A DNA stretch of 64,000 bases from Brevibacterium yomogidense (lineage in GTDB: Bacteria > Actinomycetota > Actinomycetes > Actinomycetales > Brevibacteriaceae): NCBI RefSeq assembly GCF_900163715.1, contig NZ_FWFF01000001.1, forward strand, positions 310,001 to 374,000. Reading direction: 5' to 3'. Of this stretch, positions 1 to 64,000 are shown in pieces. A program made the translations under genes and the position numbers. A model generated the notes under the pieces. That model was not told the DNA's origin, did not search any database, and worked only from the letters and a program-made list of their open reading frames with translations. Every line of letters starts with the position of its first letter. Within the stretch, counting starts at the first letter, position 1.

Positions 1-2258
1 CGAGCGACCGACTCCATGGTGCTTGGTCGCACGTCCACGCCCGCGGAGTCCAGAAGTGTGTGCACCGCCTCGTCTGAGAGCACACCGCTCTCAGAGAGAA
101 GATTTCGAATGACAATCAACTCATGAGGCCGCTTCCCGTTTAAAAGCTCCTCAGTAAGAAACTTCAATGATGACGCCTGACGTGGAGTAGGCAGTGAGTC
201 CGTCATCTTCAACGAAGTCAGAAGCGACCAGTACTCCCCCCGCTTGTTTGCGACCACTACAGGGTCAGCGGACTCAAATCGAGCGAGGTCGAACAATCGA
301 GGTGCCCGGCCCAACCGATTTCGCTCAGCGCGCAGAGCCTCCCGAATCCGAGTCATAGAGTCCAGCTTCACTGCCGCCAGAGAAGCAAATATTCTTTCCG
401 CCGCAATTTCATCAAAACTCACACTCGAGTTCCCCGACAGGACACCTGCATTGCGCCCACCAATAAAGTCACGTCGCACCGAATCACGGTTAAGTGACGC
501 ATTGCCAAAGAGCGCGATCGGAATGAGGAAGTTCGTTTCATAGTTTCCGATGAAGTCGATCACACGGAGGTGATCCTTGCCAGGCGCTTTGCGCAATCCC
601 CGCCCGAGTTGCTGTGTAAAGATGATGCTTGACTTGGTCCTCCGAAGCATGACAATTTGATTGACGGAAGGAATATCTATGCCTTCATTGAATACATCGA
701 CTGTCAGGATATAATCCAGGTCACCCGCCGCCAGCTGCTGTACTACGGAATTTCTTTCCTCGACCGAATCATCTCCGCTCAATGCCACAGTTCTCAATGG
801 TCGGCCGTCAACAATCCTTCCATCAAGTTGCCGTGAAAGCTCGCGCGCTTCACTGTTCCTGCTACAGAACATGAGACCGGACACCCCGACCCCCACATGA
901 CCATAGGAGTTGAGCATTCCGACAATATGATCCACTCGCCTCGACGAGACAAGAAGCGAGAAATCAGATTTCTCCTCAACAGAGATCCCGTCGACGACGA
1001 GATCGGTCACCCCGTAGTAGTGGAACGGAACCAGCATTCCTTCTTCCAGTGCGCGCCGCAGCCGGATCTCATACGCAACGTTGTAGTCGAACAGCTCGTA
1101 TACGTTGAAATCATCAGTGCGCTCTGGAGTCGCCGTAATTCCAAGCAGGAACTCCGGCGTGAAGTACTCTATGAGTCCGCGATATGTCCGAGCACCCGCC
1201 CTGTGCACTTCGTCGATTAAAATGTAGTCAAAATGATCCTTCTCAATCCCCTCCATCACCCCCGGGCGAGAAAGCGATTGAACTGTCGCAAAGACGTAGG
1301 AGGCGTCCGCGTCCTGAAGTCGACCAACAAACTTGCCAACCTCGCCTGCAGAAATTCCGAGGACACGCTTAAATTCTTCGATCGCGCGATCTAAAATTTG
1401 CTCACGATGAACAAGGAATAGCATCCGCTTCGGCCCAGCAGCTCGAACGTCAAGAGCAGCGAGAATTGTCTTCCCCGTCCCGGTCGCCGAAACCACAATG
1501 GCGCGCCTCTCACCTTGAGAACGAAGATCAGCAATCGCCGACAAGGCTTCGAGCTGCATAGAGTTCGGCACGACTCTACTTGACAGCGTCTTCTCGGTGA
1601 TCGGAGGCGCTGCTTCCGAACCGAACGAATCCAAGCGCCGACTCTCGTCGTATGCAATCTCGTACTGCTCAATCCACTCAGAGGTCAGAGGGAACGAGTC
1701 CAACAGCTGTTGATCGATCGCGTCAGCAAGCTGCTCAACGACATCACCACCAGGAAGCGCAGAGAACCGTAAGTTCCATTCACGATTCCGCTGCAGTGCG
1801 TTCATCGTCAAATTGGAGCTTCCAATGATTGCGGTCGTCGACAACTCCTGAGTGAATACATACCCTTTCGCGTGGAATCCCCCGCCTTTGGCGGAATGTA
1901 TCTTAACGTCAAGACCTGGAATGGAAAGAAGCTCACGAAACACAGCAGGGTGGTTAAAGTTCAAGTATGTAGAGGTTATAAGAGTGCCGCGCCCCCCGAA
2001 ATCGAGAAGGTGTTGCTTAAGTGCCGCCAAAGCATCTGTCGTCACAAATGCGACAGAAAAAATGAACCGGTCAGACCTGCGGAGCTCTTCAACCAATGAT
2101 CGCTTCATTGTATTCTCGCCGTCATTGGCGATGAGGATCGGGTTATGGAGCTTGTTTGACGAGACCGTGGAATCGATGAATCCGAACCTAGTGTCGTTCA
2201 GTATCGACGCAAAACCACTATCTGCCGCGCCTGACCTCCTCAACTCGGCGTCGGTCAT
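1..2258 (-). CDS. SauUSI-like PLD nuclease/DEAD helicase (DUF3427 type), partial at left edge
   Basis: Translated on the minus strand from ATG 2258, this frame is open for about 752 codons and leaves the window without a stop. An N-terminal phospholipase-D-like nuclease domain shows FHAKGY at about residues 128-133 followed by GSSNLT near 146-151. A superfamily 2 helicase core follows, with Walker A ATGTGKT near 260, DEVH near 348, motif III GITATPER near 374 and motif VI QQLGRGLRKA near 550. This order matches SauUSI, the Staphylococcus type IV enzyme that cuts DNA with modified cytosine and has a C-terminal DUF3427-type recognition part. The role here, ATP-dependent restriction of foreign modified DNA, is inferred. 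Its start overlaps the stop of the upstream Nudix gene (ATGA), so the two are probably translated together. Base composition is far more AT-rich than the rest of the window, a sign of transfer. Confidence 0.8.
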   Translation of the reverse strand, partial: MTDAELRRSGAADSGFASILNDTRFGFIDSTVSSNKLHNPILIANDGENTMKRSLVEELRRSDRFIFSVAFVTTDALAALKQHLLDFGGRGTLITSTYLNFNHPAVFRELLSIPGLDVKIHSAKGGGFHAKGYVFTQELSTTAIIGSSNLTMNALQRNREWNLRFSALPGGDVVEQLADAIDQQLLDSFPLTSEWIEQYEIAYDESRRLDSFGSEAAPPITEKTLSSRVVPNSMQLEALSAIADLRSQGERRAIVVSATGTGKTILAALDVRAAGPKRMLFLVHREQILDRAIEEFKRVLGISAGEVGKFVGRLQDADASYVFATVQSLSRPGVMEGIEKDHFDYILIDEVHRAGARTYRGLIEYFTPEFLLGITATPERTDDFNVYELFDYNVAYEIRLRRALEEGMLVPFHYYGVTDLVVDGISVEEKSDFSLLVSSRRVDHIVGMLNSYGHVGVGVSGLMFCSRNSEARELSRQLDGRIVDGRPLRTVALSGDDSVEERNSVVQQLAAGDLDYILTVDVFNEGIDIPSVNQIVMLRRTKSSIIFTQQLGRGLRKAPGKDHLRVIDFIGNYETNFLIPIALFGNASLNRDSVRRDFIGGRNAGVLSGNSSVSFDEIAAERIFASLAAVKLDSMTRIREALRAERNRLGRAPRLFDLARFESADPVVVANKRGEYWSLLTSLKMTDSLPTPRQASSLKFLTEELLNGKRPHELIVIRNLLSESGVLSDEAVHTLLDSAGVDVRPSTMESVA

Positions 2259-2650
2259 CCGGCAGCCTTAATGATCTTCTCCACTGCAGGAATATCAGCT
2301 GGCGCCCAATCCAGCTGCGCAAGCTCAGCGATCGGCAGCCACCTTAGCTCCGCGTGCTCGCGCGCTTGGGGCTCACCGGAGATGATATTGCCCCAATAGG
2401 TCGTGAGGTTTACAACGCCGAAGTCGTATTCGTACTCTGTTTCATCGACACGTTCGCCGATTTCTGCCTCGATCGCCAGCTCTTCGTCCAGTTCACGCAC
2501 TAGCGCCTGCTGGGCCGACTCACCGAGCTCCAACTTCCCACCAGGGAACTCCCACATGCCAGGCAGTGTCATATCTTGACTCCGCTGAGCGCATAAAACG
2601 TCGCCGTTACGGACAAGCACGGCGCCAACAACGACGATACGTTTCTTCAC
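2255..2650 (-). CDS. MutT-like Nudix hydrolase ((deoxy)nucleoside triphosphate pyrophosphohydrolase)
   Basis: The 131-residue protein is a single Nudix domain of normal length. The Nudix box is clear: GGKLELGE, then REL and DEEL, giving the G-x5-E-x7-RE-U-x-EE pattern that binds the catalytic divalent metal. Relatives hydrolyse damaged or non-canonical nucleoside triphosphates to monophosphate and pyrophosphate; the substrate here is unknown. The chosen start is GTG at 2650, placed 6 nt after GGGAG. The open frame extends further upstream, but that part looks non-coding. The stop codon overlaps the ATG of the downstream PLD/helicase gene, so the pair forms a two-gene unit. A role supporting that defence-type enzyme is possible but unproven. 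Confidence 0.85.
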   Translation of the reverse strand: MKKRIVVVGAVLVRNGDVLCAQRSQDMTLPGMWEFPGGKLELGESAQQALVRELDEELAIEAEIGERVDETEYEYDFGVVNLTTYWGNIISGEPQAREHAELRWLPIAELAQLDWAPADIPAVEKIIKAAG

Positions 2651-2923
2651 AGTGAACTCCCGCTGCAGACTTCTTCTGGTTTCCTGCAGCGTATCCCGAG
2701 GTAAGCCCACAGGAAGAGGCGGTCGAGCGCCGGACGTGCCTCGGCCCACGCCTGGACTTCTGTGGTGCGCTCTTGGACAACTCGCCAGCTGCGCCTGTTC
2801 CTCGTTTCTGCACCACAGCCGACAGCTTTGAGCAGGAATTCTGGCCCACGCCAAGTCCGACTCGCTGCCCGTCACGCACCGCGCTTAGGCAGGGCACCTT
2901 CCTGTGAGGGGTGCCGGGTGGAC

Positions 2924-2979
2924 GGCCGTGAGCCGTGGGCCGTGGGCCGTGGGCCGTGGGCCGTGGGCCGTGGGCCGTG
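2924..2979. repeat. 7-bp tandem repeat (GGCCGTG, 8 copies)
   Basis: Eight consecutive copies of GGCCGTG (the second reads AGCCGTG) lie in the 503-bp gene-free stretch between the Nudix and Fic genes (2651-3153). Short perfect tandem repeats of this sort often vary in copy number by slippage. The rest of that stretch holds only the inverted repeat at 3024-3052 and no convincing small gene. Confidence 0.9.
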
Positions 2980-3023
2980 GGCCGGATGCAGGATAGCGAC
3001 TAGGTCAGACGAACCGGCCCCGC

Positions 3024-3052
3024 CTATCAACTTTAAGAGTTAAAGTTGATAG
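3024..3052. promoter_or_regulatory. Perfect 13-bp inverted repeat, probable operator of the fic gene
   Basis: CTATCAACTTTAA and its exact reverse complement are separated by 3 nt (GAG). The element is AT-rich in GC-rich surroundings and ends about 100 nt before the fic start. The Fic protein carries a C-terminal winged-helix-like segment, so autoregulation is a reasonable inference. No protein is shown to bind here. Confidence 0.65.
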
Positions 3053-3153
3053 CTGACGAGCGTGAGTCCACGATAAGCACTACGTGCATGTGGGTACGAA
3101 CGACCTGGAACGGTCCGTGCTCGCACACCGTGCAGGACGACCGAGGAGGCACC

Positions 3154-4443
3154 GTGGGGACCTGGGAGCCGCGGCACTGGGAGTCAGAGGTGGATTCCGG
3201 CGTGCCTCGCCGCGAGCGGCGATCCGGGGAATTCTGCGCGTACATCCCCGACCTCCTCACCGATGCGCCGCTCACACTGAGCTCCTCGACCTCCCGGCTC
3301 CTGGCTGAAGCCGAGTCAGCAGTGCGTCGACTCGACCGCCGCAGCGCCAACGGCCTCGCGTCACTCAGCAGGTTCCTGCTCCGTTCCGAGGCGATCGCCT
3401 CCTCACGGATCGAGGGGATCGCCCCGAGTGCCAAGAAGATCGCGCTCGCAGAACTGGGTCAGTCGGAGGATGTCGAAGGACTCAGCGACACCGCGATCCT
3501 CGTCGCCAACAACATGACGGCCGTGCGTGATGCCTCGCAGCGGGTGGCCGACACAGGTGCGATCACCACTGACCATCTCCTGGAGCTCCAGAGATCACTG
3601 CTGACCGACGCCCCTCGCCTCCACGGAGTGAGGACGGCTCAGAACTGGCTGGGCGGCTCCTCGCATCACCCCTTCGACGCAGAGTTCGTGCCGCCAGCAC
3701 CCGACCATGTCCAAGGACTCCTGGATGACCTCGTCGACTACATGAATGGCGCGGCGCACTCCCCCATCGTCCACGCAGCTCTCACGCACGCTCAGTTCGA
3801 GACCATCCACCCCTTCGCCGACGGCAATGGACGCGTCGGACGCGCGATCATCCACACACTCCTCACGCGCCGCGGTCTCACCGCGTCCTCGATCCTGCCG
3901 GTGAGCCTCATCTTCGCCACTTTCCGTGACGAATACATCCAGGGCCTGACCGCGTATCGCCGCGACGGGTCAGCAGAGTCTCAGCAGACGGTGGACGGGA
4001 AGGAGACCTGGATCGTGGTCTTCGCCGAAGCCGTCCTGCACGCAGCTGATCGAGCGGAAGAGCTGGCCGACGACATCGACGTGCTCCGCGATGAGTGGAC
4101 CACGCTCATCACAGACCACCGCAGGGCGGAGGGGAGGAGTCGAGCACTCCGCAGCGACTCAGCAGTCACTCTCATCCTCAATGAACTTCCCGGGACGCCC
4201 GTCCTCACTCCTGCCGCAGTGACCCGCATCCACGATGTCTCCTCGCAGGCCGCGCACACGGCTCTCGACACCCTCCACGCCGCCGGAATCCTGGAGACCG
4301 CCTCGATAGGGCGCGGCAGGCGGGCGTACCTCTCGTCGGATCTCCTGAACCTCATCTCGGTGGCCGAACGGAAGCTGGCCAGTACGCGCTTCGACACCCG
4401 GCTATCGCCACCGAACCGGCCGGCACCAGCCCGCCCCTCCTGA
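3154..4443 (+). CDS. Fic family protein (AMPylase fold) with C-terminal helix-turn-helix
   Basis: The 429-residue protein contains the canonical Fic motif HPFADGNGRVGR at residues 219-230, which in this family binds ATP and transfers AMP to target hydroxyls. An inhibitory helix motif S-x3-E-G (SSRIEG, residues 83-88) lies N-terminal to the Fic core, so this is a class II, self-inhibited Fic. The last hundred or so residues look like a winged helix-turn-helix, as in many Fic proteins that bind their own promoter. The chosen start is GTG at 3154, behind GAGGAGG; an upstream TTG start would lie inside the inverted repeat at 3024-3052. Target protein unknown. It stands alone, next to the restriction-like pair. 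Confidence 0.88.
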   Translation: MGTWEPRHWESEVDSGVPRRERRSGEFCAYIPDLLTDAPLTLSSSTSRLLAEAESAVRRLDRRSANGLASLSRFLLRSEAIASSRIEGIAPSAKKIALAELGQSEDVEGLSDTAILVANNMTAVRDASQRVADTGAITTDHLLELQRSLLTDAPRLHGVRTAQNWLGGSSHHPFDAEFVPPAPDHVQGLLDDLVDYMNGAAHSPIVHAALTHAQFETIHPFADGNGRVGRAIIHTLLTRRGLTASSILPVSLIFATFRDEYIQGLTAYRRDGSAESQQTVDGKETWIVVFAEAVLHAADRAEELADDIDVLRDEWTTLITDHRRAEGRSRALRSDSAVTLILNELPGTPVLTPAAVTRIHDVSSQAAHTALDTLHAAGILETASIGRGRRAYLSSDLLNLISVAERKLASTRFDTRLSPPNRPAPARPS

Positions 4444-4475
4444 CCCCGCGTACCGATCACAGGGGCCGCCCACCC

Positions 4476-5807
4476 TCACCGCTTCCGGACGCCGCCCCGA
4501 TACACCTGGGACACACGCCGGCGCGCCTCGCTCAGCCCCGCGCGGGACAGATCCCCGTCGAACAGCACGAGGTCCGCCGCATAGCCGGGTGCCACGCGTC
4601 CCACCAGAGCGAGTCCGCCGCCCGCACCACCACCGCCGGCAGCACCGCTCGGCACTCCTCCCGCGCCCACGCCCGCCACAGCCTCGACCGAATCGATCCC
4701 CAAGAGCGCCGCCGCCGTCGTCGTCCCGGCCCGCAGCGCCTCCTCCGTCGACAGCCCGACGCCGACCATCAGCTCCAGCTCCTCGAGATTCTCCCCGTGC
4801 GGCCCCACACCGGCATCCGTGCCCATGGCGATCTTCACGCCCGCCTGATGCGCCGCCGCGATCGCCTCGCGGTGGACCTCCGCGACCATCCGCGCCTTCT
4901 CCACCACTGCGGGAGGCAGTGCTGCACCCGCATCCGCCGCGGCGATGACCGCCTGGGGCGCCTGCAGCGTCGGCACGAGGAACGCATCCTTCTCCAGGAA
5001 CAGCTCGATCGTCTGCGCGTCCAGGTAGATCCCGTGCTCGATCGACCGCACCCCCGCCCGCAGCGCGTTCCGGATCCCCTCCGTGCCCTGCGCATGCGAC
5101 ATCACATACGTGCCCTGCGCTGCCGCCTCCGCGACGATCACCTCGATCTCCGCCTGCGTGAACTGGCTGTGCCGCGGATCGTCCGTGGGCGAGAGCACCC
5201 CGCCCGTCGAGCAGATCTTGATGTGATCGGCCCCTGCCCGCAGGATCTCCCGCGTCTTCGCCCGCACACCGTCGAGCCCATCGGCCACACCGTCGGGCCT
5301 GCCGGGATGCTCCGTGAACATCGGCATGTGCGCACCGGACGCCATCCGCCCGTCACCGTGACCGCCGGTCTGGCTCATGATCGAGATCGCCGCGCGCAGA
5401 TCCGGCCCCTCGACCAGGCCCTGCGCCAGTGCGGTCTTCACACCCGCATCCGCGCCGCCGGCGTCGCGCGCCGTCGTGACACCCGCCTGCAGCGTCTTCT
5501 CCAGGTTGCGTGCCGCGCGGAAGAACTGCAGCGAGAACGGCTCTGTGAACGCGTCCAGGCTGCCGGCGCCCTCGGTCGCCACGTGCACGTGGCAGTCGAT
5601 GAGGCCGGGAGTGAGTGTCTTCCCGCTCCCGTCGACGACGTCGACGATGGACCCCGCCGCCGAGGCCTCCGCCGCCAACGGCGTCCCTCCCGCCTCCGTC
5701 GACCGGACGGCTTCAACCACGCCGCCGCGCACCAGCACGTCATGCGTGCCGATGAATGCGTCCCCGTCGAAGACCTGTGCTCCTGTGATGACAAGCGTGT
5801 GGGTCAC
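4476..5807 (-). CDS. Metal-dependent amidohydrolase (imidazolonepropionase-like family)
   Basis: The 443-residue protein begins with the beta-sandwich opening of amidohydrolases (TLVITGAQVFDGD) and carries the first metal-binding HxH in DCHVHV at residues 71-76. Later come HAQG, EHGIYLD and GTDAGVG, the remaining ligand and catalytic Asp regions of the TIM-barrel superfamily. Close relatives are annotated as Xaa-Pro dipeptidases or generic amidohydrolases; the substrate cannot be read from sequence. A Gly/Ala-rich loop (GAGGVPSGAAGGGGAGGG) near the C-terminus is probably a lineage-specific linker. The GTG start at 5807 lies 7 nt after AGGAGG. A second amidohydrolase of another family lies upstream in the same direction, separated by a palindromic repeat. 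Confidence 0.85.
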   Translation of the reverse strand: MTHTLVITGAQVFDGDAFIGTHDVLVRGGVVEAVRSTEAGGTPLAAEASAAGSIVDVVDGSGKTLTPGLIDCHVHVATEGAGSLDAFTEPFSLQFFRAARNLEKTLQAGVTTARDAGGADAGVKTALAQGLVEGPDLRAAISIMSQTGGHGDGRMASGAHMPMFTEHPGRPDGVADGLDGVRAKTREILRAGADHIKICSTGGVLSPTDDPRHSQFTQAEIEVIVAEAAAQGTYVMSHAQGTEGIRNALRAGVRSIEHGIYLDAQTIELFLEKDAFLVPTLQAPQAVIAAADAGAALPPAVVEKARMVAEVHREAIAAAHQAGVKIAMGTDAGVGPHGENLEELELMVGVGLSTEEALRAGTTTAAALLGIDSVEAVAGVGAGGVPSGAAGGGGAGGGLALVGRVAPGYAADLVLFDGDLSRAGLSEARRRVSQVYRGGVRKR

Positions 5808-5871
5808 GCGGTACCTCCTCGATCGTCATTGATCAGATACGGCTCGGCTCCGATTCTGCTCGAGCCTGCTC

Positions 5872-5940
5872 GAACCACCAGCTTTCATCAGACCACACAC
5901 CTTGTTTCCTATGCGGCCTGATGAAAGGTGGTGGCTCGCG
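5872..5940. repeat. 69-bp dispersed palindromic repeat, copy A
   Basis: Arms of about 16 bp (CCACCAGCTTTCATCA and TGATGAAAGGTGGTGG, one mismatch) flank a loop of about 30 nt. A near-identical copy lies at 28979-29047, with the loop core TTGTTTCCTATGCGG unchanged. Both copies start 63 nt beyond the stop codon of a minus-strand gene. The element could be a REP-like element, a terminator, or both. Confidence 0.8.
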
Positions 5941-5990
5941 GTTCGGACTGGTGGCTCGCAGTTCGGGCTGGCGGTTCGCGCATCTGGTGG
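5931..5990. repeat. 20-bp imperfect tandem repeat (about 3 copies)
   Basis: Units at 5931-5950 and 5951-5970 (GTGGCTCGCGGTTCGGACTG and a two-base variant) are followed by a more diverged third unit. The run starts in the right arm of the palindromic repeat and ends just short of the stop codon of the M20 peptidase gene. Confidence 0.6.
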
Positions 5991-6002
5991 CCCGTGGTCC
6001 TC

Positions 6003-7253
6003 TCAGTGCCGCGGCCCGTGGTCGGCCCGCTCCCCCGGTGCGTCCGCGCTCCCACTCGCCAGCCTCCGCATCGCCAGGTGCGCCAGCAGCGCCGCCTGGT
6101 CGCCCAGCACCGAATCATCGAAGACCACGTGCGGGGAGTGGTTGTCCGCCTGCTGCTCGTCCGGCACGTCGTCCCGTCGAGCACCCAGCATCATGAACGT
6201 CCCGGGCACCTCGCGCAGCACGCGGGAGAAGTCCTCACTGGGCATGATCGGATCCGTGAGCAGCTCGAACCGCTCCGCCCCCAGCAGGCCGCTGACCTCG
6301 TCCGCCACCCACGCCGTCTCGTCCGCGTCGTTCACCGTGACGGGGTACTCGTCCTCGAACAGGACCTCGGCGGTGCAGCCGTGCGCAGCGGCCACACCCT
6401 CGGCCACACGAGTCGCCTCCGCCCTGAACCGGTCGACCGACTCCTCCGACAGCGACCGCACCGTCGCACCCAGCGACGCCGTCTCCGGGATGACGTTGAG
6501 CATGTCGCCGGCCGCCAGTCGTGTGATCGACATGACGACCGGGTCGAACACGCTGAACTTCCGCGTCACCATCGTCTGCAGCGCCCCGACCATCTCCGCG
6601 ATCGCGGGGACGGGGTCATTCGCATTCTGCGGCTGCGAGCCGTGCCCGCCAGCGCCGTGCACCGTCACGGTCAGCACGTTCGATCCGGCCTGCAAGGTGC
6701 CGGGCTTCGTCGCGACCAGTCCCCTCTCCGCGACGACCACGTGCACGCCGTACGCCGCACTCACCCGCACGCCGGCGGCGTCGAGCACGCCTTCGCGGAT
6801 CATGGCGGCGGCGCCGTCGAAGCCCTCCTCGCCCGGCTGGAACATGAACACGACATCGCCGTCCAGCTCATCGCGGTAGGCGCACAGCAGCTGTGCCGCG
6901 CCCACCAGCCCCGCCGTGTGCAGATCGTGGCCGCACGCATGCATGTTCCCGTTCTCCGAGCGGAACGGCTCATCGGTGCGCTCCTCGACGGACAGGGCGT
7001 CCATGTCGCCGCGCAGCAGCACGGCCTGGGCACCGTCCTCGGGGCGGCCCGGTCCGGTGCCCCGCAGGACCGCCACGACCGAGGTCGTCTCCACTCCCGT
7101 CGTGATCTCCAGCGGGAGCCCCTCCAGGGCGGTGAGCACCGCCGCCTGCGTGCGCGGCAGGTCGAGCCCCACCTCCGGGTGCGCGTGCAGGTCGCGCCTC
7201 AGCTCCTGGAGAGCCGGCAGAAGGGCCTTGCCCTCAGCGACGAGGTCAATCAT
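6003..7253 (-). CDS. M20 family metallopeptidase / amidohydrolase (hippurate or IAA-amino acid hydrolase-like)
   Basis: The 416-residue protein matches the M20D family throughout. It has RDLHAHPE near the N-terminus, the metal site MHACGHDLH, FQPGEEG with the general-base Glu, the dimerisation-domain GGHGSQP, and PSEDFS near the C-terminus. Members cleave N-acyl amino acids or related amides using two metal ions; the substrate here is unknown. The frame stays open far upstream, but ATG 7253 follows GGAAAGGA and begins the conserved region, so the upstream part is taken as non-coding. It is divergent from the unknown gene at 7533, with a perfect 28-bp palindrome between them. Confidence 0.88.
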   Translation of the reverse strand: MIDLVAEGKALLPALQELRRDLHAHPEVGLDLPRTQAAVLTALEGLPLEITTGVETTSVVAVLRGTGPGRPEDGAQAVLLRGDMDALSVEERTDEPFRSENGNMHACGHDLHTAGLVGAAQLLCAYRDELDGDVVFMFQPGEEGFDGAAAMIREGVLDAAGVRVSAAYGVHVVVAERGLVATKPGTLQAGSNVLTVTVHGAGGHGSQPQNANDPVPAIAEMVGALQTMVTRKFSVFDPVVMSITRLAAGDMLNVIPETASLGATVRSLSEESVDRFRAEATRVAEGVAAAHGCTAEVLFEDEYPVTVNDADETAWVADEVSGLLGAERFELLTDPIMPSEDFSRVLREVPGTFMMLGARRDDVPDEQQADNHSPHVVFDDSVLGDQAALLAHLAMRRLASGSADAPGERADHGPRH

Positions 7254-7309
7254 CGTGTCGTCCTTTCCGTCGTCGGACGACCACCGGACCCCACCAGCGA
7301 GCATCCCGT

Positions 7310-7337
7310 GTGCAGACCGCTCATGAGCGGTCTGCAC
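7310..7337. promoter_or_regulatory. Perfect 28-bp palindrome in a divergent promoter region
   Basis: The half-site GTGCAGACCGCTCA is followed at once by its exact reverse complement. It lies between the divergent M20 hydrolase and the gene at 7533, 57 nt from the former start. Position and symmetry suggest a dimeric regulator site; no regulator gene is adjacent. Confidence 0.55.
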
Positions 7338-7532
7338 TCCGTCCTCGAGTGTACGACCGCGCACGTGGCGGGCACAGGGCTGCGACGAATCAGCGTCGTC
7401 TGCACGGAGCGCTGCCGAATCTGCCTCCGCGCCCGCGACCGTACCTGCCTCCGTGCCTGTGTCCGTACCTCTTCGTACTGTCATCGCATGGACCCGCACC
7501 CGCCGGTCCACAGCACCAGTCGAGGAGCAGTC

Positions 7533-8471
7533 ATGGATACGCCGCAGACACCGTTCGGCCTTCCCCGCGCCGTCCATCCCGACCTCAGCCCCGCTTCTGC
7601 ACCCACCGCCGTCACGGAAGGTCCCGACGACGACGGCCCGCCGCCGCTCGCAGGGGTGGCCCCGGTGCAGGTCGTGGCCACCGGCCCATTCAAGGCGTAC
7701 TCGCCGGACGCGACGGACTGGTCCGTCGGCATCGACCTCCGCATCACGCCGGACGGTCTGGCACTCACCACCCCGTCCGGCCACCACGACTTCGCCGCTT
7801 CGCGCTTCACCGTGGAGATGTCGCCGGACGGGATGTTCGTGTGGATCCTCGGGGACCGCTTGGACCACCCCGCCGTCACGGTGCTCATGCCCGCGTCGCT
7901 GGAGGACCTGCAGTCGCGGGTCCCGGGCGTGGAGTTCGAAGACCTCGATGAGGCCGCGCACGTCATCCGCCGCCTCACGACCGCCGGCGCGGCCGGGCGG
8001 CACACGAAGCACCGGTTCGGGCTGGATCGGTCCGGCGACATGGGCCTCGTCATCAACCCGCTGGAGGGCGAACCGGTGCTGGCGCTGCTGCGGATCGTTA
8101 AGAAGGGCGTGGAGTTCCGCACCGACGGGGTCTGGGAGGCGGACTCCCCGGCGAAGAGGATCCTGCCGTTCACCTCCCTGATCCCTGTCACCCGCGGCGC
8201 GGTCGCGCGCTTCGACCACCTCGAACGGTCGCCGTCCATGAGCCTCAGTCTGTTCCGTCGCTTCGTGATCCCGGCCGAACTGCCTGCTGCGGCTCCGTCT
8301 GCGCAGACTCCGGACCGTTCGGATCCTGACCGTTCGACTCCGCAGTTCCCCGTGCACTCCTCTTCGCCTGCTTCCGTGCGGAGCGGCGAAGCTTCTGCCG
8401 CTCCGCCAGCATGTACAGCACCGGAACGAGGACCAGCGTCAGCAGGGTCGACGACGTCAGGCCGCCGATGA
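7533..8471 (+). CDS. Protein of unknown function
   Basis: The start is ATG 7533, five nt after GAGGAG, and the frame runs 312 codons. The middle (about residues 40-240) has the composition of a folded, mainly beta protein, with segments such as GPFKAYSPDATDW, DGMFVWILGDRLD and GDMGLVINPLEGEPVLALLR. The last 75 or so residues are Pro/Ser/Ala-rich and overlap the 3' end of the convergent RND exporter gene by 227 bp, so the true functional protein may effectively end near residue 240. No family recognised, and no signal peptide or membrane segment seen. Confidence 0.6.
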   Translation: MDTPQTPFGLPRAVHPDLSPASAPTAVTEGPDDDGPPPLAGVAPVQVVATGPFKAYSPDATDWSVGIDLRITPDGLALTTPSGHHDFAASRFTVEMSPDGMFVWILGDRLDHPAVTVLMPASLEDLQSRVPGVEFEDLDEAAHVIRRLTTAGAAGRHTKHRFGLDRSGDMGLVINPLEGEPVLALLRIVKKGVEFRTDGVWEADSPAKRILPFTSLIPVTRGAVARFDHLERSPSMSLSLFRRFVIPAELPAAAPSAQTPDRSDPDRSTPQFPVHSSSPASVRSGEASAAPPACTAPERGPASAGSTTSGRR

Positions 8472-11400
8472 CGACGATCGCCAGCGGCTGTGAGATGAAC
8501 ACGCCGCCGCCCGTGATGCCGAACGCCATCGGCAGGAGCGCGAAGATCGTCGCGGCAGCCGTCATGAGGATCGGTCGCAGGCGCAGGCGCGTCCCGTGAA
8601 CCACGGCGTCGTCGAGGTCGAGCCCCTGGTCACGAAGCTTGTTGACCAGGTCGATGAGCACGATCGCGTTCGTCACGACGATGCCGATCAGCATGAGCAG
8701 CCCGATCAGCGCGGGCAGCCCAAGCGGGATGCCGGTCGCCGCCAGCAGGATCACCGCACCGGTCCCGGCCAGCGGCACGGACACCAGGAGGATGAGCGGC
8801 TGCACAAAGCTGCGGAAGGTCGCCACCATGATGAGGAGCACCAGACCGACGGCGATGAGCATCGCGGTGCTCATCTGCGCGAACGATTCGTCCTGCTCCG
8901 CACCGGCACCGGCGAGCCCCACCGTCACACCACCCGGCGTGTCCGTGTCCGCGACCAGCTGCGAGACCTCGGCCGACACGGTACCCAGCGCACCCTCCTC
9001 AGGCGTGACGGCGACCGTGGTCTCACGCTCGCCGTCGGCACGGACGATCGTCGACTGCGTCTCCTCCTCCACGACCTCGGCGATGCTGCCCAGCGTGATC
9101 GCGTCGCCGGTGAGGTCCGGGATCGCCTCCTGCTCGTCGGCCAGCCGCTCCTCCTCCGCGCGGTCCGCTTCCGCGTCCTCCTGCGCGACGATCATGTCGT
9201 CGACCTGCTGCGCGGCGTCGTCGTACCCGGACTGCGCCTGGTCCAGTGCGTCCTCGAGCTCCTCGACCTGTGCATCGATCTGCTCCTGCGGGTCCGGCGG
9301 ACCCTGCGGCGCGCTCGGATTCCGCAGTTCATCGAGCTGCTCGCGCAGATCCTCGACCTGGGTCCCCGCGTCATCGCGCGCCTCACGAGCGGACTCGAGC
9401 TGTTCGGCGGCGTCCTCCTCCGCCTCGCGGGTGGCCTCGTCGGCGCGTGCCTCCTGCTCTTCCGTGAGCGCGTCCTGCGCGTCCTCCTGGGCATTCTGCG
9501 TCTGGACCTCGGTGACCGGCAGCTCGATGTCCTCGATCTCACCCGGCGCCGCGTCGGCGTGGGTGGGCGCGATGAGGATGTCGCGCTCCTCCCCCTCGAG
9601 GTTCACCGTGCCGGCGGGCGTGCCCTCCAGCGCGGCTGCGACGGCGGCACCCACCTCGGCCTGACTGAAGCCCTGGTCCGCGGCGGCCTCCCGGTCGACA
9701 TCGACCCGCAGCATCGGCTGCGTCGACGTCTCGTCGGTGCTCACCGCCGCGACGCCGTCCAGCTGCTCAGCCTGCTCCGCGAGCTGCGCTGCCGCATCGG
9801 CGCGCTGCCCGTCGTCCGTGCCGGCCACCGTCACCTCGACGTCCTGGCTCATGCCCACGGACCCGGCGGAGTCCACGCTCACGTCGCCCACGTCCTCGAG
9901 TCCGTCGATGCCGCCCTGGAGCCTTTCGGCGACGACGGCCGGATCCGCCTCCTCATCGAGTGTGACGGTCAGGGAGTTCGCCGCTCCCCCGCCCGCCGCG
10001 GAGATGTTCGCGACGTAGTCGGTGACGTCCGGATCAGAGCCCAGGACCTCCTCGACCTGCGCGGCGGCCTCGTCGCTCGTCTCCAGGGACGAGCCCGTGG
10101 GCAGGGTCTGCGTGACGTAGAGGGAGTTCTCCCCCTGGTCGCCCAGGAAGTCGGTCTTCAGACCCGTTGCGACCACGCCGGTGAAGAGCAGGACCACCAC
10201 GGCACCGGCGATCGTCCGCCCGGGATGGCGCAGCGACGCCTGGATCGCAGGCAGGAACGCCCGCTGCAGCCGGTCGACGGGATCGGACGCCTCGCCCTCG
10301 TGGGCCGGCAGGACGGAGCCGTGGGCGACCGCGTCCGGCAGCGGGGTCCTCCCCTTCTGCACGCGCTTCGCGTTCTTCGTGTCGATCCGCGCCTGCGCGC
10401 GGGCCCGCCGCTTCTCCGCAGCCGCCTCCTGCTTGGCGTGCCAGACCTCCCACCGCTCATCGAGAGCCGCCTGCTTGGCCGGCTTGAGCGGCTTGGGCCG
10501 GTGGCGGAGGAACCAGTAGCTGAGAGTCGGCACGATCGTCAGAGCGACGAGGAGCGAGGCCAGCAGTGCGAGCGAGACAGTCACGGAGAACGGCCGGAAC
10601 AGCTCGCCCGTGATTCCAGAGACGAACGCGATCGGCAGGAAGACCGCCACGGTCGTGAGCGTGGACGCGGTGATCGCGCCGGCGACCTGCTTGACGGAGG
10701 CGACGATGTCCTCGATCCCCAGCTCCCGGTCGCCCTGTCGCCTGCGGATGTTCTCGATGACGACGATCGAATCGTCGACGACGCGGCCCACTGCGATCGT
10801 GAGCGCGCCCAGCGTGAGGATGTTGAGCGTGTATCCGCCCCACTGCAGGCCGATCATCGCGATGAGCAGCGACATCGGGATCGACACCGCAGCGACGACG
10901 GTCGAGCGGAACGAGCCCAGGAACACGAGGATCACCAGCACCGCGAACAGCAGTCCCAGCCCGCCCTCGACGGACAGGTCGTGGATCGACTGCTCGATGT
11001 AGGGCGCCTGGTCGAAGACTGTGGAGAACTCGACGCCCTCGCCCAGCTCGTCCTGCTTCGCATCGAGGACATCGGCGACGCCGTGGGAGACGGCGACGAC
11101 GTTCGCGTCCTGTTCCTTCGTCACCGACAGCGTCACCGCGTCGCCGCCGTTGGCGCGCGACAGCGTCGTCTGCTCCGCCCGCTCGAGCGTGACGTCGGCG
11201 ATGTCGCCCAGCATGACGGTGCCGTCGACCGTCCGGATGGGCGTGTCCTCGACCGCTTCCAGATCCGACTTGGGAGTGCCGACCTCGACGGCCAGCGAAT
11301 TCGGACCGTCGGTCGTCTCACCGCCGGGGACGACAGTGCCTGCGGCCTCGAGCTCGGAGGTCAGTGTGGTCGCATCGACGCCCGCTTCCTCGGCCTCACC

Positions 11401-11967
11401 GGGCATCAGCTCGATGTGGACCTCGCGCTCGGACTGGCCGGCCACCTCCACGTCACTCACGCCGTCGACGCCCTCCAGGTCCGGGACCAGCAGCGATTCG
11501 ACGTGAGCGGCGAGATCCTCGTCTCCGTTCGCGCTGGTGACGGCAGTCTGGACGACGGGGATCTCGTCGATCGACGTCGGCAGGACCTGGACCTCGGCGG
11601 TCTCCGGCAGATCTGCCCGCACGGACTCGACTGCGGACGCCACCCCGTCCTGGACCTCATCCGCGTCGGCCTCGAACGGCCAGGTCACCGTCGCCGTCGC
11701 CGCCCCGCTGGTCGTCTCCGTCGTCACGGCGTCGACGTCCGCGACCGAGGACAGGGCCGATTCGAGCGGATCCGTCACCGTCTCCTCGACGACCTCCGGG
11801 GAGGCACCGGGCACCGTCGCCTGCACCATCGCGCTGGGCGTGGTCATCGACGGCATCATCTCCTGATTGAGCATGCTCGTCGCGACCACCCCGAAGACCG
11901 CGACCGCGATCGTCGTGAGACCGATGATCAATCGGTTCTTCAGGCTCATTCTGGTGAGTGCAGACAC
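8245..11967 (-). CDS. RND-superfamily efflux permease (HAE1/AcrB-like) with a coiled-coil insertion
   Basis: The 1240-residue protein has the duplicated RND plan: a first membrane helix (LIIGLTTIAVAVFGVVA), a porter domain, and a helix block with GALTIAVGRVVDDSIVVIENI containing the family's paired acidic residues. A second porter domain and helix block (PALIGLLMLIGIVVTNAIVL) follow. It resembles SwrC-type permeases of Gram-positive bacteria, which export drugs or lipopeptides with proton motive force. An extra segment at about residues 815-945, rich in Glu, Ala, Asp and Gln, is predicted to form a coiled coil inside the second porter domain. GTG 11967 was chosen because GGAGA sits 7 nt upstream; ATG 11949 is the alternative. 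No periplasmic adaptor gene is adjacent. Confidence 0.87.
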   Translation of the reverse strand: MSALTRMSLKNRLIIGLTTIAVAVFGVVATSMLNQEMMPSMTTPSAMVQATVPGASPEVVEETVTDPLESALSSVADVDAVTTETTSGAATATVTWPFEADADEVQDGVASAVESVRADLPETAEVQVLPTSIDEIPVVQTAVTSANGDEDLAAHVESLLVPDLEGVDGVSDVEVAGQSEREVHIELMPGEAEEAGVDATTLTSELEAAGTVVPGGETTDGPNSLAVEVGTPKSDLEAVEDTPIRTVDGTVMLGDIADVTLERAEQTTLSRANGGDAVTLSVTKEQDANVVAVSHGVADVLDAKQDELGEGVEFSTVFDQAPYIEQSIHDLSVEGGLGLLFAVLVILVFLGSFRSTVVAAVSIPMSLLIAMIGLQWGGYTLNILTLGALTIAVGRVVDDSIVVIENIRRRQGDRELGIEDIVASVKQVAGAITASTLTTVAVFLPIAFVSGITGELFRPFSVTVSLALLASLLVALTIVPTLSYWFLRHRPKPLKPAKQAALDERWEVWHAKQEAAAEKRRARAQARIDTKNAKRVQKGRTPLPDAVAHGSVLPAHEGEASDPVDRLQRAFLPAIQASLRHPGRTIAGAVVVLLFTGVVATGLKTDFLGDQGENSLYVTQTLPTGSSLETSDEAAAQVEEVLGSDPDVTDYVANISAAGGGAANSLTVTLDEEADPAVVAERLQGGIDGLEDVGDVSVDSAGSVGMSQDVEVTVAGTDDGQRADAAAQLAEQAEQLDGVAAVSTDETSTQPMLRVDVDREAAADQGFSQAEVGAAVAAALEGTPAGTVNLEGEERDILIAPTHADAAPGEIEDIELPVTEVQTQNAQEDAQDALTEEQEARADEATREAEEDAAEQLESAREARDDAGTQVEDLREQLDELRNPSAPQGPPDPQEQIDAQVEELEDALDQAQSGYDDAAQQVDDMIVAQEDAEADRAEEERLADEQEAIPDLTGDAITLGSIAEVVEEETQSTIVRADGERETTVAVTPEEGALGTVSAEVSQLVADTDTPGGVTVGLAGAGAEQDESFAQMSTAMLIAVGLVLLIMVATFRSFVQPLILLVSVPLAGTGAVILLAATGIPLGLPALIGLLMLIGIVVTNAIVLIDLVNKLRDQGLDLDDAVVHGTRLRLRPILMTAAATIFALLPMAFGITGGGVFISQPLAIVVIGGLTSSTLLTLVLVPVLYMLAERQKLRRSARKQAKRSARGTAESNGQDPNGPESAQTEPQQAVRPGSRSDGTD

Positions 11968-12096
11968 AGGGGTTCTCCAGGTCGTGTTCGTGGTTTCGTC
12001 GTGGTCGAGGCTTCGTGCTGAGCGGCCCTGGTCAGCACCGAGGTCAACGGTTCCAGCCTGGTGCTGTTCGCGCGTCCCCCGCACGGGTGATTCCTC

Positions 12097-12112
12097 TCCC
12101 CCTCACGGGGGA
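12097..12112 (-). terminator. Possible hairpin terminator after the ABC permease gene
   Basis: TCCCCC and GGGGGA flank a 4-nt loop just downstream of the permease stop codon at 12140. There is no clear U-run, so function is uncertain. Confidence 0.4.
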
Positions 12113-12139
12113 TTTCCTCCGTCTACGGCCGCGGCCGGG

Positions 12140-13357
12140 TCATCCGCGGCGCAGCGCGTCCTTCCAGGAGACGCGCGAACCGATCCGCAGGATCGACTGC
12201 TCGTACATCCGCGCCCCGATGACGATCGAGGCCGCGGTCGTCGCGATGAGCAGGATGAGCGCGATTACCGGCTCCCACCAGGCCGCGTCGCCCAACAGCA
12301 GCCGCACGGGCATGCCGACCGGCGCGGAGAACGGGATGTAGCTGAGCACGCCCATCAGCAGGGGGCTCTGATTCCCGATCACCACGAGCAGGTAGGGGAT
12401 CATGATGAGGAAGGTGAGTGGTGAGACCGCGCTGGCCACGTCCTCCTGCCGGGAGACGAGCGACGCCGCGCCGGCGTACAGCGACGCCATGAGGATGAAG
12501 CCCACCGCGAAGAGCACCCCGAACCAGATCAGCGACGGCCCCAGCAGGGTGAGGATCTCCCCCTGGCCCGTGAGCGCGAACGCCGCGCTCGCTCCGATCG
12601 CGATGAGTCCGATCTGGGCGAGCGCCAGGACCGCGTTTCCCAGCACCTTGCCGCCCATCAGCACGCGCGGGGACACCGTCGCGAGCAGGATCTCGATGAT
12701 GCGCGTCGCCTTCTCCTCCACCACGCTCTGCGCGATCGTCATGCAGTACATGAGCGCCGCCATGAAGAACATGAAGCCGAAGGCGATCGACAGCACGGTG
12801 CCCAGCCACGGGGGCATCTCACTCGCTGTCAGTACGACGGCCGGCGGGGGGACCGACAGTGCTGCGACGAGGTCTTCGCTCGCCGCCCTGTCGCCCACCA
12901 CCACCGGCGTCTGCGCGTCGGTTCCGTCGATGAGCGTGCCCGCCACGTCGATCTCCGCACCGTCCGGTCCGAAGACCGGCTCGCCGTCCAGCGCGGTGCG
13001 CAGCTCCTCGGCGCTCAGCACGGCTGAGTCCGCGTCGCCGGAGCGCACCTGGTCGAGGGCCTCCCCCGGTGTGGCGGACTCGGTGACCTCGAAGCCGAGC
13101 TCGGGCACCACCGCGGCCGAGGCCGTCGTCGTCACCACCGCCGTGTCGCCTCCCAGCCCGATCCCCCGCCCGCCCATGAGACCCATGACGATGATGCCGC
13201 CGACGATCGCCAGCAGCGTGACCGCGAAGGACACGAGGTAGGCCTTCGATCGCAGCTGGACGAGCATCTCCCGCTTCGCGACGAGCCGCACCGCGTTCCA
13301 CGGCGTGATGCTGTGGCTGGATGAGCTGTGGCTGGGTGAGCTGTGCGTGAGTGACAT
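12140..13357 (-). CDS. ABC-2 type exporter permease (NatB-like)
   Basis: The 405-residue protein begins with a Ser/His-rich stretch encoded by a 15-bp imperfect repeat, then KREMLVQLRSKAYLVSF leading into a first transmembrane helix. A large extracytoplasmic domain of about 170 residues follows, then five hydrophobic segments, the layout of NatB and similar permeases. VEEKATRIIEILLATVSP is the typical cytoplasmic loop of this family. It pairs with the ATPase encoded immediately upstream, so the two probably export a small molecule or sodium. ATG 13357 is preceded by AGGAG at good spacing; an in-frame ATG at 13387 overlaps the ATPase stop and is an alternative start. Confidence 0.85.
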   Translation of the reverse strand: MSLTHSSPSHSSSSHSITPWNAVRLVAKREMLVQLRSKAYLVSFAVTLLAIVGGIIVMGLMGGRGIGLGGDTAVVTTTASAAVVPELGFEVTESATPGEALDQVRSGDADSAVLSAEELRTALDGEPVFGPDGAEIDVAGTLIDGTDAQTPVVVGDRAASEDLVAALSVPPPAVVLTASEMPPWLGTVLSIAFGFMFFMAALMYCMTIAQSVVEEKATRIIEILLATVSPRVLMGGKVLGNAVLALAQIGLIAIGASAAFALTGQGEILTLLGPSLIWFGVLFAVGFILMASLYAGAASLVSRQEDVASAVSPLTFLIMIPYLLVVIGNQSPLLMGVLSYIPFSAPVGMPVRLLLGDAAWWEPVIALILLIATTAASIVIGARMYEQSILRIGSRVSWKDALRRG

Positions 13358-13383
13358 GGGCGTCTCCTGGTGGATAGCGGATC

Positions 13384-14265
<882 letters not shown>

Positions 14266-14509
14266 CGGGACTCCTCTGAGGATGGAGGTGTGCCGATCGC
14301 CTCGCTGAGCGATCCGCACCGTATGCCTCCACGCTAGGGATCGGCGAGGGTGAGCGGATCGGCCGCAGGAACGAGATCGCGCGAGTGCCGCGTCATCCTC
14401 ACGGCTGAGGACCGGAGTCCGATGTCCGCCGATGGGATGAGGTCAGCCGAAAGGGTGAGTTCACCGGCGCTGAGAGGTCGCCGGCGGTGCGACGCCCGAC
14501 CCGGTCCGG

Positions 14510-15310
14510 TCACCGGTCGGGTGAGATCACCCGGTGCTCGTAGGCGAAGATCACCGCGTGGATGCGGTCGCGGACGCCCAGCTTCGCCAGGAGGTTGGAC
14601 ACGTGGGTCTTGACCGTCGCCTCCGACACGAACAGCTCCTTCGCGATCGTGGTGTTGCTGAGGCCCCGGGCCACGCCGTCCAGCACCTCGCGCTCGCGAC
14701 CTGTCAGCCGGGTGAGCTCCACCGGTTCGCCGGCAGCGGCCGGTGCGGGTACCCGGGGCACGGATCCCGGGCCGGGACCGGGGGCCGGGCCGGGACCGGG
14801 TGCCTGCGCCGATCCGGGGACGCCTGACCATTCGTGCGCGGCGTCACCCCGGCGCATCGCTGCGATGACCGACATCGTCACCTGCGGATCGATGAGCGCG
14901 TCACCGTGGTGCACCGTGCGGATCGAGTCGACCAGCACCGCAGGAGGCGAGTTCTTGAGCACGAAGCCGCTGGCGCCCGCACGCAGCGCGGCCTGGACGA
15001 CGGTGTCGTCGCGGAACGTCGTGAGCACGATGACGCGGGCATGCACGGCGTCCGAGGCGAGGAGTGCTCGCGTCGCCTCGATGCCGTCCATCACCGGCAT
15101 CTGCACGTCCATGCAGATGACATCGGGGGCGAGCTCGTGGGCCGCCCGGACGGCCTCCGCTCCGTTCTCCGCCTCGCCCACGACCTCGAACCCCGGTTCG
15201 AGGTCGAGCAGCGCCCGGAACCCCGCTCGCACCAGGTCGTGGTCGTCGACCAGGAGCACCCGCACGGGGCTCGAGGATTCCTTCGTCTCATCCACGGGCC
15301 ATCGTCCCAT
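14510..15310 (-). CDS. NarL/LuxR family response regulator
   Basis: The 266-residue protein has an N-terminal receiver domain ([16 protein letters not shown], phosphoacceptor Asp in [14 protein letters not shown], Thr in VLTTF, Lys in FVLKNSP). Its C-terminal LuxR-type helix-turn-helix reads [18 protein letters not shown] and [15 protein letters not shown]. Between them lies an unusual low-complexity linker made of Pro-Gly-Ala repeats (about residues 155-185). The start at ATG 15310 overlaps the end of the kinase gene; GTG 15295 is an alternative. With the kinase it forms a DesK/NarL-type system whose signal is unknown. Confidence 0.9.
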
Positions 15311-16775
15311 CCTCGATCCTCTCGCCGCCTCGCGTGGGGACGCGCAGCAGCACCCTGAACCCTCGCGGGTCCCGTGCGCCGACAGTGAGCGTGCCGCCCA
15401 CCGCATGCGCACGTTCGCGCATGCCGACGATCCCGCGCCCACCACCAGCGAGAACACTTCCACCGTTCCCGAGGTCGTCGGGGACCCTGTCTGCGGGGCC
15501 GACGCCGTCGTCGGTGACGTCGAGTTCGATCCAGTCCTCATCGAAGCGCAGCCGTACGTCCGCCGAGGCCACGGGCCCCGCATGCTTGCGCACGTTCGTG
15601 AGCGCCTCCTGCAGCACTCGATAGACCGTGAGCTCGACCGTGCTGATGACCGACTCCGGGCTCTCGCCGTACTGCTGGAAGCTGACAGTCATCCCGGACT
15701 CCGTGACGCTGTCGACGAGTGCGGGGATCTGCGCGAGCGTCCTGGTCGACGGAGAGTCGACAGTGGGGAGGGACAGGGCCTCCGGCGCTGTCCCCTCATC
15801 CTCGCTGCGGAGGGTCACGAGGACGCTCTGCAGCTCCTCGACCGCTTCCCGCGCGCTCACCTCGACGCGTTCCATCGCCGTCGTGACGGACTCCGGGACG
15901 TCCCGACTGTCCGTACTCACCTCGAGGGTGCGCCGGGCCACCGCAGCCTGGACGCCCATGAGTGACACATGATGCGCCACCGAATCGTGCAGTTCGCGTG
16001 CGATGCGGAGCCGGTCCAACCGCACTGCCTGCTCCGCCAGCTGCGCACGGCTGCGCTCCAGTTCGACGACCTGCGCGTCCATCGTCGCGCGCTGCCCCGC
16101 CCGCAGGTACTCGCTGTTGCCCAGCCAGAGCGCTCCCACGTAGAAGAGGACGTTGAGGATCGAGGCCCACAGTCCGAACGCGGCGTTCTGCTCGATGCTC
16201 GCGTCCGGGGCCCCAACCGAGGATCCTACGACGACGCCCACGAACGTCGACGACAGCATCGCGAGGGTGATGAGGATGCGCAGCACCGTGACTGCAGTGC
16301 GCCGTGCACTCCACGCACCGGCCGAATACAAGAGGTAGAAGTAGACATAGGGCGTGAGGAACTGCTCGAGGTAGCCGACGCCGAGCGACACCAGGAACGC
16401 TGCTGTGCACCACGCCAGGGCGAACTGTGGAGCCACCCGGCGGAGCGCCACCGCCAGCCCCATCGCCGCGGGGAAGAGGATCCGCATCCACGGCGGCTGG
16501 TCGACGTCGATCGTTCCGGAGACTTCGAGGATCCCCGACCCCAAGACCGACCAGTGCGAGACGGCGATCGTCATGGCGACCAGCACCCCGACGGCCACAT
16601 CCCGGCGCACCCCGTCACGTCCCGGCTGCGGTCGCGTCCATCCGGCCGGAGCACTGCCGTCGACAGCCGTGAGCAGACCCCACAGTCGTGAGAACGGACC
16701 GCGTTCCACGGCCTCGCTCGCCACCGCGCGTCCGTCGGTGCCCGTGCGCGCTGCCGACGCCGCCGATGTGGTCAT
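15288..16775 (-). CDS. Sensor histidine kinase (HisKA_3 family)
   Basis: The 495-residue kinase has about six hydrophobic segments in the first 210 residues, a short coiled linker, then the dimerisation/phosphoacceptor helix [18 protein letters not shown]. The C-terminal HATPase domain contains [12 protein letters not shown] and [16 protein letters not shown]. It overlaps the response regulator gene by 23 nt, so the two are translated together. The multi-helix sensor region suggests it senses membrane or envelope state. ATG 16775 begins the protein; the gene is divergent from the GPP34 gene, with a 62-bp gap between starts. Confidence 0.9.
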
Positions 16776-16837
16776 GCGGCAAGGCTAGAGCAGACGGCAC
16801 GCTCGCGGATCCGTCGCAGGGATGAGATTCTGGTGCC

Positions 16838-17542
16838 ATGACGCCTGAGACCCACGGATCCGACGGCCTCCTCATCGTCGAGGACCTCGCGCTGCTGCTG
16901 GCCGACGACGCGTCCGGGACCCCCGCCGGTGCCGCCACCCTCCACTACTCGCTCGGCGGCGCGCTGCTGGTGGAGCTCGCACTGCTGGGACGCGTTGAAG
17001 CAGAGGAGGGCTCGTGGCGGTCGCGCACGACGCTGCGCGCGATCGGTGATGGGCCTCTGCCGGACCCACTGCTGCAGGAGGCGTACGACGCCATCGCAGA
17101 GAAGCCGCGGGCCGTGTCCTCCATCCTGCTCACCATCGGCAGCGGATTATGGGAGCCGCTCGTCGACCGACTGGTGGAGCGCGGTCTGCTGGAGCAGAAG
17201 AAGTCCAGGTTCCTGGGGATCTTCCCCACGACCTCGCACCCGGCGACCGACGACCCGTACGAGCCCGCGCTGCGGGCCCGCGTCGCCTCCGTGCTCGAAG
17301 GAGAGGATCCGGATGATCCGCGGACCGCCGGCCTCGTGGCGCTGATCTCCGCGAGCGGCACCCTGCCCAGCCTCCATCCGCAGCCGCGATGGTCCGGGAC
17401 AGTCCACGACCGCGGCAAGGAGTTCGAGAAGGGGGACTGGGGCGCGAAGGCCACGGCGGCAGCCGTCACCCGAGCCACGACCGCCGTCACCGCGGGCAGC
17501 ATCGCCGCAGCCATCGCAGCGGCGACGACCGCGACCAGATGA
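16838..17542 (+). CDS. GPP34 family phosphoprotein (GOLPH3-like)
   Basis: The 234-residue protein matches the GPP34 domain: LLIVEDLALLLADD at the start, YSLGGALLVELALLGRV, and WEPLVDRLVERGLLEQKK in the middle. Eukaryotic GOLPH3 binds phosphatidylinositol-4-phosphate; bacterial members are common in actinomycetes and their role is unknown. The last 30 residues (TRATTAVTAGSIAAAIAAA) could form a short hydrophobic, membrane-associated helix. It stands alone, divergent from the sensor kinase and convergent with the hydratase. A weak hairpin (GGGCC/GGCCC, 17562-17575) follows the stop. Confidence 0.8.
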   Translation: MTPETHGSDGLLIVEDLALLLADDASGTPAGAATLHYSLGGALLVELALLGRVEAEEGSWRSRTTLRAIGDGPLPDPLLQEAYDAIAEKPRAVSSILLTIGSGLWEPLVDRLVERGLLEQKKSRFLGIFPTTSHPATDDPYEPALRARVASVLEGEDPDDPRTAGLVALISASGTLPSLHPQPRWSGTVHDRGKEFEKGDWGAKATAAAVTRATTAVTAGSIAAAIAAATTATR

Positions 17543-17620
17543 CGCTGCGGTCCTGTTCGACGGGGCCGAACGGCCCGATCACGCCGGTCAGTCAGAGCAC
17601 GCCGAACTGACCAACCGCGC

Positions 17621-18451
17621 TCAGGTGAACTGCACGCGCACCTCGCCCATCCCCTGGTAGTCGGCGATGACGGCGTCCCCGGCGCTGACCGGGATGGGCC
17701 GGGTGAAGGACCCCGACAGCAGGAGTGAGCCTGCGGGGATCTCCTCTCCCCGTTCGGCGAAGCGGTTCGCCATCCAGGCGGCGCTGGCCGCGGGGTGGCC
17801 CAGGACGGCTCCGGACACTCCCGTCTCCACGATCGCCCCGTTGATGGTGAGCTTCGCACCGATCCACGACAGGTCGAAGGCCGCGGGATCGAACTCCTCA
17901 GCGCCACGGACCACAGCACCCAGTGCCGCGTTGTCGCTGATGGTGTCCACGACGGTCATGCCGTCCTCGACGAAGTGGCAGTCCAGGATCTCCAGGGACG
18001 GCACCACGCACGCCGTCGCCGCGAGGATGTCCTCCGCCGTAAACGCGCCGTCCGCGCCGGAACCCTGACCGGGCACCAGCGCGGAGGCGAGAAGGAAGGA
18101 GAGCTCCACCTCCACACGCGCGTTGTTCCACGCGGTCGCCCGCACCGTCGAACCGGCTGCGAGGATCTGGTCCTCGAAGATCACGCCATAGTCGGGTTCG
18201 TCGAGGCCGAACGCCTGCTGCATCGCAACGGACGTGAGGCCGATCTTGAAGCCCGCGACCCGTCCGCCCTCAGCTTCACGGCGTGCGCGCCACAGTCGCT
18301 GGACCTCGTAGGAATCCGACACCGTCATCGCGGGATGCCTCCGGCTCGCGGGAGCGATCCTGGCCCCCGTGCGCGCAGCCTCGGCGAGCTCATCCACGAG
18401 CGCCGCCACCTGTGCGTCAGTCAGTCCCCTGTGGGACACGTCCATCGTCAT
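17621..18451 (-). CDS. 2-keto-4-pentenoate hydratase / fumarylacetoacetate hydrolase-fold protein (HpcG/MhpD-like)
   Basis: The 276-residue protein fits the hydratase family of meta-cleavage pathways: GFKIGLTS near residue 75, a metal-binding region RVEVELSFLL, the SLEILDCHF segment, and GHPAASAAWMANRF near the C-terminus. Such enzymes add water to 2-hydroxypenta-2,4-dienoate or 2-oxohept-3-enedioate using a divalent metal. ATG 18451 follows AAGGGTGG. It is divergent from the TRAP transporter operon, which suggests that the transporter may import a related carboxylate; no other pathway gene is adjacent. Confidence 0.83.
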   Translation of the reverse strand: MTMDVSHRGLTDAQVAALVDELAEAARTGARIAPASRRHPAMTVSDSYEVQRLWRARREAEGGRVAGFKIGLTSVAMQQAFGLDEPDYGVIFEDQILAAGSTVRATAWNNARVEVELSFLLASALVPGQGSGADGAFTAEDILAATACVVPSLEILDCHFVEDGMTVVDTISDNAALGAVVRGAEEFDPAAFDLSWIGAKLTINGAIVETGVSGAVLGHPAASAAWMANRFAERGEEIPAGSLLLSGSFTRPIPVSAGDAVIADYQGMGEVRVQFT

Positions 18452-18485
18452 CGATCCACCCTTCGCGGCTCTGTGAGTCTCCACA

Positions 18486-18499
18486 CACAACAGATTGTG
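18486..18499. promoter_or_regulatory. Small inverted repeat in the hydratase/TRAP divergent region
   Basis: CACAA and TTGTG are separated by 4 nt, 35 nt upstream of the hydratase start. It is a weak operator candidate. The 319-bp gene-free stretch 18452-18770 otherwise holds only the promoter-like sequence at 18658-18685. Confidence 0.3.
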
Positions 18500-18657
18500 A
18501 GGTCTCGCACAGACATCAAGTCCCAGCATCCACCTAATGCCAGCATATTGCATGGAATCCGGTCATAGGACGCATCATTCACCACGCGTCCGTCATGAAT
18601 GCGAGCCGCTTCTGATATGACCCGTTTCGGCTGATCGAGCGGTCGACTTAAGAGACG

Positions 18658-18685
18658 TTGAGCCACGTCACAGGTTGGGTAGCAT
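18658..18685 (+). promoter_or_regulatory. Possible sigma-70 type promoter of the TRAP operon
   Basis: TTGAGC and TAGCAT are spaced 16 nt apart, ending 85 nt before the permease start codon. The match is moderate and was found by eye. Confidence 0.35.
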
Positions 18686-18770
18686 TGCCGTCGTTCTTCA
18701 CGAGTTCACCGGCGTCAGCCGGTCTCTCGCACCCCACAAACGGACCTGTTCCCTCAACGGAGAGGTGCCC

Positions 18771-20882
18771 ATGAGCACATCACGCACAAGCCACGACGGC
18801 GACACGACGCCCGTTGCGGACCCCGGAGCCGTGGCGACCGCCACCGCACCGGAGGGCGACCCTCCCGCTGAGGCCGTCGACGTCGAGGAGCAGCTGGACT
18901 TCGACCGCGACCCGGCGAACACCGGAACGCACCTCCCCGTATTCTGGCGCGTCGTCGTCATGGCGCTCACCGTCGCCGGTGTGGTGCTGGTGCTCAACCA
19001 GGTGTTCTTCTGGAACCTGGGCGGCACGAACCTGCTGACGAACAGCTTCCTGTACTACCTGCTGGCCGCGTTCCTGCCGATCGTGTTCATCATCTACCCG
19101 ATCAGGAAGCAGCCCGGCGGCGTCACCGCACGCACCTCCGTGCCCTGGTACGACATCGTCCTGGCCGCCCTCATCATGGTCACGACCATCTACTACGGCA
19201 TGAACGGCCAGCGCATCTTCGAGCGCGGCTGGGACTACGTCGCACCGCCCACCGCGATGGTCTTCGCGTTCCTCCTGTGGATCCTGGTGCTGGAGACCCT
19301 CCGCCGGACGGCGGGCCTCATCGTCACCGGCATCGCGCTGGTGTTCTCCCTCTACCCGGTCTTCGCGGCGGGCATCCCCGTGAGCTTCCTCCAGGGCATC
19401 CCGTTCCGTCTGGACCTCACCGCGCAGATCCACGCGATGGGCGTCGACTCGATCATGGGGCTGCCGCTGCAGACGGCCGCCAGCATCCTCGTCGGCTTCC
19501 TGATGTTCGGCGTCGCCCTGCAGTTCTCCGGCGGCGCGCTGTTCTTCTACGACCTCGCCATGAGCGCGTTCGGCCGTTTCCGCGGCGGCTCCGCGAAGGT
19601 CTCCGTCGTCTCCTCCGCCGCGATGGGCATGATGTCCGGCTCCGCCGTGTCCAACGTGCTCACCACCGGCCCCATGACGATCCCGGCGATGAAGCGCTCC
19701 GGGTTCCCCGGGAAGTACGCCGCGGGCATCGAGGCCACTGCAGCCACCGGCGGTACGATCACGCCTCCGATCATGGGCACCGCAGCGTTCCTCATGGTGT
19801 CCTTCGTCGGCGTCCCCTACGGACAGATCGCCCTGGCCGCGGCCATCCCCGCGTTCCTCTACTACTGGGGCATCTTCCTCCAGGTCGACGCGTACTCCGC
19901 CAAGTCCGGACTGCGCGGCATGCCGAAGGCCGAGCTGCCCAAGCTGGCCCGCACCCTCCTCACGGGCATTCCGTACATCGTCGCGCTCGTCGGCCTCGTG
20001 CTGCTCCTGGTCGTCATGAACAACGAGTCGCAGGCACCCTTCTGGGTCATCGGCTTCCTGCTCATCTGCATGCTCTTCATGAAGCGCTACAAGCTCACGC
20101 CCACGTCGTTCCTGAACTTCGTGTACGCCTCGGGCAAGACGGTCGCGGAGATCATCGGCATCATCGCGGGCGTCGGCCTCATCGTCGGCGGCCTCTCCAT
20201 GACCGGAGTCTCGCTGTCGCTGGCACGCGAGCTGGTCAACCTGGTCGGCGACAACCTCGGTCTCATCCTCATCGCGGCCGCGCTGACGAGCTTCGTGCTG
20301 GGCATGGGCATGACGGTGTCCGCCGTCTACGTCCTGCTGGCGATCGTCATGGCCCCGGCCCTGACGGAGATGGGCGTCAACCCGATCGCGGCGCACCTGT
20401 TCGTCATCTACTGGGCGACCGTCTCCTACATCACCCCGCCGGTGGCCCTGGCCTCGTTCGCCGCGGCGAACATCGCCAGAACACCACCCATGTCGACCTC
20501 GATCACCGCGATGCGGCTGGGGGCGGTGAAGTACATCATCCCGTTCGCGTTCGCCGTGAACCCCGCCCTCGTCGCACAGGATTCGACGCTGTCGGAGATC
20601 CTCATCGCCCTGGTGACCGCGATGATCGGCATCTACTTCCTCGCCACCGGCTTCGAGGGCTATCTGACACTCAACAGCCGCAGGATCGGGATCGTCATCC
20701 GCGTCGTGTCCCTCGCCGCAGGACTCCTGCTCCTGTGGCCGGCCACCACCACGTCCCTCATCGGACTGGGCCTGGGCGCCGTCACGATCATCCTCGCGTT
20801 CCTCATCGGCAAGCGCGGACCGGACTTCAGCTCCACCGCAGTCCCCGCGGCCGCCACCACGAAGAAGGAGGCCCGCGCATGA
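18771..20882 (+). CDS. TRAP transporter fused permease (DctQM type)
   Basis: The 703-residue membrane protein is the 4TM/12TM fusion typical of TAXI-class TRAP systems. After an acidic N-terminal tail of about 55 residues it has some sixteen or more hydrophobic segments. The signature stretches SAAMGMMSGSAVSNVLTTG and TGGTITPPIMGTAAFLMVSF belong to the large subunit. TRAP systems use an ion gradient, often sodium, to import carboxylates delivered by a binding protein. ATG 18771 lies 5 nt after GGAGAGG. The stop overlaps the start of the binding protein gene (ATGA), so the two are translated together. Confidence 0.93.
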   Translation: MSTSRTSHDGDTTPVADPGAVATATAPEGDPPAEAVDVEEQLDFDRDPANTGTHLPVFWRVVVMALTVAGVVLVLNQVFFWNLGGTNLLTNSFLYYLLAAFLPIVFIIYPIRKQPGGVTARTSVPWYDIVLAALIMVTTIYYGMNGQRIFERGWDYVAPPTAMVFAFLLWILVLETLRRTAGLIVTGIALVFSLYPVFAAGIPVSFLQGIPFRLDLTAQIHAMGVDSIMGLPLQTAASILVGFLMFGVALQFSGGALFFYDLAMSAFGRFRGGSAKVSVVSSAAMGMMSGSAVSNVLTTGPMTIPAMKRSGFPGKYAAGIEATAATGGTITPPIMGTAAFLMVSFVGVPYGQIALAAAIPAFLYYWGIFLQVDAYSAKSGLRGMPKAELPKLARTLLTGIPYIVALVGLVLLLVVMNNESQAPFWVIGFLLICMLFMKRYKLTPTSFLNFVYASGKTVAEIIGIIAGVGLIVGGLSMTGVSLSLARELVNLVGDNLGLILIAAALTSFVLGMGMTVSAVYVLLAIVMAPALTEMGVNPIAAHLFVIYWATVSYITPPVALASFAAANIARTPPMSTSITAMRLGAVKYIIPFAFAVNPALVAQDSTLSEILIALVTAMIGIYFLATGFEGYLTLNSRRIGIVIRVVSLAAGLLLLWPATTTSLIGLGLGAVTIILAFLIGKRGPDFSSTAVPAAATTKKEARA

Positions 20883-22036
20883 GGCGACTGCCGACGTTCA
20901 CGGCCGCACTGGCCGCATCAGCACTCCTGCTGTCCGGCTGTGCTGGACCGTCCGAGACGAACATGGTGGGTGGGATCCGCGACCCATTCGTCATCTCCAC
21001 CTACGGCACGGGCACCTCGACCTACCAGGACACCGCGGCCGTCTCCGATGCGGTGTCGCAGGCCACCGGCTCCCGCGTCCGCATCATCACCTCCGACACG
21101 GCGATCGGCCGGATGGCGGCGATGAAGTCCGGCGCTGCGGCGATGGGCCGACTGGGCGATGAGTACATCTTCGCCTACGAGGGGCTCAACGAGTTCGCGA
21201 ACGAGGACTGGGGACCCCAGGACACCCGGGTCGTGTGGGCGCCGCTGTCCCCGCACTCCCTCCTCACGCGGACCGCGGACGGCATCGAGACGCCCGCGGA
21301 TCTCAAGGGCAAGAAGGTCCCCAAGATCACTGCGAATCCTTCCGTCAACGGCAAGATCGACGCCTACCTGGCCTACGGCGGCCTCACGCGCGATGACGTG
21401 ATCGAGGTCGAGATGGCCTACGGCGAGCAGCCGGACGGGCTGCAGCAGGGCCAGATCGACATGCTGTACCAGCAGGTCTACGGCGCGAGCCTGTACGAGC
21501 TGGAATCGCAGATGGACGTGTCGTGGGTCCAGCTCGACCCGGACGACGAAGAGGCCGTGAGCCGCATCGACGAGCTCACGGCGTCCGTCAACGTCCTCCC
21601 CTTCGAAGGCGCACCCGCGCAGGAGGAGGGCGAGGAGACGAACGGCTTCGTCTACACCCTGCCCATCACCGCGATGGCGGACACCAGTGAGGACGAGGTC
21701 TACGCACTCGTGTCCGCGATGGCGGAGAACTTCGAGGAGTACGAGAACACCACGGTCAACACCCCGCGCTGGAACCCCGAAGAGGTCGAGGACACTCCGC
21801 GCGAGGCGCCCTTCCACCCGGGCCTCATCCGGTGGCTGGAGGAGAACGACCGGTGGTCGGACGAGGCACAGCAGAAGCAGGACGAGCTCCTGGAGCGCGG
21901 CGAGCGCCTCGACGAGGAGTGGGAGGAGTTCCAGGCGACGGATCCCGATCCTGATCAGGAGAACGCCCTCTGGATCGAATGGCGCGCCCAGAACGACCTC
22001 GGCAAGGCCAACGACGACCCGGACGCGATCGACTGA
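20879..22036 (+). CDS. TAXI family TRAP transporter solute-binding lipoprotein
   Basis: The 385-residue protein has a lipoprotein signal peptide ending in LLLSGC, so the mature protein is anchored by lipid outside the membrane. The rest matches TAXI binding proteins, with FVISTYGTGTSTYQD near the N-terminus and NEFANEDWGPQDTRVVWAP in the middle. The C-terminus is very acidic. It delivers substrate to the permease encoded just upstream. A clear paralogue, sharing long stretches such as NEFANEDWGPQD, lies alone at 40953-42137. The start ATG overlaps the permease stop and follows AAGGAGG. Confidence 0.92.
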   Translation: MRRLPTFTAALAASALLLSGCAGPSETNMVGGIRDPFVISTYGTGTSTYQDTAAVSDAVSQATGSRVRIITSDTAIGRMAAMKSGAAAMGRLGDEYIFAYEGLNEFANEDWGPQDTRVVWAPLSPHSLLTRTADGIETPADLKGKKVPKITANPSVNGKIDAYLAYGGLTRDDVIEVEMAYGEQPDGLQQGQIDMLYQQVYGASLYELESQMDVSWVQLDPDDEEAVSRIDELTASVNVLPFEGAPAQEEGEETNGFVYTLPITAMADTSEDEVYALVSAMAENFEEYENTTVNTPRWNPEEVEDTPREAPFHPGLIRWLEENDRWSDEAQQKQDELLERGERLDEEWEEFQATDPDPDQENALWIEWRAQNDLGKANDDPDAID

Positions 22037-22097
22037 CCCGAACGATGATCTGATCCTCCTGGTCGACGCCTCGCGTCACCCACCGAACGCCCCTGTC

Positions 22098-22128
22098 ACG
22101 CCCCTGCCTCCTCGTGAGGCAGGGGCGT
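22098..22128 (+). terminator. Hairpin terminator of the TRAP operon
   Basis: ACGCCCCTGCCTC pairs perfectly over 13 bp with its downstream complement around a 5-nt loop, 62 nt after the binding-protein stop codon. A long T-run is absent, as is common in actinomycetes. Confidence 0.75.
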
Positions 22129-22161
22129 TCGACGTCTCAGGCGGATCGCCTCTCATGCGCT

Positions 22162-22192
22162 CCGCACAGGTATCGCTGCGATACCTGTGCGG
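22162..22192. promoter_or_regulatory. Perfect 31-bp palindrome upstream of the symporter operon
   Basis: CCGCACAGGTATCGC and its exact reverse complement surround one central base. It lies 108 nt before the symporter accessory gene and just beyond the TRAP operon terminator. It may be an operator or an RNA hairpin. A possible promoter (TTGACG at 22221 with a weak -10 near 22244) follows it. Confidence 0.55.
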
Positions 22193-22299
22193 CTCACGCA
22201 CCCGATCCGTGAGACGCGCTTTGACGCCTCAACAAAGACTGTGAAGATGTGAGTCGTATTACTCCGCAGGACGAAGAAGTCGAAGGAGGGGCACACGAC

Positions 22300-22497
22300 A
22301 TGTTCGGGCTCCCGATGAGCACCACACTGATCATGGGCGGCGTCATGCTGTTCTGGGTCGTCTACACGATCGTCTTCTATGTGAGGACGAAGGACTGGAC
22401 CCTCGAGGACGCTGACTACGACGCCTCGAGCGACGACCCCGGCACGGACGGGCACGGTCCCCTCGGCACCGCCGCATCCGGAGAGGGGACACGCTGA
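22300..22497 (+). CDS. Small membrane protein, symporter accessory subunit
   Basis: This 65-residue protein has one membrane helix (STTLIMGGVMLFWVVYTIVF) followed by a charged, acidic cytoplasmic tail. Small one-helix proteins directly upstream of sodium:solute symporters form a known accessory class. ATG 22300 is preceded by GAAGGAGGGG; a GTG at 22249 is possible but lacks a good ribosome site. Its stop overlaps the symporter start, which argues for tight co-translation and a 1:1 complex. Confidence 0.75.
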   Translation: MFGLPMSTTLIMGGVMLFWVVYTIVFYVRTKDWTLEDADYDASSDDPGTDGHGPLGTAASGEGTR

Positions 22498-24035
22498 TGT
22501 CGATCGAGATCGTCTTCATCCTCATCTACTTCGCCGTGGTGATCGGCATCGGCCTGGCCGTGAGCCGCCGCAGCTCGAAGAGCCGCGAGGGCTACCTGCT
22601 GGGCGGCCGCAGCCTGGGCGCTCCCGTCACGGCGCTGCGTATGCAGTCCACCTCGATGTCCGGCTACATGTTCCTGGGCGCCGGCGGACTGGGCTACAGC
22701 CAGGGCTACTACGGCATGTGGTTCGCGCTGGGCGACCTGGGCGGCGGCGTGCTGAACCTGTCGATCATCGGCAGGCGGATGCGCAAGCTGTCGTACCTGC
22801 TGGGCTCGATCACGTCGATCGGCTACCTGGAGCGCCGCTACCCGTCGATCTGGACGAAGCTCGTCGCCGGTCCCATCGCGCTCGGCTGCCTGTTCCTCTA
22901 CGTGCTCGCACAGCTGCTGGCGGGCGGTCAGGGCTTCTCCTCCGTGACCGGCCTGGGGCTCAACGTCTCGCTCGTCATCGCGGTGTCGATCATCCTCATC
23001 TACACGTTCCTGGGCGGCTACCTCGCCGTGGCCTACACCGGCTTCCTCCAGGCGATCATCATGGTGATCGGCATGCTGTGGATCCTCATCGCCACCGTGC
23101 AGCACGTGGGCGGCCTGACCGCCGGCCACGAAAGCGTCAAGGAGGTCAACGCGAACCTGCTGACCATGTGGGGCGCCGAGGGCCAGTACTTCGGCGAATG
23201 GGGCGTCATCCTGGGCGCGCTGCTGATCTTCTCGATCGGCTACATCGGCTACCCCCACGTGAACGTGGGCCACATGTCGATGAAGCGTCCGTCGATCGCG
23301 CGGACCGCGGGGCTCTACTCGACCGGGTTCAACCTGCTCTTCATCCCCGGCGCGTACCTGATCGGCCTCTTCGCGCTGCTGATCGTGCCGAACCTCGACA
23401 ACCCGGAACTGGCGATCTTCGAGGTCGCGCAGGTCGTCCTGCCACCGTTCGCGGTGGGCCTGGTGATGGCCGCGATCATGGCGGCGATCATGTCGACGGC
23501 CGATTCGATCCTCCTGCAGGCCGGCACGATCGCCTCGCAGGATCTGGGCGGCACGCTCATCAAGAACCTCAGCGAGAAGGCCGCGGTCAACATCTCGCGC
23601 ATCGTCATCTTCGTGATCGCGATCATCGGCCTCATCCTCGCGATGTGGCAGCCGCCCGGCGTGTTCGATCTGGTGGTCTTCGCGACCGCGACGATGGGCT
23701 CCGCGTTCGTCCCGGCCTACGTGTGCGCGGTGTGGTGGAAGAAGGCGAACACGCCGGGCGCGATCATCTCGATGCTCGCCGGTGCCGTGGGCGCCGTCTG
23801 CGGTCAGATCTTCGACACCGCAGGCATGTGGGGGATGGACCCGATGATGGTCGGCATCATCTCGTCCGTGCTGGGCATCATCATCGGCTCGCTCGCCACG
23901 CAGAAGTCCCACCCGGTCCCGGCCGAAGTCCTGGCCGCCGTCGAGGAGACCATGCGCGTCGCACCCATCCCCAAGCACCTGGTGATCGGCGAGGACGCGA
24001 CGCTGTCCACCCAGCGCCCCCGGACGGCGGAGTGA
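22497..24035 (+). CDS. Sodium:solute symporter family protein
   Basis: The 512-residue protein has about thirteen hydrophobic segments and the SSS family pattern. It starts YFAVVIGIGLAVSRRSSKSREGYLLGGRSLG, here cited in parts (GLAVSRRSSKS, YLLGGRSLG), and carries GPIALGCLFLYVLAQLLAGG and a sodium-site region MAAIMSTADSILLQAG. Members import organic acids, amino acids or sugars with sodium; the substrate cannot be assigned. It is preceded by its small accessory gene with overlapping stop and start, and followed 28 nt later by an unknown gene in the same direction. Confidence 0.9.
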   Translation: MSIEIVFILIYFAVVIGIGLAVSRRSSKSREGYLLGGRSLGAPVTALRMQSTSMSGYMFLGAGGLGYSQGYYGMWFALGDLGGGVLNLSIIGRRMRKLSYLLGSITSIGYLERRYPSIWTKLVAGPIALGCLFLYVLAQLLAGGQGFSSVTGLGLNVSLVIAVSIILIYTFLGGYLAVAYTGFLQAIIMVIGMLWILIATVQHVGGLTAGHESVKEVNANLLTMWGAEGQYFGEWGVILGALLIFSIGYIGYPHVNVGHMSMKRPSIARTAGLYSTGFNLLFIPGAYLIGLFALLIVPNLDNPELAIFEVAQVVLPPFAVGLVMAAIMAAIMSTADSILLQAGTIASQDLGGTLIKNLSEKAAVNISRIVIFVIAIIGLILAMWQPPGVFDLVVFATATMGSAFVPAYVCAVWWKKANTPGAIISMLAGAVGAVCGQIFDTAGMWGMDPMMVGIISSVLGIIIGSLATQKSHPVPAEVLAAVEETMRVAPIPKHLVIGEDATLSTQRPRTAE

Positions 24036-24063
24036 CGGTGGTGCGCGCAGCGAGGACCGCGGC

Positions 24064-24741
24064 ATGACGGAGTCGACCGGGCCCGAGGCCGCTGTCGGTT
24101 CGAGCGCCGAGGCCGGGGAGGGTGCCCGCGCGCCCTCCCTGGCCTGGCCCGCCTGGATCACGCACGACCGCGCGATCGCGTGGCTGCGGCGCCGGGTTCC
24201 GGGTGCCGCTGACGTGCGGGCCCAGCTCTACCACCATCCGATGCTCGCGACCTCGTACGAGGTGCGGAAGCGCGGCGGGTCCGCTTCCGCCCACGCACTG
24301 GTCGATCTGGTGGGCGGGCGCGCGTACGCGACGGAGCCGTGGGAGCACGTCGCCTTCGTCCCCATCGCCGAGGCCGAGGCCGGACTCGCGGCCGGAGCGG
24401 CCAGCACCGCCGGTCGGGTCCCGGCCGGGACCTCGGCGTCGTCGGAGGGAGGCGGCGCCTCGGGCGAGGGGCGCAGGGAGCCGGCGGGGACCTCGGCGGC
24501 GGGGATCTCCGCGCCCCGACGCATCCTCGACGACGAGCGGGGCGAGCGCGTCGCACGGGACCTCGTGCGCAGTGTGCTGCTGCGCGGCAGGCGGCTGGGT
24601 CCGCCGGGCCGACTGCATCCGCTGCGGGAGCCGCTGCTGTTCGGCAAGCCCAACTGGTGGCTCACGGGCACGAAGGACGGTCGGCCGGTCGAGATCATCC
24701 TGGACGGGCTCTCCGGTCGCCACTACGCGCTGAAGGCGTAG
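24064..24741 (+). CDS. Protein of unknown function in the symporter operon
   Basis: The 225-residue soluble protein has two conserved-looking parts. Residues 28-105 contain WITHDRAIAWLRRRVPGA and YEVRKRGGSASAHALVDLVGG; the C-terminal part ends PNWWLTGTKDGRPVEIILDG. A low-complexity Gly/Ser/Ala linker between them carries the hexapeptide PAGTSA twice, encoded by a short sequence that recurs elsewhere in the window. ATG 24064 is 28 nt after the symporter stop and follows GAGGA, so it is probably in the same operon. No family is recognised; a regulatory or cofactor role for the symporter is only a guess from position. Confidence 0.65.
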   Translation: MTESTGPEAAVGSSAEAGEGARAPSLAWPAWITHDRAIAWLRRRVPGAADVRAQLYHHPMLATSYEVRKRGGSASAHALVDLVGGRAYATEPWEHVAFVPIAEAEAGLAAGAASTAGRVPAGTSASSEGGGASGEGRREPAGTSAAGISAPRRILDDERGERVARDLVRSVLLRGRRLGPPGRLHPLREPLLFGKPNWWLTGTKDGRPVEIILDGLSGRHYALKA

Positions 24742-24871
24742 ACGAGCGCCTCCCCCGGTCGGCCCGCGGACGCTGTCCGGGTAGCACCGGAACTTCGCGC
24801 TTCCGAGGTTGTGGCACTGGACACGGTCTGTAGCCTGACAGGGTGGCCGACGAGGGTCACCAGGAGGAGAC

Positions 24872-25447
24872 ATGCGCGAACTCGTGTACTACGTGGCGGT
24901 GAGCCTGGACGGATACATCGCGGGACCGGACGGGCAGTTCGACGCGTTCGCACCCGAGGGCGACCACATGAGCGCCCTCCTCGAGCGCTTCCCGGATGCG
25001 GTTCCGACCACGATCGCGGAGCAGCTGGGGATCGACCAGTCCGCAGGGGGCTTCTCGACCGTCCTCATGGGGTGGAACACCTACGCGGTCGGCCTGCCCG
25101 CAGGGATGGACAGCCCCTACCACCACCTCGAGCAGATCGTGTTCTCACGCACCCAACAGACGGAGGCGGAGAACCTGCGCGTCACGGCGGAGGATCCGGT
25201 CCGCACCGTCCAGGAGCTGCGCGGGCAGCCCGGCGGTGACATCTGGCTGTGCGGCGGCGGCCATCTCGCCTCCCAGCTGCTGTGCGAGATCGACCGGGTC
25301 GTCCTCAAGCGCAATCCCGTCGTGTTCGGGGCGGGCATCCCGCTCTTCGCGGCGACGGAGTACGAGCCCACCCAGTTCGAGCACCTCGAGACGACGGCCT
25401 ACGACTCCGGTGTGATCGTGAGTGAGTTGGTGAAGCGCAGCGCGTAG
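24872..25447 (+). CDS. Dihydrofolate reductase family protein (RibD C-terminal domain)
   Basis: The 191-residue protein matches the RibD C-terminal/DHFR-like fold: YYVAVSLDGYIAGPDG at the N-terminus, VLMGWNTYAVG in the first third, and DIWLCGGGHLASQLL, a nucleotide-binding turn. These stand-alone actinobacterial proteins are probable NADPH-dependent reductases of unknown substrate and are not true folate reductases. ATG 24872 follows AGGAGGAG. It appears monocistronic. Confidence 0.83.
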   Translation: MRELVYYVAVSLDGYIAGPDGQFDAFAPEGDHMSALLERFPDAVPTTIAEQLGIDQSAGGFSTVLMGWNTYAVGLPAGMDSPYHHLEQIVFSRTQQTEAENLRVTAEDPVRTVQELRGQPGGDIWLCGGGHLASQLLCEIDRVVLKRNPVVFGAGIPLFAATEYEPTQFEHLETTAYDSGVIVSELVKRSA

Positions 25448-25614
25448 GCTGCGCTCCTTCCTCTGTTCGGAGGTCAGGAGTCGGAATCGAGGTGGGCGGC
25501 GTGGTTCAGGCGGTCAGGTGCCTCACCACCGGCACGGGCGCGGCCCGGCTGCGGCACCCGGACGGGTGGTATCGTCGGTGGTGAACCACCGCCGGGCCCG
25601 AAAAGGACTCCCTC

Positions 25615-26301
25615 ATGCCCGATTGGCTCGCTCCCATCGCCTACATCCCGGCCTACTGGGGCATGCTTCTGCTGGTGGGCGGAGCCGCGGCACTGGTGTT
25701 CTACGTCGTCTGGCGGAGCCTCAACGGCGATACCCGCACCTGGGCGGTCCTGCCGCACTTTCCGCTCCAGGTCTCCCACCACAACACCTGGCCGTTCATG
25801 CTGGCGATGATCGGCATCGGGTTGGTGACCCTGCTGCCCACCGTGTTCTTCGAGGCCTGGGCTATGGAAGGGGCCCGGCAGGCCGTCTGGAACGTGTTCC
25901 TGGTCCCGGCGGCGCTGGTGGCACTGTCCTTCTTCTGGTGGCCGCTGGCGTGGACGCCGACTTGGTTCAAGAACTGGGCACTCCGCTCGAAGATCGATCC
26001 GGAGACCAACCCCTGGACCGATGCGGACATCGACCGGGTCAAATCGGCACCCGACTCCAAGCGCCGTCGGCGAGCGCTGAAGGACATCGCCCGCCTGGTC
26101 GGTGAGGCGGAGGTCGAGGGACTGCGGGAGAGGACCCTGCTCGAACGGGAGTCGGAGCGGATCGAGGACTACAACGAACGGCTCGGGATCACCGACGACA
26201 TGGATTCCATCGAGCGGGCCCTGCTCATCAAGGCCGACCGGAAGCGCCGGAAGGAACAGCAGAAGGCCGACGGGCAGGCCGCGCGGGGCCGCCAGGACTG
26301 A
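25615..26301 (+). CDS. Membrane protein of unknown function
   Basis: The 228-residue protein has three hydrophobic segments in its first 125 residues (AYWGMLLLVGGAAALVFYVV, FMLAMIGIGLVTLLPTVFF, VFLVPAALVALSFFWWPL). A long, highly charged C-terminal part rich in Arg, Glu and Lys is probably helical and cytoplasmic. The start ATG follows AAAGGA. No family recognised. It has no obvious operon partner. Confidence 0.65.
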   Translation: MPDWLAPIAYIPAYWGMLLLVGGAAALVFYVVWRSLNGDTRTWAVLPHFPLQVSHHNTWPFMLAMIGIGLVTLLPTVFFEAWAMEGARQAVWNVFLVPAALVALSFFWWPLAWTPTWFKNWALRSKIDPETNPWTDADIDRVKSAPDSKRRRRALKDIARLVGEAEVEGLRERTLLERESERIEDYNERLGITDDMDSIERALLIKADRKRRKEQQKADGQAARGRQD

Positions 26302-26589
26302 CGGTGGCCCCCACCGCCCGGGAGTCCCGCAGACCAGCAGTCCCGCCGAGCCAGCCTGACCTGCCAGCGGGCGAGCGCCCGGGGATGATCACGGGCAACC
26401 GGCCGGTCCCGAACCACGACCAGGAGGGGGTCCACGCGATCCAGGGAGGTCAACGACCTGCTTGACGCGGCCGAGGCCGAGTCACTTTCCACCTGTGACC
26501 TCTGCAGCGCCGCCCCGATTCATCCGTCCCCCGCGACCACCCACCTGTGGAGACAGTCGGCTGACGACCTCAGCGACCACCCGACACGA
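26302..26589 (+). other. Gene-free stretch with a possible gene remnant
   Basis: Around 26430-26510 the plus strand reads EVNDLLDAAEAESLSTCDLC, which resembles the C-terminal tail of small proteins ending in a zinc-binding CxxC pair. No start codon, ribosome site or conserved continuation is present, so this is at most a decayed fragment. Confidence 0.2.
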
Positions 26590-27102
26590 TCATCGCGGCC
26601 AGTTCTTGCCGCGACGGCTCTCGATCGCCTCGTTGTAGCGGCGCAGGTAGTCCACGAACTGCAGGACTTCTCCCTCCGACCAGTCCTCGAGGATCCGCGC
26701 GAACCCGTCCTTGCGCGCCTCGAGCTCTGCGGTGAGGCGACGCACCCCCTCCTCGGTGGGGCGCAGCTTGCGGGCGATGCCGCCGTCGGGGTCCGGAATG
26801 CGCTCGAGGAGCTCCGCCTTCATCGCCGCCGTCGTCTGCCGGTGGATCGTGGAGACGTCCATGTCGAACGCCTCGGCCAGCTCCGCGACCGCCATCGGGC
26901 CCTGTGCGTGCAGCCGCGACAAGAGGATCACCGCGCTGCGGTCCAGCGGGACGTCCCGGTCCTTGGGCGCGACCCCCTGCAGAGCGAAGCGCGTCAGCAG
27001 CATCTGCTCACGCACAAGATCCTCGAACACATCGTCCTGCATCGCACCATTGTCGCAGGCGAGATCTTCCCCAGGAGACATCGTGTCGCTCACACTCAGC
27101 AT
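26590..27102 (-). CDS. MarR family transcriptional regulator
   Basis: The 170-residue protein has the MarR winged helix: SAVILLSRLHAQGPMAVAEL, then FDMDVSTIHRQTTAAMKAEL as recognition helix, then the wing RIPDPDGGIARKLRPTEEG. C-terminal helices should form the dimer. It is divergent from an MFS exporter and the 81-bp gap holds a near-perfect palindrome, so it very probably represses both genes until a ligand binds. ATG 27102 follows GAAGGGA; ATG 27042 is an alternative. Confidence 0.88.
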   Translation of the reverse strand: MLSVSDTMSPGEDLACDNGAMQDDVFEDLVREQMLLTRFALQGVAPKDRDVPLDRSAVILLSRLHAQGPMAVAELAEAFDMDVSTIHRQTTAAMKAELLERIPDPDGGIARKLRPTEEGVRRLTAELEARKDGFARILEDWSEGEVLQFVDYLRRYNEAIESRRGKNWPR

Positions 27103-27129
27103 GGCGGCATTCCCTTCTCACCCGGACAT

Positions 27130-27160
27130 TTGTATACTGCAATCGTATTGCATTCTACAA
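27130..27160. promoter_or_regulatory. Operator palindrome between marR-like gene and MFS gene
   Basis: TTGTATACTGCAAT and ATTGCATTCTACAA form a 14-bp inverted repeat with 12 matches around a 3-nt centre. It overlaps plausible -10 sequences in both directions (TATACA on the minus strand, TACAAT on the plus strand) in a locally AT-rich patch. The size fits a MarR dimer site. Confidence 0.7.
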
Positions 27161-27183
27161 TTGCGTGTTTCACCTGGAGTCCC

Positions 27184-28701
27184 ATGCGCGCGGCCGCGGC
27201 CACCTCGTCCACCACCGATCCCGACACCTCGCTCACCCGCCCCCTCACCGGGGCGGGCCCTTCCTCGAACGGTCCCGCCTCCGCCGCTGCACCTCCGGAC
27301 TCCCCCGCGCCCACCCGCGTGACGCTGGTCCTCGCGACCGCGTGCACGCTCGTGGCGATGATGCAGTCGCTCATCGCACCGCTGCTGACGATCCTCCCGC
27401 CCAAGCTGGGCACCACGCCGGGCGCCTTCACCTGGGCCGTCACCTCCACGCTGCTGGCGGGAGCGGTGGCCACCCCCATCGCCGGGCGACTGGGCGACAT
27501 GCTCGGCAAGAAGCGCGTGATCGTGGGCCTCATGGTCCCGATGCTCATCGGCTGCGCCGTGTCCGCGATGTCGACGGACCTCACGACCATGGTGATCGGC
27601 CGGTCGCTCCAGGGCATGGGGATCGGAGCGATCCCAGTCGCCGTGGCACTGCTGCAGGACGTCGTCCCGCCGCAGCGGCGTGCCACGGCGATCGCGCTGG
27701 CAAGCGCGTCGATGGGGATCGGCGGCGGGCTGGCGCTCCCCCTGTCCGCCGGCTTCGCGCAGTTCTTCGACTGGCGCCTGCTCTTCTGGATGTTCGCGCT
27801 GCTGGGAGCGGTGATGCTCGTGCTGGTCGCGACCCTGGTGCCATCGGGGGCGCACCCCGGTCCCGGTCAGCGGTTCGACGGGCTGGGCGCGGTCCTCATG
27901 GCGGTCGGGCTCGTGTCGCTCCTCATCGGCGTCTCGCAGGGGACATCGTGGGGGTGGGCCTCGTGGGAGACGATCGGCGCATTCGCGCTGGCGGTCGTCG
28001 CACTCGCGTCGTGGGCCGTGTGGGAGCTGCGCGCCGCGCAACCGCTCGTCGACCTGCGCACCGCTGTGACGCCGGTCGTCCTGCTGACGAACACCGCCTC
28101 GATCTTCGCGGGCATGTCCATGTACATCACGCTCGTCGCGACGCCGCAGATCCTCCAGCTGCCATCGGGGTCCGGTCCGGGGCTCGGCGTCTCGCTCCTG
28201 GCGGCGGGCCTGCTCATGCTCCCCGGCGGGTTCATCCAGATGCTGCTGGCCCCGGTGGGCGGTCGCCTCATCAACGCGAAGGGGCCCAAGGTCGCACTCA
28301 TCGCGGGCCTGGGCGTCATCGCCATCGGCTACGGGAGCATGCAGGCCTTCCTCGCGAGCGCGATCGGCCTGATGTTCGCCCACATGATCATCAAGGGCGG
28401 GGTGGGCATCGCGTACGGGGCGATGCCGGCGCTCATCATGCGCTCCGTGTCACCATCGGCCACCGGGTCGGCGAACAGCTTCAACACGCTCATGCGGTCG
28501 ATCGGCAGCTCGACGGGATCGGCCGTCGTGGGCGCGGTGCTCGCAGCGGTGACGATGTCGATCGGAGGAGAGGCCGTCATGTCGGAGGCCGGATTCCGGA
28601 TCGTCTACCTGATCGGGTTCGGCGTGGCGATCGTCGCCGTAGCGATCGCGTGCTTCATCCCGTTCCGCTTCGGCGCGAAGGGCGCGGCGAAGCGAGCCTA
28701 A
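27184..28701 (+). CDS. MFS transporter (DHA2-like drug exporter)
   Basis: The 505-residue protein starts with a Ser/Pro/Ala-rich tail of about 45 residues and then shows about fourteen hydrophobic segments. MFS motif A is present as GRLGDMLGKKRVIV after the second helix, and QGMGIGAIPVAVALL matches the fourth helix region. The family exports drugs or metabolites in exchange for protons. It is divergent from a MarR regulator that probably controls it through the palindrome at 27130-27160. ATG 27184 follows GGAG. Confidence 0.88.
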   Translation: MRAAAATSSTTDPDTSLTRPLTGAGPSSNGPASAAAPPDSPAPTRVTLVLATACTLVAMMQSLIAPLLTILPPKLGTTPGAFTWAVTSTLLAGAVATPIAGRLGDMLGKKRVIVGLMVPMLIGCAVSAMSTDLTTMVIGRSLQGMGIGAIPVAVALLQDVVPPQRRATAIALASASMGIGGGLALPLSAGFAQFFDWRLLFWMFALLGAVMLVLVATLVPSGAHPGPGQRFDGLGAVLMAVGLVSLLIGVSQGTSWGWASWETIGAFALAVVALASWAVWELRAAQPLVDLRTAVTPVVLLTNTASIFAGMSMYITLVATPQILQLPSGSGPGLGVSLLAAGLLMLPGGFIQMLLAPVGGRLINAKGPKVALIAGLGVIAIGYGSMQAFLASAIGLMFAHMIIKGGVGIAYGAMPALIMRSVSPSATGSANSFNTLMRSIGSSTGSAVVGAVLAAVTMSIGGEAVMSEAGFRIVYLIGFGVAIVAVAIACFIPFRFGAKGAAKRA

Positions 28702-28978
28702 GCGGAACTGAGCGGGGCTGAGCGGTCGCCGCGGGAGACGCGTCCCGTCGGCTCACCGTCCGTTCGCCGCCTCCATGCTCCTCTGACCGCGGCACGCAGC
28801 GGCGAAGCGAACACGGACGCGGCGAACGGGCAAGCATACCCCACTTGGCGAGGGATGCCCTTACGGTTCGACGGACCGGCGCACGCGGGTGGCCCACGAA
28901 CCAGCAATCCGTCCGTCGTGGGGCAGGCAGCCGCGCTCCCGCACGAAACACCGCCTTTCACCCCGCGTTGAGGCCCGC

Positions 28979-29047
28979 GAACCACCACCTTTCATCAAGT
29001 CGCACAACTTGTTTCCTATGCGGTCTGATGAAAGGTGGTGGGTCGCG
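28979..29047. repeat. 69-bp dispersed palindromic repeat, copy B
   Basis: Perfect 16-bp arms (CCACCACCTTTCATCA at 28982-28997, complement at 29026-29041) flank a 28-nt loop. About 60 of 69 positions match copy A at 5872-5940, including the loop core TTGTTTCCTATGCGG. It lies in the 408-bp convergent gap between the MFS and FemAB-like genes. The remainder of that gap (28702-28978) holds only a weak hairpin around GGGAGACGCGTCCC and no gene. Confidence 0.8.
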
Positions 29048-29109
29048 TCTTCCCGCATGGGCCGGGCGGCGCGGCGAACACGGAGGCGGCGAACGGCCGA
29101 TACGGCCCG

Positions 29110-30141
29110 TCAGGCTGCCGGCGCCGGCGTGCGGTAGCCCGGGAAGAACGCGTCGCGGCGGCGGGTCAGCGGGCCGTTCTCCGCTTCCCACCCGGTGCAG
29201 AGCCGCTCGTACTCGTCGTGCTGGATGACGATGCGAGCGGTGGCTTCCGACCGCTCGACCTGCGTGAACCCGGACTTGAAGTGCCGCAGGGATTCCTGGA
29301 GCCCTCCGCCCAGGACGTAGTCCCGATCGCCCCGGCTGTGAGCCCAGCTCAGCACGGCATCGAAGATCGCCACCTGCGGCACCCTGCGGTGGAAGTCGGG
29401 ATGCGTGGCGCCCAGGAAGTACTGGACCGTTCCGCTGCAGGAGGTCACCAGGTGGGCACCTGCCAGCTCGCCGTCCATCATGAGCACCCACAGTGACGTG
29501 TACATCCCCGCCTCGTCGCGCAGCCGTTCGAAGTACTCGCGGCTGTATCTGTAGGCGGATCCCGCCTCCACGCGCTCCATCGTCCTCGTGTAGATCCGGT
29601 GGAACTCCTCGAGGTGCTCCCACTCCGTATCCTGCACCGCGATGTGCCCGTCCCGCTCGGCCCTGCGCATGTTCCGCCGGTGGTTCTGCCGCATGCCTCC
29701 CTTGATCTCCTCCAGGGGCCGGTCGAGGGGGATGACGAACGACGGCCCGTGCTCCACGACGGCTCCGGCACCTGCGAAGTCGCCGAGGCCGGCCAGCGGA
29801 TGCCCTCGCAGGAAGAGGGACACCACCCCGCGCTCCCGCAGGTGGTCCACCAGTGCGGACACCGCCGCGCGACGCCACTCCTCCGTCGCCCCCTCGGAGA
29901 AGACGGGTCCCGCAGGTCCATGAGGCGTCGACGCGTCCTCGAATCCACCGGGCAGGGCGGAGAAGACGAGCGGAACGAGCAGCGCGGACTCCCCGTCCTC
30001 CACGACCACGAGGCGACTCTCCGTGCCGTGGAACCGGTCCTCCGCGCGGACGAACGCGGGGATATGGAAGATGTCGTGGCGGGTGCCGGGCAGGTAGGCG
30101 GCCCACTCCGGGTCCGAGGTCTCGAGGACGTGCACTCTCAT
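29110..30141 (-). CDS. FemAB/GNAT-like aminoacyl or acyl transferase
   Basis: The 343-residue protein belongs to the GNAT-related FemAB/BioF2-like group. The middle contains MRQNHRRNMRRAERDG, the substrate-binding turn typical of this group, followed by FHRIYTRTMERVEAGSAYRYS. A second half runs DGELAGAHLVTSCSGTVQYF to VLGGGLQESLRHFKSGF. Relatives attach amino acids to peptidoglycan precursors or acylate small molecules. The start overlaps the stop of the decarboxylase gene (ATGA), making it the last gene of a three-gene operon. This placement suggests transfer of an aminoacyl or acyl group onto the product of the upstream genes; no substrate can be named. Confidence 0.8.
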   Translation of the reverse strand: MRVHVLETSDPEWAAYLPGTRHDIFHIPAFVRAEDRFHGTESRLVVVEDGESALLVPLVFSALPGGFEDASTPHGPAGPVFSEGATEEWRRAAVSALVDHLRERGVVSLFLRGHPLAGLGDFAGAGAVVEHGPSFVIPLDRPLEEIKGGMRQNHRRNMRRAERDGHIAVQDTEWEHLEEFHRIYTRTMERVEAGSAYRYSREYFERLRDEAGMYTSLWVLMMDGELAGAHLVTSCSGTVQYFLGATHPDFHRRVPQVAIFDAVLSWAHSRGDRDYVLGGGLQESLRHFKSGFTQVERSEATARIVIQHDEYERLCTGWEAENGPLTRRRDAFFPGYRTPAPAA

Positions 30142-31526
30142 GGCTGTCCCGCTCCACTCAGCTGCCGACCATCCGCATGCGGCCCACCGTCGTGCAGCCC
30201 ACTCCCCTGCAGCCCACTCTCTTGCAGCCCGTCCGCTTCCGTCACGGCTTCCGTCACGGCTTCCGTCACACCCTCCGCCACAGCCGCATCGCCGGAGGCC
30301 CCCTCCGGGTCACCGCTCTGGATCCACAGATTGCCCCGGAGGTAGTCCTCGACGCCCCACGCACGCCGGACCAGGTTCAGCGAGTCCCCGTCGCGCACGT
30401 ACACGGCCGGCGGGTACTCGATGAACGTCGATTGGTAGGACATCGTGTATGCCCCGACCGTGTGGAAGACGATGCGATCGTCCACGTCGACCGCAGGTGC
30501 ATCACGGAGCTGGAGCAGTCGGTCATCCTCCATGCACGTGAAGCCGCTGATGATCTGGTCCGGGCGCTCCGCCGTCGCATCCGTGTCGAGGGTGACCTCG
30601 AAGGGTCGCCGCCGGCGGAACAGCGGATCGATGTTGGTGCGGCTGGCGTCCGTGACGACGATCGTGCGGGGACCGACCTCCTTGACGTCGATGACGCTGC
30701 TGTGGAACTCGACGGGTACGGCGATGAGCGACCCGCCCGGTTCGACGATCAGGCGGGTCCTCCGCGGATCCACCACGGCTCCGAGCACCTCACGGATCGC
30801 AGCGATGTACTCATGGAAGGTCGGGCCCTCGTCTTCGCTGCCGAAGAAGCCGCCGCCGATGTCGATCCACTCGAGGTCGAGACCGCGGGACGCGATCAGC
30901 TCTGCGGCGACCGATGCGGCCGCCCGGAAGACGTCCACACTCTGCGACTGCGAATTGCGGTGCATGTGGAGTCCCGCGACTCGCACCCCCGCAGCCGTCA
31001 GTTCTGCGATCATCCGGTCGAGCTCGCCGTTGTCCGCGTCGAAGCCGAACCGGCTCCCGTCCGGCCCCGTCGTGCTCTCACCGGGGCAGCGGGCCTCGAG
31101 ATCCCAGTTGACGCGCAGTCCGACGGCGAACTCGGCGTGGGGCATCTCGCTGGCCAGTTCAGCGGCCCACGTGACCTCGCGCTTCGCATCGAGGTTGATG
31201 ATCGATCCGTTCTGAAGCGCGGACCGCAGGAGCCCACGGCTCTTGATCGGACCGTTGTACACGATGCGGTCCGGCCTGTACCCCAGCGCGAGGGCGAGGC
31301 GGTACTCGGTGTCCGAGACGACCTCGGCCCAGACACCGTGGTCCCGCATGAAGGACACCAGCCAGGGCAGCGAGTTCGTCTTGAAGGAATAGGACAGGAT
31401 CGACGCCGGCCACTGCGTGTCCAGGGCCTGTTGGAAACGGCTGACGAACCCTGTGAGCACGGGCCGATCGATCACGAAGGCCGGTGTGGGCGGTCTCAGG
31501 TGGGCTGCACGACGCGTGAGGTCCAT
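30138..31526 (-). CDS. PLP-dependent type III fold decarboxylase (diaminopimelate/ornithine decarboxylase-like)
   Basis: The 462-residue enzyme has the PLP lysine in SYSFKTNSLP (Lys49), the phosphate-binding loop IDIGGGFFG, VEPGGSLIA, and the active-site GFTCMEDD with the Cys of the dimer-shared site. These mark the alanine-racemase-fold decarboxylases of diaminopimelate, ornithine or carboxynorspermidine; substrate unknown. The last 55 residues are a low-complexity tail coded by two adjoining tandem repeats (30193-30273). ATG 31526 follows AAGGAG. It overlaps the ATP-grasp gene upstream by 31 nt and the transferase gene downstream by 4 nt, so all three are co-translated. Confidence 0.83.
   Translation of the reverse strand: MDLTRRAAHLRPPTPAFVIDRPVLTGFVSRFQQALDTQWPASILSYSFKTNSLPWLVSFMRDHGVWAEVVSDTEYRLALALGYRPDRIVYNGPIKSRGLLRSALQNGSIINLDAKREVTWAAELASEMPHAEFAVGLRVNWDLEARCPGESTTGPDGSRFGFDADNGELDRMIAELTAAGVRVAGLHMHRNSQSQSVDVFRAAASVAAELIASRGLDLEWIDIGGGFFGSEDEGPTFHEYIAAIREVLGAVVDPRRTRLIVEPGGSLIAVPVEFHSSVIDVKEVGPRTIVVTDASRTNIDPLFRRRRPFEVTLDTDATAERPDQIISGFTCMEDDRLLQLRDAPAVDVDDRIVFHTVGAYTMSYQSTFIEYPPAVYVRDGDSLNLVRRAWGVEDYLRGNLWIQSGDPEGASGDAAVAEGVTEAVTEAVTEADGLQESGLQGSGLHDGGPHADGRQLSGAGQP
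30193..30273. repeat. Two adjoining in-frame tandem repeats in the decarboxylase tail
   Basis: Three 15-bp units starting TGCAGCCCACTCCCC (30193-30237) abut three 12-bp units starting TCCGTCACGGCT (30238-30273). Both periods are multiples of three, so copy-number change would lengthen or shorten the C-terminal tail without breaking the frame. Confidence 0.85.
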
Positions 31527-32284
31527 GAGGCTGCTCCTTCCTGGTGTGAGAGTCCCATCGCGGACCCGTCCGGACTCGGTTCGAAGCCGATGATGCCTTC
31601 GTGCTTCGCCCCGACGTGACCCAGGCGATAGGTGTTCCAGCGCGGCTGGGGGGCGAACCCCAGCGTCGACGCCACGAAGAAGTGCGGCACGTCCGCACCG
31701 GCCACGTGGCTGAAGGGGTATCCGCCTCCGAAGCGGGGATTGATGTCGATGACGGAGGCCGCCCCGTCGCCTGAGAGCAGCAGGTCGACATCGACCGTGC
31801 CCTGGATTCCCAGGGCGTCGGCCAGAGTCGCGGCCAGGCCTGCGAACGGACCGCTGTCGACGGACACCGCCGCGGCGGTCTCGCCGTTGCGCATGCTGAG
31901 CTTGCGGCGGGCCAGCACGCCGGCCACCGGTCCGCCACGCACGGGCGTGACGATGTCGATGCCGTACTCGGTGCCCACCACGTCGGGCTGGACGACCAGC
32001 TCGTCATCCGGGGACCCGCCGAGGTCCGAGCGGGTCGCGGAATCCGTCGCCAGCCAGCGGCGGAGCTGCTCGGAGGTGCGCCTGAGCAGACCGGACGAGC
32101 CGCTGCCCCAGCGGTCCTTGAGGATCACGGCCGGCGTCGTCTCCAGCAGCGCATGCACCGCTTCCGTGTCCGACAGCAGCGCGGTGCGCGGTGTCGGGAC
32201 TCCGATCCGGGTCAGGGCGCGGGACATGCGCAGCTTGTCCGCCACGGCGCGGTGGGAGGCGCCCTCCAGGCACGGCACGACCAC
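31496..32284 (-). CDS. ATP-grasp domain ligase, probably truncated at its 5' end
   Basis: The 262-residue frame from GTG 32284 carries an ATP-grasp domain: VADKLRMSRALTRIGVPTP, the ATP-binding Lys in VILKDRWGSGSSG, then VVQPDVVGTEYGIDIV and the metal-binding DINPRFGGGYPFSHVAG. ATP-grasp enzymes join a carboxylate to an amine through an acyl phosphate. Family members have a further N-terminal preATP-grasp domain of about 85 residues. Recognisable in-frame sequence (TDPDDCELTAL) continues upstream to a TAG at 32366-32368, with no ATG or GTG and no ribosome site, so the gene looks decapitated. It is first of three overlapping genes. It may still be active if started at the GTG, but loss of function is likely. 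Confidence 0.7.
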   Translation of the reverse strand: MVVPCLEGASHRAVADKLRMSRALTRIGVPTPRTALLSDTEAVHALLETTPAVILKDRWGSGSSGLLRRTSEQLRRWLATDSATRSDLGGSPDDELVVQPDVVGTEYGIDIVTPVRGGPVAGVLARRKLSMRNGETAAAVSVDSGPFAGLAATLADALGIQGTVDVDLLLSGDGAASVIDINPRFGGGYPFSHVAGADVPHFFVASTLGFAPQPRWNTYRLGHVGAKHEGIIGFEPSPDGSAMGLSHQEGAASWTSRVVQPT

Positions 32285-32523
32285 CCCGCGCTCGCGCAGG
32301 CGTGTGCTCAGCCCCTGCGATAGGGCCGTGAGCTCGCAGTCGTCAGGGTCGGTGCGCGAGGGGCGCTAATCGCCACAGCAAGTGCTGTTGTTGTCGCTGA
32401 TGGCGCGGCCTGTGCGACCGATGACGCCTAGCCCTTGGTCCCCCGGTTGGTCCACTCGCAGGATGTGCGGTTTCCCGCAGTGGGTGGCGGTGGGGGACGG
32501 CGAGGCGCGCGCATCACCGCTGG

Positions 32524-33717
32524 TCAGCTGTGGAGGCGCACGTATCGGTCCAGCCGGTCGAGACCGGACAGAGTCCGGACCCCGCCGCCGAGGCCGCCCG
32601 CACCAGGCTGCTCGGAGGCCGCTGCCATCGCAGCGCGCAGGATCGCGTGGACGGCGTCCTCGTCGAAGTCCTCGCCGATCGCCACGAGCTCACTCGTGAT
32701 CTGACGCTCGTGTGCAGCTGTGCCCGGGTGATCACCGCGGCCATCCTGACCCTGCACTTCCACCGCTCGCTCCGGCACGGCGGACACGTACACACTCGGG
32801 CCGACCGCCTGGACGGTGAACCACCGGATCGCCTCTCCGTCCGGGACTGCGATGGCCCCCTTCACCCGGTAGACGCCCGGCGGCAGGTCCTCCACGAAGT
32901 CCAGGACACCGGCCGGGTCTGCACAGCCGTCGAGCCTCACTGTCACGGACCGGGCGTGGCGATGCGGGACCCCGGTCTGGTCGATCTCCGCCAGCGCCGC
33001 GGCCTCCCGCTCGGAGTACTCCTGGCGGAGCAGGTCCCAGACGGGCAGCTCACCCTGCACATCGGTGGCTGCGGCCGGGCTGTCCGCACTCCCCCTCCGC
33101 GCTCCCGTATCCACGAGAAGCGTCGGGTCGAGTCTCCCGAACACGGTTCCCGTCACGAGCACGCGCGGATTGCGCTGGTGCACGCGCGTGCGGATCGCCT
33201 CGACTGCGGGCTTACGGTCCTCCACCGGCAGGAGGTCGAGCTTGTTGACGACCACCAGCGTCGTCGCCGCGTAGCGCACGGGCGGCAGGGATCCGGTGTC
33301 GACGGTCTCGTCGTGCATGAGGGCATCGACGATGTCGACCACGCCCGCGAGGTGGAACCGATGGCGGCCCCACTGGCTCACCATCCGCGCGAGGGTGAGG
33401 GGCTCCGCGATCCCGCTCGCCTCGACGATGATCGCGTCGAGCTCCAGGCGCGGATCGGCAAGCGAGGCGAGGGCCTCTTCGAGCGCGCTCGTGTCGCTGA
33501 GGCAGCACACACAGCCGCCGGCGATCGAGACCGGTTCATCGACCTGTCCGGCGACCAGCCCCGCATCGACGTTGAGGTCGCCGAAGTCGTTGACGACGAC
33601 TCCCACGCGGGAGTCGGGGTGCCGCAGCAGGTGGTTGAGGATGCTCGTCTTCCCCGCGCCCAGATATCCCGTCAGCAGGATGACGGGGACGGCGGGACTC
33701 CAGGATGTGCGGCTCAC
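32524..33717 (-). CDS. CobW/COG0523 family GTPase, metallochaperone
   Basis: The 397-residue protein has the P-loop LLTGYLGAGKTSILNHLL, the family metal-binding motif GGCVCCL, a switch region IIVEASGIAEP, and the guanine-specifying NKLD. The C-terminal CobW domain contains GVYRVKGAIAVPDGE. The family inserts or supplies zinc or cobalt to client enzymes under GTP control. The partner is not clear; the two zinc dehydrogenases and the lactonase encoded a little to the right are possible clients. GTG 33717 begins the conserved part and follows GGGGAG closely. No Zur box was recognised. Confidence 0.85.
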   Translation of the reverse strand: MSRTSWSPAVPVILLTGYLGAGKTSILNHLLRHPDSRVGVVVNDFGDLNVDAGLVAGQVDEPVSIAGGCVCCLSDTSALEEALASLADPRLELDAIIVEASGIAEPLTLARMVSQWGRHRFHLAGVVDIVDALMHDETVDTGSLPPVRYAATTLVVVNKLDLLPVEDRKPAVEAIRTRVHQRNPRVLVTGTVFGRLDPTLLVDTGARRGSADSPAAATDVQGELPVWDLLRQEYSEREAAALAEIDQTGVPHRHARSVTVRLDGCADPAGVLDFVEDLPPGVYRVKGAIAVPDGEAIRWFTVQAVGPSVYVSAVPERAVEVQGQDGRGDHPGTAAHERQITSELVAIGEDFDEDAVHAILRAAMAAASEQPGAGGLGGGVRTLSGLDRLDRYVRLHS

Positions 33718-33798
33718 AGCTCCCCAGGATAGGACGCCGAGCTCCGTCCGCCGCACACTGAGACTTACGCGTTCGACGGGTGCCGCTCGCGCGTCCAC

Positions 33799-33812
33799 TG
33801 TCTCGCGAGACA
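33799..33812. promoter_or_regulatory. 14-bp perfect palindrome upstream of the Panacea-domain gene
   Basis: TGTCTCGCGAGACA lies 8 nt before the start codon at 33821, in the divergent gap to the CobW gene. Its position would allow a bound regulator to block translation initiation or transcription. Confidence 0.45.
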
Positions 33813-33820
33813 ATGGACTC

Positions 33821-34465
33821 ATGACGTCCTCGCACACTCCTGACCAGCCGGCCGAGTCGGATCGGTCCCCCGCACCCACCACCCTCACCGCCGCCCAGGT
33901 CGTCGCCCACGCCCGCTTCAGTGAGCCGGGCATCGACAAGTCGAGCGCCCTCATGCTGCTGTACTTCGTCACCGGCTGGCTGGAGGAGTGGAACGGCCGC
34001 CGCGTGGTCGATGCCGGGTTCGAAGCCTGGCAGCACGGACCAACCGACCCCGGCGCGCACGCCCGCTTCGCGGAGACGCTGCCCAAGCGTCTGCGGCTCC
34101 CGGACGATCAGATGCTGGAGCTGCAGGTCGAGGCCGTCGTCACGTGGGGCCTGGGCGGGAAGCCCGGGCAGCGGAAGCCGGTGCATTCGAGCGCGCTGAT
34201 CAGCGCTGCGAAGGCGACCCGTGCCTACGAGGAGGCGGCGGCTGCGGGGAAGCCGGCGTTCGCCTCGGGCCCGGCGATCCCGACCGATCGCGTGACGGGA
34301 GCCTTCCACGAACTCGCCGAGGCCGTCGCCGCGGGGACCACCGACGGACCCTCCCAGCCCGGCGAGGAGGAGCGCGCCGAGGCGGACCGCCAGGCCGAGG
34401 CCAAGCGGCTGCGCGCGCAGCTCGCCGAGCGCTTCGACACGGGTCCCGGCCTCACCGAGGTATAA
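33821..34465 (+). CDS. Panacea domain (SocA-like, DUF4065) protein
   Basis: The 214-residue protein has the pattern of the Panacea domain: LTAAQVVAHARF, then SSALMLLYFVTGWLEEWNGR, then FEAWQHGPTDPGAHARFAE. SocA of Caulobacter and many phage or toxin-linked antitoxins share this fold. No toxin gene is adjacent, so it may be an orphan antitoxin-like or regulatory protein. The C-terminal 70 residues are Ala/Glu/Arg-rich and probably helical. The ATG at 33821 lies directly after a 14-bp palindrome, consistent with self-regulation. Confidence 0.65.
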   Translation: MTSSHTPDQPAESDRSPAPTTLTAAQVVAHARFSEPGIDKSSALMLLYFVTGWLEEWNGRRVVDAGFEAWQHGPTDPGAHARFAETLPKRLRLPDDQMLELQVEAVVTWGLGGKPGQRKPVHSSALISAAKATRAYEEAAAAGKPAFASGPAIPTDRVTGAFHELAEAVAAGTTDGPSQPGEEERAEADRQAEAKRLRAQLAERFDTGPGLTEV

Positions 34466-34546
34466 GCGCGCAGGCGTCTGCGGTCCGCGAAGCGCCCTCT
34501 CAGCTCGCTCAGCCCGCAGTCTCGCTCAGTCCTCGGCTGACACCCC

Positions 34547-35659
34547 TCAGTCTTCGAAGAGGATGACCTGGCGCACGGCCTCGCCATCGGCAAGCTTGTC
34601 GAGCGCCCCGTTGATTTCGTCGAGCGTGATCGTCGACGAGATCAGCTCGTCGACGGGCAGGCCCTCCTCGCGCCACAGCTTCTCGTAGACGGGGATGTCC
34701 TTCGCGGGGACGGCCGAGCCCAGGTAGGAACCCACGACCGTGCGCGCCTCAGCCGTGAGCGTGAGCGGGGTGATCGTCGACGCCGCCTGGGGTGAGGGCA
34801 GCCCGATCGTCACCGTCTTCCCACCCACACCCGTCGCCTTGAAGGCCGTCTCGAACGCCTTCGGATGGCCGGCTGCCTCGATGACGATGGGCGCCTTCAC
34901 CCCGTTCTCCTCGAGCTGTGCGGGGGTGTAGACCTCATCGGCCCCCAGCTCCTTCGCACGGGTCAGCTTCGATTCGTTGGCGTCGACACCGATGACCTTC
35001 CCCTTCTTCAGCGACACCGCCGTGATGAGCGCGGCCATGCCGACACCGCCCATCCCCACGATCATGATGGCGTCGCCGTCCTGCGGATCGCCCGCGTTGA
35101 TGACGGCACCGCCGCCGGTCAGCACGGCGCAGCCCAGGACCGCCGCGATCTCCGGCGGCACGTCATCGCCGACCGGCACGACGGAGCTGCGGTGCAGCAC
35201 AGCATGCGTCGCGAATCCGGAGACGCCCACGTGGTGGTAGACCTCGCCGTCACCCTCGTGCAGGCGCATGTGGTCGCCCACCAGCGTGCCGGCGTTGTTA
35301 ACCGCGGTGCCGGGGATGCACGGCAGCTTGCCGTTCGTGAGGCAGTTCTCGCACTCGCCGCAGCGCGGCAGGAAGACAGTGCTCACCTGCTGGCCGGCCG
35401 TCAGGTCGGTGATGTTCTCCCCCACCTTCTCCACCACGCCCGAGGCCTCGTGGCCCAGGAGCATCGGTGTGGGCCGCGGCCGGTTGCCGTCGACCACGGA
35501 CAGGTCGGAATGGCAGAGGCCCGCCGCGCGGATCCTGATGAGCACTTCGTCCGGGCCCGGCCCATCGAGCTCGAGGTCGACGATCCGCAGGGGCTTGCTG
35601 TCCGCGTACGGCCGCTCTGCCGTGCCGACGGAATCGAGTACTGCGCCAGTGATCTTCAT
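34547..35659 (-). CDS. Zinc-dependent alcohol dehydrogenase (class III-like MDR family)
   Basis: The 370-residue enzyme has the catalytic zinc site AAGLCHSDLSVVDG, GHEASGVVEKVGE and the structural zinc cysteines in CGECENCLTNGKLPC. The Rossmann motif is IVGMGGVGMAALITA. It should oxidise an alcohol to an aldehyde with NAD. ATG 35659 is preceded by GGAGGAGA. It lies downstream of a second dehydrogenase in the same direction, separated by about 96 nt, and both are divergent from the lactonase/aldehyde dehydrogenase operon, so they may act in one pathway. Confidence 0.88.
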   Translation of the reverse strand: MKITGAVLDSVGTAERPYADSKPLRIVDLELDGPGPDEVLIRIRAAGLCHSDLSVVDGNRPRPTPMLLGHEASGVVEKVGENITDLTAGQQVSTVFLPRCGECENCLTNGKLPCIPGTAVNNAGTLVGDHMRLHEGDGEVYHHVGVSGFATHAVLHRSSVVPVGDDVPPEIAAVLGCAVLTGGGAVINAGDPQDGDAIMIVGMGGVGMAALITAVSLKKGKVIGVDANESKLTRAKELGADEVYTPAQLEENGVKAPIVIEAAGHPKAFETAFKATGVGGKTVTIGLPSPQAASTITPLTLTAEARTVVGSYLGSAVPAKDIPVYEKLWREEGLPVDELISSTITLDEINGALDKLADGEAVRQVILFED

Positions 35660-35755
35660 CGTGGTCTCCTCCGTGGATCTCATCTGTCGTTGTCCTACCG
35701 GCACAAGCCTCGATCAGCGAGTGGCGGATCGATCAGTCGTCCGCATGCCGACACA

Positions 35756-36844
35756 TCAGTCACTGATGACGATGCCGGCGCGCGTCACCTTCCGTGCAGC
35801 GGCCTGCGCAAGCGCCTCCTCCACCTCATCCAGCGTGAAGTCCTTGTCGACGAGGGACTCCCAGGGGAAGTGCGGCGTGTCCGCGACGAACCGGATCGCT
35901 CGTCCCAGCACATTCTGCGGATAGCGGATGGCGGCACGGATCTGCACACCCGTGCGCGTGAAGAGGCCCGGGTCGAAGTCCGTGTACTTGTGCGGCGTGA
36001 TGTTGCCGATCTCGACGAAGATGCCGCCGGCGCGCGTCATGCGCACGCCTTCCGAGAATGCCGACGGCACACCCGTGAGGTCGATGACGACGTCCGCGCC
36101 GCCGTCCGTGAGGTCCTTCACGAGGTCGACGCGACCATCCGAACCGTCGGCCGGGGTGAGGTCGACGGTGTGGTGGGCGCCGAACTCCTTGACCTTCTCC
36201 AGCCGCTGCGGCGCCATCTCCGCCACCCACACGGTCGCCCCGAAGCTGCTCGCGACGGCCGAGGCGCACACGCCCAGACCGCCGGCTCCCAGGATGACGA
36301 CCTTGTCGTCGTAGGACACCTCGCCGACGAGGCACCCGTAGAACACCTGCGACAGCGCACAATTCACGCTCGAGGCCGCCTTGCTGGTCACACCGTCCGG
36401 CACCTTGTACACCGCGAAGCTGGGACCCACGACGTAGTGCGTGCCGAACGTCCCGTGGAAGTGGGGAGACTCGTCCGCCTGCTTCGACCAGCCGGTATAG
36501 GCGTTGCGGCAGATGTTGGGGTGGCCGTTGTTGCATTCAGGGCAGCGCCTGCACGCCTGGAAGTACGTCGACACGACGCGATCGCCCACGGACAGCGGTT
36601 CACCCGCGAAGTCCGCCGTGACGCCTTCGCCCAGGGCGTGGACGCGGCCGATCCCCTCGTGCCCCATGACGCAGCCGGGACCCACCAAGGGGTGACCGCC
36701 GTTCAGGATGTGCACGTCGGATCCGCACACGTTCGCGCGGATCATCTCCAGCACCAGTCCGCCCGCAGGCGGATCCGGGACATCGTATTCGCGGGCAGCG
36801 ATGCTCCCCACGTCCTCGAGAACAAGATTCCGTCCAGTGACCAT
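35756..36844 (-). CDS. Zinc-binding medium-chain dehydrogenase
   Basis: The 362-residue protein shows ANVCGSDVHILNG with the zinc ligands, GHEGIGRVHALGEG, structural zinc cysteines in ACRRCPECNNGHPNIC, and the nucleotide fold ILGAGGLGVCASAVA. It differs clearly from the neighbour at 34547 and is probably an alcohol or diol dehydrogenase; substrate unknown. ATG 36844 follows GAGGTGGG. It is the first gene leftward from a divergent promoter region carrying matched AT-rich sites, so it is likely induced together with the lactonase operon. Confidence 0.85.
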   Translation of the reverse strand: MVTGRNLVLEDVGSIAAREYDVPDPPAGGLVLEMIRANVCGSDVHILNGGHPLVGPGCVMGHEGIGRVHALGEGVTADFAGEPLSVGDRVVSTYFQACRRCPECNNGHPNICRNAYTGWSKQADESPHFHGTFGTHYVVGPSFAVYKVPDGVTSKAASSVNCALSQVFYGCLVGEVSYDDKVVILGAGGLGVCASAVASSFGATVWVAEMAPQRLEKVKEFGAHHTVDLTPADGSDGRVDLVKDLTDGGADVVIDLTGVPSAFSEGVRMTRAGGIFVEIGNITPHKYTDFDPGLFTRTGVQIRAAIRYPQNVLGRAIRFVADTPHFPWESLVDKDFTLDEVEEALAQAAARKVTRAGIVISD

Positions 36845-36916
36845 GCACACCCACCTCGTCGTGCGGCGCCGGAGCGCCGAGTGATGCCAGCCCATCTCGA
36901 AGGACCGGCCCTTGCG

Positions 36917-36945
36917 AAGCTACTCAAATATATTCCGACCGTCAA
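36917..36945 (-). promoter_or_regulatory. Promoter of the leftward dehydrogenase gene(s) with internal operator-like site
   Basis: On the minus strand TTGACG and TAGCTT are spaced 17 nt apart, a near-consensus promoter. Between them lies AATATATTTGA (36924-36934), an exact copy of the site overlapping the rightward promoter at 37016-37026. A regulator bound here would block RNA polymerase. Confidence 0.6.
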
Positions 36946-36995
36946 GAGGTATATGCATACGCGCATGCTTCGATTCGGAACCTGGGGCGAGGCCC

Positions 36996-37026
36996 TTGAC
37001 TCCTGAGCGATCTGAAATATATTTGA
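36996..37026 (+). promoter_or_regulatory. Promoter of the lactonase operon with operator-like site over the -10
   Basis: TTGACT and TATATT are spaced 16 nt apart. The -10 lies inside AATATATTTGA (37016-37026), the inverted counterpart of the site at 36924-36934, 81 nt away between the two sites. The 322-bp gap 36845-37166 thus holds two divergent promoters with paired sites, suggesting common control, perhaps by the GntR protein at 40016. Confidence 0.6.
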
Positions 37027-37166
37027 ACGTGCGGTGGGTTCCCTACGCGGAGTCCAGCAACGACTCCGACGGGGGCTCGTCGTGGACGCAGCGCACGGAA
37101 CGCCGCACAGCACCGCACGGAACGTCACGCCTTCAACGACGAAGCAGAAGCGAGAGGGAGATTCCG

Positions 37167-37988
37167 ATGGCCACTCCAGACATGAAAGTGCACATCCTCG
37201 AGTCCGGGACGATGGAAGCCGACCGCACCTGGCTGCTCCTGGCACCGCACACCGTCATCAAGACGCGCGAGCATAAGAACGATCCCCGCGCATGGGGCCA
37301 GGTGCCCACACATGCGGTCTACATCGACCATCCGGAGGGCAAGATCCTCTGGGACACCGGCGTCCCCCGGAACTGGCAGACGCACTGGGAACCCACGGGC
37401 TTCCACGAGTTCTTCCCCGTCCTCGACGACCCGGAGGGCGACTCCGGCTACCTCGATTCCAGCCTGTCCCAGATGGGCCTCGCTCCGGACGACATCGACA
37501 TCCTCGTCCTCTCGCACCTGCACTTCGACCACGCGGCGAACGCCAAGATGTTCGACAACGGCAAGACGCGCATCGTGACGAGCCAGGCGGAGCTCGACGG
37601 GGTCGCGGACATCTCGGGCTACAACAAGGGCGCCCACATCCCGGACGACTACAAGGGCCTGAGCATCGGCGGGATCACCGGTGACGACGAGATCGTCCCC
37701 GGCGTCTCCGTCATCCAGACCCCGGGACACACATGGGGGACGATGTCGCTGCGCGTGGACCTGCCGAACGAGGGCACGAAGATCTTCACCTCGGATGCGG
37801 TGTACATGGAGGAGTCCTACGGGCCTCCGGCCATCGGCGCGGCGATCGTGTGGAGCTCGCTCGACTGGCTGGAGTCCGTGGAGAAGCTGCGGCGCATCGA
37901 GCAGGAGACGGGCGCGGAGATGATCTTCGGCCACGACGAGGCACAGCGCCAGAACTTCAAGATGGGACCGGACGAGTACTACTCATGA
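37167..37988 (+). CDS. N-acyl homoserine lactonase-type metallo-beta-lactamase fold lactonase
   Basis: The 273-residue protein carries the dinuclear zinc motif HLHFDH at residues 117-122, with further ligands in TPGHTWG, the Asp of FTSDAVYM and the late His in FGHDEAQ. Length and motif spacing match the AiiA/AttM (BlcC) lactonases, which open acyl-homoserine lactones or gamma-butyrolactone. Neighbouring alcohol and aldehyde dehydrogenases favour a catabolic lactone rather than only signal quenching. ATG 37167 lies 6 nt after GAGAGGGAG. Its stop overlaps the start of the FmdB-type gene. Confidence 0.85.
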   Translation: MATPDMKVHILESGTMEADRTWLLLAPHTVIKTREHKNDPRAWGQVPTHAVYIDHPEGKILWDTGVPRNWQTHWEPTGFHEFFPVLDDPEGDSGYLDSSLSQMGLAPDDIDILVLSHLHFDHAANAKMFDNGKTRIVTSQAELDGVADISGYNKGAHIPDDYKGLSIGGITGDDEIVPGVSVIQTPGHTWGTMSLRVDLPNEGTKIFTSDAVYMEESYGPPAIGAAIVWSSLDWLESVEKLRRIEQETGAEMIFGHDEAQRQNFKMGPDEYYS

Positions 37989-38503
37989 TCCTCTACGACT
38001 ACAAGTGCACACGCGACCATCGCTTCGAAGCCGGTGTCGCCTCGATGTCGTCGCCCGCACCGGACTGCCCGGACTGCGGGGAGGCATCGCGCCGGATCCT
38101 CACCACCGTGCGCACCAGCGGATTCGCGTCCGCCGGCCACAGCCGTGAGGACATGCCCAAGAGCTGGAAGGGCATGTCAGGCGGCAGCCCGGATGCGGTG
38201 AACTACTGGCGCCGCTCGATGGAGAAGCGCGAGAAGCTGGAGGAGCGCTACCCGGAGCTGGGCGGAGATCGCAGGCCGATCCTCGCGCACGAAGGGATCT
38301 TCCAGGGCAGACCTCTGCGCGCCGGCGACGACATCGGGGCATCCGTGGAGGCAGCGGTCACGGCCGACGCCAAGCAGTCGGCGTCCGCGCCGGCGGCTGG
38401 GAAGCCGCGGGCGGGCGCAGGGAAGGCGAACAGCGGAGGAAAGCCGGCCGGGACCTCGGCGGCGGGATCCACGACCGCACGGGGAGGTGCGCGGGGACGA
38501 TGA
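37985..38503 (+). CDS. FmdB-type zinc ribbon protein
   Basis: The 172-residue protein begins ILYDYKCTRDHRFEAGV and continues CPDCGEASRRIL, the zinc-ribbon pattern of FmdB proteins that accompany amidase and acetamidase genes. A middle part rich in charged residues and a low-complexity Ala/Gly tail containing PAGTSA follow. Its start overlaps the lactonase stop and its stop overlaps the aldehyde dehydrogenase start, so it is embedded in the operon. A regulatory or metal-related role is presumed; the function is unproven. Confidence 0.75.
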   Translation: MILYDYKCTRDHRFEAGVASMSSPAPDCPDCGEASRRILTTVRTSGFASAGHSREDMPKSWKGMSGGSPDAVNYWRRSMEKREKLEERYPELGGDRRPILAHEGIFQGRPLRAGDDIGASVEAAVTADAKQSASAPAAGKPRAGAGKANSGGKPAGTSAAGSTTARGGARGR

Positions 38504-39921
38504 CTCAGACACCCGCATTCATCGCCGGTGAGCGAGTGACCGGCGCGGACTCGTACGAGAACGTCGATCCGGCGGACGGCCACGTGATCGGTGAGGTCCT
38601 GAGGGGCACCGCCGAGCACATCGATGCGGCCGTCGCCGCGGCCCGTCGCGCGCAGCCGGAGTGGGCGGCGACGAAGCCGGAGCACCGCGCGGACGTCGCC
38701 CAGGCGTTCGCCGCGCTCGTCCTCGAGAACGTCGAGGAGCTCGCCCGCCTCGATTCGGAGGACACCGGGAAGCCGATCTCACAGGCGCGGACCGACGGGC
38801 AGGTGACCGCCCGGTACTTCACGTTCTACGGTCGAGCGATCGACTCGTACTACGGACTGCAGCTGCCGGTCGACCCGGCGTTCCACGTGTACACCCGCCG
38901 CGAGCCCCTGGGCGTGTGCGGCAGCGTCATCGCCTGGAACTATCCGCTGCAGCTGTTCGGCCGCGCGGTCGCACCCACCGTCGTCACCGGCAACGCCGTG
39001 GTGCTCAAGCCGGCCGACGAGACTCCCCGATCCGCCGTCCGCCTCGCCGAACTGGCGGTCGAGGCCGGGTTCCCGCCCGGGATCATCAACGTGGTCCCGG
39101 GGATCGGCGCCGAGGCCGGGGCCGCCCTGGCAGCACACCCGGGCATCGACCACATGGGCTTCGTCGGGTCGAACGCGGTGGGGAAGCTCATCGCCGGATC
39201 CGCGGCGGACAACGTCGTGCCGACGACGCTCGAGCTGGGTGGGAAGTCCCCGCACGTCGTCTTCCCCGACGCCGACCTCGACCGGGTCGCGCTGTTCGCC
39301 ACGAAGGGCATCCTGCAGAACGCAGGTCAGACGTGCTCGGCAGGGTCGCGCCTGCTCGTGCACAGCTCCGTCGAGGACGAGCTGCTCGAGCGACTGCGCG
39401 CCTCCTTCGAGTCGACCACGCTGGGGCCGGGATCGTCGGACCCCGACCTCGGACCGCTCATCTCGCGGAAGCAGCAGGATCGTGTGACGGGGATGGTGGA
39501 GCGGGCCTCGGGCCGTGTGGTCACAGGCGGGACCAGGCCCACCGGCTCGTCGTTGGGCGACGGCGCGTACTTCTCGCCGACGCTCATCGCGGGTGTCGAA
39601 CAGGACGCGGAGATCTTCCAGGAGGAGGTGTTCGGGCCGGTCCTCGTGTCGCGCACGTTCGAGGACGAGGACGAAGCCGTGGCGCTGGCCAACGGCACGG
39701 ACTACGCGCTCATGGCCGCCGTGTGGTCGCGGGACTCGTCCCGGGTGCACCGCCTGGCAGCCCGCATCCGAGCGGGCCAGGTCTACGCGAACGCCTACGG
39801 CGCCGGCGGCGGGGTCGAGTACCCTTTCGGAGGCTTCGGGAAGTCCGGCTACGGCCGCGAGAAGGGCTACGAATCGCTCGACGCGTACACGGCGACGAAG
39901 ACGGTGCTCGTCAGTCTGTGA
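38500..39921 (+). CDS. Aldehyde dehydrogenase (betaine aldehyde/semialdehyde dehydrogenase-like)
   Basis: The 473-residue enzyme has the complete ALDH set: IAWNYPLQLFGRAVAPT, VLKPADETP, LELGGKSPHVVFPDADLD with the general-base Glu, and the catalytic Cys279 in NAGQTCSAGSRLL. It oxidises an aldehyde to the acid with NAD(P). Its start overlaps the FmdB stop (ATGA). In the lactone route suggested by the neighbours it would act last, turning a semialdehyde into a dicarboxylic acid; the actual substrate is unknown. Confidence 0.92.
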   Translation: MTQTPAFIAGERVTGADSYENVDPADGHVIGEVLRGTAEHIDAAVAAARRAQPEWAATKPEHRADVAQAFAALVLENVEELARLDSEDTGKPISQARTDGQVTARYFTFYGRAIDSYYGLQLPVDPAFHVYTRREPLGVCGSVIAWNYPLQLFGRAVAPTVVTGNAVVLKPADETPRSAVRLAELAVEAGFPPGIINVVPGIGAEAGAALAAHPGIDHMGFVGSNAVGKLIAGSAADNVVPTTLELGGKSPHVVFPDADLDRVALFATKGILQNAGQTCSAGSRLLVHSSVEDELLERLRASFESTTLGPGSSDPDLGPLISRKQQDRVTGMVERASGRVVTGGTRPTGSSLGDGAYFSPTLIAGVEQDAEIFQEEVFGPVLVSRTFEDEDEAVALANGTDYALMAAVWSRDSSRVHRLAARIRAGQVYANAYGAGGGVEYPFGGFGKSGYGREKGYESLDAYTATKTVLVSL

Positions 39922-40015
39922 CGAGTGGTGCGCGGGGCGGTCGATCGAGTGCATCGGCCGCCACGCGCACTGCTGGTAGCGGCGATCAGGCGACTGCAGA
40001 GGAAGCGAACGGGCA

Positions 40016-40816
40016 ATGGGACGAGACAGCGGGCACGCGCACCACGGCGATGAGCGAAGGGTCGACGTGCACAGCGTCGACGGGCGCAGGGTCGAGGTGC
40101 GCAGCGGTGACGGGCGCAGGGTCGACGTGCGCAGCGGCACGGTGACCGAGCGCGATCGCCGGTACGGGACCTCGGCGTCGCTCGTCGCATCCGACATCGG
40201 GGAGAACATCATCTCGGGGCACCTGCCCCCCGGCAGCTCTCTGCGCGTCCACGAACTCGCCTCGCAGTACGAGATGTCGCTGACGCCCGTCCGCGAGGCG
40301 ATGCAGCGGCTCGTGACGGAGGGCCTGGTCGCGCGCCGGCCAGGGGTGGGCTTCGCCGTGGCTCCGCTCACGGGCGACGACATCCGCGACGTGTTCCTCA
40401 CGCTGGGATTCGTGAGCGGTGAGCTCGCAGCGCGGGCGATGGACGCGCTGACCGATGCGCAGCGGACCGAGCTCAGGGCGCTCCACCACGAATCGATCGC
40501 GATGCTCCACCGCGACGCCGCGAACGGTCTGGACTCGCGCAATCGCGCGTTCTACTCGCTCATCAACCACGCCTCGCGCTCCCCCAAGCTGCGGTGGACG
40601 GCAGGGCTGTGCATCCGGTTCGTCCCGCGCACCCTGTACTCGGACATCCCGGGCTGGCCGGAGATCACGGTGGACGGACAGCGGAAGGTCCTCGAGGCGC
40701 TCGATGCCGGAGACGTCCGGGCCGTGCGCGAGGCGACCCGCGACTTCCACCACCGCGCAGGCGAAGCGCTCGCGGAGAACTTCTCGGAGAACCTGCGCGT
40801 GCGCTCCGCGGTCTGA
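40016..40816 (+). CDS. GntR family regulator with FCD-type ligand domain
   Basis: The 266-residue protein has a GntR winged helix (VASDIGENIISGHLPPGSSL, then SLTPVREAMQRLVTEGLVAR) and a C-terminal helical FCD-like domain for a carboxylate ligand. It follows the aldehyde dehydrogenase gene by 94 nt in the same direction and is a good candidate to control the lactone cluster. The N-terminal 42 residues consist of 10-residue repeats (DGRRVDVRSG) coded by a 30-bp tandem repeat and are probably not conserved. The real start may be GTG at 40141 within VTERDRRYG. An upstream GAGGAAG supports ATG 40016 only weakly. Confidence 0.8.
   Translation: MGRDSGHAHHGDERRVDVHSVDGRRVEVRSGDGRRVDVRSGTVTERDRRYGTSASLVASDIGENIISGHLPPGSSLRVHELASQYEMSLTPVREAMQRLVTEGLVARRPGVGFAVAPLTGDDIRDVFLTLGFVSGELAARAMDALTDAQRTELRALHHESIAMLHRDAANGLDSRNRAFYSLINHASRSPKLRWTAGLCIRFVPRTLYSDIPGWPEITVDGQRKVLEALDAGDVRAVREATRDFHHRAGEALAENFSENLRVRSAV
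40059..40140. repeat. 30-bp in-frame tandem repeat at the 5' end of the GntR gene
   Basis: Units at 40059-40088, 40089-40118 and a partial unit 40119-40140 share the core GTCGACGTGC and ACGGGCGCA with few changes. The period is a multiple of three and encodes DGRRVxVRSG. Confidence 0.85.
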
Positions 40817-40850
40817 TGTTCCGGCCGTTCAGCAGTTTTGCCGCCTGAGT

Positions 40851-40863
40851 ATCATTTGATGAT
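40851..40863. promoter_or_regulatory. Small inverted repeat upstream of the orphan TAXI binding protein
   Basis: ATCAT and ATGAT are separated by TTG in an AT-rich patch 90 nt before the start at 40953. Possible GntR-type operator, weak. Confidence 0.25.
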
Positions 40864-40952
40864 CATTAGTGATGCACGGCTCAGTAGTCCGCTACGATGT
40901 GCCCGGGTCCACCCGACCGGTCGACGACGATGGCAGGAGCACACGAGCACAC

Positions 40953-42137
40953 ATGATCAGGCTGAAGAATCGTGCACACAGGCGCGCTCGGGCGACGTCT
41001 GTGGTCGCCGCTGTCGCTGCCGGGGCTCTCGTGCTGTCGGGCTGCGAGGCGCAGAACAATGTGGTCGGTGGCCTGCCGGACCCGCTTGTCTTCACCACGT
41101 ACGGCACGACCACGGGTTCGTACGCAGATCTGGCCGGCGTGACCGACCGGGTGTCGCTGGAGACCGGCGCACGGGTGCGCATCATCACGTCCGATACGTC
41201 CGTGGGTCGGCTGGCGGCGCTGCGGGCAGGCGCGGCGAAGGTCGGCCGTCTGGGTGACGAGTACATCTTCGGCTTCGAGGGCGTCAACGAGTTCGCGAAC
41301 GAGGACTGGGGGCCGCAGGACATCCGCGTCGTCTGGGCTCCGCTGTCACCGCACGGCGTCATGACGCGCACGGGCGACGGCATCGAATCGATGGCCGATC
41401 TCGAGGGGATGCGCGTGCCCCTGTACACCGCCAACCCGTCTGCCAACGCGAAGGTGCAGGCGCTGCTCGCGCACGGCGGCCTCACCCTGGACGACGTCGA
41501 ACTCGTGAATGTGGGCTACGGCGAGCAGGCCTCCGCGATGCAGGACGGGCAGATCGACATGATCTACGGCGCGGTCTACGGCGGCTCCCTCTACGAGCTC
41601 GCGTCGAATGTCGACGTCGAATGGGTCGACCTGGACGCGGATGACGAGGAGGCGGTCGAGCGCATGCAGGCGGTCGTCCCGGCGCTGAATGTGGGCTCCT
41701 TCGACCGCGCTCCGGCGCAGGAAGAGGGCGAAGAGAGCAACGGCGTCCTCTACAGCGTCGCGATCGCAGCGTACGACGACATGCCGGAGGATCAGATCTA
41801 CACGCTGATCGAGGCGATGGCGAAGACGTACCCGGAGTACAAGGACACGACGATCAGCCTGCCGCGCTGGGAGCCCGAGCAGGTCCTCGACGTCCCCACG
41901 GAGACGCCGTTCCACGAGGGCACGATCCGCTGGCTCGAGGAGCACGACCGCTGGAGCGATGAGGCGCAGGCGAAGCAGGACGAGCTCATCGAGCGGGGCG
42001 AGCGCCTCGACGAGGAGTGGGCGAAGTTCATGGAGACGGACCCGTCCGATGAGGACACGTACCGCCTGTGGCTCGAATGGAAGCGGGACAACGGGCTGGC
42101 CAAGGAGTCGGAGGAGATCACGAGCGGCTTCTTCTGA
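40953..42137 (+). CDS. Orphan TAXI family TRAP solute-binding lipoprotein
   Basis: The 394-residue protein has a twin-Arg-rich N-region, a hydrophobic stretch and the lipobox LVLSGC. The mature part aligns along its whole length with the binding protein at 20879-22036, sharing NEFANEDWGPQD, VVWAPLSPH and the acidic C-terminal pattern RGERLDEEW. No TRAP permease gene lies nearby, so it may feed the permease at 18771 or another elsewhere, or act as a ligand sensor. ATG 40953 was chosen at the start of the signal peptide; the ribosome site is weak. Confidence 0.88.
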   Translation: MIRLKNRAHRRARATSVVAAVAAGALVLSGCEAQNNVVGGLPDPLVFTTYGTTTGSYADLAGVTDRVSLETGARVRIITSDTSVGRLAALRAGAAKVGRLGDEYIFGFEGVNEFANEDWGPQDIRVVWAPLSPHGVMTRTGDGIESMADLEGMRVPLYTANPSANAKVQALLAHGGLTLDDVELVNVGYGEQASAMQDGQIDMIYGAVYGGSLYELASNVDVEWVDLDADDEEAVERMQAVVPALNVGSFDRAPAQEEGEESNGVLYSVAIAAYDDMPEDQIYTLIEAMAKTYPEYKDTTISLPRWEPEQVLDVPTETPFHEGTIRWLEEHDRWSDEAQAKQDELIERGERLDEEWAKFMETDPSDEDTYRLWLEWKRDNGLAKESEEITSGFF

Positions 42138-42219
42138 GGCCGTGCGCGGGCCGGGGCTCTCGTCCGTCCCCTCCGGCCCCTCCCCACCCTCCCCTCCTCA
42201 CCGTCCCGTCCTCGCCGAG

Positions 42220-42281
42220 ACGCCGGTTACCGGTACGAAACACCGTGCCAGGGCGCGGCGTTTCGTGTCGGTAGCCGGCGT
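42220..42281. repeat. 62-bp palindromic repeat, copy 1 (left of AbiEi-like gene)
   Basis: Imperfect arms of 26 bp (starting ACGCCGGTTACCGGTACG, ending GTAGCCGGCGT) enclose a short loop. A copy with about 85 percent identity in the same orientation lies at 43392-43453, on the other side of the AbiEi-like gene. Confidence 0.8.
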
Positions 42282-42367
42282 GTGGGCACCTGTAGGAATC
42301 GACGAGGCGCGACGTGCCCACCCGAGGTCACAATCACGTGCACGCTCTATGCTCTATCCACAGGGAT

Positions 42368-43375
42368 ATGAGGGCTCTTGAACCTCTTCTGTCTGCGCGC
42401 GACCGTCGGTGCATGGACGTCATCATCACTCGAGCGGACCTTCACCGCGCGGGGTTCTCACGGTCTCTGGTCACCGATGCACTCCGCTGCTGTCTCATAC
42501 GAGTCCGACGCGGTCTGTACGTCGTCCGGCCAGACTGCCCACGCAGATCGCATGCCGCACTGGCACTGCTGAAGCAGCGCTCAACCGGGGACCTCATCGA
42601 TCTCGATGTGAAAGGGCTCCGTGGTCATGCAGCGAGGCTGCGGATCCTCACGCGGACATACGTGGACGACCTCGCCGAGGACTGCACTCTGTCCCACGTC
42701 AGCGCCGCGCTCCTGTGGGGTCTGCCATTCACCCGACCGATCCAGGGTCGTGCTGAAGCCGTGCGCCCTGGGAGGTCGCGCGGTTACAAGCAGGTCATCA
42801 TCCGACAGCGCGTCCTCCACCCCAGCGAAGCGACAGAGATCGACGGACTGCCTGTCACGACTGTGCGCCGGACGCTCCTGGATGTCGCCCTCGACTATCC
42901 GTTGGACGTCTCCGTGCCGATGATCGACCATGCCCTGCGCAAGGAGCTGGTGTCCACGGAGGACATCGCCGAACTGGCCAGGTCCATCCGCCGGCGCCGT
43001 GGTTCGGTGCGGGCTCGGACGGCGTTCTCTCTGGGAGACCGTGCGCGAGAGTCCCCCGCGGAGTCCATCTGCGCAGTCCGCTTCCACGAGCACGGCATCG
43101 CGGGATTCGTGCCGCAGGCCACCTTCGGTACGAAGGACGATGGCTTCATCGCTCGCGTCGACTTCCTCCATCGCGGAGCGAAGATCATCGTCGAGGTGAA
43201 TGGGGAGATCAAGTACACCGACGGAGAGACAGGCGCCGCGCGTGCCCGCCGCGAACGCCGGCAGGACTACCAGCTGCGGAACCTCGGCTACCGCGTCTAC
43301 CAGCTCACGTGGGCCGACCTGTTCTCGCCGTCGACGTTCCACGACATCAAGCACGCCGTCTCTCGCGCCGGCTGA
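42368..43375 (+). CDS. AbiEi-like protein (type IV antitoxin domain with DUF559-like C-terminus)
   Basis: The 335-residue protein starts with a helix-turn-helix segment as in AbiEi antitoxins (ITRADLHRAGFSRSLVTDAL, then RRGLYVV). It continues with TLSHVSAALLWGLPF and ends with a Vsr/DUF559-like nuclease-fold part (DFLHRGAKIIVEVNGEIKY, then RRQDYQLRNLGYRVYQLTWADL). Such proteins are common in actinomycetes and mostly of unknown role; AbiEi itself represses and counters the toxin AbiEii, but no AbiEii-like gene is adjacent. ATG 42368 follows AGGGA closely; ATG 42413 is the alternative. The gene is bracketed by two related 62-bp palindromes. Confidence 0.75.
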   Translation: MRALEPLLSARDRRCMDVIITRADLHRAGFSRSLVTDALRCCLIRVRRGLYVVRPDCPRRSHAALALLKQRSTGDLIDLDVKGLRGHAARLRILTRTYVDDLAEDCTLSHVSAALLWGLPFTRPIQGRAEAVRPGRSRGYKQVIIRQRVLHPSEATEIDGLPVTTVRRTLLDVALDYPLDVSVPMIDHALRKELVSTEDIAELARSIRRRRGSVRARTAFSLGDRARESPAESICAVRFHEHGIAGFVPQATFGTKDDGFIARVDFLHRGAKIIVEVNGEIKYTDGETGAARARRERRQDYQLRNLGYRVYQLTWADLFSPSTFHDIKHAVSRAG

Positions 43376-43391
43376 GCACCAGCGATACGAA

Positions 43392-43453
43392 ACACCGGTT
43401 ACCGGTATGAAACACCGTGCCAGAGCGCGGCGTTTGATACCGGTAACCGGCGT
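43392..43453. repeat. 62-bp palindromic repeat, copy 2 (right of AbiEi-like gene)
   Basis: The arms (starting ACACCGGTTACCGGTATG, ending GGTAACCGGCGT) match in 23 of 26 positions. It starts 17 nt after the AbiEi-like stop codon. It shares the central ACCGTGCCAG-GCGCGGCGTTT with copy 1. Further right (43519-43580) two 27-28 bp imperfect direct repeats around GCTCAGGGGTCGG are also present. Confidence 0.8.
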
Positions 43454-43574
43454 CTCGAGGGGATACGGGGGCGCGGAAGGCGCAGCGTAGTGAGCGGCGG
43501 CCAGGAGCGCTCGGCGGCTGTCAGCGCTCAGGGGTCGGGGGCACCCGGCAGTGCTCAGGGGTCGGCAGCGCCCG

Positions 43575-44327
43575 TCAGCGTTCGGCCGCCAGGAGCTCCA
43601 CGTAGGCGCGGGCGATCGGGTCCATCGCCTCTTGGAGGGCAGGTTCCGCGTCCGCCACCGGCGCGACGACCTCATCGACCGTCAACCCGCCCGGCAGGGA
43701 GGACCCGTCCTTCGCCCAGCCGCGCAGCAAGGCCGCATCGGCCTCGAAGTGGAACTGCGTGCCCCACGCCGACCCCACCCGGAACGCCTGGATCGGCGCG
43801 TCCGTCCCGTCGACCAGATGCGTCGCCCCGTCGGGCAGCTCCATCTGCAGCCCGTGCCACAGCACCACGGGGAACTCCGCGGGAACACGCGAGAAGAGCG
43901 GATCGTCAGCCGCCTCCGCACGCAGGTGCCCCGTCATGAGCCCCACCTGCGGAACCTCTCGCTGAACGACCGGTCGCCCAAGCGCCTCGGCGAGCATCTC
44001 GCCGCCCAGGCAGATGTTCACGCTCGTGAACTCCCCTGCGACCGACGCGAGGAGGAGCTCACGCACCGCGGGGAACCACGGGTTCCGCTCATCGTCCATC
44101 GGCCCGTCCTGACCGCCCAGGACGACGAGGCCCACCCCGGGTTCCCGCAGCTCCTCGAGCGTCGGCAGGTGGGCGAGCGCCGCGTCCCGCTCGACCGCAC
44201 CGCACGACTTCGCCTCGCGGTAGGGGCGACGCACATCCAGGGTCGCCCCCGCCGCCTCCAGCCAACGACCGAATCGGCGCGCATCCGTGCCGTCCTCGTG
44301 CTCGATGACGATGATGCGAACGGTCAT
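43575..44327 (-). CDS. Class I glutamine amidotransferase-like protein
   Basis: The 250-residue protein is a stand-alone GATase1 domain: VVLGGQDGPMDD, the nucleophile Cys in VNICLGGEMLAEALG, and the catalytic His in GTQFHFEAD. Relatives include GMP synthase-like amidotransferases and gamma-glutamyl hydrolases acting on unknown amines. ATG 44327 follows GGAAAGGA. It has no operon partner. The 231-bp gap to its right (44328-44558) holds only short direct repeats (CGGGCCACCG) and no gene. Confidence 0.85.
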   Translation of the reverse strand: MTVRIIVIEHEDGTDARRFGRWLEAAGATLDVRRPYREAKSCGAVERDAALAHLPTLEELREPGVGLVVLGGQDGPMDDERNPWFPAVRELLLASVAGEFTSVNICLGGEMLAEALGRPVVQREVPQVGLMTGHLRAEAADDPLFSRVPAEFPVVLWHGLQMELPDGATHLVDGTDAPIQAFRVGSAWGTQFHFEADAALLRGWAKDGSSLPGGLTVDEVVAPVADAEPALQEAMDPIARAYVELLAAER

Positions 44328-44558
44328 GGGAGTCCTTTCCGACGACGAGACGATGAGGCACAACGGGCGCGCACGGGGTCTGAGGGCTCACGATCACGGT
44401 CCGCAGCGGCCATCTCACGGTACACGGATGGACCGCGCACTCGGCCTCGGCGTCCGGGCCACCGACGTGTGCCCGGGCCACCGGACTGTGCCTGGGACCT
44501 CGGCTGGCTTGGCTGGTCACCTCGGCGCGCTCCGTCGGGACGACGAGGGCTCAGGAAC

Positions 44559-45155
44559 TCAGGCGCCGGGGAACAGCCCTGCCAGTTCGCGCACCGTCTC
44601 GTCGAAGAGTGCCAGCGGGTCGGAGTCCTTGCCGTCGAACTCCTCCTGCGCGAAGGACTGCCACGCGATCCGCCAGGTGGCGGTCACGACCTCCGCGACC
44701 ACCAGTCCCTGGAGCGCCCCCAGAGCGTCGCGCCGCACGAGCTCTCTGCTGAGCGCCTCGACCATGCTCCGCTCCTGCCGCGCCACCACCCGCACCATCT
44801 CCGGCTCATGGACCAGCAGGCGGGAGATCCGGCGGAAGTCACGCTGCTCGACCTCGTGGGAGAAGAGCTCGCGCGCCACTGCCAGCAGGTCCTCGAGGAT
44901 GCCCGCGGCGCTGGTGTGCGCACTCTCGTGCCCCACCAGCGCGTCGATCAGCCCCTGCTGACCGGGCATGAGCGCGTGCTCCTTGGACGCGTAGTACCGG
45001 AAGACGGTGCGTTCGGAGACCCCCACCCGCGCAGCGATGTCCCCGATCGTCGTCGCGTCCAGGCCCTGCTGCTCGACCAGGTCCAGCGCAGCGCTCTGGA
45101 TGTCGCGGAGCATGCGAGCGCGGTGCTCTTCTCGGATTCCCACGGTTCGGCTCAT
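44559..45155 (-). CDS. TetR family transcriptional regulator
   Basis: The 198-residue regulator has the TetR DNA-binding domain: RDIQSAALDLVEQQGLDATT, DIAARVGVSERTVFRYYASK. A variable helical ligand domain follows. It is divergent from a DHA2 drug exporter, and the 143-bp gap holds matched TGTCA/TGACA half-sites, so it very probably represses the exporter and itself. The chosen ATG 45155 begins the conserved part. A perfect TATAAT (-10) lies upstream on the same strand at 45201-45206. Confidence 0.9.
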   Translation of the reverse strand: MSRTVGIREEHRARMLRDIQSAALDLVEQQGLDATTIGDIAARVGVSERTVFRYYASKEHALMPGQQGLIDALVGHESAHTSAAGILEDLLAVARELFSHEVEQRDFRRISRLLVHEPEMVRVVARQERSMVEALSRELVRRDALGALQGLVVAEVVTATWRIAWQSFAQEEFDGKDSDPLALFDETVRELAGLFPGA

Positions 45156-45200
45156 TTCGTGACGGAGTGCGGCCTGTCGGGCCGAGGATGCCTCCTCAGC

Positions 45201-45257
45201 ATTATATGCGTCACACACTGACAGGTTTGGCTTATGAAAGATGTCAGACCATGACAT
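45201..45257. promoter_or_regulatory. Divergent promoter/operator region of the TetR and MFS genes
   Basis: On the minus strand TATAAT (45201-45206) is a consensus -10 for the TetR gene. On the plus strand ATGTCA (45241-45246) and TGACAT (45252-45257) form a perfect 6-bp inverted repeat with a 5-nt centre, and a further CTGACA lies at 45218-45223. These are likely TetR-type operator half-sites. Confidence 0.6.
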
Positions 45258-45298
45258 GATGCGTGACGGTTCACATCACACAGATAGAGGTAGCCCCG

Positions 45299-46813
45299 AT
45301 GGCTCAGTCCGCCGAAGGCACGACGTCCACCCACTCCGCACCGGCCGCGCAGGCCTCACCAGCCCGTCCTGCCCCACCGGCCCCACCTGCTCTGTCGACG
45401 AAGCAGCTCACCGGGATCATCGGCGCACTCGCGCTCGGCGCGTTCCTCATGATCCTCAATGAGACCGTGCTCACCGTGGCGCTGCCCTCGATCATGGCCG
45501 ACTACGACGTGACGGCGGAGACGGGACAGTGGCTCACCACCGGGTTCCTGCTCACCATGGCCGTGGTCATCCCCCTGACCGGCTACCTGATCCAGCGCTT
45601 CACCCTGCGGAGCCTGTTCGTCTTCGCGCTGTCCAGCTTCCTCGTCGGCATCCTCCTGGCGATCGTCGCGCCGGGCTTCAGCGTCCTGCTGCTCGCGCGC
45701 ATCATCCAGGCGATCGGCACCGCCATCGTGCTGCCGCTGCTCATGAGCACCACCCTGAGCCTGGTCCCGGTCCAGCACCGCGGAATGGTCATGGGCCTGA
45801 ACTCGATCGTGATCGCAGTGGGCCCCGCCATCGGCCCGACTGTGTCCGGCATCATCGTCAATTCGCTGTCGTGGCGCTGGATCTTCGGTGTCATGCTGCC
45901 ACTCGCCGCAGTCATCCTGATCGTCGGAATCGTCTTCATCAAGGTGCCCTCGACCACGCGACGGCTACCGGTGGACGTCTTCTCCGTCGTCCTCTCCGCC
46001 TTCGCGTTCGGCGGACTGGTCTACGCGATCTCCACCTTCGGCAGCGTGCTGGACAGCCCGACGATCCCGCTGGTCAGCCTCGTGGTCGGCCTCGCCGCAC
46101 TGGCCCTCTTCATCGTCCGCCAGCTCCGACTGACCCGCACCGGCCGTGAGCTGCTGAACCTGCAGCCGTTCACGAACCGCACCTTCACGCTCAGCGTCAC
46201 CATGATCATGATCGCCATGGGCACGCTCCTGGGAACGGTGGTCATCCTGCCGATCTTCCTGCAGAACGGCAGCGGCCTGAGCACCATGACGATCGGCATG
46301 ATGCTGCTTCCCGGTGGACTCATCCAGGTCGCGGTGGGACCGATCTTCGGCCGCGTCTTCGACCGCCACGGCCCGCGCCCGGTGCTGATCCCCGGCGCCC
46401 TCATGCTGGCGCTGGGCCAGTGGCTGTTCACCACCATCGACCCGAGCACTGCACCGGGCCTCATCGTCGCGTTCCACACGATCTTCTGCATCGGGCTCGC
46501 CATGCTGATGACCGGTCTGCTGTCTGCCGCGCTGAGCGACGTCCCGCATCATCTGTACGGCCACGGCTCCGCCATCTTCAACACCGGCCAGCAGCTGGGC
46601 GGCGCGATCGGCACGACGATCTTCGTGACCGTCATGAGCGCCGTGGCAGCCGCAGAGACCACTGGCGGCTCCGCGCTGGTCGACGGGCTCTTCCACGGCG
46701 CTCGCATCGCGTTCATCATCGGCGGGATCCTCGCGACGATCGCCGTCGTCTGCGCCCCGTTCATCAAGGCCCCCAAGCGCGCGGACGTCATCGTCTCCCA
46801 CGACGAGGCGTGA
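45299..46813 (+). CDS. DHA2 family MFS exporter (EmrB/QacA type)
   Basis: The 504-residue protein has about fourteen membrane segments after a Pro/Ala-rich tail. MILNETVLTVALPSIMADY in the first helix, the region after helix 2 (TGYLIQRFTLRSLFVFAL) and the antiporter motif C region (GLNSIVIAVGPAIGPTVSG) mark the EmrB/QacA family of proton-driven drug exporters. It is controlled by the divergent TetR regulator on position and operator evidence. ATG 45299 follows AGAGG at 8 nt. Confidence 0.9.
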   Translation: MAQSAEGTTSTHSAPAAQASPARPAPPAPPALSTKQLTGIIGALALGAFLMILNETVLTVALPSIMADYDVTAETGQWLTTGFLLTMAVVIPLTGYLIQRFTLRSLFVFALSSFLVGILLAIVAPGFSVLLLARIIQAIGTAIVLPLLMSTTLSLVPVQHRGMVMGLNSIVIAVGPAIGPTVSGIIVNSLSWRWIFGVMLPLAAVILIVGIVFIKVPSTTRRLPVDVFSVVLSAFAFGGLVYAISTFGSVLDSPTIPLVSLVVGLAALALFIVRQLRLTRTGRELLNLQPFTNRTFTLSVTMIMIAMGTLLGTVVILPIFLQNGSGLSTMTIGMMLLPGGLIQVAVGPIFGRVFDRHGPRPVLIPGALMLALGQWLFTTIDPSTAPGLIVAFHTIFCIGLAMLMTGLLSAALSDVPHHLYGHGSAIFNTGQQLGGAIGTTIFVTVMSAVAAAETTGGSALVDGLFHGARIAFIIGGILATIAVVCAPFIKAPKRADVIVSHDEA

Positions 46814-46864
46814 CCCCCGGCACCGCAGTGGCCTGACTCCCGGTCACTGAACCGGTCACAGTGC

Positions 46865-46898
46865 GCGATGCCCCCGGCCATACCGCCGGGGGCATCGC
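46865..46898. terminator. Bidirectional hairpin terminator
   Basis: GCGATGCCCCCGGC and its complement pair over 14 bp around a 6-nt loop, midway between the convergent MFS and isochorismatase-like genes. Confidence 0.8.
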
Positions 46899-46931
46899 TC
46901 ATTCATCCAATGGATGTCCGCACCTACGAGC

Positions 46932-47555
46932 TCACGCCCCCGTCGCCGACGCCGGCAGGTTGCTGCCCTCGATCGGATCGCCCGACTCCAGCGCCCGCAG
47001 CCATGTCGCGGTGTCGCTGACCGCCGCGAAGTTCGAGTTCAGCAGCGTCATGAGGGTCTCGTGGACCTGCTGCGCCGGGACGCTCCCCTGCGCGTTGGTC
47101 AGATTGACCGCACCGGTGGAGTCGGACAGGACCTCGACGGCCACGCCCATCGGCTCGGCATCCGCAGCGGTGCCCAGGATGCAGTTGTTGGTCATGTAGC
47201 CGACGAGTGTGATCGTGTCGACGCCGTTCTCCTTCAGCCACTCCGCGAGGTCCGTCTCCGGGAAGACGCTCGCGACCGACTTCGTCGCACGCTTCCATCC
47301 GTCGTGTGAGCGCGACTCCACATCCGCATGGAGCTTCTGGCCCTCGGACCCCTCTGCGAAGACGGGGAACCCCTCCGGATACTGGTGCTGGACCACCGCG
47401 GTGGGCACACCGGCCTGCTGCGCCGCGTCGAGGACGCGCACGATGTTCGCGACCGACTCGTCGCGCGGCGGGTACTGGATGGCGAGCGGCCCCTCGGCAT
47501 CGAAGTAGTCGTTCTGGACGTCGACGACGATGAGGGCGCGGCGGGGAGCGGACAT
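46932..47555 (-). CDS. Isochorismatase-like cysteine hydrolase
   Basis: The 207-residue protein has the catalytic triad pattern of the family: the Asp in RALIVVDVQNDYF, the Lys near RATKSVASVF, and the nucleophile Cys in GYMTNNCILGTAADA, just before a typical cis-peptide region. Members hydrolyse amides such as nicotinamide or N-carbamoyl compounds, or the isochorismate ether; substrate unknown. ATG 47555 follows AGGAGGA. It is divergent from a GlxA-type regulator that may control it. Confidence 0.87.
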   Translation of the reverse strand: MSAPRRALIVVDVQNDYFDAEGPLAIQYPPRDESVANIVRVLDAAQQAGVPTAVVQHQYPEGFPVFAEGSEGQKLHADVESRSHDGWKRATKSVASVFPETDLAEWLKENGVDTITLVGYMTNNCILGTAADAEPMGVAVEVLSDSTGAVNLTNAQGSVPAQQVHETLMTLLNSNFAAVSDTATWLRALESGDPIEGSNLPASATGA

Positions 47556-47692
47556 GAGGTTCCTCCTGGTGTGCGCGGCGCTGCCTGCGGCTGCGGCATC
47601 GCCTGATCGAATTCTGCTGACATCCAGCATCCCCGCATCGAGGCGCGTACCGTGAGTGGCATGGATGCGCATGATCGATGGAATCAGGCCAC

Positions 47693-48640
47693 ATGAAGGT
47701 CGCGGTCCACGTCTTCGACGGGATCTCCCTCTTCCACACGTCCGCGCCCGTCACGGTGTTCGGAGAGGTCGCGCGGCTGGGACTCGCCGACGACTGGGAG
47801 GTCGAGCTCTGGAGCGACACCCCGGGAACGATCCGCACAGCAGAGGGCATCGAGTTCTCACCGATCGCCGGACCCAGCGCGGTACAGCACGCAGACATCC
47901 TGATCCTCCCCTCCTGGCACGAGGACCTGCGCGCCTCCCCCACGGCCCTCACGGATCTCATCCGCACCGCGCACGGCCGGAGCACCTCGGTCGTGGGCCT
48001 GTGCCTGGGAGCGTTCCCGCTGGCGGAGGCGGGCACCCTCGAGGGTCGCTCCGCCGTCACCCACTGGGCAGCGAGCAGCACCTTCGCGCATCGCTTCCCC
48101 GGCGTGGACGTGGACCAGTCCGCCCTCTACATCGACCACGGCGACGTGCTCACGTCAGCCGGGACGGCCTCGGCGCTGGATGCCTGCCTGCACATCGTCC
48201 GCGAACAGCTGGGGGCCTCGGCGGCGGCCCGAGTCGCGCGCCAGCTCGTCATCGCGCCGCACCGCGAGGGCGGGCAGGCCCAGTACGTCGAGCGCCCGCT
48301 GCCCGCAGACGACGGGCACGGCGCCCTGGGCGAGGTGATCGAGTGGGCACTCGCGCACCTCGACCGCCCGCTGTCCGTCGACGACCTGGCGGAGCAGGCC
48401 CACATGAGCCGTCGGAACTTCACGCGCCGGTTCCAGGAGGTCACGGGCACCAGCCCCGCCGCGTGGGTCCGGTCACGGCGGCTCGATCAGGCCCGCTCTC
48501 TCCTGGAGACCACATCCTGGCCGATCTCTCGCATCGCGGCGGACTGCGGGTTCAGCAGCCCCGTGACATTCCGCCAGCGCTTCGTCGCCGCATACGCCAC
48601 GACCCCCACGTCGTATCGGACGCGCTTCGCCCAGACCTGA
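47693..48640 (+). CDS. GlxA-type AraC family regulator with DJ-1/PfpI domain
   Basis: The 315-residue protein has an N-terminal DJ-1/PfpI-like domain (VHVFDGISLFHTSAPVTVFG, and VVGLCLGAFPLAEAG with the nucleophile-elbow Cys) and a C-terminal AraC double helix-turn-helix (LDRPLSVDDLAEQAHMSRRN, RIAADCGFSSPVTFRQRF). GlxA-type regulators sense small nitrogenous metabolites. It is divergent from the isochorismatase-like hydrolase, a frequent target arrangement. ATG 47693 matches the conserved start; an ATG 15 nt upstream is also in frame. Confidence 0.87.
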   Translation: MKVAVHVFDGISLFHTSAPVTVFGEVARLGLADDWEVELWSDTPGTIRTAEGIEFSPIAGPSAVQHADILILPSWHEDLRASPTALTDLIRTAHGRSTSVVGLCLGAFPLAEAGTLEGRSAVTHWAASSTFAHRFPGVDVDQSALYIDHGDVLTSAGTASALDACLHIVREQLGASAAARVARQLVIAPHREGGQAQYVERPLPADDGHGALGEVIEWALAHLDRPLSVDDLAEQAHMSRRNFTRRFQEVTGTSPAAWVRSRRLDQARSLLETTSWPISRIAADCGFSSPVTFRQRFVAAYATTPTSYRTRFAQT

Positions 48641-48666
48641 CGCCGGATCTCTGAGAGACTCGTCCC

Positions 48667-49383
48667 ATGCGTATGCGACGCCTCCTCGAGGCTGAACGGG
48701 ACGAGCTGGGCGAGGCCCTGTCGACCCACCGCACCGGGGTCAGCGGGCAGGCACTGCTCCTCATCGCCGGCATGTGGGCAGTCGTCACCGTGCTGTTCGT
48801 CCTGCACCCCTTCATGACTCAGGCCGGAGTCATCGTCAATTCCGCCATCATCGCCGTCGTCTGCGTCGTGCTGCTGTTCGTCGTGCTCACCGCGGAGACG
48901 CTCGTCGTCTGCGAGAAGGGGCTCGCAGTGGGGGCGACCATCCCCCTCCGTCCCCTCTTCGTGATCCGGTACGAGCAGATCGTTCCCGGGTCCCTCGTGC
49001 CGGTGACCCGCGCGCAGCGGTACGCCGCGACGACGAAGCCTCGCGGCCGCTCCTCATCGGTGCGCGTCGATATCGGCGCAACGCAGGGGATCCACTTCGT
49101 CGGGCCGGAGATCCAGCCCGCCACCCGTCCCCGCACCCGCACTGCGCCGCTCACCTCGACCGCTCCCCGCGCCGTCGACGGGCGCGTCATCTGGTTCGCG
49201 TCGACGGGGAAGACCCCGCCCTCCGCCGTCACCGCGCAGATCGCGCAGGCGGCGCGTCGCCGAGGCCTGCACGCCCTGGCGGACGCGACGGACGCGGCAC
49301 CCGCCCGGGAACTGACGAAGAATCCCGCGGATCGCCACTCCCTGCTGCCCGGCTACCCGCCCGTCAGCCCCGACTTCCGCTGA
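48667..49383 (+). CDS. Membrane protein of unknown function
   Basis: The 238-residue protein has two hydrophobic segments in the first 80 residues (LLLIAGMWAVVTVLFVL, and IIAVVCVVLLFVVLTAETLVV). A cytoplasmic part that may be PH-like begins CEKGLAVGATIPLRPLFVIRYEQIVPG, cited here in pieces (VVCEKGLAVG, FVIRYEQIVPG). No family recognised. It overlaps the convergent selB gene by 20 bp at the 3' end. Confidence 0.65.
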   Translation: MRMRRLLEAERDELGEALSTHRTGVSGQALLLIAGMWAVVTVLFVLHPFMTQAGVIVNSAIIAVVCVVLLFVVLTAETLVVCEKGLAVGATIPLRPLFVIRYEQIVPGSLVPVTRAQRYAATTKPRGRSSSVRVDIGATQGIHFVGPEIQPATRPRTRTAPLTSTAPRAVDGRVIWFASTGKTPPSAVTAQIAQAARRRGLHALADATDAAPARELTKNPADRHSLLPGYPPVSPDFR

Positions 49384-51493
49384 CCGGCTCGCCGGCGGCC
49401 TCCCGGTGGCCGACGATCTCCCGGTGCCCGGCGTCCACCCGCCGCGTCCACCCACGGGAATCCAGGTGCTCCAGCAGCGGGATCACGGTCCTCCGCGTCG
49501 TGTCGAGTGCCTGCCGTGCCTCACTCGTAGTGAACGGCTGCTCCAAATCGGACAGCACCCGCATCGCCCGCGCCGGAGCCTGCGGTCCCAGCACGATGCT
49601 GTCGCCCTGACCTGCGGTTCCACCGCGCGCACCCGCTCCCCCGCGAGCATCCAGACCGCCCAAGCGGATCAGCCTGCCCTGTGCCTCCGCCGCCGCGATC
49701 TCCCGCGGTCCCAGCTGCAGACGGTCCAGGACCCGGGCCTCCGGCGCCCGGAACGGGCTGCGCGCCCACTCCTCCTCGAGTTCCCAGATCGCCGGTTCCG
49801 CGGCCCCCATGCTGCGCACCGCATCCGCAGAGCGGATCCGACCCGCCTCGACGACGAGTCCGGCCTTCCGCACGATCGCGGTCAGCAGCGCCGAGGTCGC
49901 CCGCGCCGCCTGCTGCCCGTCACCACTCCTCGCCTCGCCCGAGGCCCGCCGGCCGCCCGTCACCCGGTCCGCTGCGCCGTCGCCCGCCGACCGGTCGGCC
50001 CCCGCGCCGCCGCCGAGGTCCGGCAGACCGAGGCGATCCACCGCCGCCTTGCCGGTCAGTCCGGGGGACAGCGGGTCCGCAGCGTGATCGGCCGTGACCG
50101 CGTCCCGCAGCATCTGCGCCCAGACGTCGAGCCGCTCCGCATCCACCAGCAGGTCACGCACCAGGATGACTCCGCTCGGCAATCCGGCTGAGCCCGCTTC
50201 GCGGTCGTCACCACCGCGTCTCTCCGATCCACGACCCTCCTCAGGTGGGACCGATCGGGCGGCGTCACCTCCACGCCCTTCCCCCGGCACGGCCACGCCC
50301 AGGGAGGTCAGCACGGCGACCGGCACGGCGCCTCGGCGGCGGACTTCGTGGACGAGGTCGCCTTCAGCACTCATCCCGGCCAGCGTCTCCGCCCGACGCC
50401 GACCGTCGCCGCGCCGCGCCAGCTCCGGCGGATCGACGTCGAGCACCTGCACTCCCGCGCGCACCGCGCGACTGCCCGTGGACCGCAGCAGGATCCGGTC
50501 GCCCACAGTGAGCGGCAGAGGCCTGGCCAGGGCGAGGCGGGCGTGCTCGGCACCCAGCGGCCGCAGCCGCGCCTGCACGGCGGCGGTGCCCACGTGGACC
50601 GCCAGCTCCCGCGGCGCATCCTCGAAGTCCTCGCCTGTCATCCTGCGCACGTCGACGGTGTCGGTGAGCGACCAGGCTCCGGGCGTCAGCAACACGTCGC
50701 CGCGCCCGAGGTCGTCTGCACCGATACCGCGCAGATTCACTGCCGCGCGGGTCACCGGCGTCACTGCGTCCACGGACTCGTCATGGCTCTGCAGCCCGCG
50801 GATCGTCACCGTCGCACGGGCCTTCTCGCGGACCTTCTCACCTGCGATGACGAGTGTGTCGTCCGGCTTCAGCACCCCGGCTCCGAGCGTGCCGGTCACC
50901 ACCGTCCCGGCGCCGGAGATGCTGAAGGCCCGGTCGATCCACATCCGCACGCGCGCACCGGTGTCCGGCTCAGGCACCTCCGCGAGCACGCGATCGAGCG
51001 CGCCCCGCAGCGCGTCGAGCCCCTCCCCCGTGGTGCCGGAGACCGCGATCGCCTCCGCATCGGCGAGGCCAGTCCCTGCGAGCTCCGTGCGGGACCGGGC
51101 GACGACCTCGGGAACGGAGTCCGGGGCGAGGTCCATCCGGGTCACGACGAGCAGGCCCCGCCGGATGCCCAGCGCCGCGATCGCGTCGCGGTGATCGTCC
51201 GACTGCGGCATCCAGCCCTCATCGGCGGCGACGACGAAGAGCACGATCGGCGCGGGGCCGACGCCGGCGAGCATGTTGCCCAGGAAGCGCTCGTGGCCCG
51301 GCACGTCGACGAAGGACACCTCGCGGCCGCTGGGCAGCCGCGTCCACGCGAAGCCCAGGTCGATCGTGAGGCCGCGCCGCTTCTCCTCGTCCCACCGGTC
51401 CGGCTCGATGCCCGTGAGCGCTCTCACCAGCGTCGACTTACCGTGATCCACATGCCCGGCCGTCGCGATGACGAACGAACCCGCACGCGTCAT
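49364..51493 (-). CDS. selB: Selenocysteine-specific translation elongation factor SelB
   Basis: The 709-residue protein begins with the EF-Tu-like GTPase: G1 GHVDHGKST (residues 13-21), the SelB switch RGLTIDLGFAW, G3 DVPGHERFL, and TRMD as G4. The second domain carries FSISGAGTVVTGT. C-terminal winged-helix domains should bind the SECIS hairpin in the mRNA. SelB brings Sec-tRNA to in-frame UGA codons. A long Gly/Ala/Arg-rich insertion around residues 390-530 makes it longer than E. coli SelB. Its start overlaps the selA stop by 4 nt. The presence of selA, selC, selD and formate dehydrogenase genes nearby supports a working system. Confidence 0.95.
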   Translation of the reverse strand: MTRAGSFVIATAGHVDHGKSTLVRALTGIEPDRWDEEKRRGLTIDLGFAWTRLPSGREVSFVDVPGHERFLGNMLAGVGPAPIVLFVVAADEGWMPQSDDHRDAIAALGIRRGLLVVTRMDLAPDSVPEVVARSRTELAGTGLADAEAIAVSGTTGEGLDALRGALDRVLAEVPEPDTGARVRMWIDRAFSISGAGTVVTGTLGAGVLKPDDTLVIAGEKVREKARATVTIRGLQSHDESVDAVTPVTRAAVNLRGIGADDLGRGDVLLTPGAWSLTDTVDVRRMTGEDFEDAPRELAVHVGTAAVQARLRPLGAEHARLALARPLPLTVGDRILLRSTGSRAVRAGVQVLDVDPPELARRGDGRRRAETLAGMSAEGDLVHEVRRRGAVPVAVLTSLGVAVPGEGRGGDAARSVPPEEGRGSERRGGDDREAGSAGLPSGVILVRDLLVDAERLDVWAQMLRDAVTADHAADPLSPGLTGKAAVDRLGLPDLGGGAGADRSAGDGAADRVTGGRRASGEARSGDGQQAARATSALLTAIVRKAGLVVEAGRIRSADAVRSMGAAEPAIWELEEEWARSPFRAPEARVLDRLQLGPREIAAAEAQGRLIRLGGLDARGGAGARGGTAGQGDSIVLGPQAPARAMRVLSDLEQPFTTSEARQALDTTRRTVIPLLEHLDSRGWTRRVDAGHREIVGHREAAGEPVSGSRG

Positions 51494-52935
51494 CGGGAGT
51501 CGGCCTCCGGGGTCAGGTCCGCGAGCACGTCGACGATCGCGGTCGCGATGTCCACGTCGCGGTGCTCGGGCACGCAGCGCAGGTCGAGCAGACAGCGGCC
51601 CTCGTGGACCCGGCCCACGATCGCGGGGGTGCCGGTGCGCAGGGGTGCGGCCGCGGCCTCGGGCAGGGCGAGCGCCCAGCCGGGCAGGTCGACACCTGTG
51701 CCGCCGCCTCCGCCCACGCGGCCGGCGTGCGGGACCACCGTCGCGGCGATGAGACGTGGGTGCTCCTCCTGATCCGCACGTGTCGCCACCTGCGCCTCGA
51801 CAGTCGCGGCGAGCCGCTCCGTGCGCAGCCGCAGGACCTCGGGATCCAGGTGGAGTGCCGCGTGGACGGGCGGCTCACCAGCGGTGAGAGTGGCCTCGAG
51901 CGCGGCGAGGGTGAGCTTGTCGGCCCGCACCGCACGGGCCATCGGGTGGCGGGACAGCGTCGCGATGACGTCCGCCCGGCCCAGCAGGATCCCGGCCTGC
52001 GGGCCGCCTAAGAGCTTGTCACCGGAGGCGATGACGACGTCCGCGCCGGCGGCGAGCGCGCTGGCCGCATCCGGCTCCTCCGGCAGCAGCGGCTCCGGTT
52101 CCAGCAGACCGCTGCCCAGGTCCACGATGAGCGGCACGTCCCGGTCGTGGCACAGCGCGGCGAGCTCTGCGATCGTCGGCTCCGCGGTGAAGCCGTCGAT
52201 GCGGAAGTTGGACCGGTGGACGGTGAGGACCGCGCCGATGGGTGGGGCACCGACGGCGCGCAGGTACGCGACGCCGGCCCCCTCGGCGGCGGCGTCCGCA
52301 CGCTCGAACTCCCGGGAGTAGTCGGACAGATGCGTGCGGTTCGTCGTGCCGACCTCGGTGAGCCCCACCCCGGCGGACTCGATGAGGTCGGACAGGCGGA
52401 ACCCTGCACCGATCTCGACGAACTCGCCCCGGCTGAGCAGCACGGACGCGTCCTGGGCGTATGCGGTGGTCGCGAGCAGGAGGGCGGCGGCGCCGTTGTT
52501 GACGATGAGGGCGTCTTCCGCGGCCGGGCAGGAAGCGAGCAGCGCCGCGCGGGCACCGGCGCCTCGGCGGGAGCGGGTGCCGCTGACGAGATCGAACTCG
52601 AGGTCCGTGTATCCGGCCGCATCGACGAGCGCGGCCTGCGCGGCCTCGGACAGCGGCGCCCTGCCCAGGTTCGTGTGGACGAGCACGCCGCTCGCGTTGA
52701 GGACGGGCGTCAGTGAGGAGGCGCGCTGGGTGCCGAGGGCCGCGAGCAGTTCCGTCTGGACGGCCTCGGGCGCGATCTCGCCGGAGCGGGCACGATCCTG
52801 CGTGGCACGGACGAGGCCCTTGACGACGCCTTCCCCCAGCGAGGCGAGCGCGGCTGTCACCTGCGGCAGAGCCAGCAGGGCATCGGTGCGCGGGATGCGG
52901 CGGCGGGGGTCGGCTGCCTCGGGATTCTGTGCCAC
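51490..52935 (-). CDS. selA: L-seryl-tRNA(Sec) selenium transferase SelA
   Basis: The 481-residue PLP enzyme converts seryl-tRNA(Sec) to selenocysteinyl-tRNA(Sec) with selenophosphate. It has VLNASGVLVHTNLGRAPLS, typical of SelA, and the PLP lysine in IASGDKLLGGPQAG, preceded by PLIVDLGSGLL. The length is close to E. coli SelA. The start is GTG 52935, after GAAGGAGG. It lies just downstream of the tRNA-Sec gene on the same strand and overlaps selB, so selC-selA-selB may be one transcription unit. Confidence 0.95.
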   Translation of the reverse strand: MAQNPEAADPRRRIPRTDALLALPQVTAALASLGEGVVKGLVRATQDRARSGEIAPEAVQTELLAALGTQRASSLTPVLNASGVLVHTNLGRAPLSEAAQAALVDAAGYTDLEFDLVSGTRSRRGAGARAALLASCPAAEDALIVNNGAAALLLATTAYAQDASVLLSRGEFVEIGAGFRLSDLIESAGVGLTEVGTTNRTHLSDYSREFERADAAAEGAGVAYLRAVGAPPIGAVLTVHRSNFRIDGFTAEPTIAELAALCHDRDVPLIVDLGSGLLEPEPLLPEEPDAASALAAGADVVIASGDKLLGGPQAGILLGRADVIATLSRHPMARAVRADKLTLAALEATLTAGEPPVHAALHLDPEVLRLRTERLAATVEAQVATRADQEEHPRLIAATVVPHAGRVGGGGGTGVDLPGWALALPEAAAAPLRTGTPAIVGRVHEGRCLLDLRCVPEHRDVDIATAIVDVLADLTPEADSR

Positions 52936-52962
52936 GGGCCCTCCTTCGGACTGCGGGACGCT

Positions 52963-53057
52963 TGGCGGAGGCGGACGGGAATCGAACCCGCCAAGCCCAG
53001 ATACTGGGCTTCGCCGGTTTTGAAGACCGGGACGACCACCAGGACGCGGACGCCTCC
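52963..53057 (-). tRNA. selC: tRNA-Sec (anticodon TCA)
   Basis: The 95-nt sequence on the minus strand has a long acceptor stem (GGAGGCG pairing with CGCCTCC), a T arm with GGTTCGATTCC, an extended variable arm (AAGCCCAG/CTGGGCTT) and a TCA anticodon at 53021-53023. The CCA end is encoded (ending at 52963). Length, long variable arm and UGA-reading anticodon identify selenocysteine tRNA. It lies 28 nt before selA. Confidence 0.95.
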
Positions 53058-53163
53058 GCTCGCGAATCTATCAGGGGTCACGCCCGGGCAGCAGCGCCTG
53101 CGGCAGTTCGCACCGAGGAGCCGCGGGTCGAGGCGTCGAATGCCGAAGATCGACGCTCCGAAT

Positions 53164-53211
53164 GCTCAACATTCGAGTGATTCTGGGGTGGAAATGGCTC
53201 GGATGTTGAGC
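53164..53211. repeat. 14-bp inverted repeat upstream of the TIGR01777 epimerase gene
   Basis: GCTCAACATTCGAG and CTCGGATGTTGAGC pair in 13 of 14 positions around a 20-nt loop, 44 nt before the epimerase start and 107 nt from the tRNA-Sec 5' end. It could be an operator or a hairpin. Confidence 0.5.
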
Positions 53212-53254
53212 TTTCGAACCGCCGGACGGTCCGCCGCACCCGTAGGCTCGCCTC

Positions 53255-54955
53255 ATGACCCGGTTCCACTCGCAGGAGACCATCGCCACGCCGCTCGATC
53301 AGGTGGTGCGCTGGCATGCGCTGCCCGGCGCCGTCACCCGCCTCTCGCCCCACTGGGCGCAGACCGTCGTCGCCGAAGGAGATCCGAACCGGCCCGGCAC
53401 GCGCACCTCGATGAAGATCGCGGTCCCCGGCTCACGAGGGTCCGTGCGCGTTCCGTGGAAGTCGGAGCATTTCGCGCTGGACGACCAGGGAATCGCGCCG
53501 CTCACAGCGTTCCCGCAGACCACCGACCCGGAGCAGGTCTCCCCCGACGCTCCTTCCGGCAGCGCCTTCGGCTTCGGCGACCTCATGGTCGATTCGCCGC
53601 TGGCACCGCTGCGCTCGTGGGAGCACCGCCACGTGTTCCGCTCCGCTGGGAACCCCTCCGCACCCGCTGACGACCCGACGACATCGACCACGGGCACCAC
53701 CTTCGTCGAGGACGATGTCACCGTCGAACTGCCCCGCGCCTCCCTGCTCACGGACACGGAGCTGGGCTTCCGCATCGGGGCTCGTCTCTCCCGCATGCCC
53801 GGAGCACGCATCCCGGAGAAGCAGCTCCTCACGACCCTCCGCCGCACCTTCGCCGCCCGCACCGACAGGCTGCACCGAGAGTTCGACTTCCTCCGCCAGA
53901 TCGATGCGCCGCTGGTCGGCGGCGCACGGCCGCTGCGCATCCTCGTGTCTGGCGCCTCGGGCCTCGTCGGCACCCAGCTGTGCGCCCTGCTCATGACCGC
54001 AGGCCACACCGTGCGTCGGCTGGTCCGGCACGAGCCTGCGGCCGGCAGCGCAGCGCGGGCCCGCACAGCAGGCGACCCTGCCACGGCCTCGGCAGCGGCC
54101 GCCCCCGGCACGACCTCCGCGGACGACACACGCCCCCTCTCCGACACCGGCGAGCGCCCCGATCAGGAATCCCGCTGGGACCCGCAGGCCGGCTACCTGC
54201 TGCGCGAGGACCTCGCGTGGGCAGACGTGGTCGTCAACCTGTCGGGCCGCAGCATCGGCGGCCGACTGACGGACCGGGCGAAGGACGAGATCCTCACCTC
54301 GCGCATCGACACGACGCGCCTGCTCGCCACGACGATCGCAGCCCTGCCGGAGCAGGACCGTCCCGAAGCCTTCATCTGCGCATCGGCGGTCGGCCTCTAC
54401 GGGACGGACCGACGCACGCCGGCCGATGAGGCAGCGCCTGCGGGCGACGGCTTCCTCGCCGAGGTCTGCCGCACCTGGGAGGCCGAGGCCGCCGCCGTCG
54501 AATCCGCCGGGGTCCGCCGCGTCTCCGTGCGCACCGGACTGGTCATGAGCGGACTGGGCGGGCTCCTCGCGCTGCAGGTCCCGCTGTACCTCGCCGGCGG
54601 CGGCGGTCCGCTGGGCTCCGGCGAGCAGTGGTTCCCGTGGATCAGCCACGACGACCTCGTGCGGGTCTATGCGCGGGCGATCGTCGATGCGACTCTGACG
54701 GGGCCGGTCAACGCCGTGGCGCCGGGCATCGTGCGGCAGAAGGAGTTCGCGAAGGCGATGGGCTCCCACGTGCACCGCCCTGCGTTCCTCCGAGCGCCTC
54801 GGTTCGGCCCCGCCCTGCTGCTGGGTGAGGACGGCGCGGACGAACTCGCGCTCGCCGGGCAGCACGCGGTGCCGACCGCGCTGGAACGGGCGGGGTTCGA
54901 CTTCGCCCACCCGGGCCTCGGCGACTGCCTCACAGAGGAGCTGGGGCCTCGGTGA
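53255..54955 (+). CDS. TIGR01777 family epimerase with SRPBCC domain
   Basis: The 566-residue protein joins an N-terminal SRPBCC-like lipid-binding domain (about residues 1-215, start RFHSQETIATPLDQVVRW) to a NAD(P)-binding epimerase. The latter has the Rossmann motif ILVSGASGLVGTQLCALL, VVNLSGRSIGGRL, and the TIGR01777 hallmark FICASAVGLYG with the Tyr of the SDR site. A low-complexity insertion of about 55 residues follows the first strand. The family is widespread but its substrate is unknown. ATG 53255 begins at the conserved part. It appears monocistronic. Confidence 0.88.
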   Translation: MTRFHSQETIATPLDQVVRWHALPGAVTRLSPHWAQTVVAEGDPNRPGTRTSMKIAVPGSRGSVRVPWKSEHFALDDQGIAPLTAFPQTTDPEQVSPDAPSGSAFGFGDLMVDSPLAPLRSWEHRHVFRSAGNPSAPADDPTTSTTGTTFVEDDVTVELPRASLLTDTELGFRIGARLSRMPGARIPEKQLLTTLRRTFAARTDRLHREFDFLRQIDAPLVGGARPLRILVSGASGLVGTQLCALLMTAGHTVRRLVRHEPAAGSAARARTAGDPATASAAAAPGTTSADDTRPLSDTGERPDQESRWDPQAGYLLREDLAWADVVVNLSGRSIGGRLTDRAKDEILTSRIDTTRLLATTIAALPEQDRPEAFICASAVGLYGTDRRTPADEAAPAGDGFLAEVCRTWEAEAAAVESAGVRRVSVRTGLVMSGLGGLLALQVPLYLAGGGGPLGSGEQWFPWISHDDLVRVYARAIVDATLTGPVNAVAPGIVRQKEFAKAMGSHVHRPAFLRAPRFGPALLLGEDGADELALAGQHAVPTALERAGFDFAHPGLGDCLTEELGPR

Positions 54956-55088
54956 CGGCACCACTCCGATGACGTCCGCCGAGCCCTTCGCACGCCACTC
55001 CCACTGCAGACCTTCCCCGTCTACGGTGGAGACGGTCAGATCCCCCAGCCCCGTCCGTGAGCGCCCACGCGGCGCGGAAGGAGTACTC

Positions 55089-55748
55089 ATGGCACTCGAA
55101 TTCTCAGTGTGGGGCCACGCCGGTATCCGGCTGGAGCGCGACGGCGCACGGCTCGCGATCGACCCCGGATCCTTCACCGATCCGCGACTGCTCGAACGGA
55201 CCGCGGCAGTCCTCATCACCCACGAGCATGCCGACCATGTCGAGCCGGAGCGGCTCGCGGCGGCGATGGCCGATTCTCCCGACCTGCAGGTGTGGGCACC
55301 CGGATCCGTCGCCGAGGCCCTGGCCACCGCTGGTGCCCCGGTCGCCCGGGTGCACGTCACCGGGCCGGGGGACGACTTCGAGGCGGCCGGATTCCGCGTC
55401 CGGGCGCTGGGCGGGCAGCACGCCGTCATCCATCCGAGCCTGCCGCAGGTCTCCAACCTCGCCTTCCTCATCGACGAGGTCGTCCTCCACCCGGGAGACT
55501 CCTTCCCCCGACTGCCGGACGACGCGCGGGTCGAGCTGCTGGCCCTGCCCGTCAGCGCTCCGTGGATGAAGCTCGCCGAGGCGGCCGACTACGCCGCCGA
55601 GGTCTCCCCCACCACAGTCGTCCCGATCCACGATGCGATCCTGTCCGCGGAGGGCAGGCAGATCGCCGACAAGATCCTGCCGGGGCTCATCGGCGGTGCC
55701 GAGTACCGGCGACTGGGGCTCGGAGAGGTACTGCAGGTCGGCGACTGA
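55089..55748 (+). CDS. MBL fold metallo-hydrolase (UlaG-like)
   Basis: The 219-residue protein has a metallo-beta-lactamase fold with the motif THEHADH after LLERTAAVLI, GQHAVIHP and VVPIHDAIL carrying later ligands. The short, compact form matches the UlaG/YtnP-like group of lactonases and RNase-like hydrolases; substrate unknown. ATG 55089 follows GGAAGGAG. It is followed 20 nt later by an MFS gene in the same direction, so the two may be an operon. Confidence 0.83.
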   Translation: MALEFSVWGHAGIRLERDGARLAIDPGSFTDPRLLERTAAVLITHEHADHVEPERLAAAMADSPDLQVWAPGSVAEALATAGAPVARVHVTGPGDDFEAAGFRVRALGGQHAVIHPSLPQVSNLAFLIDEVVLHPGDSFPRLPDDARVELLALPVSAPWMKLAEAADYAAEVSPTTVVPIHDAILSAEGRQIADKILPGLIGGAEYRRLGLGEVLQVGD

Positions 55749-55768
55749 ACTGCGGCAGGATAGGACGC

Positions 55769-56956
55769 ATGACGTCGTCCGCCCCGCTCTCCACGCCCGT
55801 ATCGCGCAGCGCCCGTCATGGGGCGCGGCTGCTGGCGTACTCCCACGCGAGCGTCGACTTCTACCAGGGCGCGATCGCCGCGCTCGTCCCCTTCCTCGTG
55901 CTGGAGCGCGGGTACACCTACGCTGCCGCGGCCGGGATCGTGCTCGCGTCCTCCCTGTCCTCCTCGGTCATCCAGCCGCTCTTCGGAGCCCTCGGCGACC
56001 GCTGGTCGATGCGGTGGCTCATCCCTGTGAGCATCCTCTTCGCGGGCGTGGGAGTCGGCGCGATCGCCCTGTCCGAATCCTTCTGGATCACGGCGCTCGC
56101 GGCCGCCGTCTCCGGTGCGGGAGTCGCCGCCTTCCACCCCGCGGGGGCCAGCCGCGCACGTGAGATCAGCCGCGACGATCACGTCGTGATGTCCTGGTTC
56201 TCCCTGGGCGGCAACATCGGCTTCGCCGTCTCCCCGCTGTTCGTCGCCGCGACCGTCGGGATCTTCGGACTGCGGGCTGCGCCGCTGCTCGTGATCCCGG
56301 CGCTGACGGGCATCGTCGCCGTCGGACTCATCGGCCGCTTCCACTCGCCCGCACCGGTGACCGCGCGACGAGCGGGCAGCAGTGCGGCCGGGGCGAGGGA
56401 CGACTGGCCGGCATTCCTGCGGATGTCGATCGCGATCATCTGCCGGTCCATCGTCTTCGTGGGAATGGGCTCGTTCATCGTGCTCTTCATGAGCGTGCAC
56501 CGCGACGTCGGTGAGACGCTGGCCAGCGCATCCCTCTTCGTCTTCTACATCGGGGGCGCGTTCGGCACGGCGATCGGCGGACACCTCGCGCGCCGCTGGC
56601 CGCGCACCACGATCCTCCGGTGGGCCTACCTGCTCGCTGTGCCGATCGTCGCCGGGATGCTGCTGATCCCCGGGCCGGTCGCCTACCTCTTCATCGCCCT
56701 GGCCTCGATCGTGCTGTACGTGCCGTTCTCCCTGCATGTCAGCCTGGGCCAGGACTACCTGCCACGGCACATGGGCACCGCCAGTGGGGTTACCCTGGGC
56801 CTGGCCGTCTCCGTGGGAGGGCTCGCGTCCCCCGCGATCGGCGCACTGGGCGACCGAGTGGGGCTCGAGTACGCGCTCCTGCCGCTCATCGCCCTGCCGG
56901 CACTCGCATGGGTGGTCCTTCTGGGTCTCAAGGACCCCCGCTCCGCAACGGCGTGA
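55769..56956 (+). CDS. MFS transporter (fosmidomycin-resistance Fsr-like)
   Basis: The 395-residue protein has twelve hydrophobic segments and the Fsr family start AYSHASVDFYQGAIAALVPFL, shown here as SHASVDFYQGAIAALVP. Motif A reads GALGDRWSMRWLIP, and PAGASRAREIS follows the fourth helix. Relatives export fosmidomycin and other small drugs. ATG 55769 follows AGGA. It lies directly behind the MBL hydrolase gene and 45 nt before an ABC ATPase gene. Confidence 0.87.
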   Translation: MTSSAPLSTPVSRSARHGARLLAYSHASVDFYQGAIAALVPFLVLERGYTYAAAAGIVLASSLSSSVIQPLFGALGDRWSMRWLIPVSILFAGVGVGAIALSESFWITALAAAVSGAGVAAFHPAGASRAREISRDDHVVMSWFSLGGNIGFAVSPLFVAATVGIFGLRAAPLLVIPALTGIVAVGLIGRFHSPAPVTARRAGSSAAGARDDWPAFLRMSIAIICRSIVFVGMGSFIVLFMSVHRDVGETLASASLFVFYIGGAFGTAIGGHLARRWPRTTILRWAYLLAVPIVAGMLLIPGPVAYLFIALASIVLYVPFSLHVSLGQDYLPRHMGTASGVTLGLAVSVGGLASPAIGALGDRVGLEYALLPLIALPALAWVVLLGLKDPRSATA

Positions 56957-57001
56957 CCCGCCACCGACCGCACTCCGCCACCGACGATCCCGAGGACATC
57001 C

Positions 57002-57850
57002 ATGACCGATCCCCGCGCCACCGCACTCGACTTCGCTGACGTCACCGTCCGCCGCGCCTCCACCGTCATCCTCCCCGGCATCTCGTTCACCGTGGGGCGC
57101 GGAGAGCACTGGGTGATGCTCGGTCCCAATGGTGCGGGGAAGAGCACGATCCTCAGCCTGGCAGGCGGGACGGCGCACCCCACCAGTGGAACCGTCGACG
57201 TGCTGGGGCACCGTCTGGGCCGCGTCGAGCTGCGCGCGCTGCGCGAACGGATCGGGCACGTGAATCCCCGTCATCCTCTGCGGTCGAAGCTGACCACCCT
57301 CGACGTCGTGCTCACCGGTCTGACCGGCACAGTCGAGACCATGCTGCGCTGGACACCCACCCCCGAACAGCAGGAACGCGCACACCACCTGCTGTCGATC
57401 TTCGGTCTGGCTGACCGGGTGAGCGCCACGTGGCCCACCCTCTCGCAGGGCGAGCGTGGTCGAGCTCTCCTCGCGCGCGCTCTCCTCACTGAGCCCGAGC
57501 TGCTCCTGCTCGATGAACCCGCGACGGGCCTGGACGTGGCCGCACGCGAACAGCTGCTGGAGACCCTCGACGTCCTGCCCGTGACGCACCCGGACCTCAC
57601 GACTCTCCTGGTCACGCACCATCTGGAGGAGATCCCGAGCTCCGTCACCCATGCCCTGCTGCTGCGCGACGGCGCCCTGCTGGACCACGGGCCGGCAGAC
57701 CGGGTGCTCACCACGGACAACGTGACGGCCACATTCGACCACCCGATCGCGGTCCACCGCGAAGACGGCCGCTGGGGCGCCCGGTCCGACCGGCGCAGAT
57801 CAGCTCCGCATCCCGCACGTCTCAGCCCAGCAGGCGCCGGGCACGCGTGA
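57002..57850 (+). CDS. ABC transporter ATP-binding protein (stand-alone, ModF-like)
   Basis: The 282-residue ATPase has Walker A GPNGAGKST, the signature LSQGERGRALLARAL, Walker B LLLLDEPATGLD and the H-loop VTHHLEEIP. There is no permease gene beside it. It resembles the YlmA/ModF group, in which the ATPase is encoded apart from any known permease. The C-terminal 30 residues are Arg/Pro/Ala-rich. ATG 57002 opens the protein. Confidence 0.87.
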   Translation: MTDPRATALDFADVTVRRASTVILPGISFTVGRGEHWVMLGPNGAGKSTILSLAGGTAHPTSGTVDVLGHRLGRVELRALRERIGHVNPRHPLRSKLTTLDVVLTGLTGTVETMLRWTPTPEQQERAHHLLSIFGLADRVSATWPTLSQGERGRALLARALLTEPELLLLDEPATGLDVAAREQLLETLDVLPVTHPDLTTLLVTHHLEEIPSSVTHALLLRDGALLDHGPADRVLTTDNVTATFDHPIAVHREDGRWGARSDRRRSAPHPARLSPAGAGHA

Positions 57851-57890
57851 CCGTCGCCGTCACGACGGCCGACCCGCCGGACCCCACCGC

Positions 57891-58299
57891 TCAGCGGCCC
57901 GCCGCCTGACCCTGCGCAGAGGCGAGTGGGCCGCTGAGCCACGCCGCGGCCTCGGCCGGTGTCCGCAGTCGCACGATGACGAGGCCTGGGATTCGGGCGG
58001 CAACGCGCGGCACCAGCGTCGCGTACTTGCGCCGCGTGGAGACCGCCCACCGGAGGATGTGGTCGGGGGTCCTGAACACATCTGTGAGCGGCCCCTCCGG
58101 AGCCGTGGAACAGGCCGTCGATCTCCGTGTGGGGGATGCCCGTGGTCGCATCGATCCGTCCCGCGAAGGTCGTCTTGCCCGCCCCGGACACACCCGCGAC
58201 GAGGATGCGACGCGGCGTGTGCGGCAATGGGTCCGTGGCAGTGAGCACGGGATCGAGCGCAGTGGGTGTCGACGGGCCGCCGATCGTACGTACACTCAC
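57891..58299 (-). pseudogene. Decayed P-loop kinase-like gene (internal deletion and frameshift)
   Basis: Reading from GTG 58299, the first frame encodes RRILVAGVSGAGKTTFAGRI with an intact Walker A, then GIPHTEIDGLFHG, typical of adenylate kinase-like topology-modulation proteins. Near 58095-58108 the conserved sequence jumps to another frame: TDVFRTPDHILRWAVSTRRK, then VIVRLRTPAEAAAWLSGPLA to a stop at 57891. About 60-70 residues expected between these parts are missing. The gene is therefore broken by a deletion with frameshift. Its start lies only 4 nt from the divergent selD start, so the promoter region is shared. Confidence 0.75.
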
Positions 58300-58303
58300 G
58301 GAT

Positions 58304-59341
58304 ATGGGTACCGAGGACGCTGACCAGCAGATGCCGCAGATCCAGACACCGACGATCCAGACACCCCCGGTCCGACTGACCTCCATGGCGCACGGCGGGG
58401 GCTGTGCCTGCAAGATCCCCCCGGGGGAACTGGAGACCGCCCTCTCGTCACTCTCCGGGCAGAAGTTCGACTACGTGATCGTGGGCCTGGACGACGGCGA
58501 TGACGCCGCAGCCGTCCGGGTGCAGGACGGGCTCGCGGTCCTGTCCACCGCTGACTTCTTCACTCCCGTCGTCGATGACGCCTACGACTGGGGCCGGATC
58601 GCCGCGGCGAACGCCCTGTCGGACATCTACGCCATGGGCGGCACACCGATCGTCGCGATCAACCTCGTCGGATGGCCGCGCGAAGTCCTGCCGATGGAGC
58701 TCATGAGCGAGGTGCTGCGCGGCGGACTGGACGTGGCGAACGCGGCGGGCACCCCGGTGATCGGAGGCCACTCGGTCGACGACCCGGAGCCCAAGTACGG
58801 CATGGCCGTCACCGGCACCGCGCACCCGGACCGGCTGCTGCGCAACGACGCTGCTGTCGCGGGTCTGCCACTGACCCTCACGAAGCCGATCGGAGTGGGC
58901 CTGCTCAACAACCGCCACAAGTCGACGGGCGAGGTGTTCGATGCGGCGATCGCATCGATGACCGCGCTCAACCGGGATGCTGCGGACGGAGCTCTGGCCG
59001 CCGGGGCGAAGGCCGCCACGGACGTCACCGGCTTCGGACTGCTCGGGCACCTGCACAAGATGGTGCGGGCCTCGGGCGTGGGCGCGGTGATCGACCGGGC
59101 GGCGGTTCCGCTCATCGACGGCGCGGCGGAGGCCCTGCGCGACGGGTTCGTGTCCGGGGGCACTCGCCGGAACCTCGACTGGGTGCGGCCCCACGTCCGC
59201 GCCGATGCGGGGATCACGGAGGACGATCTGCTGGTCCTCGCGGATGCCCAGACTTCAGGCGGGCTGCTGGTCGTCGGCGAAGTGCCCGGCTACCCCGTCA
59301 TCGGCGAGACGGTCGCGGGAGACGGCATCGACGTGCGGTGA
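58304..59341 (+). CDS. selD: Selenide, water dikinase SelD
   Basis: The 345-residue protein makes selenophosphate from selenide and ATP. The catalytic Cys and Lys are in GGGCACK (Cys34, Lys37), so this form uses Cys, not Sec. DGDDAAAVRV and STADFFTPVVDD carry metal and ATP ligands, and ALSDIYAMGG and GLLNNRHKS are family marks. ATG 58304 was chosen; the ribosome site is weak. It supplies SelA, encoded 6 kb to the left, and thereby the formate dehydrogenase encoded to the right. Confidence 0.95.
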   Translation: MGTEDADQQMPQIQTPTIQTPPVRLTSMAHGGGCACKIPPGELETALSSLSGQKFDYVIVGLDDGDDAAAVRVQDGLAVLSTADFFTPVVDDAYDWGRIAAANALSDIYAMGGTPIVAINLVGWPREVLPMELMSEVLRGGLDVANAAGTPVIGGHSVDDPEPKYGMAVTGTAHPDRLLRNDAAVAGLPLTLTKPIGVGLLNNRHKSTGEVFDAAIASMTALNRDAADGALAAGAKAATDVTGFGLLGHLHKMVRASGVGAVIDRAAVPLIDGAAEALRDGFVSGGTRRNLDWVRPHVRADAGITEDDLLVLADAQTSGGLLVVGEVPGYPVIGETVAGDGIDVR

Positions 59342-59353
59342 GCGCGACGTGTG

Positions 59354-59441
59354 TCGAGGCGGAACTCCTGCACCAATCCCTCGTCGAGGCGGCACTCCTG
59401 CACACGGATCGGGGCCGAGACGTGCAGGAGTGTCGACTCGA
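59354..59441. repeat. Direct repeats and large hairpin downstream of selD
   Basis: TCGAGGCGGAACTCCTGCAC (59354-59373) is repeated with one change at 59384-59403. An inverted copy lies at 59422-59441, giving a 20-bp stem with 18 pairs and an 18-nt loop. It may end selD transcription. The rest of the 333-bp gap 59342-59674 holds the 18-bp tandem repeat at 59617-59688 and no gene. Confidence 0.7.
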
Positions 59442-59616
59442 TGTGCCCCAGTGACAGGTGGTTGATGGCCGCCGACTGTGCCCCGGTGACTGGTGGCCAC
59501 CTCACTGCGGCACTCGAGTGAGTACAACCCGTCCCCACGACCGCCCGGATGGTCCGCTTTGCACTCACTCGACGATTCGGGACGAGGCGGTGGATCTGGA
59601 ACGAGGCACCAGCCGC

Positions 59617-59688
59617 ACCGTCACTCCGGGACGTCAGTTCACCCCGAGAAGTCAGGTCACTCCGAGAAGTCAGGTCACTCCGGGAAGT
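59617..59688. repeat. 18-bp tandem repeat across the SDR stop codon (4 copies)
   Basis: Four units with the core CACTCCGAGAAGT run from the intergenic gap into the last codons of the SDR gene, whose stop codon at 59675-59677 sits inside the array. The two middle units differ at few positions. Confidence 0.8.
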
Positions 59689-60505
59689 CGGTGCTGCGCG
59701 TGACGTCGACCCACGCGTCGATGTCCGCGCGCTGGCCGACGAGCTCGCCCTCGGCGCGGCGCAGCGCGTCCGACCCCAGCAGCAAGCGCAGCGGCGGATT
59801 GTCCGAGGCCACCACCTGCAGGATCGCCTGGGCAGCGCGCACGGGATCGCCCGGCTGGCGGCCATCGATCGTCGCGTTCTCCTTCCGCCGCAGGCCGGCG
59901 GTGTCCGCGTAGTCCTCGATCGGCACAGCCGACTGCGTGAGCGACCGCCCCGCGAAGTCCGTCCGGAACCCGCCGGGCTCCACGATGACGACCCGCACTC
60001 CCAGCGGCCCGACCTCCTTCGACAGCGCATCGGAGGCGCCTTCGAGCGCGAACTTCGTCGCCGAGTAGTACCCCGACCCCGGCTGCGACGTCCGCCCCGC
60101 GATGGACGAGACGTTCACGATCGTGCCCGCCCCGCGCTCCCGCATGCCCGGCAGCACCTGCTTCATGACGTCGACGGCCCCGAAGAAGTTCGTCGCGAAG
60201 AGCTGCTCGACCTCTGCCGGGTCGCCCTCCTCGAGGGCGGACCTGTAGCCGTAGCCCGCATTGTTCACGAGCACATCCACTCCGCCGAACCGGTCCTTCG
60301 CCACATCCACCGCCGCGATGATCTGGTCGTGGTCGCGCACGTCCAGCGGCACGACGGCTGCGGTCTCCGGGTACGAATCACCCAGCTCCGCGAGCACCTG
60401 CGGGTCGCGCGCCGTGATGACCGCGTCGTGGCCCGCCTCGAGCACTGCGATGGCGAGCGCCCGCCCCAGCCCCGTGGAGCATCCGGTGATCAGCCATGTC
60501 GACAT
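59675..60505 (-). CDS. SDR family oxidoreductase
   Basis: The 276-residue classical short-chain dehydrogenase has the NAD(P) motif TGCSTGLGRALA, VLVNNAGYGY, and the catalytic Ser and Tyr-Lys in VNVSSIAGR and YYSATKFALEG. PGGFRTDF follows, as in the SDR5-like group. The substrate is unknown. ATG 60505 follows GAAGGAGA. It is convergent with selD. The extreme C-terminus overlaps an 18-bp tandem repeat. Confidence 0.9.
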   Translation of the reverse strand: MSTWLITGCSTGLGRALAIAVLEAGHDAVITARDPQVLAELGDSYPETAAVVPLDVRDHDQIIAAVDVAKDRFGGVDVLVNNAGYGYRSALEEGDPAEVEQLFATNFFGAVDVMKQVLPGMRERGAGTIVNVSSIAGRTSQPGSGYYSATKFALEGASDALSKEVGPLGVRVVIVEPGGFRTDFAGRSLTQSAVPIEDYADTAGLRRKENATIDGRQPGDPVRAAQAILQVVASDNPPLRLLLGSDALRRAEGELVGQRADIDAWVDVTRSTDFPE

Positions 60506-60678
60506 CGTGGGTCTCCTTCGTCGTGATCCTGCCCCAAGACTAGAACCCCCGGCCCGGGACTGCACGGACCGGAACCGCGTGGGCTCAGCGCTCGGGCCGG
60601 ACCTCCTTGTCGTCCGGCCGTCCGCCGCTCCGGCCGCTCAGCCCCTCACCTGCTCCGACCACTCAGCTACTGAGCCCC

Positions 60679-61893
60679 TCAGCCGATGGTCGTGATCGAA
60701 TCGTGCGTGATGCCGGCGGCCCGACGCGCCTCGAGCCGGTCCCGCTGGGGCTCCACCACGTGGCGCGGGTCCGTCGTGGAGGCGATGCCTGCTTCCAGCA
60801 CCCCGAACCTCGTGAACGCCGAGGCCCCCGCCAGTGCCGCTCCCGCCGCTGCTGACGCGACCTGCAGACCCACGCGCACGGCTGTCTGCCCGCGGCCTGC
60901 CCCGCGCGCAGCACGCCGTCCCAGCAGCCGTACCCCCACCTCGAGCGCGGCCGTCGCGACACCGCCAGCGATCGCGAGCATCTCCGCCCGATGCAGCTTG
61001 TCTCCCGGTTCGCCGGTCTCCATGGGCTCGACCTCGACCGGGTGCATCCGGTCCTTCATGACCTTCATCGCGACGAGCTCCGCCGCGGTGCCGACGAGCG
61101 CGAAGATCCGCGCGGGACCGGCCTGGTCGACGGGAGTCGTCACCATCGCGGTGCCGCCCGCCGCCGCACTCGCCGAGGCCGCGAACACCACCGGCAGACC
61201 GTTCCGGCCCGCCGCGTTCCAGGTGGGCACGGCCGTGGCACCCAGCAGCACGCCGGTGTAGGACGCCAGAGGGGCAGCGAACACGACCGAGGCGAGGGCA
61301 GCAGGCGTCTCCAGCGCATGGAGCGCCGTCCGCAGCGGCTTCAGCGGCCCCAGGGGGATCCGCTCGCCCGTCAGCCGGTCGACCTCGATGGCCGCGACCA
61401 CCCCGGCTCCCGTGCCGAACCCGCCCAGGATCCACGACCCCAGGCTCATGGGCGAGGTGATCTTCACGGTGCGCATCATGTTGAGGAAGCGCTCCGGACG
61501 CCCCAGGTCCGCGACGAGGGCGAGCGCACCCGCACCCACCGCGCCCAGCGACACGAACCGCGTACTCATCCGCAGCGCCGGCCGATCCGTGAACTGAGCG
61601 CCCAATCCCAGCAGCGCCGAGCCGCCGGCCAGGCCGCCCAGGAAGAGGTAGAGGCTGATCTCGTCGCCCCACGGCGGGGCCTTCACGATGGGTCGGCCGT
61701 AGTAGGAGGTGAACTCGACGTCCTCGACCATGGGCATCTCGCGCCCGCCGTCGGCGCCGCGGTTCATCCAGCCGCGGCCACCCGGACCACCACGGCCACC
61801 CGGTCCCCCGCGACCGCCCCGACCACCGCCTCGGCGGCGGCGCTTCCGGTCCCCGTCCGGCGGACGGTACGAATCGTACGGCGAGGTCGTCAT
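60679..61893 (-). CDS. NrfD/PsrC family membrane subunit of formate dehydrogenase
   Basis: The 404-residue membrane protein has an Arg/Gly-rich N-terminal tail (RRRGGGRGGRGGPGGRGG) and about eight hydrophobic segments of the NrfD family, with GDEISLYLFLGGLAGGSALL and ADLGRPERFLNMMRTVKITSPMS as hallmark stretches. NrfD subunits pass electrons from an iron-sulfur subunit to menaquinone without haem. Its start overlaps the stop of the iron-sulfur subunit gene (ATGA), so it is the third gene of the formate dehydrogenase operon and anchors the complex in the membrane. Confidence 0.9.
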   Translation of the reverse strand: MTTSPYDSYRPPDGDRKRRRRGGGRGGRGGPGGRGGPGGRGWMNRGADGGREMPMVEDVEFTSYYGRPIVKAPPWGDEISLYLFLGGLAGGSALLGLGAQFTDRPALRMSTRFVSLGAVGAGALALVADLGRPERFLNMMRTVKITSPMSLGSWILGGFGTGAGVVAAIEVDRLTGERIPLGPLKPLRTALHALETPAALASVVFAAPLASYTGVLLGATAVPTWNAAGRNGLPVVFAASASAAAGGTAMVTTPVDQAGPARIFALVGTAAELVAMKVMKDRMHPVEVEPMETGEPGDKLHRAEMLAIAGGVATAALEVGVRLLGRRAARGAGRGQTAVRVGLQVASAAAGAALAGASAFTRFGVLEAGIASTTDPRHVVEPQRDRLEARRAAGITHDSITTIG

Positions 61894-63197
61894 CGGCGCC
61901 CTCCCAGGAATGACAGGGCCGCGACCCCGATCATGCCCAGGGCGGCCGCGCCCGCGCTCGCCCACATGCCCGACAGATCCTTCGTGGGCACGCGGGGGTC
62001 CGGCGGCAGTCCGTAGACCTCCGGCTCGTCCAGCAGCAGGAACACCGACCCGGTGCCACCCACGCCGTCGTGCGGATTCGCTCCGTACAGTCGGGCCTCC
62101 GTCAGCCCCTTCGCGTGCAGATCGCGCACCCGGATCTCGGCCTTCTCGACCATGTCCTCGCGGTCGCCGAACCTGATGGACTGCGTGGGGCAGGTCTGCG
62201 AGCACGCCGGCTCCTGCCCCTCGAGCAGCCGGTCGTAGCAGAGCGTGCACTTGTTCGCGGTGCCCGCGTCGGGGACATCCATCTCCGACGCCCTGCGGTC
62301 GTCACGGTCCGTCGGCGTGTTGATCGTGCCGTCGTCGCGCCGCTCGATCACGCCGAACGGGCAGCCGGCCACGCACGTGCCGCACCCGTTGCACACGTCG
62401 TTCTGGACGACGACGGTGCCGAACTCCGTGCGGAACAGCGCGCCGGTGGGGCACACGTCGAGGCAGCCGGCGTGCGTGCAGTGCTTGCAGACGTCGGAGG
62501 ACATGAGCCAGCGGAAGTCCGCGGTGTCCGGCGGCGTGGTGTCGATGCCCGACAGATCCGCGGGCACTCCGGTCCCGTCCCCGTCGAGCAGGCCTCCCAG
62601 CACGTCCGTCGTGACGGTCGCCCCGCTGGGCTGACCAGCACCGATCGCCGCGTCGGCCGGTGCACTAGAGCCGCAGCCCCCGCCGCTGGACGGCCCGCAG
62701 CCCGATGGTCCGCAGCCGGACGGGCCGCACCCGGAGCAGCCCCCGCCCGAGGCCGTCGCCGGGTCCTCGTTCGAGGCCGCCGCTCCCGAGGTCGTCGCCG
62801 CCCCCGCGGGCGGGCCCACCGTCGGCATCCCCAGACCCACGAGCTTCCGGCCCGATTCGCGGGCCTTCTCGATCCGGTCGCCGTCCTGCTCGATGAATGC
62901 GACGTGCCGCCAGGTGTTCGCGCCCAGGCCACCGGTGTTGTCGTAGGAAGATTCGAGGAGCTCGTAGGTCCCGTCCTGCGGATTGCGGTTCCACTCCTTG
63001 CACGCGACCTCGCAGGCCTTGCAGCCGATGCAGATCGACGTGTCCGTGAAGAAGCCCTTGCGCGCGTGGGCCTGCGAGCCCCAGCTCGCGTGCTCGGTGG
63101 GCTCGCCCAGACGATCCGCGAGGAGCGGCTCCGCCGCCGGGGACCCGCCCGCGGATGTTCCTTCCGCGAGGGTCTCACGTCGGACCTGCGTCGTCAT
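61890..63197 (-). CDS. Formate dehydrogenase iron-sulfur subunit (FdhB-like) with Cys-rich insertion
   Basis: The 435-residue protein has the 4Fe-4S ferredoxin layout: CIGCKACEVACKEWN, CKHCTHAGCLDVCPTG, CNGCGTCVAGCPFG, and CTLCYDRLLEGQEPACSQTCP, together forming four cluster sites, then a C-terminal membrane helix (GAAALGMIGVAALSFL). It carries electrons from the catalytic subunit to the NrfD subunit. An insertion of about 110 residues after the first motif contains a repeat of SGCGP with five extra cysteines (about residues 151-178), unusual for the family. Start and stop overlap the neighbouring genes by 4 nt. Confidence 0.9.
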   Translation of the reverse strand: MTTQVRRETLAEGTSAGGSPAAEPLLADRLGEPTEHASWGSQAHARKGFFTDTSICIGCKACEVACKEWNRNPQDGTYELLESSYDNTGGLGANTWRHVAFIEQDGDRIEKARESGRKLVGLGMPTVGPPAGAATTSGAAASNEDPATASGGGCSGCGPSGCGPSGCGPSSGGGCGSSAPADAAIGAGQPSGATVTTDVLGGLLDGDGTGVPADLSGIDTTPPDTADFRWLMSSDVCKHCTHAGCLDVCPTGALFRTEFGTVVVQNDVCNGCGTCVAGCPFGVIERRDDGTINTPTDRDDRRASEMDVPDAGTANKCTLCYDRLLEGQEPACSQTCPTQSIRFGDREDMVEKAEIRVRDLHAKGLTEARLYGANPHDGVGGTGSVFLLLDEPEVYGLPPDPRVPTKDLSGMWASAGAAALGMIGVAALSFLGGRR

Positions 63198-64000
63198 CGG
63201 TCGTCCTCCCTCTCAGTCCGGGGCCCGCCGTCGTCGTCCTGCGCCCGACCATCCCCGGGCCCGTCAGCGTCGTCACGCACCTCGGCGTCTTCTTCCGCCG
63301 GCTCCTGCGCAGCCTCCTCGACGTCGCCCCGTGGGGTCTCCGCCGTGGGTTCTCCCACGCTACCGCCGGCAGGCCCCTCGGCCACGGCCTCGGCGCCGGG
63401 CAGTATCCCCACCCGACCCGTGCGGTCGTCCGTGTGGGTGTGCGTCATCGGTGTCGGCTGCTCCGCCCGCCGGAAGTCCGCACCCTCGACCATCGGGGTG
63501 TCGCACGTGCAGCCGGGGCCGTGCGGCCCGTAGGCGACCTCGAGCTCCTCCTGGGACAGCGGCTCCGCGAGGTGGCCGGCGGCGACCGACGCGGCGACGT
63601 ACTCGGGCGGCACGGTCACGTGCTGGTTGCCGGACTCCTCCGTGAGGCCGGCTTCGCTGCGGAACTTCTCGACGAGGTCCTGGCGGTCCGGACCGCGCGG
63701 GCGCCGGCCCGGCATGATCGCACCGGCCAGCGACTTCGACGCCTGGATGAAGACGTTCGGATCCATCGTGACGCCCAGGAGGTCGTTCGCGGAGTCGCCC
63801 TCGACGACGGCACCGCCGCCGCCCGCGCCCCAGTGGTACGGCAGGCCGATCTGGTGGATCGTCTGCCCCGCGATGGTGAGCGGCCGCATGCGCTTGGTGA
63901 CGAGCACACGGGCTTCGATCGCGGCGCGCGGGGACACGATGGTCGCCCAGCCGTAGGGCTCCAGGCCCACTTCCGCAGCCAGTTCCGGGGACACCTCGCA
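63194..64000 (-). CDS. Formate dehydrogenase catalytic (molybdopterin) subunit, C-terminal part; partial at right edge
   Basis: Only the C-terminal 268 codons are inside the window, and the frame is open at the edge (an internal GTG at 63994 is not a real start). The visible part is the molybdopterin-dinucleotide binding domain: GLEPYGWATIVSPRAAIEARVLVT is cited in parts (LEPYGWATIV, RVLVTKRMRPL), then IAGQTIHQIGLPYHWG and LLGVTMDPNVFIQASKS. A long acidic tail of about 90 residues follows. The expected Sec or Cys ligand to Mo/W lies further right. Clustering with selA, selB, tRNA-Sec and selD makes a Sec-containing enzyme likely. Confidence 0.88.
   Translation of the reverse strand, partial: CEVSPELAAEVGLEPYGWATIVSPRAAIEARVLVTKRMRPLTIAGQTIHQIGLPYHWGAGGGGAVVEGDSANDLLGVTMDPNVFIQASKSLAGAIMPGRRPRGPDRQDLVEKFRSEAGLTEESGNQHVTVPPEYVAASVAAGHLAEPLSQEELEVAYGPHGPGCTCDTPMVEGADFRRAEQPTPMTHTHTDDRTGRVGILPGAEAVAEGPAGGSVGEPTAETPRGDVEEAAQEPAEEDAEVRDDADGPGDGRAQDDDGGPRTEREDDR

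Follow-up and report, generated by a model that had tools for sequence, protein, structure and literature searches.

A family of genes that encode an AbiEi-like part fused to a Vsr-like nuclease is associated, across the genus Brevibacterium, with palindromes that flank its members, recur at dispersed places in the genomes and are specific to gene lineages; this association is well supported. We read gene and palindromes as a cognate pair, a partnership like that of REPs and RAYTs but with an unrelated nuclease, and give this reading a probability of roughly 0.6. It draws on the flank tests, the co-occurrence of the gene with palindrome copy number, occupied and empty sites, the geometry of half-sites, the protein fold, and the absence of Y1_Tnp. 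The gene described first lies in a 64-kb stretch of a Brevibacterium yomogidense contig, here called the window. The genome of the window is G000; G-numbers denote the 57 Brevibacterium genomes compared, and L-numbers denote family loci.

The window gene occupies 42368..43375 on the plus strand and encodes 335 residues; GTG at 42314 is an alternative open start, and the ATG at 42368 is likelier. The gene stands between an upstream palindrome (42216..42281, plus strand), whose arm repeats the motif CGAGAC/CGAAAC 20 nt apart, and a 70-nt downstream palindrome (43388..43457, plus strand). An earlier note on this DNA had described an AbiEi-like gene between two similar palindromes, and both the likeness (42216-42281 versus 43388-43453, 86% identity over 66 nt) and the layout, which exceeds chance, were borne out. 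The direct orientation given to the two copies agrees with their register but is weakly defined, because each copy is near-palindromic (direct score 43.5, inverted 31.0). The spacing of 86 nt from the upstream copy to the ATG stands, and the downstream copy begins 12 nt past the stop, or 16 nt for its 62-nt core, where 17 had been stated. Folded as single-stranded DNA, both palindromes beat 200 of 200 dinucleotide shuffles (z -5.1 and -6.9). A hairpin score of 16 is reached in the window by the downstream copy only, and a looser setting yields four long palindromes, namely the bracketing pair and those at 5871 and 53159. The latter (53159-53216) is imperfect and differs in sequence from the pair; the former (5871-5938) is a dispersed copy of another palindrome family, copies of which bracket the paralogue G000:C19:37116-38219 plus a small open frame (L075 1345-1392, 3308-3353). 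Apart from a selenocysteine tRNA (52967-53057, minus strand, an RNA family match), no known RNA family was found in the 64 kb at gathering thresholds. The nearby frame at 49364-51493 resembles a GTP-binding elongation factor, which we take to be SelB. The two neighbors of the gene match NMT1-like and glutamine-amidotransferase families, and no AbiEii toxin gene lies beside it. The proposal of an antitoxin-type protein without a toxin is therefore correct as to the missing toxin gene, but the protein is more than an antitoxin, since it carries a Vsr-like nuclease domain.

The AlphaFold2 model of the window protein (from an input of 45 window and locus proteins) has a pLDDT of 90.2 and a pTM of 0.87. 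In this model, the AbiEi-antitoxin-like region (residues 15-224; 42410..43039, plus strand) matches the AbiEi antitoxin 6y8q with a Z score of 9.9 over 167 residues (rmsd 7.3), and the best Foldseek match of the model is Rv2827c (1zel, E 2.2e-4). The PADLOC AbiEi profile recognizes the protein with an E value of 1.9e-14, and Pfam AbiEi_1 gives only 0.13. Residues 82-227 also resemble MenT-type nucleotidyltransferases (MenT1 8an5, Z 8.8, rmsd 3.5); DNA binding may thus not be the only role of the AbiEi part, a point against the cognate-pair reading. The second domain (residues 228-335; 43049..43372, plus strand) matches 3hrl (Z 12.2), I-Bth0305I (3r3p, Z 11.9), and Vsr (1cw0, Z 11.2) in the model. 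Across 45 aligned members, C41, C42, and C57 of the AbiEi-like region and E232, D265, E276, and K282 of the nuclease domain are invariant; the three cysteines, together with the nearly invariant H62, lie near the N-terminal part and could form a metal site. The window protein is unnamed in Pfam, where DUF559 matches 14 and MTES_1575 12 of 45 members, and no NCBIfam profile matched the five family members compared. Members occur in 52 of the 57 Brevibacterium genomes and relatives in 101 of 396 genomes of the order; a scan of named genomes returned eight family loci, all from Brevibacterium. Among 20 loci viewed by eye outside the genus, bracketing seems present at L302 and L308 and weak at L296 and L310. 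A paralogue in the window genome (G000:C6:244526-245446, 45% identity) contains an internal TGA and is possibly a broken copy.

In all palindrome searches at most 16 candidates per genome were scored, and places are half of the two-strand match counts. The window palindrome has five full copies in G000, the bracketing pair and those at C6:163434, C7:68698, and C11:111594; the last three each lie between convergent genes, as called by a crude gene caller. Shorter or decayed matches are found at C11:231725 and C5:28951, and beyond G000 the palindrome matched in one of the 57 genomes, at a single weak place in G015. The relative in G055 (about 55% identity) is bracketed by another palindrome, which has six places there, two of them bracketing the gene, and none in the 56 other genomes; one of the four dispersed copies falls within a script-called open frame. 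A third palindrome brackets the relative in G015 (63%) and has at least 13 full places (best 16 of 33 candidates scored), of which two bracket the gene and one more stands about 2 kb away. Palindromes of this third type also occur in G000 and other genomes. Those in G000 (C11:231813, C4:387680, C22:51899, C22:51553, and C6:280683) have no bracketed cognate gene that we saw, and 25 nt separate the one at C11:231813 from a decayed member of the window family.

For the genus-wide tests, the 89 family loci were the highest-ranking matches rather than a random sample, and 85 of them have full flanks; the controls were 333 genes from 464 kb, in 20 regions without a family gene at E 1e-5. Long palindromes stand on both sides of the gene at 17/85 family loci versus 4/333 control genes (p 1e-9), and three of the four control cases involve L151-type copies. 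Upstream palindromes were found at 26/85 loci versus 13/333 controls, and downstream ones at 28/85 versus 27/333. When flanks were compared directly, free of any hairpin search, upstream and downstream flanks of the same gene were alike (score at least 25) in 46 of 85 cases, whereas this score was reached by none of 152 pairings of one family gene with another in its genome. The remaining 39 of 85 lack a strong flank repeat in this test, and an orthologous group comprising L055, L056, L058, and others is without bracketing palindromes; both weigh against the cognate-pair reading. A previous flank test, set against random pairs that included some close relatives, placed 28/85 above the 99th percentile. 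At L199 the flanking direct repeats measure 125 nt and are longer than the palindrome they contain. The condition under which the earlier note would have given up its cassette, a common intergenic element without preference for the gene, describes the palindrome in part: its copies are indeed scattered between genes, yet with a strong preference for its gene family, and a repeat indifferent to the gene was rejected on the contrast in own-flank likeness. Flank likeness also depends on how closely two genes are related, with 1/3140 pairs alike at 25-55% protein identity versus 88/422 above (eight pairs below 25% were left unbinned) and a Mantel r of 0.52 reached in 0 of 999 permutations; by eye, palindrome class tracks clade on the protein tree.

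In the two palindrome classes compared genus-wide, copy number follows the cognate gene. The L151-type palindrome matched in 26/57 genomes, 17 of them with at least 16 places (best 16 of 35-91 candidates scored), and a gene of the L151 type (at least about 64% identity) is present in 19/57; 18 of these 19 genes are bracketed on both sides and one upstream only. The palindrome has about 11 places or more in every one of the 19 genomes with the gene, whereas 9 or more occur in only 2 of the other 38, G014 (at least 16) and G017 (about 9), with 1-4 places in five more and none in 31. Fisher's test gives a p of 3e-13, which overstates independence because the species are related. G014, with many places and no gene of 64% or more, counts against the cognate-pair reading. 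The L170-type palindrome occupies at least five places in 9/57 genomes, and in every one of these a copy adjoins a family gene; nine further genomes have 1-3 places.

The dispersed places themselves were compared between genomes (the site table holds 14 of 19 matches, those of at least 84% identity that extend to the ends of the gene). Two L151-type sites flank one ATPase-like gene, named by reading, and were followed in 14 genomes. At the downstream site the palindrome is present in five genomes, the site is empty in seven, and two are not comparable; at the upstream site the palindrome is present in six and not in eight. The distance from stop to anchor is 89-105 nt at occupied sites, versus 23-28 nt at empty sites in six genomes and 65 nt in the seventh, so that an occupied site exceeds an empty one by about 60-80 nt. 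In G024 the stop codon of the preceding gene lies within the upstream palindrome. All six genomes with occupied sites beside the ATPase-like gene have an L151-type gene; G002 and G047, where the gene type is present at 65% and both tested sites are without the palindrome, count against the cognate-pair reading. Among the 20 listed L151-type copies (L209 was filtered out, and L220-L233 are the best-scoring copies), 19 are no more than 50 nt from the 3' end of a gene, compared with 1349 of 4689 sampled intergenic positions (29%). This preference would also fit terminators and in that respect weighs against a cognate pair.

The 24 representative palindromes measure 54-76 nt, and many of unrelated sequence share a direct repeat within the arm at a spacing of 19-20 nt. 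At least seven of nine positions repeat in 15 of 36 arms when the offset is 19 nt (1.1% in shuffles), in 4 of 36 when it is 20 nt, and in at most one arm at any other offset; the arms come two per palindrome, and some representatives are related. Several classes, including L151 and L170, are without this repeat. A spacing of about two helical turns between half-sites would suit binding by an oligomer to double-stranded DNA. Changes on both sides of the stem are seen at several positions among 49 distinct L151-type copies; the count of pairs, with 1246 of 1323 paired, is biased upward since the copies were found as hairpins.

The small cassette of the earlier note is not supported as a unit that moves freely in general, because shared chromosomal loci house most of the family: 81 of 89 have one flank or both in common with another family locus, and 13 locus groups covering 76 of 89 loci have both flanks in common. 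With the window neighborhood, G055 shares a GntR-type regulator (85%) and a dehydrogenase-like gene named by reading (90%), G015 an amidotransferase-like gene (90%), and G037 and G038 an NMT1-like gene (76-77%). The order is GntR, NMT1, gene in G000; gene, NMT1 in G037 and G038; and GntR, gene in G055. Because these neighbors are common while order and palindromes differ, the window gene kept its neighborhood, with local rearrangement, as the adjoining palindromes turned over; a local shift of the gene itself is possible, since the order of its neighbors differs. At one locus, at least four palindrome classes (assigned by eye) are found across species. The sister species G016 and G017 are 98-99% identical at two other loci, and here G017 agrees with G004 at 97-100% over the left flank and the whole palindrome-gene-palindrome unit; just past the right palindrome this identity falls to 81-94%, and the match of G017 there is to G016, at 93-100%. 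A recent exchange of the unit at a fixed locus was thus caught in G017, as a single case. About nine L151-type places remain in this genome, as would be the case if dispersed copies survive the replacement of their gene.

Such an exchange is also what homing-like drive of alleles at a fixed locus would produce, in which rival alleles would be cut at or near the palindromes, the unit would be copied by homologous recombination, and dispersed copies would be by-products. The four or more classes at one locus fit this explanation, as does a nuclease fold closest to Vsr and to the homing endonuclease I-Bth0305I, whose target is reported to reach nearly 60 bp in an excerpt of PMC3943268. We consider it unlikely, while ranking it first among the alternatives: the many dispersed copies are unexplained by drive alone, and the donor tract of the one exchange takes in the left flank, for which ordinary recombination could suffice. 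Less probable still, in our view, is that the protein is an autoregulator or a binder of nucleoid type, with sites that would flank the gene and lie elsewhere by chance and a nuclease domain that would be vestigial or otherwise used. An excerpt of PMC3985639 describes binding of AbiEi to its own promoter at two 23-bp inverted repeats, and half-sites spaced 19-20 nt fit a protein on duplex DNA; but a position downstream of the gene, or at the 3' end of an unrelated one, would be poor for an operator, the invariant E232, D265, E276, and K282 speak against a vestigial domain, and the added length of occupied sites is not explained. Ordinary bidirectional terminators, alike through chance or recombination, would suit the 3'-end preference but are very improbable, as lineage-matched two-sided repeats, co-occurrence with the cognate gene, and the 19-nt half-site repeat would all go unexplained and two-sided palindromes are so rare at control genes, mostly as L151-type copies.

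In the cognate-pair reading, the AbiEi-like part would form an oligomer bound to the repeated half-sites, cutting there or at 3'-end sites would fall to the Vsr-like domain, and repair would copy the palindrome into new sites and keep the copies alike. The gene would mostly stay at its locus, with an occasional swap between species that includes both palindromes.

REP/RAYT systems are similar in that the gene lies between two palindromes of its own (as in the window, G055, G015, and nearly all L151-type genes), extragenic copies are dispersed, palindrome class tracks gene lineage, and palindromes can outlast a missing gene. They differ in that the enzyme here is AbiEi-like plus Vsr-like and not a Y1 (HUH) transposase, and most palindromes measure 54-76 nt, with each arm of many containing two half-sites. 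REPs are described in an excerpt of PMC3733652 as short (20-40 bp) with a GTAG or CGTC tag; among the 24 representatives, viewed by eye, a GTAG(T) end is found in the L151 class only. Y1_Tnp (PF01797) was detected in 0 of 57 Brevibacterium genomes and in 5 of 14 control rings, and a RAYT or IS200-type origin was rejected on its absence from the 57. The AbiE type IV toxin-antitoxin system shares the AbiEi-like fold and profile matches, and its AbiEi is known to bind inverted repeats; here, in contrast, there is no adjoining AbiEii gene, a nuclease domain is added, and repeats are also found downstream and dispersed. With the EDxHD/Vsr-like homing endonuclease I-Bth0305I, for which the long target is reported, the family shares the nuclease fold, but it differs in its free-standing gene, its other DNA-binding part, and its dispersed palindromes. 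In the open-access papers searched, we found no DUF559/Vsr-like genes tied to dispersed palindromes, and such a tie is likewise absent from the excerpts of PMC3733652, PMC3985639, PMC2817692, and PMC3943268.

The evidence points to a partnership of enzyme and small mobile repeat of a kind so far undescribed. We give even odds to the broader proposal that there is a second, independently evolved class of small mobile palindromes, spread not by Y1 transposases but by AbiEi-Vsr fusion nucleases, with several specific gene-palindrome pairs per genome and reaching other genera of the order. To our knowledge, the spread of short palindromes in bacterial genomes is poorly understood, REPs included. 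If the proposal is true, a second, unrelated enzyme with palindromes of its own would represent convergence, dozens of natural enzyme-site pairs would become available for decoding specificity, and a common protein family that is unnamed in curated libraries would gain a candidate function.
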